Source: Cristatella mucedo (lineage: Eukaryota; Bryozoa; Phylactolaemata; Cristatellidae). Taken from it: DNA of 64,000 bases. The notes below the pieces were generated by a model. That model did no database searches. It saw only the letters and a program-made list of their open reading frames with translations, and was not told where the DNA came from. Position numbers and translations under genes: made by a program. Below, piece by piece: positions 1-64,000 of this stretch (positions are counted from its first letter, which is position 1; every line of letters starts with the position of its first letter). Location of the stretch: NCBI GenBank assembly GCA_009760855.2, contig WPIO01000021.1, forward strand, positions 2,954,001 through 3,018,000, in the 5' to 3' direction.

Positions 1-387
1 AACCATAGCCCCCGGGGAGGGGCAAAACGCCTCTGTTCCAATTTTTTCTTATTGAGTAAAATGAGCTGAAAGAGGCTGTCTAAGCACTGAACTGTATCTG
101 ACAGAAAAATGTTGTTATATGGTATTATCTCTAAGGGCCAATTCCTATGATGGGACGGCTAGCCTATATGTCGTATAAAGCAACATTTGCAGCGGTTTCA
201 CATTAAGTTGGCTGTGAGATCAACTAGAACAATAAAAATTCGGTCAATTCGTCGGTGATGAGTCGCTGTCCGTAGTTGCAATGGCCCTATTGGTGTCTCT
301 AGCTTCGATTGAATAGCTGCTCCACATTAAGGAGATATTATCTCCACCTTGTCCGAGCGAGCCTTCACAAATTGGACATATCCTGGT

Positions 388-556
388 GCTGGGCCGTGGT
401 AGCCCAGGAGGTAAGGTGCTCGCTGTTCACGGCCCATGTCGTGGGTTTGAATCCTGCAGCGGGCGTTGCTTTATTGCACACTGCAGGTGGAGGTGATAGC
501 AGTTAAGGCTCTTCTGTCGCTAAACAAATGAGGCCGTTAAATCGGCTAAAAATGTC
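388..556 (+). mobile_element. tRNA-derived SINE, family SINE-1
   Basis: A pol III type internal promoter is visible: box A-like TAGCCCAGGAGG at 400-411 and box B-like GGGTTTGAATCC at 443-454. It is followed by a non-tRNA body that ends near AAATCGGCTAA. The same head and body recur at 12230, 22690, 34845 and 48798, which is why I call it a SINE and not a tRNA gene. No acceptor stem pairing is evident. Confidence 0.7.
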
Positions 557-1784
557 CTGAAGCAGAAAGTACGCCTAGTAGCCGACCTCGCCGCGCAGTT
601 GTCATCAATGTGTGGAGAACCGTTCGCGGAGGCAATCTTGGAAGAAACTCTTTATTTGTGAGGGTGAATTAGCACAGCAGTCGGCCATGTCGACACGGTC
701 ACTTAAGCGTTTTTCTATAAATAATTTAACCTCGCATGTAAAGTCGCTAAAAGCTATTCACGCTTAGCCGCAGTTTCGGTATCGTTAGCCGCATATTCCT
801 CGCCCATTCGTCGACGATTCACGATTAATGACGATACTGTGATTCGTGTCAAGATTCTAAGAGTTAAGGAAAAAGTAACAAGGTCGAGCAAGTCCACGTA
901 ATGCAACTTACCAAGCAAAGAGAGCCGGCTGAATGTGCTGCTGTAAAAGATAGGTTCGTGAGAAGGACAAGCTGAACTCCAAAGCCCCGATTTGGCTGCT
1001 GGTGGTCAGGTGAGATAAGTTCACGCTTGAATACAGACTTACTTATGCAGCCCATTGACTAAAGTACGACTCATCCGTTTACTCAAAAAACTAGATTGCG
1101 TAATCACCTCCCGCATTAGGGAGGTCAAGATTCGCTTGGTTTTCTGCGGCACACTCACAATGAAGCATCTTCTTTGTACAAAACGTTTTTAGTCCTATCT
1201 GCTCGGCTATTTGGGGGGCCTTTGCTCTGCGAGTATTTTGAAACGCTTCGTTTTACTGAGCCCTCGCGAGAAGAAAACTGCACACCAGAATGTGCAGCCG
1301 GATACACTCTGCATTCATCCAGCAGCCGATTGATTGTGGGCGCTCGCTATGCACAGTCCAGCACCGAGCTCGTCATTGCCATTGGCTTCTAAAGCGACCC
1401 GATGCTGGCCGTTTTCCTGATCCCTAGATCCTACCGTCTAATTAGCACATTTACAGAATCAGGTACATTGAATGCACATTAATTGAGTTGAATTGAATTG
1501 GCCATGCCTTCATCGTGGGTGGCAAAGTTTCATGATTTCGCTCAAGAGCAACACGCAAAGAATTGAATAAGTTTGAGTCGTTTTCATAGCAGCATTCGTT
1601 TTAGGCTATCCTGTTCAAGCCAGTGCACAGGTGAAACGACGCAGGTGATTCCCGGTTTGCGTTTGATAGCGAACAACTCACATCTCATAAAATGAAGCCT
1701 TTATTTTGTGAACTCGAGATTTAAATTTAAAAATTTACATTGTAAAGACAGACATAATTCTAAGACAGGTCGTGCATAGACTGT
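557..1784. other. Intergenic stretch without recognisable gene
   Basis: No conserved coding region, RNA gene or clear repeat is seen here. Open frames are short and unrelated to known families. Confidence 0.5.
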
Positions 1785-2500
1785 ATTGCTTTCGTGACAT
1801 CTCGTCTCGACTTCTGCAACTCACTGCTTACTGGCCTACCAGCATGTGCGATCAGGCGATTGCAGCTGGTGCAAAACTCTGCAGCTAGGCTTGTCTGTCG
1901 TGAGCGTCGCAGTTGCCACATTACTCCACTTCTCGCCGACCTGCACTGGTTACCAGTCAAGCAACGGATTGACTTCAAGGTTTTGTCGCTCACTTTTAGG
2001 TCTCTTCATTCTATGGCTCCAACCTATCTTTCAGATATACTACCCTATCAGGCAAAGCATCGTACCACTCGCTTTTCGGAATCCAACAGTCTAGAAATAC
2101 CTCGTACAAACCTTAAATCCTTTGGAGACCGTGCATTTAGCTCGTATGCTCCCACAGCCTGGAACTCCCTCCCGACCTGCATCAGAACATCCCCTGACCT
2201 GACCACATTTAAAAGAAACTTAAAAACATACCTATTTAGGACAGCATTTAGTGGGTCCTTTTGATTCGTCCTCAATGTGCTTATGCGTGCTGACACTGTT
2301 CATGCTGCCACTAACCACATTTGCATGCTGACCCAGTGCATGTAACCCCTAACCATGTTATTCATTTTGTTTGTTTTTCAAGCATGATTTCACTTACTAT
2401 TCTATTGCGTATCACTTTGCAGCAAATGTGAAGCGCCTAGAGAGAGATTAAGTTCTCTGAGGGCGCTTTATCAAGTGCAATATTATTATTATTATATTGC
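1785..2500 (+). mobile_element. 5'-truncated LINE-A with open C-terminal ORF
   Basis: An open frame at 1794-2264 (156 codons) encodes the C-terminal end of a non-LTR retrotransposon ORF2. Its typical landmarks are [32 protein letters not shown] and AWNSLP. A 3' UTR follows, ending at about 2430-2500 with the hairpin AAGCGCC...GGGCGCTTT and an ATT-rich tail. The copy lacks endonuclease and reverse transcriptase, a typical result of 5' truncation during target-primed reverse transcription. The intact frame and close match to the copies at 52387-53067 and 62812-63582 suggest recent activity. The clade (CR1/L2-like) is inferred. Confidence 0.85.
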
Positions 2501-4604
2501 TATACCTTAATGATCCTGTTGAGGCACACCAGTTGGTTAGGGTCAGCAATAAATATTCTGCGTCATTACTCATTCTCTCGTTGAATAGACCTGGAATGGC
2601 GAGGTCTGCTTTTTGCCACGACGAAAGCATTTCACCTGCGGCACAAATTAGTACCTTCAGCTTATTTTACTTGGTGCTTGTTATTGTTCCAAGTAAAGAC
2701 TTTTCATGAGGAGCTTGTCGCTCAGGTGCGAGAAAACGCTAAACGAATGGATAAGCGGACTAAAAACTTCGTCTACCCATAAGACGGCGTGGAATGTCCG
2801 AGTGCTGTGGCAGCATTGAGGCACGTGTGTGTCGATACAAATCTATGTACAGGACCTATACTCAGGTGCCCATACAAGATACCGCAAACTATCCAGGAAT
2901 GTGACCTCAAACCTAAAGCACAATACAGAAAGTAAGGAAGGATCAGCTGATCCACTTGCCTTATTCATGTACCGTCCAGAGAGCTCCTGCCACTTTAGCC
3001 CGGCTTGCTTCGGGCCATTAACTTTGCCCTTGCCTTGCTGCTGCAGGACCCGCGACCAGGATCGTAAGGTTTGAACCTCTGACCACTGGGCTAAGGGTAG
3101 TGCCGCTGCAAATACTTTTCTAAGAACAAGCGCTCCCGACATATTAGGTACAGAATACGAATACAATACACAGATTACGAATACAATACTACTCTATGGA
3201 CAATGCAAGACTATAGTGTTTTGACCTCTCTTCGAGCGACTATCTGGCGAGTTGGTTGCTCGGAGAGAGTTCGGAAAGAACTCGACAAGATCGAGGAGGC
3301 TCGAATCTCCCAGAGTACTCCCGTAATCTACGTAATCTCCCAGAGTACCGAGTACCGCCGGTCACCAATCGTGCAGGCCAGACAGGCGAGGTTACCAGCC
3401 AGCCAGCAAGAGGAGCTGGGTCCGAGGCTCTCGTGTTTTATGGCATTCCTCGCTGAGATCGCAAATACAATTAGGAGCATGAACCTGACCCTGACCCTGA
3501 CCCCGACCGTGCCTATATCTACAGCTAGCCAGTCAGGCTACGCTTGAAGGACCCTTCGCTATCTACAGGTAACCAGTCAAGCTACATGGGCAGTCGTCTA
3601 GCCTCCTTCAACGCTTCTCCTTAGGAATTAGACCGCGTGGCCGAGTGTATGAGAGTGTAACAGTTCAGCACACCTCCCTAATTGTCAAGATTGGTCGGTT
3701 GCTTGCACATCCCTCGTGCTCCTCCGGGCACGCGTCTACAGTGTCCGCCTCAGGGCTAAGGGCCCATTTGCGGACGCAACAGATAAGCTTGGCCTGACTT
3801 TTTGTTGCGTCAGGCCACGCACTTTAGGGAATTTATGTCTGAGGAGGAAGCAAATCTTTCTTGAGCAGTCGCAGCACGTCCGTATAATTTTTTTCGCAAC
3901 ATCCACATGTTGGCAGCGTTAGAGTGAATAATAAAAACTGATGGCTTTCTCGACAGTGTCAGCATCTGTCAACATCTCAGGGACGGAGAGTGCTTTCATA
4001 AACTCCTTACGTCCATATGCACAAGGACTGGACTTGTGCGTAAGTGAACTTGCTCGCAAGTGCTTGACTTAAACCGCCATCTCCTCGCTTCACCTAACCT
4101 GTATATATAGAAATGGTAATCAATATCGACTTTCAGTGCTCACTGTAATCGCAAAAATTTTTAGTGAAAGCTATTGTCAACATTAGAATTGACCAGCGGG
4201 CAGCTGATCGTGGAGCCTCGTCACCATAACCCGTGTACGGGAGAGGAAAGAAAGAGTATTTGTGTGAAGTAAGAGATCGCCGTGAATTCGTTTGAAGATT
4301 ATATCGTCTACCGTATGAGTAGCGGACGGTCGAGATTGCTTCTTGTTGTTCTCAATCGACAGCTGCTCCAATCGCTATCGTCGGCGCTCTGCTGGTCTAG
4401 GCTCAAATTCGTTGTGGCCTGGTTATTGCAGCCATCCTCAATATGCCTCCATTTACATTGATTAATATATAAATTAATATCATTTCCGTATTGTAAATAT
4501 ATTTCGTTTTATCTATACGGCCGTTCGTCTTCTTCGTAAAGCTGCCGATGGAGCATTAAATATACATGTATCTCCGTCTGTACCTCCATAAAGCCACAAA
4601 GACT
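2501..4604. other. Intergenic stretch, weak SINE remnant only
   Basis: No gene is recognised. A minus-strand tRNA-like fragment around 3048-3105 (box A-like TAGCCCAGTGGT and box B-like GGTTCAAACC on the complement, too closely spaced) may be a deleted SINE. A short direct repeat based on CCAGTCA(A/G)GCTAC occurs near 3515-3585. Confidence 0.4.
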
Positions 4605-5650
4605 TTGTGGGTGTTATGCAGGAGAGTTTTGTATAGCGCACTCACAACCTAAGCAGCTTACGGCACGCAGTCGGAAGCCAGTAGACTTGGACTCACGCAA
4701 CAAAGAGAAAGTGGGAAGCATAGCAGGGTCAGGAGAGCAGTTGAGGTAGTGAGTAGCATGAAAGTAGCAGCTCAGGACCGCTGGAAACGATGAGCCATGG
4801 TCGGCAGCAGGAGAGTAACAGAGCTAAAGCTTCCGTCGCCAACGGTCTTTGAGGGAGGAACAGCTAATTTATTGTCCACACAGGACCTGAGGGCGAAAAG
4901 AGGCTGAAACTGGTTCAGCAGTTCAGCTAGGTATATAGGAGCCAAACCGTGGCGGGCCTTGTGGGTCAGCTTCAGAACTTTGCTCTGTATCCGTTGACCA
5001 ACCGGCAGCCATCCTAGCTCTTCTAGTAAAGGAGATACGAGGTCAAACCTCTGGGATTTGCAAACTAGCCTTGTAGCCATATTCATAGCCAGCTGCATAG
5101 GTCTTGTGGCTTTTTCGGTAGTCCAGCCAAAAGGGAACTACAATAATCTAGCCAAGACATAACTAAGGAGCTGGTTAACTTTTTTGCATGTCACCTTGGA
5201 AGACAGTTCCTAATCTTCTATAGGGATCTGACCTAATGGCTGGTTGTAACAGCAATCTTCTGAATGAAGCTTTTAAAATTTAGGCAGTTGAAAACGACAC
5301 CTAAATTTTGAGCCCACGGTGATGGTCGCACAACAGCATTACCTATTAGAAGAGCCAAACCTTCTAATCCAGCCAGACGTGTAGGTTGTTATGTGAGCAG
5401 CTGCTCAGTTTTGCCGTCGTTTAGTTTCAAGAAATTTACCGACATCCAGGATCGAATGTCGGCAAAGCAAGCATTCAGTTTATTAGTCACTGAAGCAGAT
5501 TCCGACGGTTTGAATGATAAATACAGCTGCGTACCGTTAGCATAAAAGTGATACATTACTTCATTGGCCTTAATCACTTTTCCCAGAGGTTGAATATAAA
5601 TGGCGAATGGTAACGGACCGAGGACGGACTCTTGCTGTTCTCTGTGCCAG
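4605..5650 (-). mobile_element. LINE-B fragment with decayed reverse transcriptase
   Basis: Read on the minus strand, 5640-5389 encodes the reverse transcriptase palm segment. The catalytic box, normally FYADD, reads FYANG, so this copy has lost one catalytic aspartate. Further 3', 5098-4772 encodes the C-terminal tail (QLAMNMATRLV, LGWLPV, LAPIYLAELL). The 3' UTR near 4605-4680 contains the stretch GAGAGTTTTGTATAGCGCAC (plus-strand reading), shared with the copy at 62217-62340. This family differs from LINE-A in its C-terminal sequence and 3' UTR. It is a dead, 5'-truncated copy. Confidence 0.8.
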
Positions 5651-6670
5651 CTGAATTTTTTAACAATTAATGATGTAAAAGGATTTTCCAGGGTAGCTCG
5701 TATACTTGCTAAGTGCCGCGTTCCAAGAACGCCGCAGGTTGTGATGAGGAGTGCATATAGCGGAAGCGGAATCGCAGAAAGGAACTGGCTGGCTCAATTG
5801 AAAAACATGGAACTGCAAAAAACTGGAAGTCGTCAGGCCCTCGGCAGCAGATTCAAAGGTCTCACTTTAGTAGCGGCCAGAAAGACTTGCTAGATTTAAT
5901 CCTGCTCGTGGCTGGCGGGCACTGATAATTGACTTGCTGCGGAACTCGAGATCCTTGCCTGAGTCGTGAAGTGCAAGCCCTCTCCCGCCGAGCTAAACCC
6001 ATGCGGCGTAGTCATGAGCAGTATATCTCCACATGGTGTGAAAGACGCCGACAGTCGGTATTATTTGCGGTCAGCTGTTAACCCCAACTGCTGTAAGTCT
6101 GGGGAGCTCAGCTTAGCTGCCTGCTCCCCGGGGCCCGGTCGGCGGGAGTCCCGGTGTTGGGAGCGGCTTGCAAAGATAAAAGCAAGATCATCGAGGCTGG
6201 TCAAGGACGAATGCCCCTAAGAACGCGATAATGATGTGCTTACTCGGAGAATCTTCGATTCAAATCTAGAATCATAAGGACCTGCACCGGCTGGTTGAAC
6301 AATGAAATAAGCGGCCTCACGAAGTAAACTAAGGACAGACCTTGAACGCAGGGCATCTTGCAGCGGTGGGAACTTAACTGGCTTAAGTCTCATTGCTTTG
6401 GCTTGCGTGAACGACAGCAACTCTGTTGTTCTGTCTAGTTTCTCCCTAATGACTCTGCTGCCGCGATGTGCACTTATTAAAAGCTCTTGTCCTTCCTTCT
6501 ATGCACTGCTCCCAGCTAACACTATTCACCAATCTTTCGCCTGCATGCTTGTCCTATCGCCTTTACTCACTTCTTCTTCGATGTTCTTGCTTCACTTTCC
6601 CACGGTACGAATCACGAAGCAATCTAGATAATCATTTAGTCCCTTCTCTTCATGTTTCTGTTTTTCCCAC
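5651..6670. other. Intergenic stretch, nothing recognised
   Basis: No conserved coding, RNA or repeat signal is recognised in this kilobase. Confidence 0.4.
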
Positions 6671-6673
6671 TCG

Positions 6674-6674
<1 letters not shown>

Positions 6675-6769
<95 letters not shown>

Positions 6770-6783
6770 CTCTCTCTCCCTAT

Positions 6784-6866
<83 letters not shown>

Positions 6867-6903
6867 ATCCCTTTCTCTGTCTCTGTCTCTGTCTCTCTTT
6901 CTC
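6675..6903. repeat. Compound (CA)n-(CT)n microsatellite
   Basis: About 90 bases of CA dinucleotides change directly into more than 100 bases of CT dinucleotides with a few interruptions. All open frames across it are artefacts of the repeat. Confidence 0.98.
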
Positions 6904-7152
6904 GTTATCTTTCAGTATCTCGCACTCTGTCTCTCTCCATCTATATTTCTATCTATCTATCCGTTGAATATATCCCTCTCTTTTCTCTCCATTAGTACAG
7001 TGAATGTCGAGGATCCTAAAATCTTCAGCAAACGCAGAATCGATAAAACAGTAACAAATACGCCACAGTTACCACGACTGGTTGAGAAACACTTGGTTAT
7101 TTTTAACATTTCTTCCTCTTCATCTTTCACAATTTTCCCCTATTTCCATCCG

Positions 7153-7154
<2 letters not shown>

Positions 7155-7246
<92 letters not shown>

Positions 7247-7264
7247 GCTCTCTCGCTCTCTCAC
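7155..7264. repeat. (CT)n microsatellite
   Basis: A nearly pure CT dinucleotide tract with a few CCCTCTCC and CGCTCT interruptions. It lies 250 bases from the compound CA/CT tract and may be part of one expanded low-complexity locus. Confidence 0.97.
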
Positions 7265-8321
7265 TCTTTCATCTCGTTTCCTGTGCTGGTCTTCTTTTTG
7301 TCCCAGCCTACCTTGCCAGCGTGTAGCTAGCAACAGCTAAGCACAAATGACTGTCACGCAGTGACTTTTGATAAATCCTTACCTTGTTAATTGTCCTTGA
7401 GCGACAACCTTGAAGAGAGAAAGCCGATCGTTAAAACTTCCCTTAATTAAGATTGACACGCTTTACTTCAATCACTTTCGTGCACCGCTTTTTACCTTCA
7501 TCACTACCCTGCACCTAGAGCTGTGTTTAAATGCACTTCTGATTTGAAGCCAATGGCCTTGTACACTTGCAGTATTCTTACGAACCCTGAATATACAAAT
7601 CATAATATCTCTACAAATACTTTCTCATGAATTATATTTTTAATTCAATCTTCAATTTTAACCGTAAGAGTACATTCTGTTTTTGGCATTTATATTTGTA
7701 AACGTCGCAGGCTGTCCTTCCATCGATCCCATTGGCTAGTGAAACAGCAGCGACTTCCACTTACGGCACGAACTCACGCATTTAAGTGACGACTCTAAAC
7801 ACCAAAGAAAAGTAGAGAAAATCCTCTGCTCAATGCGCAAAGTTAAACATGCCACTGCTCTGTGTAATTCAATTATGCCACGTAAAAATATTTCATAAAG
7901 CTGTGCTGTGCGATGCCCATTTTTTCTGTGTCCATATTCGTTGACGAGCTGGCGATGCAGCACGATTAGTCCTCTAACTCAGCCCTAGCATATAATGCTT
8001 AAATGCAAATATAATTTTAAGATACTCCTGAATATATACTTTCCGTGTAAACACGTGGGCGTGGCTACTGACAATCATTAGGCGATCGGTAAAATGACTT
8101 TCGCCCCGGAGGTGAGGGCTCGTCAGCGCAGCAGTGGATCGAGTACGGCACTCGAGCGCTCGATGGCTCACCGGAGGCTAGCGAGCCATCGTACATTTAG
8201 AATGTTCACAAAACACGGGCTATTTCTTTTGGAGAAGCTGAAAAGAAGCCTCTCCGAGGACAGCGTCTCGTGTACTAGAGACTACCGAGAGTATGCGGCT
8301 CGTGCTACCATTCGTTTTGCC

Positions 8322-8460
8322 ACCATGGTTTGGCCAAGGGAGTATGGTGCTCACTCCAATGACAGAGGTGGTGGGCTCCAGTCCTGCGGCCAATTTAAAG
8401 CCCTTGGATGGAGATTAAGTTCTCTTAAAGCTCCATATCAATTAATTATATTGTATGTAC
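8322..8460 (+). mobile_element. tRNA-derived SINE, family SINE-2
   Basis: Box A-like TGGCCAAGGGAG at 8331-8342 and box B-like GGGCTCCAGTCC at 8373-8384 form the head. The tail contains GGAGATTAAGTTCTCTTAAAG, the hairpin block also found at the 3' end of LINE-A. The copy is diverged. Confidence 0.6.
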
Positions 8461-8558
8461 ATTAGCAAACTGTGAGTTACGACTAAGGAAATAATTTAAG
8501 CGAATTTTATCATTCTGTGTTTGTTAGGAAATGCTTTGTTGTGCTTGTTTTCATTCCA

Positions 8559-8900
8559 AAAGCCTCATCGATTTCTTGCACCATTTTTTAAAATTTTTTT
8601 AATTCAAATAAATGGATGAGCACCCTCAGATAAAATTTCTTAAACCATGAATGATTTCTATGAAAACCCGTAACACAGCTGTTGAGACACATTTTTAGAG
8701 TGTGGGATATTCAGCATCCAATAAATCTGACATCGCAGTGCTCAGGGGTGTCACAAAATAATATCCTTCAAAAATGGCGACTGAATCTAAGCCAGAAATA
8801 GCTTTAGATGTAGAAAATACCGAGTCACATCGCATGTTTTTTCCCCTGCTAGGAAAACCATGATGGTAGCATGCACACATTTGTTTTAGTATTTTAACTC
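8559..8900. repeat. Dispersed repeat X, copy 1
   Basis: This AT-rich segment starts with TCATCGATTTCTTGCACC and later contains ATATCCTTCAAAAATGGCGAC. Both blocks recur in the same order and orientation, diverged, at 43777-44093. No coding capacity or terminal repeats are evident, so the class is unknown. Confidence 0.5.
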
Positions 8901-9640
8901 AGTAAATCCTTTTTTGGCGAAACTTAGTTGGCCAGAAGCCCCAAAATGCTCAAATACTTAAGGTTATATCTTGATTTCAAGGATACTATAGTTTTTGCGT
9001 CAGCGCTGTATACTGTTTTTTTATATGTCCAGGTATTCACATGAAGTAAAATATAAAATTTAACTGATTTAACAGCCTCGCCTATATAATGTACACTTAA
9101 AATAAATTGTATATATAGTTAGTATTCTATGTACTGCATATATCCACTTTTGTACGCATAATTTGCAGGTAAATATAGTTTATGGACCTATACTATCAGT
9201 CTACTATAATCAATCTCTCGTAGTTTATTTATAGTATAGCTCAATCCACTTTATAAATATATTTATATATGCATTTTATATGTATTTACAGCCAGCCCCC
9301 CCCCCGACTTACGACGGTTCGTCTTTTTAAAATTTTGAAATACGAAATCGGTCATGGTCACTAAAAATCGAAATCAAAATTTGTCCTAGAAAACTTTCAA
9401 AATTCGCACGCGGTCAGTAGATTTGAAAACGCCGCAAACAGTTGGGAGGAAACGAGGTGTGACCGTGTCAGAACGTATCATAGCAGAATGTATCGTATAT
9501 ATGATTTAGCAAAATTCCACTTACGACAGATTTTCCGGTCCCTATCTATTTCGGAAGTCGGGGCTGACTGTAACTGTATGAATTGTGTATATATTATAAA
9601 TTTTGAATATCCGTATGTGAACACGTTCGGTAAATGGAAG
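8901..9640. other. AT-rich intergenic DNA
   Basis: The base composition is strongly AT-biased, with many ATATAT runs between 9050 and 9290. No gene is recognised. Confidence 0.5.
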
Positions 9641-9641
9641 T

Positions 9642-9722
9642 CACTGCACGCCCTCAGAGAATTTAATCTCTTTATAGGCACTTTACATTTTGCTGTAAAG
9701 GAAGCACGATTGATTAGATAGT
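9642..9722 (-). mobile_element. LINE-A 3' end fragment
   Basis: The plus strand reads GCCCTCAGAGAATTTAATCT followed by AGGCACTTTACATTTTGCTG. This is the complement of the LINE-A 3' hairpin and the start of its 3' UTR. Only the terminal piece remains. Confidence 0.6.
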
Positions 9723-10490
9723 AGTATGCTCCATAGGAAAAGAGCCCGCGCAATTGTTGCATAAATAATTTTGTATAAGAAAATGCACTTTCATAATTGA
9801 TATTACAAATTTATTTTGTAATTTATTAGAAAGGAAAGTTATAATGGTTTTGATTTACATATACACGGTGGCTGCAAGGATGAATAGCCAGTAGTTGCTA
9901 ATCAAAAGTACATTGAAACACAACTCTGTGTAGGAAAGTGATATAGATAAAAAAATGGCGCGCGAAAGTGAACACAATGAACGGCGTCAAGTTTAATAAA
10001 GGTAATTTTTAACAATCTATCTTCCTCTCTTCAAATTAGTCGTACAGAGAAAATTATCAATATAATTATTTGTTTTTAACGACAATTCTTCGTTTCATAA
10101 GTATGTTTTAGATCCAAAAAATTTCAGCGTGACAATTTGATGCGTAACTATCGCAGACAACGTGAGGCACAAAAACAGAGGAAACCCATAAGTGTCGCGC
10201 TCCACAAACTTGGCGCATATTGAGCTTTCGTCAGAGAGGCCGCGAGGGAAGCTGAAGAGGGTCGCTGCAAAAGTCCACCCCCCCAACCGTCAGCTTGCAA
10301 ATCCAATTACGATATCCCGTTCACGATTTTCACGTCTTTTTGCTAGTAGGTCTACCTACATACACGTAGTACGTATATATCTTCGGCTGTAGCTTTGAAA
10401 ATGCGATTAAAATTAGTCGGAAGTTAAGATGGAGAATCTTCTAGAGAGCACTCTTCGCACAGAGCGACTCTTGGTGCCCTGCACACGGTA

Positions 10491-10595
10491 GCCCCGTCCC
10501 CGCCCCGTTTCCGTCCCCCGGGGGGGGCGCCTCATACCCCGTTCCCGTCCCCATGCCCCGTCTCCGTCCCCGTACCCGTCCCCGCCCCACCCTCG
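10491..10595. repeat. Imperfect (CCGTCC)n-like GC-rich repeat
   Basis: Repeated CCCCGTCCC units with small variants make an about 100-base GC-rich minisatellite inside an otherwise AT-rich region. A G8 run interrupts it at about 10520. Confidence 0.8.
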
Positions 10596-11017
10596 CAGCC
10601 TTCATCCCAGTCCAAAAAAAGATGTGCAGTGTCTGCGCGTTCACCGAGTGTCAGGTGCAGCAGGCATGCAAGTCTTTTCTTCGATAGTGCTGAAGAAGAA
10701 AAATACTCTCAGCGATGCTTGCAGTAGCGACATAGTAGCGTGTCTCATGCGTCATGAACCTGGACGTGACACTAGGAAAACTCCTTTATTTAGTCATGCG
10801 ATTGCACGCTGGCAGAATATTATGAGATATACCGTACCTAGTTGGGGGTTCACTAGCCAGGGCCTGCTGATGTGCAGTACAGTCAGCTGGTCATCATCCA
10901 GTTGGATTGGACGAAGCCTGCCCTTTTGCTCGAGTCACGTTGGAGGATGAGAAGGTTAGTTAGCCGCATTCGGCGACAGTTTTCGGCGCGTTAACAATAA
11001 AAATAAAAATAATGCAA

Positions 11018-11240
11018 TGGATATAACGCCCTCAGAGAACTCAATTTCTTTCTAAGCGCTTTGCATTTGCTGCAAAGGAATTACGATCGAATGCTTAGTG
11101 GTAGCATGCTCGATAAACAACAGGAATAACATGGTTAGGGGTGACATGCACAGGGTCGGCATGCAAGTTCGGTTAGTTACAGCATGCACAATGTCAGCAA
11201 GTATAAGCACGTAAAGGTCGAATCACAGGAACCCACGAAA
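11018..11240 (-). mobile_element. LINE-A 3' UTR fragment
   Basis: The complement of the LINE-A hairpin (GCCCTCAGAGAACTCAATTT) is followed by the 3' UTR landmarks TTGCTGCAAAGG, AACATGGTTAGGGGTGACAT and GCACAGGGTC. There is no coding part. This is a short 5'-truncated insertion or remnant. Confidence 0.75.
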
Positions 11241-11504
11241 TGCTGTGATAAATAAATGCGTCAAACGCGAACCGTAGAACTGAGTTGTCTTCGTCGCGCA
11301 GCCACTCGCACCTTTAACGAAGAGCTGCCGGAGTTCCTAGACTAACCTGCTGGTTCCCGGCAAACTGAGACATCGGACTGCCCGACTTCACTGGTCTTAA
11401 GTGTCGTCACCATTCCGCGTCGCCATTCAGTTGTGTGGTTTCCCGCTCCCCAACCGGTATTATTGTCATAAATATAACTACGCACGTACGTACTTCTGAC
11501 TTGT

Positions 11505-11650
11505 ATCGCGCCACGAGAGAATTTAATCTCTATTCGGGCGCTTCACAAATGCTGCGGAGCTTGAGCCCGCCTCCTCGGTCGTCAAATACTTTCACCTTGA
11601 CCTTTGTTAGTGGCGAGCGCCCTAATCACTGGGCCAAAGGCAAACGGGGT
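11505..11650 (-). mobile_element. SINE-2 copy
   Basis: The plus strand reads the hairpin tail complement (GAGAATTTAATCTCTATTCG) first, then the complement of box B (GAGCTTGAGCCC) and of box A (ACTGGGCCAAAG at about 11628-11639). The element is therefore on the minus strand. Confidence 0.65.
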
Positions 11651-12227
11651 CGGTAGGCCGCGGCGAAAAGTGCCATTCTTCTTATAAAATGGTTCTTGAT
11701 AGGCTTGCGGGCGAAGACCTTTGGTGCGGGAAAACTTAATCTACCAGTGGGTAAATGGTGATTTTTTTTAGTAACTAAAATACCATTCAGGGGCAGCTTG
11801 CCTTCGGCGCGAACTGCTTTATGCTGCTTGTCGCGAGCGGGCCTGCATTTCAGATGGGGAACGTTTGATTCTGCCGGGCTGGCTGCGTGTGTTCGTGGCG
11901 CCGCCGCTTCCGGCTCTGCGCTCCGCGCTTTTATGTGGCAGCTGCAAAGCGAAATTTCGTGCTGAGCCTTTGGTAATTTAATCCGACTTCACCCAAAATG
12001 CAGCGCTACGATTTTCTCGCGCGCGCCGGAAATTCCTTAATGGGAGTGCTCTTTTGACACCTACAATCAGGGTCTGCTTCCTGAAGAGGGCACCAGTTAT
12101 TTTTAAACTGAGCTACCGCACTTCTACGGAGGTGCGGCTGATAGGCCTGCTGGGCGCTAGCCACTTGACACCCAGCTTCATCGTCCGTCTTCCTAGTGGA
12201 CGTCCACGAGGGCCTAGAGGGAGACAG

Positions 12228-12388
12228 AGTGATAGTCCAAGAGGTAAGGCGCTCGCTCTTCACAACCGACGTCACGGGTTCTAGTCATGCAGTGGGCGTT
12301 CCTTTATTGCCAACTGCAAGTGGTGGCGACAGTCGTTCAGGCTCGTCTTTCGCTATAAAAATTGGGCTATTAAATCAGCTTTTTAATG
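12228..12388 (+). mobile_element. SINE-1 copy
   Basis: Box A-like TAGTCCAAGAGG is at 12233-12244 and box B-like GGGTTCTAGTC at 12276-12286. The SINE-1 body follows (GGGCGTTCCTTTATTGCC) and ends around TTAAATCAGCTTTTT. A SINE-2 copy starts immediately downstream. Confidence 0.7.
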
Positions 12389-12401
12389 TTTTTATTAAAC
12401 C

Positions 12402-12560
12402 AAGATGGTTTGGCCTAGTGGCTAAGGTTTTTGCCCGATCAAGGTCAAGGTGATTGTATTTTGATGACCGAGGTCGTTGGTTCGGGCCCCGTGGCATATA
12501 TGAAGCGCCTGATTAGAGATTTAATTCTCTTAGGATGCTATACAAATGAGTTATTTATTG
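12402..12560 (+). mobile_element. SINE-2 copy
   Basis: Box A TGGCCTAGTGGC is at 12411-12422 and box B GGTTCGGGCCC at 12479-12489. The tail GAAGCGCCTGATTAGAGATT...GGATGCTATACAAATG matches the LINE-A 3' hairpin. It lies head to tail with the SINE-1 copy upstream. Confidence 0.75.
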
Positions 12561-12892
12561 TTATTTGTTACTAATGTGGCATTCTGCAGGATGTATGGAG
12601 GCAAATGGATTTTAGAAACCTCGGGCTAAGAAATTTCTGGAAAGTTCTCGTTAAATTAGCTGTTTATCCTGCTAAAAAGAGAGGACCTATGTGTAGTAAT
12701 GGTGGTAGCAAGTCGCCTAAGAGCGCTAAAATTTGACCTTGTCGTTCCGCGCTAGTCTCGCTCGGTACCGCAGCTAGAAAGACTTTGCTACTTTGCATCA
12801 CACTCCATTAACATGTGGTTTAAGGGTCCGCACCAAAATGTTATTGTAAACCCTAGCTTATCGGGGTAGCCAACGCATAAAATTTACCCTGC

Positions 12893-13040
12893 CGCGCTGG
12901 TTTGGCCCAGAGGTTATGGTGAGCGCCCGACCTAGGTCAAGGTGATTGCATTCCGAGGTTGTGAGTGCGAAGCCAATGGCATTTGTGACGCGCCTGAATA
13001 GATATTAAATTCTGCTAGGGTGCTGTAAAAATTGGTTTCA
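12893..13040 (+). mobile_element. SINE-2 copy
   Basis: Box A TGGCCCAGAGGT is at 12903-12914. Box B is degenerate near 12961-12974. The hairpin tail CGCCTGAATAGATATTAAAT and GGGTGCTGTAAAAATTGG follow. It shares the unusual CAAGGTGATTG insert between boxes A and B with the 12402 copy, so both derive from one subfamily. Confidence 0.7.
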
Positions 13041-13639
13041 TATATTTAAGTGGGGTTCATTAGCCGGGGCTATTGATATTTGATAGGTCCAGCTTTCGTC
13101 ACCCATCAGGGCCAGGCCAGCCCTGGACCAAGGTCAAGGTTGAATATATGTTGCATAACCATGGGGTTTTCTACGGAAGTCCTAGGCGAGTTCGCACGCT
13201 CGAAGCGCAGCTACACAGCTACCCGTACGTGCGACGGCGTACGCTGGTGCTCTTAGGCCTAGCTTCATGGAATTGCGGAATAATGAAGCCGATTGGCCAA
13301 CAACGACAGTTCACGATAGCTTTCGCGTCTGTCATTCCCTCTCCCCTGTAGCATTGTTGCGTCTAGGGTTCTCCCAGTAGAATTGTCTAGTTTTCCCACT
13401 TTGTTTAGCCCGTGCATCTGTATTATAAAGTGTTGCACACCGCGCTATCGCCATTTCGACGCTAGTAGCCCTGCGAGAGCGCCACGTGGCAAGGGTCCGG
13501 CTTAACTCGGTAGGGGGAGGTCTAGCGTAATGGGCTACCTCCCTTCGCCCACCTAGTCTCAGTAGCTGCACATTACTTTTCGTCCAGTCGGTTTCAGTTG
13601 AGCAAACGTCTTTGCCTAAGAAATGTAGAAAGGGTTTCA

Positions 13640-13860
13640 CAGTCAATGACCTGCAGAGAAAAAGCTTCTGTCGCCAACGGTCTGTAAGCGAAAGAATTGA
13701 GCAACTAATTTATTTTCCAGCGGACTCGAGGGCTCGACGAGGCTAAGAGAAGTGCACCAGCTCAGACAGATAGGTCTATAGGCCAAGACACGGCAGACCT
13801 TGTGGGTCAGAGTAGGAATTTTGCTTGTTTATCAGTTAATCAGCTATTAATCCTGTGATT
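13640..13860 (-). mobile_element. LINE-B fragment
   Basis: The block AAGCTTCTGTCGCCAACGGT and, further on, GCAGACCTTGTGGGTCAG match the LINE-B C-terminal coding region at 4830-4980 and 62490-62640. The fragment is short and diverged, without an open frame. Confidence 0.6.
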
Positions 13861-14155
13861 TGATGATCAGTCAAAAGTCGTTCTGAAATTGATGGCACGT
13901 TCTTTCCAATCGTACTTCTCGGCTACTTATTAAACACATATTTGCATTTACATTTTTACTACATCCTGCGGCGCGTCGCTGTCATACGGATCCATGCTCA
14001 TTTTCGCTAAATTTGGAGGTTTCGTGAGCGGGCTGTTGTCAGTCCGCTTTCCAACATAGATTGGCGAGTAATGGAATCTAACTTCAGGTGAGAACTCAGA
14101 GGGACATAACAAAGCGCTCGCAAAGCCGGGGCTAAGCATACCTCGTCGGTTACTA

Positions 14156-14161
<6 letters not shown>

Positions 14162-14186
<25 letters not shown>
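14162..14186. repeat. (CT)n microsatellite
   Basis: A short pure CT dinucleotide tract. Confidence 0.95.
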
Positions 14187-15224
14187 GTTTGTTGAAAGTT
14201 TAAATGAGAATTCAGAACAACGGCTGCATGGCCCAGCGGTACACCGAATGCGACACTCACGGTCTGTCTACACTGAAGCCGTGTTCATGCCGTTGAACCT
14301 TACTCAAATCAGACCGTTTTCCCCTTGAAGGTGGCTGGCTGAGTATGAGGTCGCGTCGCTCCAGCGAGGGAACCGAAACAGGATAAGAATAGTGATGCCA
14401 GCAAGATCAACTGAACTACCCTGATTTTCTAAATTTCCGCATCTTCTATTAATTAAGCTCCCAGCGAGCCGTCGATACTTGTTTCCAGCAGCAGAACGAA
14501 TCGATGTGCGAGAACGTGGCGCGGGCCGTGAGCCGGCAGGTACCGTCCGGGGGTTGGACTCGTCACATCCGGTCTTTTACTATACGGTTCAACATAATTA
14601 TATTAATATTTTAAACCTAAACTGCTAAAAATGCGATGCTATTAAAATAATTGGCGTAAGAATCTTGCTCATGTCGTTGGCTGCGAGGCCGACAGCCAAA
14701 GCGAGGCCGCCCTTCGACGTCCTTTTCCGGCGCCATCTGCACCGTAGCCGGTGAGTGAAGCTTATGTGCTGACCTTTTGTAGTCCTTTTTATTGCTGCAA
14801 AGATGTCATGGCAACCGAGCCTCGTGCTGTAGTATTCGCGGACTCTCCTCTGTTGTCGACTTGCGATGCCGAGTACGTTTGCCACGTAACCTTCGTCCTG
14901 TTATAGCCCGTTCGAACGTGCGGTCCAACGCTGCGTGGTGCTAAGGTCCCGTCGTTAGCGTGCGTCGCCGGTACGCCAACTGGGTGCCGCCTGAAGGCTG
15001 ACGACGCAGTTAAGCGTCTCTGCATCCTGCGCTGTTCACCCTAATTCATAGTATTACAAAATTCGTGGCCTGTCGATATCGTTCACCAGTTCTCGGGTAT
15101 TGGTCGGCCAGCCACATTGAAATTTTGCAAAATTTCTTCAGCTGGCCGTGAGTAATCATATTCTCACCGGCTGTTCACTTGCGGTCTGTAGCGCCACGTA
15201 AGCGGAGATCAAGCGCAGAATAGA

Positions 15225-15372
15225 GATGGCGGAATTCCGGTCGTGCCGTATTGTACCGGCGAGCTTGTATGCCTGCATGCATTGTTAGTGCTTATCCACG
15301 TATGGTCAGGTGCTAAATATACTTACACTGTGTTTTTTGTTAGATTTAACAGGTTGAGTAAACGGAGCAATC
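15225..15372 (+). promoter_or_regulatory. Probable EEF1D 5' region with splice acceptor before the start codon
   Basis: A YY1-like GAGATGGCGG lies near 15224-15233, a motif common in translation-gene promoters. A pyrimidine-rich tract ends in AACAG at 15352, only 20 bases before the ATG at 15373. That AG looks like a true 3' splice site, either of a 5' UTR intron or of spliced-leader trans-splicing. The sequence alone cannot decide between them. Confidence 0.4.
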
Positions 15373-15504
15373 ATGCCTCATCCATTTGCTCAAGAACGAA
15401 TATGGTTTGATAAATCTAGGGTTGAGGAAGCAGAAACACTTTTTTATCAACACAAGTATGGGGTTTCTGGAGGAAAGGCTGCTGTGAGCACTCCTGCTAC
15501 CCTT
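15373..15504 (+). CDS. EEF1D: EEF1D exon 1 (coding)
   Basis: It encodes residues 1-44, starting [20 protein letters not shown]. The donor GTAAGC follows ACCCTT in phase 0. The first ATG after the upstream acceptor is used as the start, because the protein signature begins directly there. Confidence 0.95.
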
Positions 15505-18500
15505 GTAAGCCTATGCACTTAGGGCTTGCATTGACGGTATTTATTTCTAGTGTTGAAGTTCTTTTTGTGTTATCATTTGTTGATTTTTGGTCACGCAAGT
15601 GGAAGCTGTTAAGTTGTTGTGTTTAGCCGTTAGCGCGGTGCGATTGAGGGGGAAGCAGTGCTATTAGATCCTGCAGCAATGCAAGATTCTTAGATGTGGC
15701 TTTTTATTGCAGTGCCAACTGTAGCTTTTCTGTCGATTTGTTTTTTTTTCATTTTAGGGTTCGCTTGCTGCAGAAATCTCCAAGGTTAGGGAGTCCATAA
15801 ATAAGGCACTAGCACAGGTTTGTAAAACTTTTGCTCCACTGTTGTGAAAGCTGGGCTGTAGCACAAGCATGCATACGTTTACTCTGAACACTGCACAAAT
15901 TTCACCAAATCAGTAGCACTATTAAACACTTAAATCCGTATGTTGGTAGATAGGACCTGGCAGCAAATGCTGTATTCCCTGCTCCTCTATAATACTAAAG
16001 ATAGACCAGGTTATTCTCACGTTAGTGCTGGATATTGGCGGATTCATTCAATGCATCTAGTATATTCATTCCTGCTGCCGAGGTTGCCTACTGTGCTAAA
16101 TATGCCTATAGCCAGAAAGTGGCAGCCTTTCGATTTTGCAGGCATATATGCATTCCAAAACTGGTCTATTCCGAAGTTACCTATCACCAGACCACCACAA
16201 TAGCTCCACAGTCAAGTCTGCTGACTGTCCGCCACGTAACATTGGTGAATTCAGACCAGCTTAGACAGTGATGCTACAACCAAATTGGTGCATGCATTTG
16301 TGACATCCAGTAGCTGTTTACAGGTCTGCCCACCTGTGTAATCAGGTGCTTACAGTTGCTAAGCTCGGCAGCTAGGCTTGTCATTCGTGAGCTGCAGCAG
16401 TTGCCACATCGCACCATTCCTCGCCGACCTGCACTGGCTATCCATCAAGCAGCATATTGACTTCCAAGGTTCTGTCGCTCACTTGTAGTTCCTTTCACGT
16501 TCTGGCTCCAGCCTACCTATCGGAACTACTTCCAAACCAGCCTAGTCATTGTACTGCCTGCTTTTCTTACTCAAATCATGCATCTTTGCCAGCATTTGTA
16601 AAATGCCTAGAAAGAGACTGGAGGTACTATACAAATGTATTATTATTATAAACACGTTTATGGTTTTCTATTGGCATAGTTGCCAGCCATAGCAGGCCTG
16701 TGTCCATTTTGCCCATGTGAAAAAAGAACCTTTTCGTGCCATAGTAGTTACAGTAATTTGGTCGTTCCTGTGCGGGGTTTTGTGTGTATAAAGTTTGAAC
16801 AGTGGTGACATCTGCCGGCGCCTTAGTACTTAACTTGAACTAGTCCTCAGATATGGTCTTGTAACCATTCTCTAGCCATTATTAACCATTGTTAGCTCCA
16901 CAAAATCGATTGCTTTTACTGCTAGATTACTACTGTGTCGATTTGCTTATGGCCATTATATTTGTTGTGTCTCAGGCCAGTTCAATTGCTGTTGTGTCTC
17001 CTTGGCCTGGAAAGGTAGCATATTTTTTTACAAATTCGTGCACCTGGATGTATAAGGTAATAATAAAATATTTGTATAGCTCCCTAAGATAACTAAATAT
17101 GTCTAGGAATTTCATGTATTCTAGCAAAGCAGTGTAAACTGATCAGTTAAAGCATGCACAATTGCAGCATGCATAAGATTGTTCGCACTGGCAGAAAAAA
17201 TGCTGTGAAGAGTGGTTCGGTTATTAGCTTTCTTTTTAGTGTCTCCGTTAAGTGTCAGGTGATGTGATATCAGTCGGTAGTGAGCTCTAAGCTGTTTGAG
17301 CATAGCAACTAGTGGCCCGGTTTCCAAAAGATTGCTGTCTTCCAGAGAAACATTAAAGGGTTGTTTAGGGTGCATCTAAAAGACCTAAGTCAGAAGACTA
17401 GTTCTACGAGGAGAAACCGAATATTTCACATAGACTCACTGTAGCCAATGAATGAATGCACAGCGGGGGGGGGGGGACAGAACCATAAGGTCACTGCCTA
17501 ATTTGATGGGGATTCATTGCAAATCAATAAGAAACGGTTAAAATGTCACAGTTGTGACGGTCACATCAGAGAATCATAGCTGCATAGTTGGCATCAATTG
17601 TGAGCATCTTATTTTACTGGAAGACAGATCTACTCGAATACCGAGTTACTGAAGTCGAGACAGCGTGTCACAGAGGTCGGGAACAGCATGGTTGTGGTGT
17701 CCCTATGTAAGCTAGCCTGAATTTTTGCAAAGTTACATATAGCCCACTCGGAGTCTACTGGCGATATGCTGGCCCAACCTGATTTTGAATGTTTGGCTTT
17801 CCTGTTTCTAAGATAAGTTTGCTCCAAGCTATTAAATCCTCTTCTAAACATGGCGATATTTTATATCTGTATGTCACCTGTGCTTGTTGACGTGCTGCAT
17901 GTTACCACTAATCATTTAATCATGCCTCGTGGTTCTGTGGGGGTCATGGTAGACAAATGACCATTCTTACATAGTTGTGGACTATACTGGCCTATAAAAA
18001 AAAGCCATCGATTTAGTTGTCCCTGGTTTTGCCATTTTGTTGCACAGCACACTGCTTGTTAGGTGCATTGTCTTGTAATTGCTGGGTGAGACGTGTCACA
18101 TTGTCGTGGGTCATGCAAATTGAGTGCTTTTGCTACCACTCTAATAAGAGTGCATGTGCCTGCATTCGACCAAGCATTGCCGCTATTGCAAGGCTTTTAT
18201 GAATATTGGCTGGTTTAGGATCCATCTGACGCTGCACTCTCTTCCGCCGATATGAAGCGAATCGAAAAACTTGAAACTGAGAACCGGGAGCTGCGAGGAC
18301 TCATCAGTAAACTTGAAGCTCGCATTGCTTCGTTAGAACTAACCTTTGGTGGCTCAAAGCAGCCTACGACCACAGATCATGCCACACACAGTGCTCCTGC
18401 AAAAGAACCTGTGCATGCTGACCCTGCTAAGGAAGAGGTGAGCTTTTGTAGTCTGCTGGCCAGTTTAGTGGAGCTCTGCTGGTCTCCCTCTGTATGGGAT

Positions 18501-19692
18501 TTCTCATGGAGCTTATTGTGTCTTTTAGGCAGATGATGACATCGACCTGTTTGGGTCTGACGAGGAAGTCGACGAGGAGGCTGAACGCATTAAGGCAGAG
18601 CGTCTTAAGGAATATGCTGAAAAGAAAAGCAAAAAGCCCGCACTGATTGCCAAGTCGACTATTTTGCTTGATGTCAAACCATGGGACGATGAGACGGACA
18701 TGGCTGAACTGGAGAAGTGTGTCCGAAGTATCGAGATGGATGGGCTCCTCTGGGGTGCTTGTAAGTATGTCATTATAACTTCGACTGCTCTTAGTGTAGG
18801 CTGCCAGCTGGTACCATGAGAAAAACATTTAAGTGGTGTGCTGCTATAGATATTACTCTCCTTTGGATTATTTTAGCCTTTGGTGGTCTCTTATCCAGTT
18901 AACATCTTCGCTTATGGGGAGTGTTAGTTGATTTGCTATTCCAGCCAGACAGTGTGACTAATGCCATTGTCAATTTGGATGGAACAGTCTGAATCACTGA
19001 ATAGGTGGTAGGCAATAAAATTAGGTGTCAAAGTTGATGATAGTTTTTTGCATCTGCAAGCTACCCTGCCCCAGGAAATCTTGACACGATTGTCAGTAAT
19101 GCATGTTTTGAATGGCAATCAGAAGTGAAGTGTTGACCAGTAGTCATTCGGATGACACATTCGATTTGAATTGTATCCGATTACCTGTCGAGTTTTTATT
19201 CTCGTTCTGCAGACGTACATTATGTGGATCGTTAGTTGATGACTCGCTATATTGTTTAGGGCTGTAAACTCGAATAGCATTTTGTCGTTTTGGAATGTCT
19301 GTGACGTGTGTATATAATACTTTACTTCAAGACTAGCATATTTGTGTAATGATTTTTCTTCACTAAATTCCCATTTGGGTTGTATGGTATAATGGTGACA
19401 CTGTGCAACGTAGGGTTTGCACAATTATCGTCATATTTATACTTTTAGCCAAATTATTGCCTGTTGGCTATGGTATTAAGAAGCTGCAAATCGGCTGTGT
19501 GGTCGAGGATGCAAAGGTTGGCACGGATGATTTGGAAGAGAAGATTACCTCATTTGAAGACTTCGTGAGTATTCTTATATCTCTTGACTTTGCTGTCCTT
19601 AGATTGTATTGTGGTGTTTGCATGTTGCACTTACTATTTCCTATTTTTTGCAGGTTCAGAGCGTCGACATTGCTGCCTTCAACAAGATCTAA
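15373..19692 (+). CDS. EEF1D: eEF1B-delta, guanine nucleotide exchange factor of eEF1A (six exons)
   Basis: The spliced product has 265 residues, close to the roughly 280 of the usual animal short isoform. It reloads eEF1A with GTP in the cytosolic eEF1B complex. Exons are 15373-15504, 15758-15817, 18219-18437, 18529-18760, 19449-19564 and 19654-19692, all with GT-AG borders and matching phases. The N-terminus (ERIWFDK) is the family signature for gamma-subunit binding. A leucine zipper has leucines at residues 82, 89, 96 and 103, exactly seven apart. An acidic region ([12 protein letters not shown], residues 139-150) holds a CK2-type serine. The C-terminal exchange domain runs from about residue 175 to 265 and ends [11 protein letters not shown], the conserved catalytic tail. 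The zipper separates delta from beta. Intron 2 is stuffed with LINE fragments. The 3' UTR is very short (AATAAA at 19704). Confidence 0.96.
15758..15817 (+). CDS. EEF1D: EEF1D exon 2
   Basis: A 60-base phase 0 exon encodes residues 45-64 ([20 protein letters not shown]). It is flanked by the acceptor ATTTTAG and the donor GTTTGT. It is the small conserved helix before the zipper, as in animal homologues. Confidence 0.93.
16296..16652 (+). mobile_element. Degraded LINE-A fragment in EEF1D intron 2
   Basis: Scattered matches to the LINE-A C-terminal region are seen (CCTCGCCGACCTGCACTGGC, GGCTCCAGCCTACC). The 3' end AATGCCTAGAAAGAGACTGG with TACAAATGTATTATTATTAT follows. There are many frameshifts and internal deletions, so this is an old copy. 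Confidence 0.7.
17050..17850 (-). mobile_element. Degraded LINE-A fragment in EEF1D intron 2
   Basis: On the minus strand the order is LINE-A leader (17700-17830, related to GCTGGCAGAGCCAATTTTGA), C-terminal coding remnant (17240-17350) and 3' tail (AATAATAAAATATTTGTATA, plus-strand reading, at 17059). It is heavily diverged. With the plus-strand copy at 16296 it makes up half of the intron. Confidence 0.6.
18219..18437 (+). CDS. EEF1D: EEF1D exon 3 (leucine zipper)
   Basis: A 73-codon phase 0 exon, residues 65-137. It contains the zipper helix [20 protein letters not shown] and its continuation ARIASLEL, then a Thr/Ala/Pro-rich linker ending at KEE before the donor GTGAGC. Confidence 0.95.
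18529..18760 (+). CDS. EEF1D: EEF1D exon 4 (acidic region and start of GEF domain)
   Basis: Residues 138 to the first base of codon 215. It carries the acidic [12 protein letters not shown] segment, a lysine-rich hinge, then [16 protein letters not shown] of the exchange domain. The donor GTAAGT leaves one base, completed by exon 5 to a serine codon. Confidence 0.96.
19449..19564 (+). CDS. EEF1D: EEF1D exon 5 (GEF domain)
   Basis: It encodes [20 protein letters not shown] and the following FEDF block, the core of the EF1-GNE exchange domain. Acceptor ACTTTTAG and donor GTGAGT; 116 bases (2 + 38 codons). Confidence 0.97.
19654..19692 (+). CDS. EEF1D: EEF1D exon 6 (terminal)
   Basis: Twelve codons, [12 protein letters not shown], and TAA. 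The C-terminal peptide inserts into eEF1A in known eEF1B structures and is nearly invariant across eukaryotes. Confidence 0.96.
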
Positions 19693-19703
19693 CAAATTAG
19701 GCA

Positions 19704-19709
19704 AATAAA
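19704..19709 (+). terminator. EEF1D polyadenylation signal
   Basis: AATAAA occurs 12 bases after the stop codon, with a T-rich stretch downstream at about 19738-19752. The implied 3' UTR is only about 25-40 bases. Confidence 0.7.
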
Positions 19710-20299
19710 AACTATTCCTACGGCTCCTTAATATATGTGGCTTGTTTTTTATCGTACCCGTTCAGTCATACTTGCCCTCCCATGGTTGTTTCGCCAGTAG
19801 TGAAGCTCGTGATGTGCAGCATATGCCAGAGGTTAATGAGGATGGTGTCTAAATAACTAATGGCGTGTGTTGCTTTTTCGGTAGTTTATTTGTAATTTCA
19901 AAACTCCAGTAACCATCCATCACCAAGAAGCCCGAAAGATGTCAAAATGTACTACTGCCGTTCTCATCAGCCTTGACTTTGATGGCTTCTATCCCAATTT
20001 TATAGCACTGGCTGGTTTGGAAAGCAGAGAACCAGATTTTGTCGTAGCAACATTATTTATATGAATCAAGCTGAACTGCTGCAACAAATAGTTGATATTT
20101 GCTCATATGCAGTAGTGCAAGGGGGTAGCTACCTTTAGCTATCAACGTGCAAGTCGGTCACTTGTATTTATTTAGCATCGGTTAGGCTGATATTTAAAAA
20201 ACTGCTTTGCTAAGTGGTAAGCGTTAAGGGTAAAATGCAATAGCTCAAGACTTCATGATAGTGAGGATCTGGCGACTTGTTTCGAGTGCATAACAAGTA

Positions 20300-20415
20300 T
20301 AATTCATTTGTTTGAGAAGAGAAGAACTTAATCTCTAATCTGAGAGAACTTTCATCTCTACTCAGCCGCATCACATTTGCCATTGAGCTCGAGCCCCTAG
20401 CCTTCGCCAAAAAAT
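20300..20415 (-). mobile_element. SINE-2 remnant
   Basis: The tail complement GAGAACTTTCATCTCTACTC is followed by a box B complement (GAGCTCGAGCCCC). The box A part is not clear. A duplicated hairpin block (GAACTTAATCTCTAATCTG) precedes it. Confidence 0.5.
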
Positions 20416-20446
20416 GCATGCTTGACCTCGTTAAAGGTGAGTACAA

Positions 20447-20467
20447 CCCCCCCCCCCCCCCCCCCCC
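20447..20467. repeat. Poly-C run
   Basis: Twenty-one uninterrupted C residues. Confidence 0.97.
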
Positions 20468-21147
20468 GCCAAACCAGAACTGCATTCAGCGAAGGCCGCC
20501 TGAGTTTGACAAGTAACATCAGGCCTCACTTATTTTCAGACGTACTTCAATAATCATAGTGCATGCAGCATTTCCGTGCATAACTCCTAAAATGTCAAAG
20601 TTGGATCATATAAAATCCTAAGCGTCATCGTTTTGCTCAGTTGTGTGAGCTGACCTCACTAGTTGTACTCCCGGCTGAAATGAGTTTAGGTACGAGGCCA
20701 ACAGAGAAATGCTTCTAGTTTGCAGTCTGTGCCGGCATCCCCAGCACCTACTGGGCTAGTTAAAGCAGAGGTTTTTGGAACGACGTTTGAAACCGAGGGC
20801 ACCCGATTTGGATTTAAAACAGCATATACATTAAGCCCGTACGTCGGGATCCGTATCGGCTAAGTGTTTGACCTGTTTAGCTCAGGGTTGAAATGGAGAG
20901 AACTACGTTTCTAGCCAAGAATACTTGAGAGACTACTGGATCATGAGCACTAAGACAAGACCCCCATTGAGTATATCTCAAATAACAGCCAGGGTAGCAA
21001 GGCTATTGTATTGCTCAGTATTATGCATCCACATCACTTGGAGCTCTCCCACGATAGCATCGTACACTCTCAAGTCGCCGATACTGGCCCAACTTCGCTG
21101 CTGCACTCTACAGTCTTGGCTATCAAAATTGTCATTTGTAGCGAGCC

Positions 21148-21252
21148 CTTAGAAAACTTAAATCTCAATTCAGGTGTTTCATATATGCCACGGGGCTCGA
21201 GACCAAGACCTTGGTCGGGCCGAGCACCTTAACCACTGGGCCAAACGAGGGA
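21148..21252 (-). mobile_element. SINE-2 copy
   Basis: On the plus strand: hairpin tail complement (AACTTAAATCTCAATTCAGG), then GCCACGGGGCTCGAGACC (box B side), then CCACTGGGCCAAAC (box A side). Same order and orientation as the copy at 28509. Confidence 0.7.
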
Positions 21253-22689
21253 TTGACAGCTAAGCTACATTGAAGTAACCGGGCACGTCCTACTAGGCTC
21301 GCTGTAATTTCCAATACGCTAACTGGGTGCTACATACAAGCTTAACTGTAGCGAGTTATCGGCTGCAAAGAGAAGGCTCTATCTAGGCTGGGGCCTTATT
21401 CCTTGCCGTCCGTGAGGATGGCATCTTATGAGAAACCACCACGAGTTTCGCTGATCGGCTGCTAAGACCACTGAAGGAAGCAGGTCTGTCGTATATGAGA
21501 TTTAAAATTAAAGTCTTAGTTCATTAATAGAGCAGCGGCTATATGTCGAAACACTGCACCACTCCAGCATGCACGCAGCAGCTCCGATTCACGAGTCTCT
21601 CAGTATTTCATTGGAATCGGTCGCCCACTGTCGAAAAGCGAGTCAGTGGAAACTTGTGGGCTGGGCCAAGGTACTAGGGACTCAGTTCCTAACTTTAGCT
21701 GCGCTACAAACTGGCGTTCCCAGTATTCACAGTATAAGAAAATGTATGAGGCAATAATCGGTCCTCAATAGGAAGCTGAGATTGGGAGCACCTAATGAGG
21801 GAATTGCACAAAATATCGCTCGTTCGGCCGCACCACGGGCTAGAGAAGATGCAGCAGGAACATCGTGAGGTTTAACGCTTCGATCATCACGAGATGAGTT
21901 TCGGTCTGTATTCCTAGCTTGAGCCTGCTTGCCAGTTTACGGAGCAGGACTTACGCTCGTGGCCAGAGAGGGCTCTATAAAGACTGCGGCACTCCGCCGA
22001 GCGCTCGAGACGCCGGCAGGACTGCTGAAGTGCATCCCGAGCTCCTCTCTCAGCCTGTAACAGAGAGAGAGAGAGAGCCCTTTGGCGGCAGACGTGCCAG
22101 CATCGGCGTGAAGTTAAGAGAGCGCTCGTTCGCCCTCGCCGAAACAAACGGAAAGATCTGCACCAACTAAAATCGCTTATTTAACGTAAATATAAACGTA
22201 CGCTTGCGATCATGTTGAACAGCCTGATACGAGCACTGTGCCCGCAGCAGATCTGACATTGCCGTACGAACAAGCATTAGCTGGGCAAACAGCAAGCTCC
22301 CCTGACCACGCACGCCGAAGTACCGCCCGGCTGCACGTCGAAGCTCCCCCACCTGCCCCAGGAAGTCTGGCCTCCTCGAAAGCCGTTGAACCGAGCGAGC
22401 GGCATCAATCTAAAACGACATTTTGTCGCCCACTGACAGCCTCCATCAAGGATGGGCCGACGGACTGACGCCGGACCAATAACTTTGCCAGGTGAAGGCT
22501 TGAGTGACGCCACACGTATGTACGTCAGCCCCGCTAAAAAGAAATTCTGAGCATCTCCTTTGAAAATACGATTGGCCTCGTCTTAAAACGGACCGCAAGA
22601 GCGCCCACCGAATGCACGCCCTCGCGGGTCTTTCTATCATCGTCAAAATGAAAATAATGACAATAATAGCGAAGCGTGTATGGGGCAGG
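21253..22689. other. Intergenic stretch, nothing recognised
   Basis: No conserved coding region or RNA gene is seen. A short (GA)n sits at about 22061-22076. Confidence 0.4.
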
Positions 22690-22835
22690 GTCATAACCCA
22701 AAGGTGAGGTGTTCACATTTCACGGTCTACGTCGTGGGCTCGAGACCTGTAGAAGGCCATGCTTTCTCTCGCCTGCGCCTATTGCAGTGGGGGGAGGAGG
22801 GGTGATGACCCTTAAGACTCTTTTAACCTTTGCTT
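22690..22835 (+). mobile_element. SINE-1 copy (diverged)
   Basis: Box A-like TAACCCAAAGGTG is near 22693 and box B GGGCTCGAGACC at 22736-22747. The SINE-1 body is recognisable by GGTGATGACCCTTAAGACTC. Confidence 0.6.
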
Positions 22836-23282
22836 ACTTTACAGTGAAGCGCGTCAATTTACAGCCAGCGAAGCATGTCAATTTGTTGGTGATAGCGTGC
22901 ACAGATTCAGCAAACAATTCACACGGACGGAGCACCCCTAAATGTTGTTAGCTTTATTCTTAAAGGAAATGCCATCAAATGGACTGATGGCACGATTATC
23001 ATGCAGCTGACAAAGGGAGCGTTCGGCTCCCTCGGGTAAAAAGTCTGGCAAACCGTTCTTGGAGGGCTCGTAACTTCTAGGGAAAGGCCTTATGCATAAA
23101 TAGAGTAGCGACTCCCGGCATTTGTCGCCGACGCTTCCGGATCTAGTCCCAGAATTCTTTCCACACTGACCAGCTCTGACGGAGCTCGCTCTGGCGAGAA
23201 GGCTGAACGCCAAAGACATTATTTCGTGAAGACCTCTCCAAGTGTTTGTATAAGTACGAGCCGAGTAGTAATAAAAATAAAA

Positions 23283-23830
23283 ATAATAAGCCATTTGTTT
23301 GGTGCCCTAGGCGAACCAAATATCTAGTCAAGTGCTTCACAACTCGCTATAAGAGAATAGATAACCAATAATTAATGGAAAGCAAGGTCTCCTGCCAAGC
23401 AAGCACGCACAAGTACACATTTATCGCGCTTAGATAAGGACGCAAAAGCACGCAAAATATTCTATTGAGTAGGACTCCAACTTGTAACTCACTCCTTCGT
23501 GCGCAGATTAGTGAAACATCCAGGAAGAAAGACACTGGTCTACTGGTGTGCTACACGAAAGCATATAACTGGTGCCCTTAACCATGACCTGCACTGTTTT
23601 ATAGCGAACAACCGTATAAAAGGAAAAGTCACTCGGACATATCAAAGGCTTTGTGGAAGGGTAGGTTTTGCAGCTTCTTTTTGAACGTTGTTAAATCGGA
23701 AGACGTCAGTCATTAGTTTGCACCAAGCTTGGAGAGGATAGTAATTGAGGCGGCGCAGCCTCCGAGGGATCTTAAGTTAGTCCGAGGGATACGACCGAGG
23801 CAATCGACTAGATTCATTCACAAGAGTGGG
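23283..23830 (-). mobile_element. Old LINE-A-related fragment (variant 3' end)
   Basis: The plus strand reads GGTGCCCTAGGCGAACCAAATATCT-type tail sequence, then at 23640-23760 the C-terminal block (TTCTTTTTGAACGTTG, TCTTAAGTTAGTCCGAGGGA). The tail belongs to a variant subfamily also seen at 28295, 29697 and 59578. It is strongly decayed. Confidence 0.5.
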
Positions 23831-24254
23831 TTCACGAATCTATGAATTTGCCAGTGTTATCGGCTTTTCCAACTACATGAGACTGTTTTCAAGCACGGGC
23901 CAATAAATCTGCACACACGAGAAACGTCCTAAGTCGCAGGCGTTGGATGTTAAGGCTAGAACAAGCATGCAAGTACTTCTCACAGCAACCTGCTCCCTTA
24001 TACGGGTGCTGTGTGTTATCTATCACCTTCGTGTGCATCTGCGACTGGTGTAATGAGGGCTGCGGTTTGTTTCGGAGTGAAGGGTTCCAGCAGGACGTCG
24101 TGGCAGGTACAGCGCTCAGGCCAATGGCTTGCAAGCTACTTATTTACCTTCCACCGGGTAGCCGCTAGGAGCTACCTCCATATGATCGCACTCCGTTTTC
24201 TTATTGCTGATATCTGCTATAGCCCTTACCTCAACCAGAAGCCTAAAACCGGAA

Positions 24255-25560
24255 TAATAATAACAATAATACGCTTGATAAAGCGCCATCTGAGAACTCA
24301 ATCTCTTTCTAGGCGCTTTACATATGCTGAAAAGGAAGCATGATCGGATGGTTAGTGGTAGCATGCTCAACGTCAAAAAGCATAACATGGTTAGAGGATG
24401 ACAGGCACAGACCCAGCATGCAATATGGTTAGTGGCAGCAGGCATAGTGTCAGTGCGTATCAGCATTCAAAGAACGCATTATACAGACTCACTAAATGTT
24501 GTGATAAATAGGTGCATTTCTAGCTTCTTTTTTAAACGTCAAGTCAGGGGGTGTCGTGCCGGAAGTCGGGAGTGAGTTCCAGGCTGTGGGAGCATAGGAA
24601 CTAAAGGCACAGTCTCCAAAGGATTTGAGGTTCGCACAGGTGTTGCAAGCGATTTAATTAAGAAAAGCGGGTGGTACTATGCCTAGCCTGTGGGGGAGTC
24701 TATCTGATAGGTAGGCTGGAGCCAAACAAGGAAGGGGCATAAAAGTGAGTGACAGGACCTTGAGCTCGATGCACTGCTTGACTGGGAGCCAGTGCAGGTC
24801 GGCGAGAGGTGGTGTGACGCTCACGACAGACAAGCCTAGCTGCAGGGTTTGGCACCAACTGTAATAACCTGATTGCCCAGGCCGACGGACCAACAAGCAA
24901 TGAGTTGCAGAAGTCGATGCGGGATGTCGCACGTGCACAGATCAATTAGATGTAATATCCTTGTTTAAAAAAGCCCAAATTTAGCAATATTTTTCAGCTG
25001 AAAGCAGGCAGACTTGATTGTGGAGTATATGTGGTCGTCCATTGAGAGGTCACTTTGGAACATGACATATAGATTTCGTGCAGATTCAACATGAGATATA
25101 CTGGCAGAGCCAATTTTGAACGTTAGCCTTTCCAATTTCTGAATCCCACTTGATTTGCTTATAGCTAGTTAGTTTTATAATCATTCAATTTAAGAAAACT
25201 TGCGACCATCCATTTGCCGATGTCATCAATATATGCAGGAATACAAAGGAGTTGAGAGAATTCGAGGTGCTCGAGGGTTGGGAAGGATCAAAGCAAAGGT
25301 ACAACTTAATGTCATCGGCATAGAAGTGAAAGCCCAGGTTGTGCTTGGCAATCCCATCGGCAAGAGGAAGAGTATAAACCGTGATAAGAACCGGACAAAG
25401 CACGGAGCCCTGAGATATTTCAGAGGTATCTCGGATGATCTTTGTTCATACACATCAATGCTCTGGAGTCTCCCACTGAGATAGGACCAGGCCCATTGCA
25501 GAGCAGTGCCATAAGCAAATTACTGTAATTATCCTGTCTACAATTCATCTGCAGGAAAAT
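24255..25560 (-). mobile_element. LINE-A copy with reverse transcriptase remnant
   Basis: Minus strand, from 5' to 3': reverse transcriptase palm region at about 25550-25185, with the catalytic box in FHFYADDIKLYL (both aspartates kept). Then the leader and C-terminal region follow at 25180-24540 (frames 24938-24654 and 24945-24700, frameshifted). Last comes the 3' UTR with the hairpin at 24270-24325. Several stops and frameshifts make it inactive. It is one of the few copies here reaching into the catalytic domain. Confidence 0.8.
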
Positions 25561-26680
25561 AGAAGTGCATTTAAAGGAATGGGGTCTTGGTGCCGGTCTT
25601 GGCAAGGCGAGCCAGCACTGCCTGGGGCTCCTCTGTGTCACAAGGCCTCCGTCCACGTAGAAGACAGTAGAGAGCTAATGAGGCCTCGACGGTAGCACCG
25701 ATAGCAGCAACGTAAATCCTCATGGCGCCGTAAGAGAATTACATGCCTTTCCGAACACTTAATAAGTGAAAAGAAGCACGTCAACTTCGAGGACCGATGT
25801 AGCTGCAGAATACTAATGTACCTCAATTCAGTGCATTATTGCACAAATAGTAACACAAGCCGAATGCCATGATGCAGTTTGAAACCAAATAATAACGTTT
25901 TTGAAGGTCCGACAAGAATGCGAGCCTACAGCAACTGCCACTGAGGCATTCAGGGAGCTCCGGGGAGATACGCATACGACTAGCCAATATGGCGGTGCTA
26001 TTGCCGGAAGCGATCCCGCCAGAAAGTAAAGGTGATGGCGGCCCGTCTTTGTGATCGACTTGTAGACTCATGTGGAGGGCCTAAGACGCGTGGTGCTTTC
26101 GGGCGCCTGACGCAGGAATTAAAGCTTCGGTGCGCACGTTCGAGCAAGCCGGCAATCCTGGCGCTCAGATGCCGCTAGCGCCAGCAGCGCTTCCACGACC
26201 GATTAACGCCGAATGCATTTCTGAACTGCTGGAGCACGACACGCGAAAGTACACGGTCGAACGTTCGGTTGGTGTAAGGTCATCTTGTCAATCTCTGAAG
26301 AAGCTTGTCCCAGGGTTCTGTGACAGAAAGGAGAACAATACCGCAAGGGAACAATTGCTGCACTGGCAATCAGCTTGATTTTCACAATCTGCATTGTACA
26401 AGTGCCGTCAAAGCAGCATTTTTGGAACCGCTTATATAGTAAATGAAATTACCATGACATGCATATTTAAAAAAATTAGTAAGGCTTGCACGGAGCGAAC
26501 GAAACTCGGATGGACTCACCTAAAAATTCTAGCTACGCATGCCCGTAAATTAGCATAGCGGGCATCGCGTAATCATTTTTTCTACAACACGAGCATTAAG
26601 AACACCACGATTTCGATGCCTTTCATACTTCGCCACGTCTGAAAAATTAAGGCGATGCGTCGTGCGAGCGTTTTTCAGCT
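25561..26680. other. Intergenic stretch, nothing recognised
   Basis: Short open frames only; none resembles a known family. Confidence 0.4.
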
Positions 26681-27061
26681 AAGCAGTCTCTTACCACACC
26701 CCAATTTACCCTTATCGCTCCGCAAAGCCGAGCCGCCATTGGGTGACTCAGCAAATCCGCTCGCTGCCAGCGGATTTGTAGTAATTTCTCTTTCACTTAT
26801 CGCTGTCGACCGTTAGCAGTCGCCGGCGTTGCAAGCGTCCGGCTCGAGCCGTAACAACCTTTTACTTTTTTCGTGCCGCATTCGGTGCGAGCAGCGTAGT
26901 GTTGCGGTAGACTGCCGGCCCGAGAGCGAAAAAAGCTCAAAGCTGCTCGTAACGACACAACGAGTCCACGCTATTCCCACGGGCGACCGACGCCGACGGG
27001 GTGGCCCGAGTTGTGCTGGGAGAGCGCGCTCGCCGCCACCGTCCTGCGGCTGCACTCAGCC
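26680..27061 (+). promoter_or_regulatory. CpG-rich 5' flank of LDAH
   Basis: From about 26680 the sequence becomes GC-rich with many CpG dinucleotides, unlike the surrounding AT-rich DNA. This continues through exon 1 and the start of intron 1 (to about 27950). No TATA box is obvious. Likely the promoter and 5' UTR; the start site cannot be placed. Confidence 0.4.
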
Positions 27062-37987
<10,926 letters not shown>

Positions 37988-38660
37988 TCGAACGCTGCTG
38001 CTGCCTGGCGCCACACCCTTGTGCGAGCGCCGGGATGCAGGCACGTGAGCGGTGCTCGAGCTACCGGCTTCCACTGTGGCTGTCTCTGCCTGATGGAAAA
38101 AGCATGCTGCAACCTGCCGGGACCGTTACCGTTACAGTGGGAGTGGTTGTGCTCTTAATTTTGGAGCGATTCGTGAAAGCAGGACCTGTGATTCGGTCAG
38201 TTTTTCTTTTTTTTCAGCATGTCTCTTCTCCTTCTCTTTCTCTCACTGGCTCCTTCTGCATGACTGTTTACCTGGTATCGCTTTTGCAATAGCTTGCCAA
38301 TTTATGGCCATCAGCCAGTAGTGCCCATGTCACGCACAATGTGTTGCATTCCTGCATGCCAGCCCAAGCAGTCTGTGGTCTCAGTTTTGTATTTAAGCAT
38401 TTCAGGTGTTGCTCGGCATCGCCTCGGCCACCACCCGTTGACTTACCCTCTGGCCATTTGCCATCCTGCCCAGTGCAGATTGCATCAGAGTGGATCAACA
38501 GGTTGCCGTAGCGGCTGCAGTCGACTCAGCTTCAAAGGCGACTGCCATCGAAGGAGCTGCTTGTGCGGCTCCGGATGTCCGGCTGCTTTTCTATTTTCGT
38601 GCCGCGAAGGGCGTATTTAGACGTCAAGCCGTAGCAGCTGCCGCTCAGGAATCCGTGGAA

Positions 38661-38666
38661 AATAAA
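38661..38666 (+). terminator. Candidate LDAH polyadenylation signal
   Basis: AATAAA 674 bases after the LDAH stop; a second one lies at 38930-38935. Either could end the transcript. Confidence 0.35.
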
Positions 38667-39984
38667 CTCTGTAAACTCTGCCGGCTGATGGGAAATGCTT
38701 GGTCTGCTAGTAGTTTTGGAGTTGAGGCCGCTGTGCTGATGCTGCACGTACTTTCGACGGAGCTGGATGGCCGCTGTAGCACATGGCCATGCTTCCCTTA
38801 CGGACTGACACGGATACAGCCGTGCCAGTCCCTCTATCCCACTCTACCTTCACGTTCCACCATGCACTGGCAGGTTGCACATTTTCAAGGATAATGAATG
38901 CCACAAGACTATTCGCTGGACCAACTCTAAATAAAATACTGAGCACTTTACCGCTCTAACGATCGTTTCTGACGAAACTAGATGACCATCCGTCAAAATG
39001 ACCAGATCATGGGAGAAGTAGAAGTGAAATATCGAGCTGGACTCGAAATTTTTCAAGCGGTACGTGCAGAACGACATTTCCCATGCTTGCTACACCAGTG
39101 GCCCGAAGTTTGCTTCGATTAAGTGCATTCGATTAGTCGTGTACGAGAAAATTCTCATCTTTTTTTTTTTTAATAAATTGGGTGCATTTTGCAGGTGTTA
39201 AGGTTCCTTACGAAACGGGGCGCCAATAATTTAGGGTACACTGGTCCGTGAAAGGGGTGCCCTTGCAATGGAAAGTCTAAGGTAAGAGCTCGAATGGCGT
39301 CGGTAACATTTTACGAAACGGATTGCAATCAGTATGAGCGCGTGGCTATTTTACGAAACGAGCCGCGACTGGGACACCTACCCACGATGCAGGGCATTTC
39401 CTCACAAAAATATTTTGCATCTCAAGTCACAGACAGCATTAATGACGCCAGTGTACACCTGAAGGAGCTCGTAACGCGAGTCATCTCGCGCATATGATGC
39501 TGGAGAAAATAAAAGCAGGGCTCACATATCCCAATAACTTCTCCTCGGGCAAAACTATCAAAATTTGGATGCAACCGTACCTTTATTAGAAAATGGTACA
39601 CGCCCGTCGTGTCGATCTACCTTGGATTTACTTCGCAAATAATTGATTACTAGCCTCCTGATTAGATGGAGTCCGTATTTCTATAGCAAGGTTTACACCG
39701 GCGAGTCTTGCTTCCTACCTGCTTCCGTCCTGATCGAGTCTTTATTGTATACGTCATCAATATTGGGGAGCGGCCCAAGACTTAGGGAAGACTTAACGAA
39801 GACTCAGTAGCCAAATGTGGTTCTACTCCTTGCAAAGACTCGGGCAGCAAGACTTGGGAAATGACCATACATTCGCTGTCAAGGGCAAGCTTTCTTGATT
39901 GCTTTGAAAAGCATGGCCGACGACTTGACCGGCGAAAGCATCAAAGCACTCCAAGAGAGTCCCTGCTTATTCGGAAACTAAGAG

Positions 39985-40093
39985 CTCATCGTACAAGAAC
40001 CAGATAGTGAGGCATCATACAAGAACCAGATAGTGAGGCATCATACAAGAATCAGATTGTGAGGCGTAATACAAGAATCGGAGAGTGAGGCGG
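39985..40093. repeat. 26-bp tandem repeat
   Basis: Four diverging copies of a unit like ACAAGAACCAGATAGTGAGG plus CATCAT. The first copies are nearly identical and the last is diverged. Confidence 0.8.
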
Positions 40094-40183
40094 CGGGTGA
40101 TTAAGGGTTTGGTTAATATTTACCCAGAGGCGCATTTCGGAGGGCCATCTCCTACCTCACTAACAAAAGCATTTATACCCAGA

Positions 40184-40500
40184 TAATAATAATAATAATA
40201 ATGCACTTGATAAAGCGCCCTCAGAGAGCTTAATCTCTCTATAGGTGCTTTACATTTGCTGCAAAGGAAAATGCAATTGAATGGTGAGTAATATCATGCT
40301 TGATAAACAAACAAAATGAATAACATGGTTAGGGGTGACATGCACAGAGTCAGCATGCAAATGTGGTTAGTGGCAGCATGCACAGTGTCAGCACGAACAA
40401 GCAAATCAAAGACGAATCACAGGGACACACTAAATGCTGTCCTAAACAGGTGTGCTTTTAAATTCTTTTTAAATGTGGTCAGGTAAGGAGAGGGTCAGAT
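40184..40500 (-). mobile_element. LINE-A 3' end fragment
   Basis: An (AAT)n tract, GCACTTGATAAAGCGCCCTC and the full 3' UTR complement up to TTTAAATGTGGTCAGGTAAG. Little coding sequence is kept. Intergenic between LDAH and HTT. Confidence 0.8.
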
Positions 40501-40921
40501 CCCTCTGGGGGCGGAGTAAGTAGGAAGCATGAGGATGTAAATGACAATGTAAACTTCCAACGAGCAGGAAGACCAAAGCAGGACAGAAGCATGACTGGAC
40601 TCGTAAAGGCGGCTTAAGCGAAGTTGGAAGCACCTGTTTTAGCTCAAAATAAGTGCCCGGAGGAGTTGTTTCTCTTTGGCTTACGTGGTCTAATATTAGG
40701 TCGATGTCTCTTTTTGTTAGGCCGAGTTTCGGTACCGCGATATTTTCAGTTGTCAGTTAACCAGAAAGTGATGGGTAGGTAAGTCAGCGATAACGAGTCT
40801 CATATCCGGAACACAGCTAAACTTAATAAAATTAAGCAGTTCTTCCCACTGTGTTGAAGTCAGAATCGGCCGACCGGCTGGCAATACGACAAGTTCATAG
40901 CAACTTCATCCTGTCAGCCTT
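40501..40921. other. Intergenic stretch, nothing recognised
   Basis: No gene or repeat is recognised. Confidence 0.4.
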
Positions 40922-41030
40922 CGAGAGAATCATCGCACACGTGTCCCAGCCCGAAAGAGAATAGTCGCACGTGTCCCAGCCAGCGAGAGAATCGTCGAAC
41001 ATGTGTCTCAGCCAGCTAGAGAATCGTCAC
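40922..41030. repeat. About 33-bp tandem repeat
   Basis: Three to four diverged units built on GAGAATCGTCG...GTGTCCCAGCCAGC. Unit length varies by one or two bases. Confidence 0.7.
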
Positions 41031-41418
41031 AGCCGCCGCCAATATTCACGACCAAGTGCAGCCGAGTCCTATACCCTCCGAATTATCCTATCTAGAGAGC
41101 TACCTTGCTGTAAAGTGATGAGCCGACTAATGTTAGTTTCTTTACATTCTTAGGTTGTCCAACTTTCGGCCGTTTGTGCGAGCTCCTGCAGCCGTAGGAA
41201 CCGTCTACCGCCAATCATGTGTCTGCCAATTAGCTGCACCGCGCTTCAGCCGAAAAGCCTGCTCTGCGGTGCCTGCAAGCAAGCGTGGCTCAGCGCCGTG
41301 CAGAGCCTCGAGAGTTGACCTAGGCGTCTGGTTGTGAATGCTGCTCATTCTTCTACTTCCTACTTCACCACGCACCCATCCCCCGATTTCTCGCCGCTCG
41401 CTCACTGGTCGTTATCTC

Positions 41419-41568
41419 GAGAGGCTCGTAGCGACGGAAACGAGCGGGATGTAGAGAAGTTCGTAGCGACGGAAACGAGCGGGATGTAGAGAAGCTCGTA
41501 GCGACGGAAACGAGCGAGATGTAGAGAAGCTCGTAGCGACGGAAACGAGCGGGATGCAGAGAAGCTCG
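41419..41568. repeat. 35-bp minisatellite
   Basis: Four nearly identical copies of a 35-base unit containing CTCGTAGCGACGGAAACGAG and GGGATGTAGAG. Because 35 is not a multiple of three and the unit lacks minus-strand stops, long minus-strand open frames appear; they are not genes. Confidence 0.92.
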
Positions 41569-43776
41569 CCGATTGGCGAATCCCGCCGCAGTTCGGCATT
41601 GTCCGAACGTCTGCCTATCTGCAGATAACTTACTTCCTTCGTTTGCACTAAGGCCCTGGGGACCTTCAGTGCTGGCTAGCGCTGCTTCGGAAGGGGAGGG
41701 GCTACCGGGCACGCGTGTAGAACGTCCTGTACTAGCAAGGCGGCTCACGGGGCGGCAGCTCGCCGGACGGAGACCAGCAGTTCGTCCCAGCGTAGGCCAA
41801 ACCATAAGGTCGTACTGGCTGAACGCTCGCACAAATTCGAGCCCCTCTCAGATTTTGCACATTGAGCCTCTTTGTTTCGACTCTGCCTCGGGCGCCAGCT
41901 CTCTATCTTGGTTGCGTCCTCTGGCTAGCTTTGAATAGGCTGCTCCAAGCTGCTGCCGCATCGGGCTCGATGAGAATCAGACAGACTCAAAGCCAGCGGT
42001 GAGCTCTTTCTCCGTGCACTTATCACTAGTGCTCGTTAGGTTTTTCTGTTTTAATGGCAGGCCATCTGGCCACCACAGGTTTGGCAAACGTGCGGCTTCT
42101 CTTAAAGGAGTTTTAATTAGCAAGCTTGAAAACCAGAGGTAAAGTATTGGAAATATTGGCAGGCGCCGTTTGATCGTCCTGCATTTTTGATTCTTCACCA
42201 CTGGTTTGGCAAGCTTGGCTAATTTTAAATTCCTCGAAGAGAAGCACACGTTTGCCACGCCCAGAAATGGTGACTGTCGACCCGAGGTTTCTCTCTGACA
42301 ATTAACCGATTCGGAAACGACCACTTAAGGCTAATAGCTCGCCCGGACTTAGGAAAACCTTCTGCCCGACTTCTTCGCTGGGTTATGTTTTACGAAACCA
42401 GTTCCAAAATGGCACTTCCTTTCGAAGTGCACCCGTCTCTCGCTTCCGTATATATATATCGTCACTTTGCATCGTAGGGGATGGGGAAGGGGGCCGGTGA
42501 GCCACGGCCTTACTTGAAGGGCTTTCCTGGTGGCTTGGCTGCCCGACCAGCTTTTTCAGCTTTCCAATGATCGGCTCCCCGGACAAGGTCAAGATCTGGC
42601 CGCATCTTGTGTCTTAGTCACCCACGTCTAAGATTCATATCACCCATCTCTATCCTCCCCAGGAATTCTCACTCGAACGACATTTGATTAGGCGTCCTTC
42701 ATTTTGAAAAAGGCTCAGAATTCGCTTTAAATTCAGCTGTAAGTCGAGATAATACGGGCGAAGCCACCTAATGAATTGGACGTGGCATGAAGAGTAGCTC
42801 CTTTCAAGCCAAGCCTTTCTCAGTAAACCAGCTTTTGCTATCCAAGTCTGACAATTAAGAACCCAAGTGTCATCGACTGGACGACTAGAGCGACAAAAAA
42901 TGGGCGAGCCAGAATGGAGCAATCGAACCGGATATTGCGACTGTCCGTTAATCGCTACAAGCTTTTGGACACCTAAACTACTCGGTGGCCGCTAAACTTG
43001 TGTCGCGCTCTTGAAGCTACGTCGAGAGGCGGACCTGCTCATGGTCTGTGCCTAGCCGAGCTCTGCCCGCTGACGGCCTGGCAGGCACCGAGTGCTAGCC
43101 CAAGAACTGTACGCAGCTCGGGTAAGACGACAGAACCTCATACATTGTCGAGTCCTACGAAATCGAGGCCAAACACTCCGCCGTAAGTAGTAGCATTAAT
43201 ATTAAGAAGAAATAGTTGTAGCAAATTATGTATACTGCCTCGTACATTAGCTTACAGCAAGTGATAAATATGTGAAGCAAACTTGTTCGGTTGTTTCAAG
43301 CGGATTCCGAGAAACAGTTGCAGCTTTCGATGGTTAACTTTTGACGCTACCACCAGAAATATATATAATTAGCACGTCTGCGAAGAGGTCTCGAAAAATA
43401 CATCCGTACGATTGTGTCGGGCCTATATTCAGGGACCGTCAAGGTTTGAGACATCTGGTTTTGCACATGCTCAGAAGCACGATCGCCATGGTTCGACACT
43501 GCACGAGCAATCGGTGGTGCAGTTTAAGTGAGAAACCACCCACGTACGATTCCTGATGAAAAAAGAGGCACGGGACTGGATAAAACCTCCACATAAGTCG
43601 TTGCAAACACCCGAGAGGCTAAAACCGTGTGACCTATATACTATAGCGCGAATTAAGGTTTTGAGGTAAAGCTCAATTTAGTAGTCATTTGGCAAACCAA
43701 GCCAGTCGGGACATAGGAAACGGCTTAAAATGATTACGTCGTTGTTCGTCAGAAAGGGCCACTGAGTAATTACTGC
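41569..43776. other. Intergenic stretch, nothing recognised
   Basis: No conserved coding region, RNA gene or clear repeat is seen. Confidence 0.4.
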
Positions 43777-44093
43777 TTCATCGATTTCTTGCACCGTTTT
43801 GAAAACGTCAGGCCTATGGTTTCGAATGCCTAAAGTACCTCGCTTCAAATTCTAGACTGTTAATGAGGAAATGTCGGTCATAGATGTCGAGATATACGTT
43901 TACAGAGAAGGATACTCGGTGCACATAGTGAATCGTGATTCAGTGTTCTGACGGCGAAACTAAATAAAATCCTTCGAAAATAGAGACAGTGTCGAAAGTC
44001 GCTCCAGATACTGCAACAAGGCGCTAACTAGTGTTTTTGAACCCGGTAATCAAACCGAATTATTAGTTGATACTCCGGTGGAATTGTGTAGGC
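43777..44093. repeat. Dispersed repeat X, copy 2
   Basis: It shares TCATCGATTTCTTGCACC at the start and ATCCTTCGAAAATAG-type sequence at the same relative offset with 8559-8900. Class unknown. Confidence 0.5.
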
Positions 44094-45392
44094 CAGGGTG
44101 TTTTAAACACTAACAAGTTTGAAACCATACCTCGATTCCCAGTGTAAGCGAGTTTTTCGAGCTTGTGTACATTACTTGATATATATTTCTTGGACCTTTA
44201 AGGCTGTTATCCTGGCAGATGCTGTGCACAAAAGAGCTCCTTCCAAAATTCTCAAAGCTTTTCCCAGCATGGAAGTCCTTAAAAGAAAAGCATCGACACT
44301 GCGACTGACGTGCTTGAAGGAGCCCCGAGCGATCTCAGCGATGCAAGCCAATACCCTTATAATTGCAGTAACCCGAAACACAGTCCAGGCGATGCCGCCT
44401 GTGCTCGACGGTGACCGGCTAAACGACACTCAATTGACAGCATTCAGCCACCAGCTAAAATGCCGAGGCAATAACATTGCAGAGGCGAGCGGCTGCTTCT
44501 TATCTGGTCAATCTTTTCTTCACAAAACATAAAGCCGAATCCGGCCTCCGAGAGGGGGCAGTTAGGCAGCCGGAGGGGGGGGGGAGAGGGTGACACCATC
44601 CGCCAGAGGCTCCCACACTCCACAGAAAAACGGTCCACCGTTTAAAAAAAATGGACGAACGGGGATCTGACAGGAGCAGGAGAGCGAGCGAAGGTGAGCG
44701 GCTCCAGCGAGCTACAACTGCCGAAGTGCGGCCTGGAGCCGCAGCCTGACACGGCGCTTTCTTCGCAAAAGCTCCGCCGAGTGGATCCTTCCAAATTTGA
44801 GCCGGGGATACTGACAGTGAAAAGGTGTCAACATAAGTGCAGTTTAATTTAACGCCTCGTCTCGCGACTCGCTTATCACGAAAAGAAGCAGACGAACACA
44901 AGCATCAGTGACACGATCCAATGTGGACAACGAGCGAGTCTCGACAAGACGCATAAAGCATACATACGAGCATGACTTGCAATCGATCCCTATTGCGACC
45001 CGATGGTTCGTGAGGGCCTTCTGGCCAACAGGCCACAGGGCACGACCGACAAGGTACACACGAGTCTCCGGTGCATCACGTGCTCAGGGCGCGGTTGGCA
45101 CGAACGGCCTGCCGCTTGGAATTTGATTGCATTCGAATGGCAAGCTGAGAAACACCAGAACAAGGCTTGCAGAGCACCTTGTATACTGCCGCACTGCCGG
45201 GTGGGGACTCGAATTCCCACTATTGCTGGCGGCGCCACATGCAAGCCCAACCGCCGGGTGCTCGTCCAAAGAAATCCAGCGGCTGCGACGAAGACGAGGC
45301 ACACCTTTGGTCTGCTGGGCCGCATGCATGGTCGACTGGGGCTGCCCCTCCCCCACCGGGAAGCCCAACCCGCCCAGAGCATCAGCTAACGG
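44094..45392. other. 3' flank of HTT, nothing recognised
   Basis: This region should hold the HTT 3' UTR on the minus strand. I see no clear minus-strand AATAAA close to the stop. A plus-strand open frame at 44119-44532 (137 codons) has no recognisable similarity. Confidence 0.4.
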
Positions 45393-45809
45393 CTAGGTCG
45401 CCTGGGCCGCGACGTTCGGCGGCAGCTTCGAGCCGATGGCTGGCGATGCCGAGCAGGCGAGGAGAAGGCGCGAGTACGGCGCTGCGTCGATGGCGCCGGC
45501 TGAGGCCGCTGCCTGGAATGTTGCAACGAACGAGCGCCTGGCGGTGTCGGATGGCAAGCGGAAGTAGAAGTCGAGCGCCGCTGTGAGAAACATGCGCTCG
45601 CCGGCGCCGTCCGTTCGGCCCATGCTGGCGACCACGTGCGGGAACATGGCGCGCAGCCACTGGTTGGCGGAGGCGCTCACAAAGAAGCAGGCGAGGCTCC
45701 AGAGCGCCATCGACAGCGGTGTGCGCTGTGTGAAGTTGCCAAGTGACAGCATCACCCAGTCCTGCACTAGCGGCAGCTCCTGCTGCACGACGATGCGATC
45801 CTCGAAGAC
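45393..45809 (-). CDS. HTT: HTT terminal exon
   Basis: It starts [20 protein letters not shown] after the acceptor CCACCAG and ends TAG at 45395. It contains [20 protein letters not shown] and FPHVVASMG, the most conserved block of the huntingtin C-terminus. The last 30 residues (Ala-rich) differ from vertebrates. Confidence 0.95.
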   Translation of the reverse strand, partial: VFEDRIVVQQELPLVQDWVMLSLGNFTQRTPLSMALWSLACFFVSASANQWLRAMFPHVVASMGRTDGAGERMFLTAALDFYFRLPSDTARRSFVATFQAAASAGAIDAAPYSRLLLACSASPAIGSKLPPNVAAQAT

Positions 45810-48800
45810 CTGGTGGGCGATTCGAGCGAGGGGCGCGGCCAATGAGAAATAGGATCGGCCGTGTGCGGCCGAATAGGCTCATCAAGCTACGGCCGCAGCA
45901 CCATGTGGCCGAGACCAGGCCAGCACAGATCCGCAAGCGCACGAGCGGGCAAATGCACGAGGATGTCTGCGCGAGTTAGACATGCGCACGACTGACAGTC
46001 GATGGCAAATGCCAGCTATTGGCGGTTTTGATGAACGAGTCGTGCACCATGGCGGTGCCGAGTCTAAGGAGGCTAACCTTGAACACAACACGGGCCAGTA
46101 GCTGTGGATGCGGTTGCTGGCTCGACAGGAACTCGCAAATAACTTTGTTCATCACGTCCTGAATGGTAAAGAAATCGCTGAGCAGCGTCGGCAGTAGCTG
46201 TGCGACCACCTGTGCTTCGTGCGGGTAGCCTTTCCGGATCCTGAAATTGGCAAACAGGGGTCACCAGTGGCACTTCACTCGGATTGCCTGATTGGAAGGA
46301 GGCGTTTCAAGTTTCCAACCTGACCGCGTGACATGATATGATTAAAGTGCGATGCATAGAAAAAGGGCACGAGCTAGTGTCGTGTCAAGGCAGCAGCAGG
46401 CAGCGATTAGAGGCAGACGAGAAAAAGCAGTGGTGAGGCACGTTACTCTAAATCAGCGGCTCTCAACCCCTTTGGGGGTCGAACGACCCTTTCACAGGGG
46501 TCGCCTAAGACCATCGGAAAACATGCATTTCCAATTTTGCACGCAATAATTTTATGGTTGGGGGTCGCCACAACATGAGGAAGTGTATTAAAGAGTCGCA
46601 GCATTAGGAGGTTGAGAACCACTGCTCTAGATGGATGGGTGGGGGCATCTTATGGTTAGCAAGTGAGGTTGTGTGTGTGCTTGAGTGTGTGCAGTGAGTG
46701 CAGTGAGAGCCTGACCACTCGCCCGCTCGGTCATAGCAACTGGTCATCGAGGGGGATGTGCCCAGGATTAAGCCTAGGAAGGGTGAGAACTTGACCTTGC
46801 CCAGAGCAGCAACTCATCAGAGGCCAAAAGAGAGGGCCGGCTGGCCATGTAGCCTTCTCGGATAGAGCCAATGTGGGCGGCACTGCCCACCCCTTTGCTA
46901 CAAGTCTACGGGTGTACATATCATCGTGCCTGCGCATGGAGCCTCTGATCGAGAGAGGGCTACAGGTGCCTCTGTCGCATCGCCTGCACCTGATGCCACC
47001 ACATCCATACCAAGCCTCGTCAATCTAATCGAGGGAGTGATTAAAAGATGAGGATCATGCCTGCACAGATATGCTCGCAAGACAGATATGCCTGCACATA
47101 TGGAGACATGAATCAGGTGGGGGTGGAGTGGGGGTGGTGGTGGTGGGGTGGGTGGGGCCTCCGAGCAGGGGTGAAAGCGTGAATGAGCGCAGACACACAA
47201 TAACATTCGCGCACACATTAACATGCACACTCGCAGATAACCCACAGACATCCAAAATTGGCTCAGTTTATGTACGGCAAAGAAAACAACTGGCAAAATC
47301 AACCTCAAAACAAAGTTACCAGTAATCCCTGGTTATGCCTGTGCAAGCAGGTTAGTGCTACCAACCTGTCAAACAGCACAGTGATCTGCTCCATGCGCGC
47401 AACAATGTCTCCTTCACTTCCGGCAAATGGTGTGCCGTGTTGGCGCTCACCGGCGGTGACGTCTCCTGGCTGAGCTGGCTGAGAAGTTGGCTCTGCACGG
47501 AAGCAGCAGACCAGACAATGGCTAACGCACAACAAGGAAGGGGGGTGGGGCGAGTAAATCACATTAAGCCGGGGAAGAGGGATGGGTGGAGGGGACTGGT
47601 GGGTCGGCTGACGAGCTAGAACAAAAGGTGCTGCAGCCATCGGCATGTGGCAAAGCAAAAGAAAAAAGAAGCAAAGGCAGGCCTGAGACTGAACTGCCTC
47701 TCATTTACATAGCAGCAGAAGAGCCTTTGTAGCCACCGGCCCGGCTCTTGCAGCAGGCAATACAGATTTGCTGCAATCCACTCCAATCCACTCCAATCCA
47801 CGATCTGAGCTGCCATGCGGTTCGGCTGGACAGGGAGAGCTTACGATGGAAGGGCTTCGTGGGATGTTTTGGAGGGTGTGTGTTGGGGGTGAAGTCGCAG
47901 CAAGTGTCCGACGACCTCTGCATGCCATCACTTGCCTGAATACATGCAAGACAGTAGCAGCCTCAGGGCCATCAGAGCGTGCTGCGGGTGCCGCTGGCTC
48001 AGCCTGCAACAAACACGACGCTCGCGCAAGTGAGGCGCCCGTTCTCTATCCGTCGGCTAAAGGCTCCCATCCGTGCCTACGAATAGCCGAGCCCAGCAGG
48101 ACGGCTGCCGGCGGCGGTCAGGTCGGGCAGCAGGGCAAGCACGAGAAGCAGGTCTGAACGCAGCAGCGAGATGGGGCGAGCAAGTTCGAGAAATCGCTCG
48201 CTCGACGCTCCGTGCTCTGAGCCGATGTTCCAGCACAGGCTCCAGGTGCCCTCCTCGGTGCCGTGTGGCCGGCCGGAGGGGAGCAACATCCACGGGAAAA
48301 TAGGGAAAATGGGGCACGAGCGAGTCAAGGGGCAAGGTAGCTAGCGATTATCGCAGACCTTGCCACAGCACCGTCACACGGAGTTACAGCGCCATGTCAC
48401 GCTGCAGCGTGGTGCCACACGGGACGAGGGCGGCCTGCTTTCACCTGTCGCAGGCTGACTTTGCGAGCATGTCTCGCTCGTCTGCACTGAGAAAGCCCGG
48501 CGTGACGACGAGACGTTCGAGCGAGCCGACGAGCACACCGAGGATGGGAGCAGTCATGTTCTCCTCCTGAGCATTCATCTTCTTAACGGCAACCTTAGAA
48601 AGGAGAACCACTGACTCACCTACTAGCACCAGGCACTGCAGAGAGGCAGTTCGGCTTAAAAGAGAGGAACATTTCGCAGTAACAAACACAGTCCAACTGA
48701 GCATCCAGTGTAAGGAAGTCTGATCACTGAGACACAGACTTAGCCCACACTTGTTTACTTGCCGACGATCAGCGGTTTTCACCAGAGCGGTGAGCCTCGA

Positions 48801-51800
48801 TGGCACACTAGGTAAGGCAGTTGCTTATTACGACCTCGGTCCCGAGGTCGTGGGTTCGAATCCTGCTTCGGGCGATCCTATATTGCTGCTGCAAGCGGTG
48901 GTGATAGCTGTAAAGGCTCTTCTGTCACTACACAAATGAGGCTGTTAAATCAGCTAGAGCATCGAGGCATTCGGTACCGAGTCCTGCAGTTCAAAACTCT
49001 ATGTTTACGGATTCTCTGGCCGATGCCAGTTAGAAGTCTGTCTGCCGGGCACAGGCTGCAATCTTGGCAAGCAGTCACAATCCATCATGTGCTCTCACCG
49101 GAGCACCTCCGCATGCCATTGGTCGAGGGAAGGGGGTTAGAGAAAGTTTAGTGGCAGCCTGACTGGGTTTGGAGGACAAGTTACAGATTTCAGACGACCT
49201 CCCAGAAAGTGTTCAACGACTCTGAGTGGGAGGGGGACCGACTTATATTGAAGTACACCCAGGCAAGACCGTCTAAAAGTGCAACGCACGTGGCACTTTT
49301 GACGGGGGGGGGGGGGGTAGCTGAGGCTCAAGCTCAGTCAATCTGGCCGGCAGGCGTGGCCGACAGACCGCCGAGCGCAGCATCTTTGCTCGGGCCAAAC
49401 CGAGATGACATCTCTGTGGCCGCCTCGATGGTCGCGAGCATTTATCCAGCAGCTTCGGGTACTTCAAGCCAGTCCATCAGTTCACACTCCATCTCCTGGT
49501 ATGCTTGCAAGTGTGCGACCCTTCCCCCAGAAAGCGCCTTGTGGGGATATAGCTGCGTGCAACAACGTACCCCTCATGTCTTCTAAGACAGGCGTTTGCT
49601 TCAAACAGCTTCGGCACAGCCGACGGCTGATCACTGAGGTGTACAGCTCCCTAGCATCATACCGGGCCATGGTGGCAACGTCCCGATGGCCAGAAAATCT
49701 GACCTCGAGAAGCTTTAATTTAGGCTAGCACTCGAGAATCCAAGCCAAGCCAGCACAACGGAGCAGACTCTTTTTCAAGTCTGCCCGAGGCCAGGCTTGC
49801 TGTCAGGCAACCAAGCCGAGGACGAAACAGTTCAAGTATAACAGTACAGGGCCACACTGGCTACCTCCATCATCGCATTCACCATCGCACTCAAGGGTCG
49901 AGGCTTGGTTTTCATGCCATTCCTTGCAGATAGGCGTTACACGCTAGCTAGAAGTTCCTCATCTGCCAAGCATAACTGCGTGACCTCGCGCCAGGGTGCG
50001 CCCAATCGCCAGGGTGATGTAGCAGGCAAGGCCTGAGGTTGCTCCTGGCACTTCCTAAGCCACTCCAAGATTGCATCACAGATCCATTCTCAACCCTCGA
50101 TGTGACTGCAAGACAGAAACTTCTCACCCCATGTTGCGACCGCATATAAGCTTCGATGCACTATGCACATAGGCAGCTTAATTGGACATGTTTACTCGGA
50201 ATAGATGTGTTATGAAGACTTGGTCCCTACGTTGCTAAGTGGTGAGCAGCTTCGCCACTGCACTCTCCATCCAAGAGACGATGGCTATGAGGTCTCCCAC
50301 TCCAACAAAATCTTTCCCTTCGTGAGTGGCATTCATCCATTTAAAACTCCTAAAAACGTTGTTGCGATCACGCTACATGAAATCAACCAGGAAAACCTCT
50401 CCCATGCAGGCAAGCAGGTTCGATGAATGGCCGAGGCCAGGCGACACAAAGACATGCGATCCAAGCTGCCGAGCACAGCGGCTGATGACGACAGTCTGCA
50501 GATGGCAGAGCCCAAAAACGAGTCCAGAAAAGTAATCGCTGTGCTACTACAGGAACATTTGTCAATTCGACTCAAGCGTAACTATGCCTATGCATATGAA
50601 CGCAAGAGGCCCACCAAAAGTGCCAACGAAAGCGAGGGTGTGTCATCACATGACTGAAGAGATCGCCTGTCGTGCACACGGTGGGGCTTCACGCACGAGG
50701 CTTGATGCTCTCGCAGCCAAATCAGTGCACAGTCCTCGGGTGCTTGTATGCTCGCGTATGCCGGAGGAGGGCAACAACTTACAAGACTGCAAAAGCGGCA
50801 TGTCTAGGTAATAATAACAGTAATAATACAGCATACTATAACGTGAAGCACCTGCTATCGACATTTTGCTCCATCGAACTTCAAAAGTGGCACAACACAA
50901 TTTGGCACAGGTTTGAGAGTGTGTGAAACACCAGACTTAAAAAGGTGTGCAAAAATATTTAAATAAACTTGGAAGCAATCAGAACTAGTGGAATACAGAA
51001 GCTTTTAAGTCTAGCAAAGACGGTGGCGAGGCACAGAAACTTACTTCAATGGCCTGTGACCGCAGCTCGCTATCCTTCACGTGTTCCGGAAAAGTTTCGA
51101 GGACATAAAACACAGTGGACCATAGCACCAGCGAGTTGTCTTCACTAAAGATGATTGGCCTAAAAGCACACGATGTAATATATATCGAGGCTGGCTATAA
51201 AGGATGGTCACGGATTTGGCCGTGGCAGCAATAGGAAGGACATTGGTGACAACATAATAATAATGCATTTGTATAGGGCTCTCGGAGAACTAAATTCCTT
51301 TCTAGGCCCTTTACATATTCTGGAAAATAAGTACAACACTCACTCGGTTAGTTATAAAATGCGCAAGGTCAGCAAGCATTAGGACGCATGCGAAGGACAA
51401 CTCAATCGGACGAGCGAATACTCCGATTAACAGTCAGGTTTGTGTGCCTCTTTTTTTAAATGTCAAGTTAGAGAAAGACGTCAAGTCAGTTAAAAGTGAG
51501 TTCCAGGCTTTGGGAGCATTCAAATTGAAGGCATGGTTTCCAACCGATTTGAGGCTGATCTGAGGCACGACTAAACAAACTGAGGAAGAAGAGCAGGTGG
51601 TACGATGCGAAGCCTGATTAGGAAGTATTTCGGATAGGTATTCTGAAGCAAGAAATGACGCGACCTAAAAGTGAGTGACAGAGCCGTGAAGCCAATAAGT
51701 GCTTGATGTGGAGCCAGTGCAGTTGGATGAGAAGTAGTGTACTGCGGCAGCTTTGGCGTTTGTGATAGACAAGCTTAGCCACAGAGTCTTGCACCAACTG

Positions 51801-54438
51801 TAAGTGGTCTATCGCACAGGTAGGAAGACCTACGAGTAGTGAGTTACATATTTGTAGATGGGATGTCAAAAATGACATCAGCTTCACTGTGGTATTCTTA
51901 TATAAGCAGGCCAGGATTTTTGCAACGGTACGTAGCTGAAAGTAGGCACACGTGACTGAGGAGCTGATGTAGTCATCTAGAGAAAGGTCACTTTGGAACA
52001 TAACACCCAGCTGCATGCAGAAGCTACAAGAGATATGCTGGCCGAGCACATTTTGAGAGTGGCATTTCCAATTTCCCAGGAACACTAGGTTTTCCCATAG
52101 CTGGTAAGTTGGTTTTATTGTCTTTCAATTTGGGAAAGTCTGCTGCCATTCAATAATAATAATAATAATATTGCACTTGAAAAAGCGCCCTCAGAGAACT
52201 TAATCTCTTTCTAGGCGCTTTACATTTGCTGCAAAGTGATACGCAATAGAATAGTAAGTAAAATCATGCTTGAAAAACAAACAAAATGAATAACATGGTT
52301 AGGGGTTACATGCACTGGGTCAGCATGCAAATGTGGTTAGTGGCAGCATGAACAGTGTCAGCACGCATAAGCACATCGAGGACGAATCACAAGGACCCAC
52401 TAAATGCTGTCCTAAATAGGTATGTTTTTAAGTTTCTTTTAAATGTGGTCAGGTCAGGGGATGTTCTGATGCAGGTCGGGAGGGAGTTCCAGGCTGTGGG
52501 AGCATACGAGCTAAATGCACGGTCTCCAAAGGATTTAAGGTTTGTACGAGGTATTTCTAGACTGTTGGATTCCGAAAAGCGAGTGGTACGATGCTTTGCC
52601 TGATAGGGTAGTATATCTGAAAGATAGGTTGGAGCCATAGAATGAAGAGACCTAAAAGTGAGCGACAAAACCTTGAAGTCAATCCGTTGCTTGACTGGTA
52701 ACCAGTGCAGGTCGGCGAGAAGTGGAGTAATGTGACAACTGCGCAGCTCACGACAGACAAGCCTAGCTGCAGAGTTTTGCACCAGCTGCAATCGCCTGAT
52801 CGCACATGCTGGTAGGCCAGTAAGCAGTGAGTTGCAGAAGTCGAGACGAGATGTCACGAATGCATGGACCAACTTGGACGTGGTATCCTTATCTAAACAA
52901 GCCCTAATTTTAGCAATGTTATGAAGCTGAAAATAGGCTGATTTGACTGTGGAGCTGATGTGGTCGTCTAACGAGAGGTCGCTTTGGAATATGACACCTA
53001 GATTTCGAGCTGATGCAACTGGAGATATGCTGGCAGAGCCAATTTGACTCGTTTTGCTGACATTCAAGAAGGAATGTCAGCAAAACCTGCTGCACGGGAA
53101 TTAAGAGAGTTCGACATGCTGGATGGCAGGAAGGATGGAATGGAAGCACAAGCTTCTGTGGATCATCTGAATCACACTGACCAGCTGCAGGGAAGCAACC
53201 AACACACGGCACAGCCATTCATAAATATTCATTCAACAACACAAGATGCGTACTGGACTTCAGCACGACAGATGACAAGTGCGAAGCTGCACTGCATCCA
53301 GTGCCACCTTAGTGGCAAGCCCATCACGGTCGAGTCAAGCCTGGGAGGCTATGCGAGCGAGCACGACCTACGATCCGCACCCACAACGTGATGATCACAT
53401 CGGCAAGAGAGAGAGTATAAACTTGAAAAGAAGCAGACCATGCACTAATGTCTGCCATAAACCACAGGCCGTCTGGGCGAGGACACACAGCACGCTGAGT
53501 CAGTGGTGCTAACTCGTTAAGCACGCCAGCAAGTGTCTCGTTGTAGCATTCTATCAATGGCGACAGGTCGGAAGGGGGATTGAGCAGCAGCGGCGAAGAA
53601 GATATTTTCGCTCTGATAGCATCAGTGTAAAGGTTCTTGAGGTTTCGTAATTCATAGATAATTTTGGATGCGAAGGAGGGCACAGACTGTAGACTAAAAA
53701 GACTGAACGAGGTGTACAGATGAGCATAATTTGATAATAGTAGATGATAGCATACACTTGTGGGAGAATATTTGATCTACTGTCTGACCCTTGTTGTGAG
53801 TGGGGTCATGCAAATGAGCCACAACAGAAAATGAGTCAGTCAGTGCACGAAATTCGACACTTACGGCATCAGTTAAGTCGTCAAAAGGAATGTTAAACCA
53901 TCCATAACGAGGAAAGATCGATTTCTTACACAGAATAAAAATGAGATCACAGAAATCTGAGATAAAGGTGGACTTCATACCTGGGAGGGAGGGACGAATG
54001 ATTATTGCTACCACTGGCAGCTTGTTGTTGGAGGGACACGAGATTCGAAAGACTGCTTCAAAGGGACTGCACACGGTTTGAAATTGAGGGAGAAACGTGC
54101 GAATATGACGATTCATCCACCAGTTTTCCTTGATCTAGCATATGAAAGAATGAGAAACCTGTCTGTGTGGCATCGGTTATGGTCGGAAAGTTTGACAATT
54201 TCAGCCAGATCTCGATTAAGACGAGCAGGTCAAGACTGCCGTCCAAAATAATCTCATGCATTATTAAGGGTTTATTACACACTGAACAAGCATTCCAAAG
54301 GCAAGCGTTAAGATGGGACACCGGGGTTCTAGTAAGCCCGATGACCATTAAAGTTCCGAGTGATTCACAGCAGCTCTCTCTCTGTCTCACTGTCTCTCTG
54401 TCTCTGTCTCTCTCTCTCTGTCTCTCTCTCTCTGTCTC

Positions 54439-54521
<83 letters not shown>

Positions 54522-57500
54522 AGCCGATCGTGCAGGGTAGAACGAGACAATGCTCTTTGAATACCGAACACCGAACAAGCAGAGCTTCCGGCAACCGTGG
54601 TGGCAATGCCTAGGTTGTCCTTTGGAGAAACCCAATTCAAGGACCCTGGCAACAGCAATCCCATCAAGCAAAGCATTTGGATGACGATAGCAAAGTGATA
54701 ATAGGCATGCACGATTATACCTAATATACACGTTCATAGCAGTTGGCGAAACTAACGCTGCCATAATATGCATGTTCATAACAGTCGGCGATGCTGCCGG
54801 CTTTGTGGGTGCGGCTGTTAGCGGCTACATGCTCCTTGCGGATGTTACCACCAAACTTCTGGAATGCTTTTATGCAGCACCTGTAAAGTGCCTAGAGAGT
54901 AATTAAGTTCTCTGAGGGCACTATTCAAATGTATTATTATCATTATTATGTAAACAGGCACGTGCATTTCTTAAGGACTACGAACAAGAAACAGACCAGC
55001 TTTAAGCAATGAGCTTCCAGGCACTAATTTTTTCATCAAGTAGCCACTACCAATGCATGCCAAGAAACCATCCGGTCAATCCAGGGTGATTCTTCAGCCT
55101 TTTGCTCTCACACTAATGCCGGAACTGATACACACGACCTTTGCCTGGCATTAGCTGAACGTGAGTGCGAATGAGTCTATTAGTCAGAAGAGAATGACAA
55201 TTAGGTCGGATAGGGGACTATACAATCTGGTGGCTGCTCCGGCAAGCTTGCATGTATCTCTAGGTACACCGCATGAGTATCCGCGAGACAGAGGTTACCT
55301 GTCCAGAGCATCAAGCTGCTGGCGTGCACTCTCATTCACGACCGGTAGCAGCATTCGCACGATGTCTGGATCTCTGGTGCTGATGAGGTAGATGCTGCCG
55401 GTCAGGGCACTCATCTTAGTGGGAACGTGGTTACTTTTCAGTGCCTGCTCGATGACCTTGGTCAGCCTCTCCTTGCCTGCGCCATCCTGCACCAGAGAGA
55501 TGCATTCTATGATTTCTTCACAAGAATGCAACGAGTCATCAACAAAACTGAACAAAAACAAATGTAGCAAGTATCCCATTCTGGATCTACGCCCCCCGAA
55601 GCAAATGCCGACCTTACATACTTTTCTAGCAAGAAACGATCGAGCAGCAGATCTAGGCCCGCTAGAGGCCGGCAGCCTTTTCGCTTCAGTCGTTGGGCTG
55701 GCCCATTGAACGACAGAGAGACATTGTGTCTTCCACGTCTCCTACTTCTGATGAGCACTTACTCGAACACACCGGTCAGCAAACCCAACCGTGCCTGACG
55801 TGGACAGTCTGCTGAGGCTGCTTTGGCAGGCAAATGGTCGGCAGCCGGCTTTCTCTGCTTAGCTTTGTTGGTCGCTGCCAATTGGCCACGAAGGCCGGTT
55901 TCAACCGGTCGTCTGCAGGCAAGAGACAAAGCTGCGATTCGCACCAGCCTCGGTCCACGGGCAGCCTCGGTCCAAGGGCAGCCTCGGTCCAAGGGCAGCC
56001 TCGGTCCACGGGCAGCCTCGGTCCACGGGCAGCCTCGGTCCACGGGCAGCCTCGGTCCACGGGCAGCCTCGGTCCACGAGCAGCCTCGGTCCACGAGCAG
56101 CATCGCTCGGAAAGTAGGAGGAAGGCTTGCCGAGGCATCGCTGGGGGGGGGGAGTCTGCCCTCTCTTGACGATTGCCTGCATTTCCTCCACTCGCTGTGG
56201 TGTCACCCTAAGCTTATTGGAATTTTTGCCACTGACTCCACGTTCGACCACGGACAGCAAGCAGTGCGCATCCCTTCTCACACTGACCCCTCAAAATGCA
56301 AGCAAAGTTAGGCTCCGAATACGTGGAAAGCAAGCGCAATTTCGCAAAGGTACACAGACTGCACACAGCTCGTGCTTAAATACCAGCATGATCAGTTGTG
56401 CACTTACCTACGGACATATAAATTACTGATAAGGGAAAGCAACAGGGAGAGTCACAGCACTGCAGTGCTAACATTTGAATGCTTCGTGCATTCATGTGCA
56501 GCATCTATGGGCATGGGTGGCGAATCCATCACTTATGCTTGAAGAAGCTCAGTGCCTTTTACACTCAAAGCCGATCTATCCCATCACACCACAGTATAGT
56601 GTTGGCACAACAAGGTAGGAGACAGGAAGCTATTGCATCTTACAACAACAAGGCCTAGCACCTCAAATAAATTAAAAAACACATAAGGGGCTAGAGCTCT
56701 TTGAATATGCCATCTTTCTTAGTAAACTTAACCTTCAGCCTGCTAAGTAGATCAAGCAGGCTTGGGTTCCTTCGAACACTCCAGCTTGCTGCGGAATAGG
56801 AGCAGAGCAGTTAGAGAATAAATACAGCACTTGCACAATGTTCACCGGTCAAATGCACATTCTTATTACTAACTTCGGCAGCAGCAGCAGCACGTATAGA
56901 AGAGCTACAAACATGGTGACTGCTAGGCATGTGCAGGTGAAGAATTCAGAGGTAAACAGATGAATCAAACCCAAGGAAAAGTTCAAAGCCTTGCAAATAA
57001 AATCAGCTGGAATAGCAAGCGGACAAAAAAGTGGTTGCACAGCCTTCAGCGCTGTGACTAAACATGTATAATTATTATTATTCTTACTAAAAACTAGCTA
57101 CACCAGAAGGCTTGACTCGGTACCATCGCAGAGAAGTCTGCAGGCACATGTCAGCACATAACCTACCAGCTTCGATGACGACGAGGACATCACAGCAGCA
57201 GAAGACTTGGCAAGCCCGTGAATTATGTATTGGCCTGTCAATTCATCTTCTGCATAGTGGCTCTTCTGCAAGTTGCTAAACACATCGTACATCCACTCGT
57301 ACTGTCTGGTAGAGACGAAAAGATCGGATAAGATAGTCAACTGCAATGACAAGCGTACAAAGACACGGGTGCAGTCCAGCACACAGCACGGCTCGCGTAA
57401 CTGCACGACGTAAACGAACGTGACGAAGCGCGCGGCAAGCTACGAGAGCCCATACAAGTCGTGCACAACCCGCTGAGATGCACGGCGGGCAAGGGCAAAT

Positions 57501-60500
57501 CGAAAGAGACTCAACCGACTGCTACGGTTCACCGCCCTTGCACTATCTGCCGAACCCTTGGCGACAGCTCAGTCCTAACAGAATCGCCGCTGCACGACGA
57601 GAGATCGAGGCACCAAAGGGCACTAGCTGCAGGGCTAGCGGGCTTCTCTAGCGCCTGAAGCATGTTGCTGCAGGCAAGGCAAAATGTGAAACCTAATATG
57701 GCCTCATCCTACCATTCGCCGACAGCCATTCATTGACAACGGCAGGGCCAAGTGCGAGGCGATGAAAATCGACTTCCTTAAAGGCAAAAGCACAGTCAAA
57801 CGCCAGCAGCGATCGAAAAGAAGCCTGCCAAGCTCGGGTCGCAGGGTCGGGCGGCACTCACGGTGCGAACTGCTTCGTTGACGAGCATCAGCGGCTGCTT
57901 GGGTTGGGTGGTGGCCACAGGCGCCAGGGCGGCGGCAGCCAGCCAATCGCCAAAAGAGTCTGTGAGCAGCTGCAGGCACGACTGCACGTCCACGCTGCTG
58001 CTGCTCCGGCTGCTGCTAGGGCCCCGCGGAGAAGAGTCCGCCGGGGCCTGCTTCTCAGATAGTTCTGTTTCGGACTTCTCCATGACAACGACAGGCAGCA
58101 ATGATGAAGATGCTAGCTCCTAATGCAAAGAAAAGACGAAACCCGGTGTTCCAGTGGCTTTCGCGTGCGATGGCGGCGAAGAAGATCGACGTTAAATCCA
58201 GACTCGAGGCGTCGAGGCAGCACAGCTAGCTGCTTCGTGGGTGGCAGCAGGCATCCTTGAGGAAGCGGGTGTGCACAAGTAATTGGAGATGGTGCACTTC
58301 TGGACATCCGACATGCAGTCTCTGCTGGCTTCGACTGACAGGCATGAGAGAGGCATGGCTAACTGGAGCGGCTAAAGCAGCAGCATACTGCTGCTTGCCT
58401 ACCCTTCGCTGCTTTCTTTCTGAATCGCATAACAATAATAATAATAATGCACTTGATAAAGTGCCCTCAGAGAACCAATCTCTTTCTAGGCACTTCACAT
58501 TTGCTGCAAAGGGAAGCGTGATTGAATGGTGAGTAACATCATGCTTGATAAACATGTATAACATGGTTAGGGGTGACATGCACAGGGTCAGCATGCAAAT
58601 GTGGTTAGAGGCAGCATGCACAGTGTCAGCATGCATAAGCACATGAAGGACGAATCAAAGGGACACACTAAATGCTGTCCTATATAGGTGTGTCTTAAAG
58701 TTCTTTTTAAACGTGGTCAAGTCAGGGAATGTTCTGACACAAGTCAGGAGGGAGTTCCAGGCCTTGGGAGCATACAAACTAAATTTATGGTCTCCAAAGG
58801 ATTTGAGGTTTGTACGAGGTATTGGTAAACTGTTGGATTCCGAAAAGCAGGTGGTACGATGCTTGGCTTGGTGTGGGAGTATATCTGAGAGATAGGCTGG
58901 AGCCACAGAATGAAGTGACCTAAAAGTGAGCGACAAAACAGTTTTCTCAACGGAAATGGATTATTTCAAGTTATTCACTGCACTAGTCACAAAAGCAAAG
59001 TTTGTAGGAGAGAATGAACGTTTTCTATAGCGGTTTGGTACAAGCAATTGAGAAATAACACTCACTACCCAGGAACAAATATTGGGTTACATAGCGCTAT
59101 TATCATTATGCTTGAACACACATCAGCAAAGCGTCCTTTGACGGCCACAGGATGATGCAGGTCAGCCACCTTCTCACCGAGTCCGACCTTCCCCATTCAT
59201 CTTCCCTCCCTTTAGGCTCCACTAATTGGCAAACAGCAGAGTAGGAGTGGGTGCAAGGGGCACGGGGGGGGGGGGGGGGGCGGGTAGGATGGCCCTATGG
59301 GCTAAGCGGCTGTGCTCTCTCACCAGGTCTCCTGCCGAGACGCTGCCGTCATTGTCACCGTTGCTGTCGGCAGTCTTGGCAGAAGGATCTGGCAGACACC
59401 AGTTGCTAGCGTAATCGTCACAGCATAGGATGTCGGCTCTGAGCTGCAACTCGATTAGCTTGTGCATCCTCTGCAACTTCATACCATTCCTGTAAAAGAG
59501 AAGGAGGATCCAGCTGCCATTCTACAGCAGCTAGTCTGGCCGTACGAAATTCGTATGACGACCATAATTTGTTCGTCTAGTGCCATCAGAGAGCCAAATC
59601 TCTATCCAAGTGCTTTACAACTCACTGCAAGAGAAGCAATAACCAGGGGTTTATGACAAGCGCGGTCATATGCTGTGATAAAGTATGCTAAAGCACAAGA
59701 AGACACTCAGAAGAGTAAAAGGTAAGTAGGACCCATGGTTAGTAGCATGCACTGAATCATGTGCAAGTACACATGCAAAGCATGCAAAGCAACTACAAAG
59801 ACAAGTTCGCTGAGCAGCAGGGAAAGCTGAGCGCATCTTTGGCTGATACTTGAATGATGTAAAATAATTGCAGGTGGGGACTGTAGGAAGAGGCAAGACG
59901 AACTTAGGGCCATATCACCAAAAAGTTTCAATCAAGTGCGATGAGCGATGAGACAACTGGAAGCCAAAGAGCTGGTAAGTGGTGCGAGAGCACGTGACTG
60001 AAAGAGCAAGCAGGTCGATGTGTAGGCTGTTGAAAGCAAGTGAAACGACCAGCGAGTCAAAGAGAAAAGCTTGAAGTCGATTCTATGCTTGATAATCTTG
60101 AGGCTATTGTACTCTTGTCTAAGCAGGACCTGATTTCGGCAATGGTCCTGAGCTGACAGAGGCTGACTTGACAGTGGAGGCAATGGCTCATCCAATGCCA
60201 AGTCGTTTTGGAACAGCATGACCACATTACAGGCAAACACTGCTGGCACTAGGTTTCTCAAAAACTTTTAGGTTGGTCTTCTCATTGTTAACCTTCGTCG
60301 TTGGTAGCCATACCAATGCAAACGTCGTCGATGCAGGCTGCAAGAAAATTTTAGGTGCATTGGATGCAGAGTGAGGCTTACACGGGTCGAAGGATACAGC
60401 TCACAGTCACAGCATAGAAATGAAAGCCAAGATTGTGTGTCTCTAGCGATGACATCGGTCAGAGGGAGAGTATAGGTACCACAAAAAAGTGGGCCCAAGC

Positions 60501-62121
60501 CAAATCCTGAGGTAGCTCATACTTAAACAACTCCCCGGATAACTGGCAGCCATTCACATCTACAATCTGACTTCTCTCACTGCAGCAGGACCTTGCCCAG
60601 TACCACTGATATATTGGCATGTCGAGAGGCACTCTAGAATGATCAGGTGTTCAATTGTTTTAAACGCAACAAAGTGATCTTGGAGAACTATCAGAGAGGC
60701 TCTAACCAGTTAAATATTTGTAAAAGAAACAAGGCAGGCCAGTTTCTCAGAAATGGATAGCAATAAATTCCAATTGAAACTTATTAGCAAGATCCGACGA
60801 ACTGATGTAATCATATAGCTGCAGGGCCACTAGTCACTCAAGTTTCTTGATAAGAATGACAAAAAGAAGGCCGGACGAAAGTCACCTAGGTTCTCTTGAT
60901 CTAGTGCCGGCTTTCGAACGATTGGCCTGACAACAGCCATTTTCAGAGGGAAGGAAATTCACCAGTTACCATGGATGCATTTAATGTTATTTATGATCTC
61001 ACGATTAACAGGTCTACACGCCTTATGAGGAGAACTGTTAAGACTCAGTCTAAAGGACTAGTGGTCTTTTTAGCCATGGCAAATTAAGCGAGGAGGTTAT
61101 TGGCGTGCGTGTTCGTTGGTGGTTAAAAAAAACATACGTTGACTATTTATTACGCCACCGTAGGAGTGAGAAGAAGAGGTCTGATCAAGCTGAAAGGAAG
61201 GCAGAGAAGGTGCACCTGCTAAGCCCAAGCAGCAGGAAGGAAGTGTTATGTATGCCACGACAAAATAGAGGTGAGTTTGACTTCGAGTGGGATTGACCGC
61301 ACAGCTGGCAAACAATTGGCTAGCCAACGGTTGCAATGAGTTTAAAAGAGAAGAGCATGAGTGAGGAGAGAGCAGACGAGTGGAGCAACGAGTGATTGCA
61401 GTCTGGCAGCCACAGGGAACGAGTCTCTCATCTCTTCTTTCTGACAGGAGGAGAATTTGAAGAAACGTCCTGCTTAAGCACAACCGTGAGCATTTGATAA
61501 GATGGTGAATAGTGGACATTGACCATGTGAGGTTGCAGTCTGGCAGAGATGACAGCAAGGAGATGTACAGCAAACCTAAAGAACCAAATCTCTTTCTATG
61601 CATTCACACATGATGGATGGTAGGAAGATTGCAGAGAAAGAGTACTGGCTCGATCTGGCTGGGGCTGTGGCCTCGTGCAGGCCATAGGCTCGAGTGCAAG
61701 ACACTTCACTCCTCATGCACCTCAGTCTTTTGTTGCCAGAATTGGTGCCACACACAGGTGTTTTTAACAACTGCTGCAGCAGCAGCAGCAGAAGCAGCAG
61801 CAGCAGCTATCTGCCTTCTCTGTGCTATAGTAGGTTAAACGAACGAAAGGTTTCGCTCAAATGCAATGGCAGCTCATACACAGTATCCATAAATGCCAGC
61901 CGCTTTCTGAGTGTTGCAGGTCCTAGGAAATGAGCAAGGGTGGCCGTCGACGGCAGGCCACTGCCCCCTGGAGCATTGAAGCTGCGAGCAGTCCATGGCC
62001 ACATCGATTGCTGCTGCTGCTGCACTGCCAGTGAGGGTGCAGCGGTTCGCATGAGCAAGCCGATGATGGCCCTCAGGGCCACCACTGCCAGCATGGTTTG
62101 CTCCATTGCTTCGGCAGACTC
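45393..62121 (-). CDS. HTT: Huntingtin, C-terminal part (eleven exons, 5' end outside window)
   Basis: Eleven minus-strand exons join in phase to 689 codons (688 residues and TAG), matching the end of animal huntingtin, a scaffold of about 3100 residues made of HEAT repeats that acts in vesicle transport and autophagy with HAP40. Exons run 62121-61880, 59489-59324, 58119-57862, 57340-57167, 55486-55299, 51159-51045, 48593-48445, 48003-47936, 47492-47366, 46240-46078 and 45809-45393. Landmark matches are [65 protein letters not shown] and the closing [13 protein letters not shown] plus ACFFVSAS. The piece is the C-HEAT domain. All introns are GT-AG except the one after 47936, which uses GC. 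The weakest exons are the first two, where similarity to known huntingtins is low and phase is the main support. Upstream exons lie beyond 64000. Confidence 0.92.
46078..46240 (-). CDS. HTT: HTT exon (IRKGYPHEA...VVFK)
   Basis: 163 bases. The acceptor TTTCAG precedes GATCCGG; the first base completes Arg of VLFDR. It encodes [20 protein letters not shown]. Donor GTTAGC in phase 0. Confidence 0.95.
46454..46624. mobile_element. hAT-type MITE resembling SPIN/URR1, HTT intron
   Basis: A 171-base element with imperfect terminal inverted repeats: left CAGCGGCTCTCAACC, right end complement CAGTGGTTCTCAACC (13 of 15 match). Inside are GGGGGTCGAACGACCCTTTC, CAGGGGTCGCCTAAGACCAT and, near the right end, TTGGGGGTCGCCACAACATG. 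From memory these are close to the SPIN and rodent URR1 non-autonomous hAT elements. It is flanked by CTCTAAAT (46446-46453) and CTCTAGAT (46625-46632), an 8-base duplication with one mismatch, the second copy matching the nTCTAGAn preference of these hAT elements. It has no coding capacity, so mobilisation would need a transposase supplied elsewhere. It lies in the intron between the 47366-47492 and 46078-46240 exons. Confidence 0.88.
47366..47492 (-). CDS. HTT: HTT exon (SQPAQPGD...VLFDR)
   Basis: 127 bases, preceded by CCGTGCAG. It encodes a variable linker, then [18 protein letters not shown]. The donor GTTGGT leaves AG, completed to Arg by the next exon. Confidence 0.92.
47936..48003 (-). 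CDS. HTT: HTT exon with GC donor
   Basis: 68 bases (1 + 22 codons + 1). It encodes [20 protein letters not shown] and YS, aligned with the HSPHRAMAALGL region of vertebrate huntingtin. Acceptor TTTGTTGCAG. The donor is GCAAGT, the usual form of a GC-AG intron. Confidence 0.9.
48445..48593 (-). CDS. HTT: HTT exon (VAVKKMN...SACDR)
   Basis: 149 bases, phase 0 start after CTTTCTAAG. It encodes [20 protein letters not shown] and [15 protein letters not shown]. Donor GTGAAA. Confidence 0.92.
48797..48960 (+). mobile_element. SINE-1 copy, antisense in HTT intron
   Basis: Box A TGGCACACTAGG at 48801-48812 and a perfect box B GGGTTCGAATCC at 48852-48863. The body runs to CTGTTAAATCAGCTAG. Best preserved SINE-1 copy in the window. 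Confidence 0.78.
49000..51044. other. HTT intron, nothing certain
   Basis: No HTT exon fits here. On the plus strand, 50205-50657 is open for 150 codons apart from one TGA at 50424, without recognisable similarity. Confidence 0.35.
51045..51159 (-). CDS. HTT: HTT exon (PIIFSED...RSQAIE)
   Basis: 115 bases (1 + 38 codons), missed by simple open-frame lists because it is short. It encodes [20 protein letters not shown], aligned with the CATAFYLIENYP block of vertebrate huntingtin. Acceptor GCTTTTAG, donor GTAAGT. Confidence 0.93.
51257..52150 (-). mobile_element. Older LINE-A copy in HTT intron
   Basis: The 3' end complement is at 51257-51320 (CTCTCGGAGAACTAAATTCC). An open but substituted coding segment at 52085-51618 still shows [15 protein letters not shown] and [20 protein letters not shown]. 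It is clearly more diverged than the copy upstream of it, which starts within a base or two of its 5' break. Confidence 0.8.
52152..53070 (-). mobile_element. Young LINE-A copy with open C-terminal ORF, HTT intron
   Basis: The minus-strand open frame 53067-52387 (226 codons) covers [20 protein letters not shown] through [14 protein letters not shown] to the frame end. The 3' UTR, hairpin (52180-52215) and (AAT)n (52153-52172) follow. Almost identical in protein to the copy at 1794-2264. It sits head to tail with the older copy at 51257. Confidence 0.87.
53324..54365 (-). mobile_element. Internally deleted LINE: endonuclease part
   Basis: The minus strand from about 54345 reads the start of an APE-type endonuclease ([14 protein letters not shown]; the metal-binding Glu of the ETW motif is kept as LIEIWLK). 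Further on, 54116-53694 covers [20 protein letters not shown] and the [11 protein letters not shown] block. The GDFN motif reads GWFN, so a catalytic Asp is lost. At 53683-53400 the linker ([12 protein letters not shown]) jumps straight to YTLSLADVI of the reverse transcriptase palm, so most of the polymerase domain is deleted. Frameshifts are also present. Confidence 0.78.
54374..54520. repeat. (CT)n microsatellite
   Basis: CTCTGTCT units followed by about 40 pure CT units, next to the 5' end of the LINE endonuclease fragment. Confidence 0.97.
54870..54952 (+). mobile_element. LINE-A 3' tail fragment
   Basis: GTAAAGTGCCTAGAGAGTAA, TTCTCTGAGGGCACTATTCA and an ATTATTATCATTATTAT tail. Only the terminal hairpin is left; the one plus-strand (antisense) LINE piece in the visible HTT introns. 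Confidence 0.65.
55299..55486 (-). CDS. HTT: HTT exon (DGAGKERL...LDALDR)
   Basis: 188 bases, phase 0 start after GGTGCAG. It encodes [20 protein letters not shown] and [20 protein letters not shown], aligned with the LPSRVGALHGVLYVLE region of vertebrates. Donor GTAACC leaves AG. Confidence 0.94.
55945..56097. repeat. 17-bp minisatellite in HTT intron
   Basis: Nine copies of CAGCCTCGGTCCACGGG with few substitutions (ACGGG, AAGGG, ACGAG variants). The unit lacks stops in most frames and 17 is not a multiple of three, so overlapping open frames arise on both strands; these are not genes. Confidence 0.95.
57167..57340 (-). CDS. HTT: HTT exon (LTILSDLF...SSSKL)
   Basis: 58 codons, phase 0 both ends. 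It encodes [20 protein letters not shown] and [20 protein letters not shown], matching the SDLFTERNQFELMY and SEDEILAQYLV regions. Acceptor TCATTGCAG, donor GTAGGT. Confidence 0.95.
57862..58119 (-). CDS. HTT: HTT exon (ELASSSL...NEAVRT)
   Basis: 86 codons, phase 0. A Ser/Pro-rich acidic linker is followed by [20 protein letters not shown] and [10 protein letters not shown], aligned with VDIHSC and ISEVVRS of vertebrates. Acceptor TTGCATTAG, donor GTGAGT. Confidence 0.92.
58433..58945 (-). mobile_element. LINE-A 3' fragment in HTT intron
   Basis: An (AAT)n tract at 58433-58448, hairpin and 3' UTR complement, then the minus-strand open frame 58936-58655 with [20 protein letters not shown] and [11 protein letters not shown]. 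5'-truncated. Confidence 0.83.
59264..59280. repeat. Poly-G run
   Basis: Seventeen G residues, 44 bases from an HTT donor site. Confidence 0.95.
59324..59489 (-). CDS. HTT: HTT exon (NGMKLQRM...SAGDL)
   Basis: 166 bases (1 + 55 codons). It encodes [20 protein letters not shown] and an acidic, variable tail. Acceptor CTTTTACAG, donor GTGAGA. Position and phase fit between the exons on either side, and the helix aligns loosely with the RGIVEQEIQAM region of vertebrates. Confidence 0.78.
59575..61045 (-). mobile_element. Old variant LINE-A with RT remnant, HTT intron
   Basis: The variant 3' tail complement (AGTGCCATCAGAGAGCCAAA) is at 59579. Degenerate RT palm sequence at 60498-60268 reads [16 protein letters not shown], and the FYADD box is destroyed. 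The N-terminal RT segment at about 60960-60820 reads [20 protein letters not shown] and then GDFRP. It is the longest LINE remnant here but riddled with stops. Confidence 0.7.
61771..61808. repeat. CAG/CTG trinucleotide repeat in HTT intron
   Basis: CTGCTG then about ten CAG units with one GAA interruption (plus strand). It lies in the HTT intron, 72 bases beyond the donor of the 61880-62121 exon, and is not the N-terminal polyglutamine tract. Confidence 0.9.
61880..62121 (-). CDS. HTT: HTT exon (ESAEAMEQ...FMDTV), most 5' exon visible
   Basis: 242 bases, phase 0 start after CTCTTTTTCAG. It encodes [20 protein letters not shown], aligned with the INVLAVQAITSLVLSAM region, then a run of five glutamines (CAG x4, CAA), and [13 protein letters not shown]. 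The donor is placed at GTATGA because it gives the phase needed by the next exon; this end is less certain than the start. Confidence 0.8.
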
Positions 62122-62209
62122 CTGAAAAAGAGAAGGATCCCACACGTCCAGCACATTACCTGCTGCAGTACCATGGCAGTGGCAACGATATAATCTATGT
62201 GGGTATAAT

Positions 62210-62645
62210 CTATCAGACTATGTGGGTCTTACACAGGAGAGTTTTCTATAGCGCACTCACAGCTTAAGCGATTTTCGGTACACATTCGGTAGCCAAAAAA
62301 CTTCATCTCACGCAATAAAGAGAAAGTGAATAATATACATGAGTCAGGAAAGCAGTTGAGGTAGTGAGTAGCATGGAAGTAGCAGGTCAGGACGGCTGAA
62401 AATGACTTGAAATAGTCGGCAACAGGTGAGTAGTTATCGTTGCATAAGAGTTGGCGGAACTGAGCTCTTCAGTCTAGGACCTGCAGAGCTAAAGCTTCTG
62501 TCGCTAACAGTCTTTAAGCAGAGAAAGGGAACAGCTAATTGATTGTCCATACAGGACCTGAGGGCACGAGAAGGCTGAAACTGGTGCAGCAGTTCAGCTA
62601 GGTATGAAGCAGCCAAGCCTTGGCAGGCCGTATGGGTCAGGGTAA
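62210..62645 (-). mobile_element. LINE-B copy, 3' half (split by LINE-A)
   Basis: The 3' UTR (GAGAGTTTTCTATAGCGCAC, plus-strand reading) and the C-terminal coding remnant at 62616-62434 (ASYLAELLHQFQPSRALRSC). It continues at 63631-64000 beyond the inserted LINE-A. Confidence 0.85.
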
Positions 62646-63625
62646 TAATAATAATAATAATATTGCACTTGATAAAGCGCCCTCAGAGAACTTAATCTCT
62701 TTCTAGGCGTTTTACATCTGCTGCAAAGTGATATGCAATCGAATAGTAAGTAAAATCATGCTTGAAAAACAAACAAAATGAATAATATGGTTAGGGGTGA
62801 CATGCACAGGGTCAGCATGCAAATGTGGTTAGTGGCAGCATGCACAGTGTCAGCACGCATAAGCACATCAAGGACGAATCACAGGGACCCACTAAATGCT
62901 GTCCTAAATAGGTTGTTTTTAAGTTCCTTTTAAATGTGGTCAGGTCAGGGGATGTTCTGACGCAGGTCGGGAGGCAGTTCCAGGCTTTGGGAGCATGCGA
63001 ACTAAATGCACGGTCTCCAAAGGATTTAAGGTTTGCACGAGGTATTTCTAGACTGTTGGATTCCAAAAAGCGGGTGGTACGATGCTTGGCCTGATGGGGT
63101 AGTATATCTGAAAGATAGGCTGGAGCCATAGAATGAAGAGACCTAAAGGTGAGCGACAAAACCTTGAAGTCAATCCGTTGCCTCACTGGTAGCCAGTGCA
63201 GGTCGGCGAGAAGTGGAGTAATGTGGCAACTGCAACGCTCACGACAGACAAGCCTAGCTGCAGAGTTTTGCACCAGCTGCAATCGCCTGATCGCACATGC
63301 TGGTAGGCCAGTAAGCAGTGAGTTGCAGAAGTCGAGACAGGATGTCACGAATGCATGGACCAACTTGGACGCGGTAGCCTTATCTAAACAGGCCCTAATT
63401 TTAGCAATGTTATGAAGTTGAAAATAGGCAGCTTTGACTGTGGAACTAATGTGGTCGTCTAACGAGAGGTCGCTTTGGAATATGACACCTAGATTTCGAG
63501 CTGATTCAGCTGGAGATATGCTGGGAGAGCCAATTTTGAAAGTCAGCCTTTCCAATCTCTGAATCACACTGGGTTTGCCCATAACTAGTAAGTTAGTTTT
63601 ATCATCGTTTAGTTTTAGAAAATTT
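62646..63625 (-). mobile_element. Young LINE-A inserted in LINE-B
   Basis: The minus-strand open frame 63582-62812 (256 codons) starts MGKPSVIQRLERLTFKIGSP, includes [20 protein letters not shown] and runs through the C-terminal domain. The 3' UTR, hairpin and (AAT)n (62643-62663) follow. GGGTAA flanks both ends (62640-62645 and 63626-63631), a likely target site duplication. The open frame is the longest LINE-A frame in the window. Confidence 0.9.
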
Positions 63626-63630
63626 GGGTA

Positions 63631-64000
63631 AGAACTTCGCTCTGTATCTGTTGATCAATCGACAGCCATCCTAGCTCTTTTAGCAAAGGAGACACAAGGT
63701 CAAACCTCTGGGATTTGAAAAACTAGCCTTGCAGCCATATTCATAGCCAGTTGCAGTGGCCTAGTGGCTTTTTCTGGTGGCTCAGCCAATATGGAATTAC
63801 AATAATCTAGCCAAGACAGAACTAAGGAGATAGTTAAATTTTTTGCAAGCCACCGTGGAAGACAGTTCCTAATCTTGGATAGAGAGCAGACGTGATGGGT
63901 AGCTGTGGAAGCAGTCTTCTTAACGAAGCTTACAAAATTTGAGCAGCTGTCTAAGACGACACCTAAATTCTGAGCACATGGTGATGATGACACAACAGCG
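63631..64000 (-). mobile_element. LINE-B copy, 5' half (runs off window)
   Basis: The minus-strand frame 63993-63700 encodes AQNLGVVLDS, LPRWLAKNLTISLVLSWLDY and LQLAMNMAARLV. It aligns with the region just upstream of the 62434-62616 part, so both halves were one copy. Confidence 0.85.

Follow-up and report, generated by a model that had tools for sequence, protein, structure and literature searches.

An intron of the huntingtin (HTT) gene in an invertebrate genome carries a short element that is very probably a dead copy of a SPIN/URR1-type MITE from the Buster branch of hAT transposons, a judgement that covers jointly the identity of the element, its sideways entry into the host lineage and its spread in trans. 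The family to which the copy belongs, its ends and target site duplications (TSDs), a full-length relative with a broken transposase, a decay of ~5-10% and a close likeness to mouse DNA are all observed. SPIN elements in invertebrates (Rhodnius, Biomphalaria) have already been published, and the finding probably adds a host to a phenomenon that was described before.

A hAT element between huntingtin exons

The window analysed here, a stretch of 64,000 nucleotides, contains at 46454-46624 (+ strand) a 171-bp non-autonomous hAT element (MITE) with 15-bp terminal inverted repeats (TIRs) and a 7/8 target duplication, and these coordinates proved exact to the base. The 5′ TIR CAGCGGCTCTCAACC (46454-46468, +) and the 3′ TIR CAGTGGTTCTCAACC (46610-46624, -) match at 13 of 15 positions, and the 8-bp duplications CTCTAAAT (left, 46446-46453) and CTCTAGAT (right, 46625-46632) agree at seven of eight, which confirms the position, the imperfect 15-base TIRs and the 8-base near-duplication of the original prediction. 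A repeat search returned a 22-nt inverted pair at the element ends, 82% complementary, that takes in part of the flanks. The motif GGTCGNNYGACC gives three matches in the window against 0.14 expected, two of them for a palindrome at 46477 read on both strands and one at 34118. Relative to its family, the window copy has a deletion of ~15 bp adjacent to the 5′ TIR (family sequence CAACCTGTGGGTCGCGACCCC; approximate junction 46464-46471), a loss that the original prediction had not noted. It retains a 5′ subterminal block GGGGGTCGAACGACCCTTTCACAGGGGTCGCCTAAGACCATCGGAAAACA (46474-46523, +), which in its consensus form corresponds to one mouse Ate1 primer and to the mouse Kcnq1ot1 and Il1b primers, and a 3′ block (46558-46624, +), whose 68-base consensus form agrees at 58 positions with a copy in a mouse Adh5 intron. 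The element exceeds chance because its sequence recurs across the 572-Mb genome, with reversed controls at zero.

Three minus-strand matches to human HTT are collinear: the C-terminal exon at 45453-45776 (human residues 3031-3134, best E 1.8e-25), an exon downstream of the element at 46078-46233 (residues 2969-3020, best E 3.3e-16; 34/52 residues identical) and a weakly matching exon upstream of it at 55325-55492 (residues 2756-2812 in 6x9o_A numbering; the best chain gives E 0.0011 and chain 6x9o_A E 0.0044). The element lies between the last two matches, which supports the predicted setting in a huntingtin intron. A candidate HTT exon immediately upstream of the element (47365-47451, -) was recognised by eye only and gave no database match on its own. 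The EEF1D gene named in the original prediction is also confirmed (18532-18777, E 8.1e-37).

Family structure, target sites and decay

The genome searched comprises 572 Mb in 688 contigs, and the window lies in the contig labelled C133. A DNA search with the element listed at least 41 matches, with 40 of 2,181 first-look candidates scored; the aligned set consists of the 40 that score best against the window copy, that copy included, and leaves out the much weaker 41st. At up to two mismatches, the genome contains 568 places that match a 37-mer near the family 3′ end and 877 that match a CpG-free 29-mer, 139 of the latter exactly, with reversed controls at zero in both cases. The further copies for which the original prediction proposed a search thus form a large dispersed family. 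The 40-copy consensus is 187 bp long, beginning CAGCGGTTCTCAACCTGTGGGTCGCGACCCCTTTGGGGGTCGAACGACCC... and ending ...GCATTAGGAAGGTTGAGAACCACTG.

The 8-bp flanks of the 40 copies are identical in 9, match at ≥7/8 positions in 26 and at ≥6/8 in 29, compared with 0.3%, 3.2% and 12%, respectively, when flanks are cross-paired between different copies. The remaining 11 of 40, with fewer than six matching positions, were all kept in the denominator; they include the window copy, which automatic end placement scored in error at 1/8 (true value 7/8), and three copies (L013, L032 and L035) whose ends look misplaced by eye. The family TSD consensus is CTCTAGAG, with T at position 4 in 33/40 left and 36/40 right flanks and A at position 5 in 34/40 and 35/40. 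The predicted preference for TCTAGA targets is borne out over the 40 copies. The available text of PMC3499496 gives nnnTAnnn as the consensus of TcBuster target duplications and assigns SPIN to the Buster family. The 8-bp consensus of the present family follows that rule. The copies have the hallmarks of MITEs, being short, non-coding and numerous, with TIRs, TSDs and ends in common with a longer transposase-bearing element.

Mean divergence of the 40 copies from their consensus is 6.0%, or 4.9% outside CpG, values that are probably too low because the copies were chosen by similarity to the window copy. Poisson fits to the mismatch classes, which assume a single age for all copies, give 8.3% decay and ~1,545 ungapped copies from the 29-mer, and 9.4% decay and ~1,746 ungapped copies from the 37-mer. 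Transposase-bearing relics show 8-10% decay per lineage.

Likeness to mouse and rodent sequence

SPIN elements have 8-bp TSDs around TCTAGA and a ~3-kb autonomous form with MITE satellites. The SPIN (SPACE INVADERS) group takes in the SPIN_NA MITEs and, in rodents, URR1. Five mouse fragments that resemble the present family, most of them in print through chance choices of primer, came to light in a sequence search of paper texts. They are two Ate1 primers (PMC2767504), one primer each for Kcnq1ot1 (PMC6221546) and the Il1b promoter (PMC10570371), and a long printed stretch of an Adh5 (FDH) intron (PMC8376875). On our reading these fragments lie in URR1/SPIN copies, which the printed passages do not say. 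Against the 187-bp consensus, the Ate1 primers match at 18/19 (one base lies outside) and 18/20 positions, the Kcnq1ot1 primer at 19/20, the Il1b primer at 17/20 and the Adh5 intron copy at 58/68, whereas the highest scores after shuffling the consensus 300 times by mononucleotides were 14, 15, 14, 13 and 33, respectively. The TIR CAGYGGTTCTCAACC and the subterminal blocks are in this way matched by mouse sequence printed in four papers. A Vps18 primer (PMC3418201) was dropped from the set as unrelated. The original prediction had turned on an identity better than that of unrelated hAT MITEs; the 58/68 match stands well above the 33 reached in shuffles, a comparison with chance only.

A 34-mer absent from the window copy, a putative stretch of the rodent URR1 interior, occurs at 46 places in the genome (≤3 mismatches; 2 perfect, reversed control 0). 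A search of paper texts for the 34-mer or other interior sequence found no printed source. The predicted SPIN/URR1-type identity is supported through the mouse fragments and, more tentatively, through this putative interior stretch. Terminal similarity alone could overstate kinship, as the mouse fragments lie within termini that Buster elements are reported to share, and part of the mouse match may reflect functional constraint on the ends. The 34-mer begins ~81 bp inside the family 3′ end, and part of it still falls within the outermost 106 bp. In the available text of PMC4298943, similarity among Buster elements is reported over ~106 bp of their termini.

Longer relatives and transposase remnants

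With 150 of 295 candidates scored, a generic C-terminal peptide of Buster type has at least 67 matches in the genome, and the five best reach 52-56% identity; one transposase match (C5:384992-385174) lies 262 bp from a 34-mer match. Longer forms were examined at five transposase places and at 10 of the 46 places with the 34-mer. The most complete is L077, in which the family 5′ end (88.4%) and 3′ end (88.9%) stand 2,956 bp apart and enclose transposase pieces with a hAT-type C-terminus, interrupted by stops and frameshifts. This spacing agrees with the ~2.9-kb length of the autonomous SPIN/URR1 element. The flanks of L077, GGTCAGTG and CTCTAGCA, do not match and establish no TSD. A 1,123-bp derivative (L075) retains the transposase C-terminus between identical flanking duplications CACTAAAT. 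Among the ten shorter 34-mer loci, six (L080, L084, L086, L087, L088 and L089) have both ends, 314-352 bp apart, L081 and L082 have the 3′ end only, L083 extends beyond the sequence examined and L085 is truncated in its 3′ portion. We note in L080, L083, L084 and L085 an imperfect palindrome of the type GACCATCGGAAA...TTTCCGATGGTC followed by TTAGGAACCGA, of which the short MITE consensus retains the left part only.

The four other transposase relics are 82-85% identical to L077 in pieces >600 bp and 78-86% in shorter pieces. The autonomous transposase that the original prediction suggested looking for is represented by a relative of ~3 kb, but all five copies read are broken. The C-terminal piece reached only E 0.13 against Pfam PF05699, missing the cut-off, and the N-terminal piece, BED-like by eye, matched no Pfam zinc-finger family and no solved structure. 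A search of paper texts for a printed transposase sequence found nothing. The commonest hAT family in the genome is another one, with at least 62 PF05699 matches at E <1e-16 among 138 listed (150 of 766 candidates scored). Its transposase was rejected as the mobilising enzyme, the exact sequence CAGYGGYTCTCAAC being found in 0 of 20 loci that span 1.5 kb either side of the C-terminal domain only.

Host of the element

The host is a protostome, probably a lophotrochozoan, as judged from mitochondrial code and gene order, so the original prediction was right to place the element in an invertebrate. A 21-kb contig (C688) is mitochondrial, and its COX1 reads as expected only with AGR as serine (11 codons), AAA as lysine (2 codons, each at a conserved lysine position) and ATA as methionine (12 codons). 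This code excludes vertebrates, tunicates, echinoderms, flatworms and cnidarians. A lamprey, which the appearance of the LINEs and of HTT had suggested as host, is rejected because COX1 requires AGR as serine. The genes nd1-nd6-cob-nd4L-nd4-nd5 follow one another on one strand, an arrangement known as a lophotrochozoan block that differs from those known in pulmonate snails, arthropods and amphioxus. Pfam identified nd5, nd4, nd4L, cob, nd3, atp6, cox3, cox2 and a protein of proton-antiporter type that is assigned to nd2. No Pfam match was obtained for the nd6 frame, and nd1 was recognised by eye. A molluscan haemocyanin domain had no match in the genome and none in the control genomes either, so its absence is not shown.

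Probable horizontal transfer and competing explanations

Horizontal transfer is much the best explanation for the likeness of this noncoding DNA to mouse, and from the sequence comparisons we hold it, jointly with SPIN/URR1 identity and spread in trans, to be highly probable, because the noncoding consensus shares 85% of its positions with a single, eroded copy in mouse, the family has itself decayed by ~5-10%, and a conserved exon of HTT differs from its human counterpart at 18 of 52 residues. Set side by side, 58 of 68 noncoding bases are shared with the mouse copy and 34 of 52 residues of the HTT exon are identical, a comparison of bases with protein residues. This disparity points strongly towards the transfer proposed in the original prediction. 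On this account, an autonomous SPIN/URR1-type element of ~3 kb would have entered an ancestor of the host protostome, and internally deleted derivatives that retained ~90 bp at the 5′ end and ~80 bp at the 3′ end would have been moved in trans by cut-and-paste into nTCTAGAn-like targets, giving 8-bp duplications. The derivatives may have spread to an estimated 1,500 or more copies before the transposase copies decayed, and the family is presumably now silent. Scans of viral and prokaryotic contigs for exact family patterns gave 0 matches, so no vector is indicated.

The main alternative by type of element is that a Buster-type element distinct from SPIN was transferred independently and that its constrained ends merely resemble SPIN ends. 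The middle of the short MITE, GCATTTCCACATTTTGCACAC, differs from the middle known for URR1, as such an origin would lead one to expect. The available text of PMC4298943 adds that other Buster elements, Buster1 and Buster2, have moved horizontally in a planarian, a strepsipteran, a triatomine, a butterfly and a bat, that terminal similarity extends across Buster elements, and that the subterminal motif TGGGTCGCG, also present in this family, is named for Buster1. Because that motif is common to Buster1 and the N-terminal transposase piece shows no Pfam zinc finger, our estimate for this origin rises slightly and that for a SPIN/URR1-type element falls slightly. Even so, a distinct Buster element seems improbable: the Buster1 and Buster2 TIRs given in the same text (CAGGGCTTCTTAAAC and CAGGGGTGGCCAACCT; PMC4298943) differ at several positions from the CAGCGGTTCTCAACC of this family. 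A mouse Ate1 primer matches the family at all but one of 19 positions. The putative rodent interior 34-mer, which starts ~81 bp inward from the 3′ terminus, recurs at 46 places.

Vertical descent from an element of the protostome-vertebrate common ancestor has nothing specific in its favour beyond functional constraint on transposon ends, which could slow change, and we consider it very improbable. Over the protostome-vertebrate span noncoding DNA would be saturated, and degenerate non-autonomous copies cannot preserve sequence; descent is disfavoured on these grounds, and also by copies that stand ~5-10% from their own consensus beside a conserved HTT exon in which 18 of 52 residues differ from human. 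Contamination or an assembly artefact, such as rodent DNA in the assembly, has next to no probability in our assessment. The 40 copies are spread over numerous contigs, the majority of megabase length, with differing flanks and mostly matching target duplications; they share one MITE form decayed by ~5-10%, and the window copy lies within a gene of invertebrate coding divergence. An assembly or contamination artefact would have undone the original prediction; a family dispersed over many contigs with target duplications is not an artefact of one locus. Entry of a SPIN/URR1-type element by horizontal transfer is compatible with movement in the other direction, from an invertebrate such as this host into vertebrates, or into both from a third party, which concerns direction only and which we regard as possible but somewhat doubtful. 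The present data do not polarise the transfer, nothing decisive speaks against such a course, and SPIN or SPIN-like elements have been reported in a snail and a bug in the available text of PMC5440852 and PMC11614815.

Relation to known SPIN and Buster elements

The present family resembles SPIN/URR1 in its TIR and subterminal blocks (through the mouse fragments), its TCTAGA-centred TSD, its ~3-kb autonomous form accompanied by MITEs, the putative interior 34-mer and its cross-phylum distribution. It is unlike SPIN/URR1, as compared through those fragments and the 34-mer, in that the common MITE of the host is short (187-bp consensus) and has a middle of its own. Repeated SPIN transfer is among the clearest cases of DNA movement between animal phyla, with route and direction unsettled. 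Gilbert et al. 2010 reportedly also found SPIN in a pond snail. An invertebrate genome with many MITEs and the remains of an autonomous element offers datable material for the direction and timing of transfer. Nothing noticed at the single insertion in the HTT intron hints at a function.

A SPIN-like hAT element in Biomphalaria glabrata reaches ~1,000 copies with significant identity to SPIN, and no intact transposases were detected among the DNA transposons of that snail, according to the available text of PMC5440852. By description, the present family is similar in its probably lophotrochozoan host, its high copy number and, among the copies read, its lack of an intact transposase. It differs in the mitochondrial order nd1-nd6-cob-nd4L-nd4-nd5 of its host, which is not the order known from such snails. 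In Rhodnius prolixus, SPIN is explained by horizontal transfer (PMC11614815, citing Gilbert et al. 2010), with <5 SPIN copies in piRNA clusters, and its four transferred families, taken as a group, share at most ~98.1% identity with tetrapod elements (available text of PMC11614815). That case, too, is one of SPIN reaching an invertebrate by horizontal transfer, but Rhodnius is a blood-feeding insect and the present family is more decayed. Buster1 and Buster2 are likewise Buster hAT elements with MITEs (in Buster1 alongside autonomous partners) and with cross-phylum transfer, and Buster1 carries TGGGTCGCG, but their TIRs differ from those of the present family (available text of PMC4298943).

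Within the literature surveyed, largely titles and abstract openings, no other lophotrochozoan SPIN case was noticed, and one may exist in print. The chances seem to us evenly poised that SPIN independently invaded a lophotrochozoan lineage other than the reported snails and left this family there, with ~1,500-2,000 copies and a decayed autonomous master. Were this so, the SPIN wave would have reached a further major animal lineage, and there would be another lophotrochozoan point from which to trace the route and direction of transfer.

Other features of the window and host genome

The EEF1D exon in the window (18529-18819, +) covers the acidic region and the beginning of the exchange domain, and a frame of the lipid-droplet associated hydrolase (LDAH) type lies at 37043-37987 (+; PF10230, E 1.6e-47). 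A 17-bp unit, CAGCCTCGGTCCACGGG, is repeated in tandem at 55945-56105 (9.5 copies, 97% match). Repeated frames at 1764-2264 (+), 52387-53076 (-) and 62812-63654 (-) have an 18-residue stretch in common and appear LINE-like by eye; the two tested had no Pfam match.

Elsewhere in the genome, the commonest hAT family mentioned above, which is ZBED-like by eye and apparently recent (L055-L074; C676:2092176 and others), includes several open frames of ~640 amino acids, and its domain region is near-identical across 20 loci. The mitochondrial contig has a 4.2-kb stretch between nd3 and nd1 (C688:10644-14840), and nd2 and cox2 lie on the opposite strand, indicating a rearranged mitochondrial genome. 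ARAGORN, run under the bacterial code, detected no tRNA. Vitellogenin exons, for which an in-frame query returned nothing among solved structures, are duplicated: Vitellogenin-N exons at C332:3389033-3392341 and 3488862-3492170 (L042 and L043) lie ~100 kb apart and have the same translations in the stretch compared.
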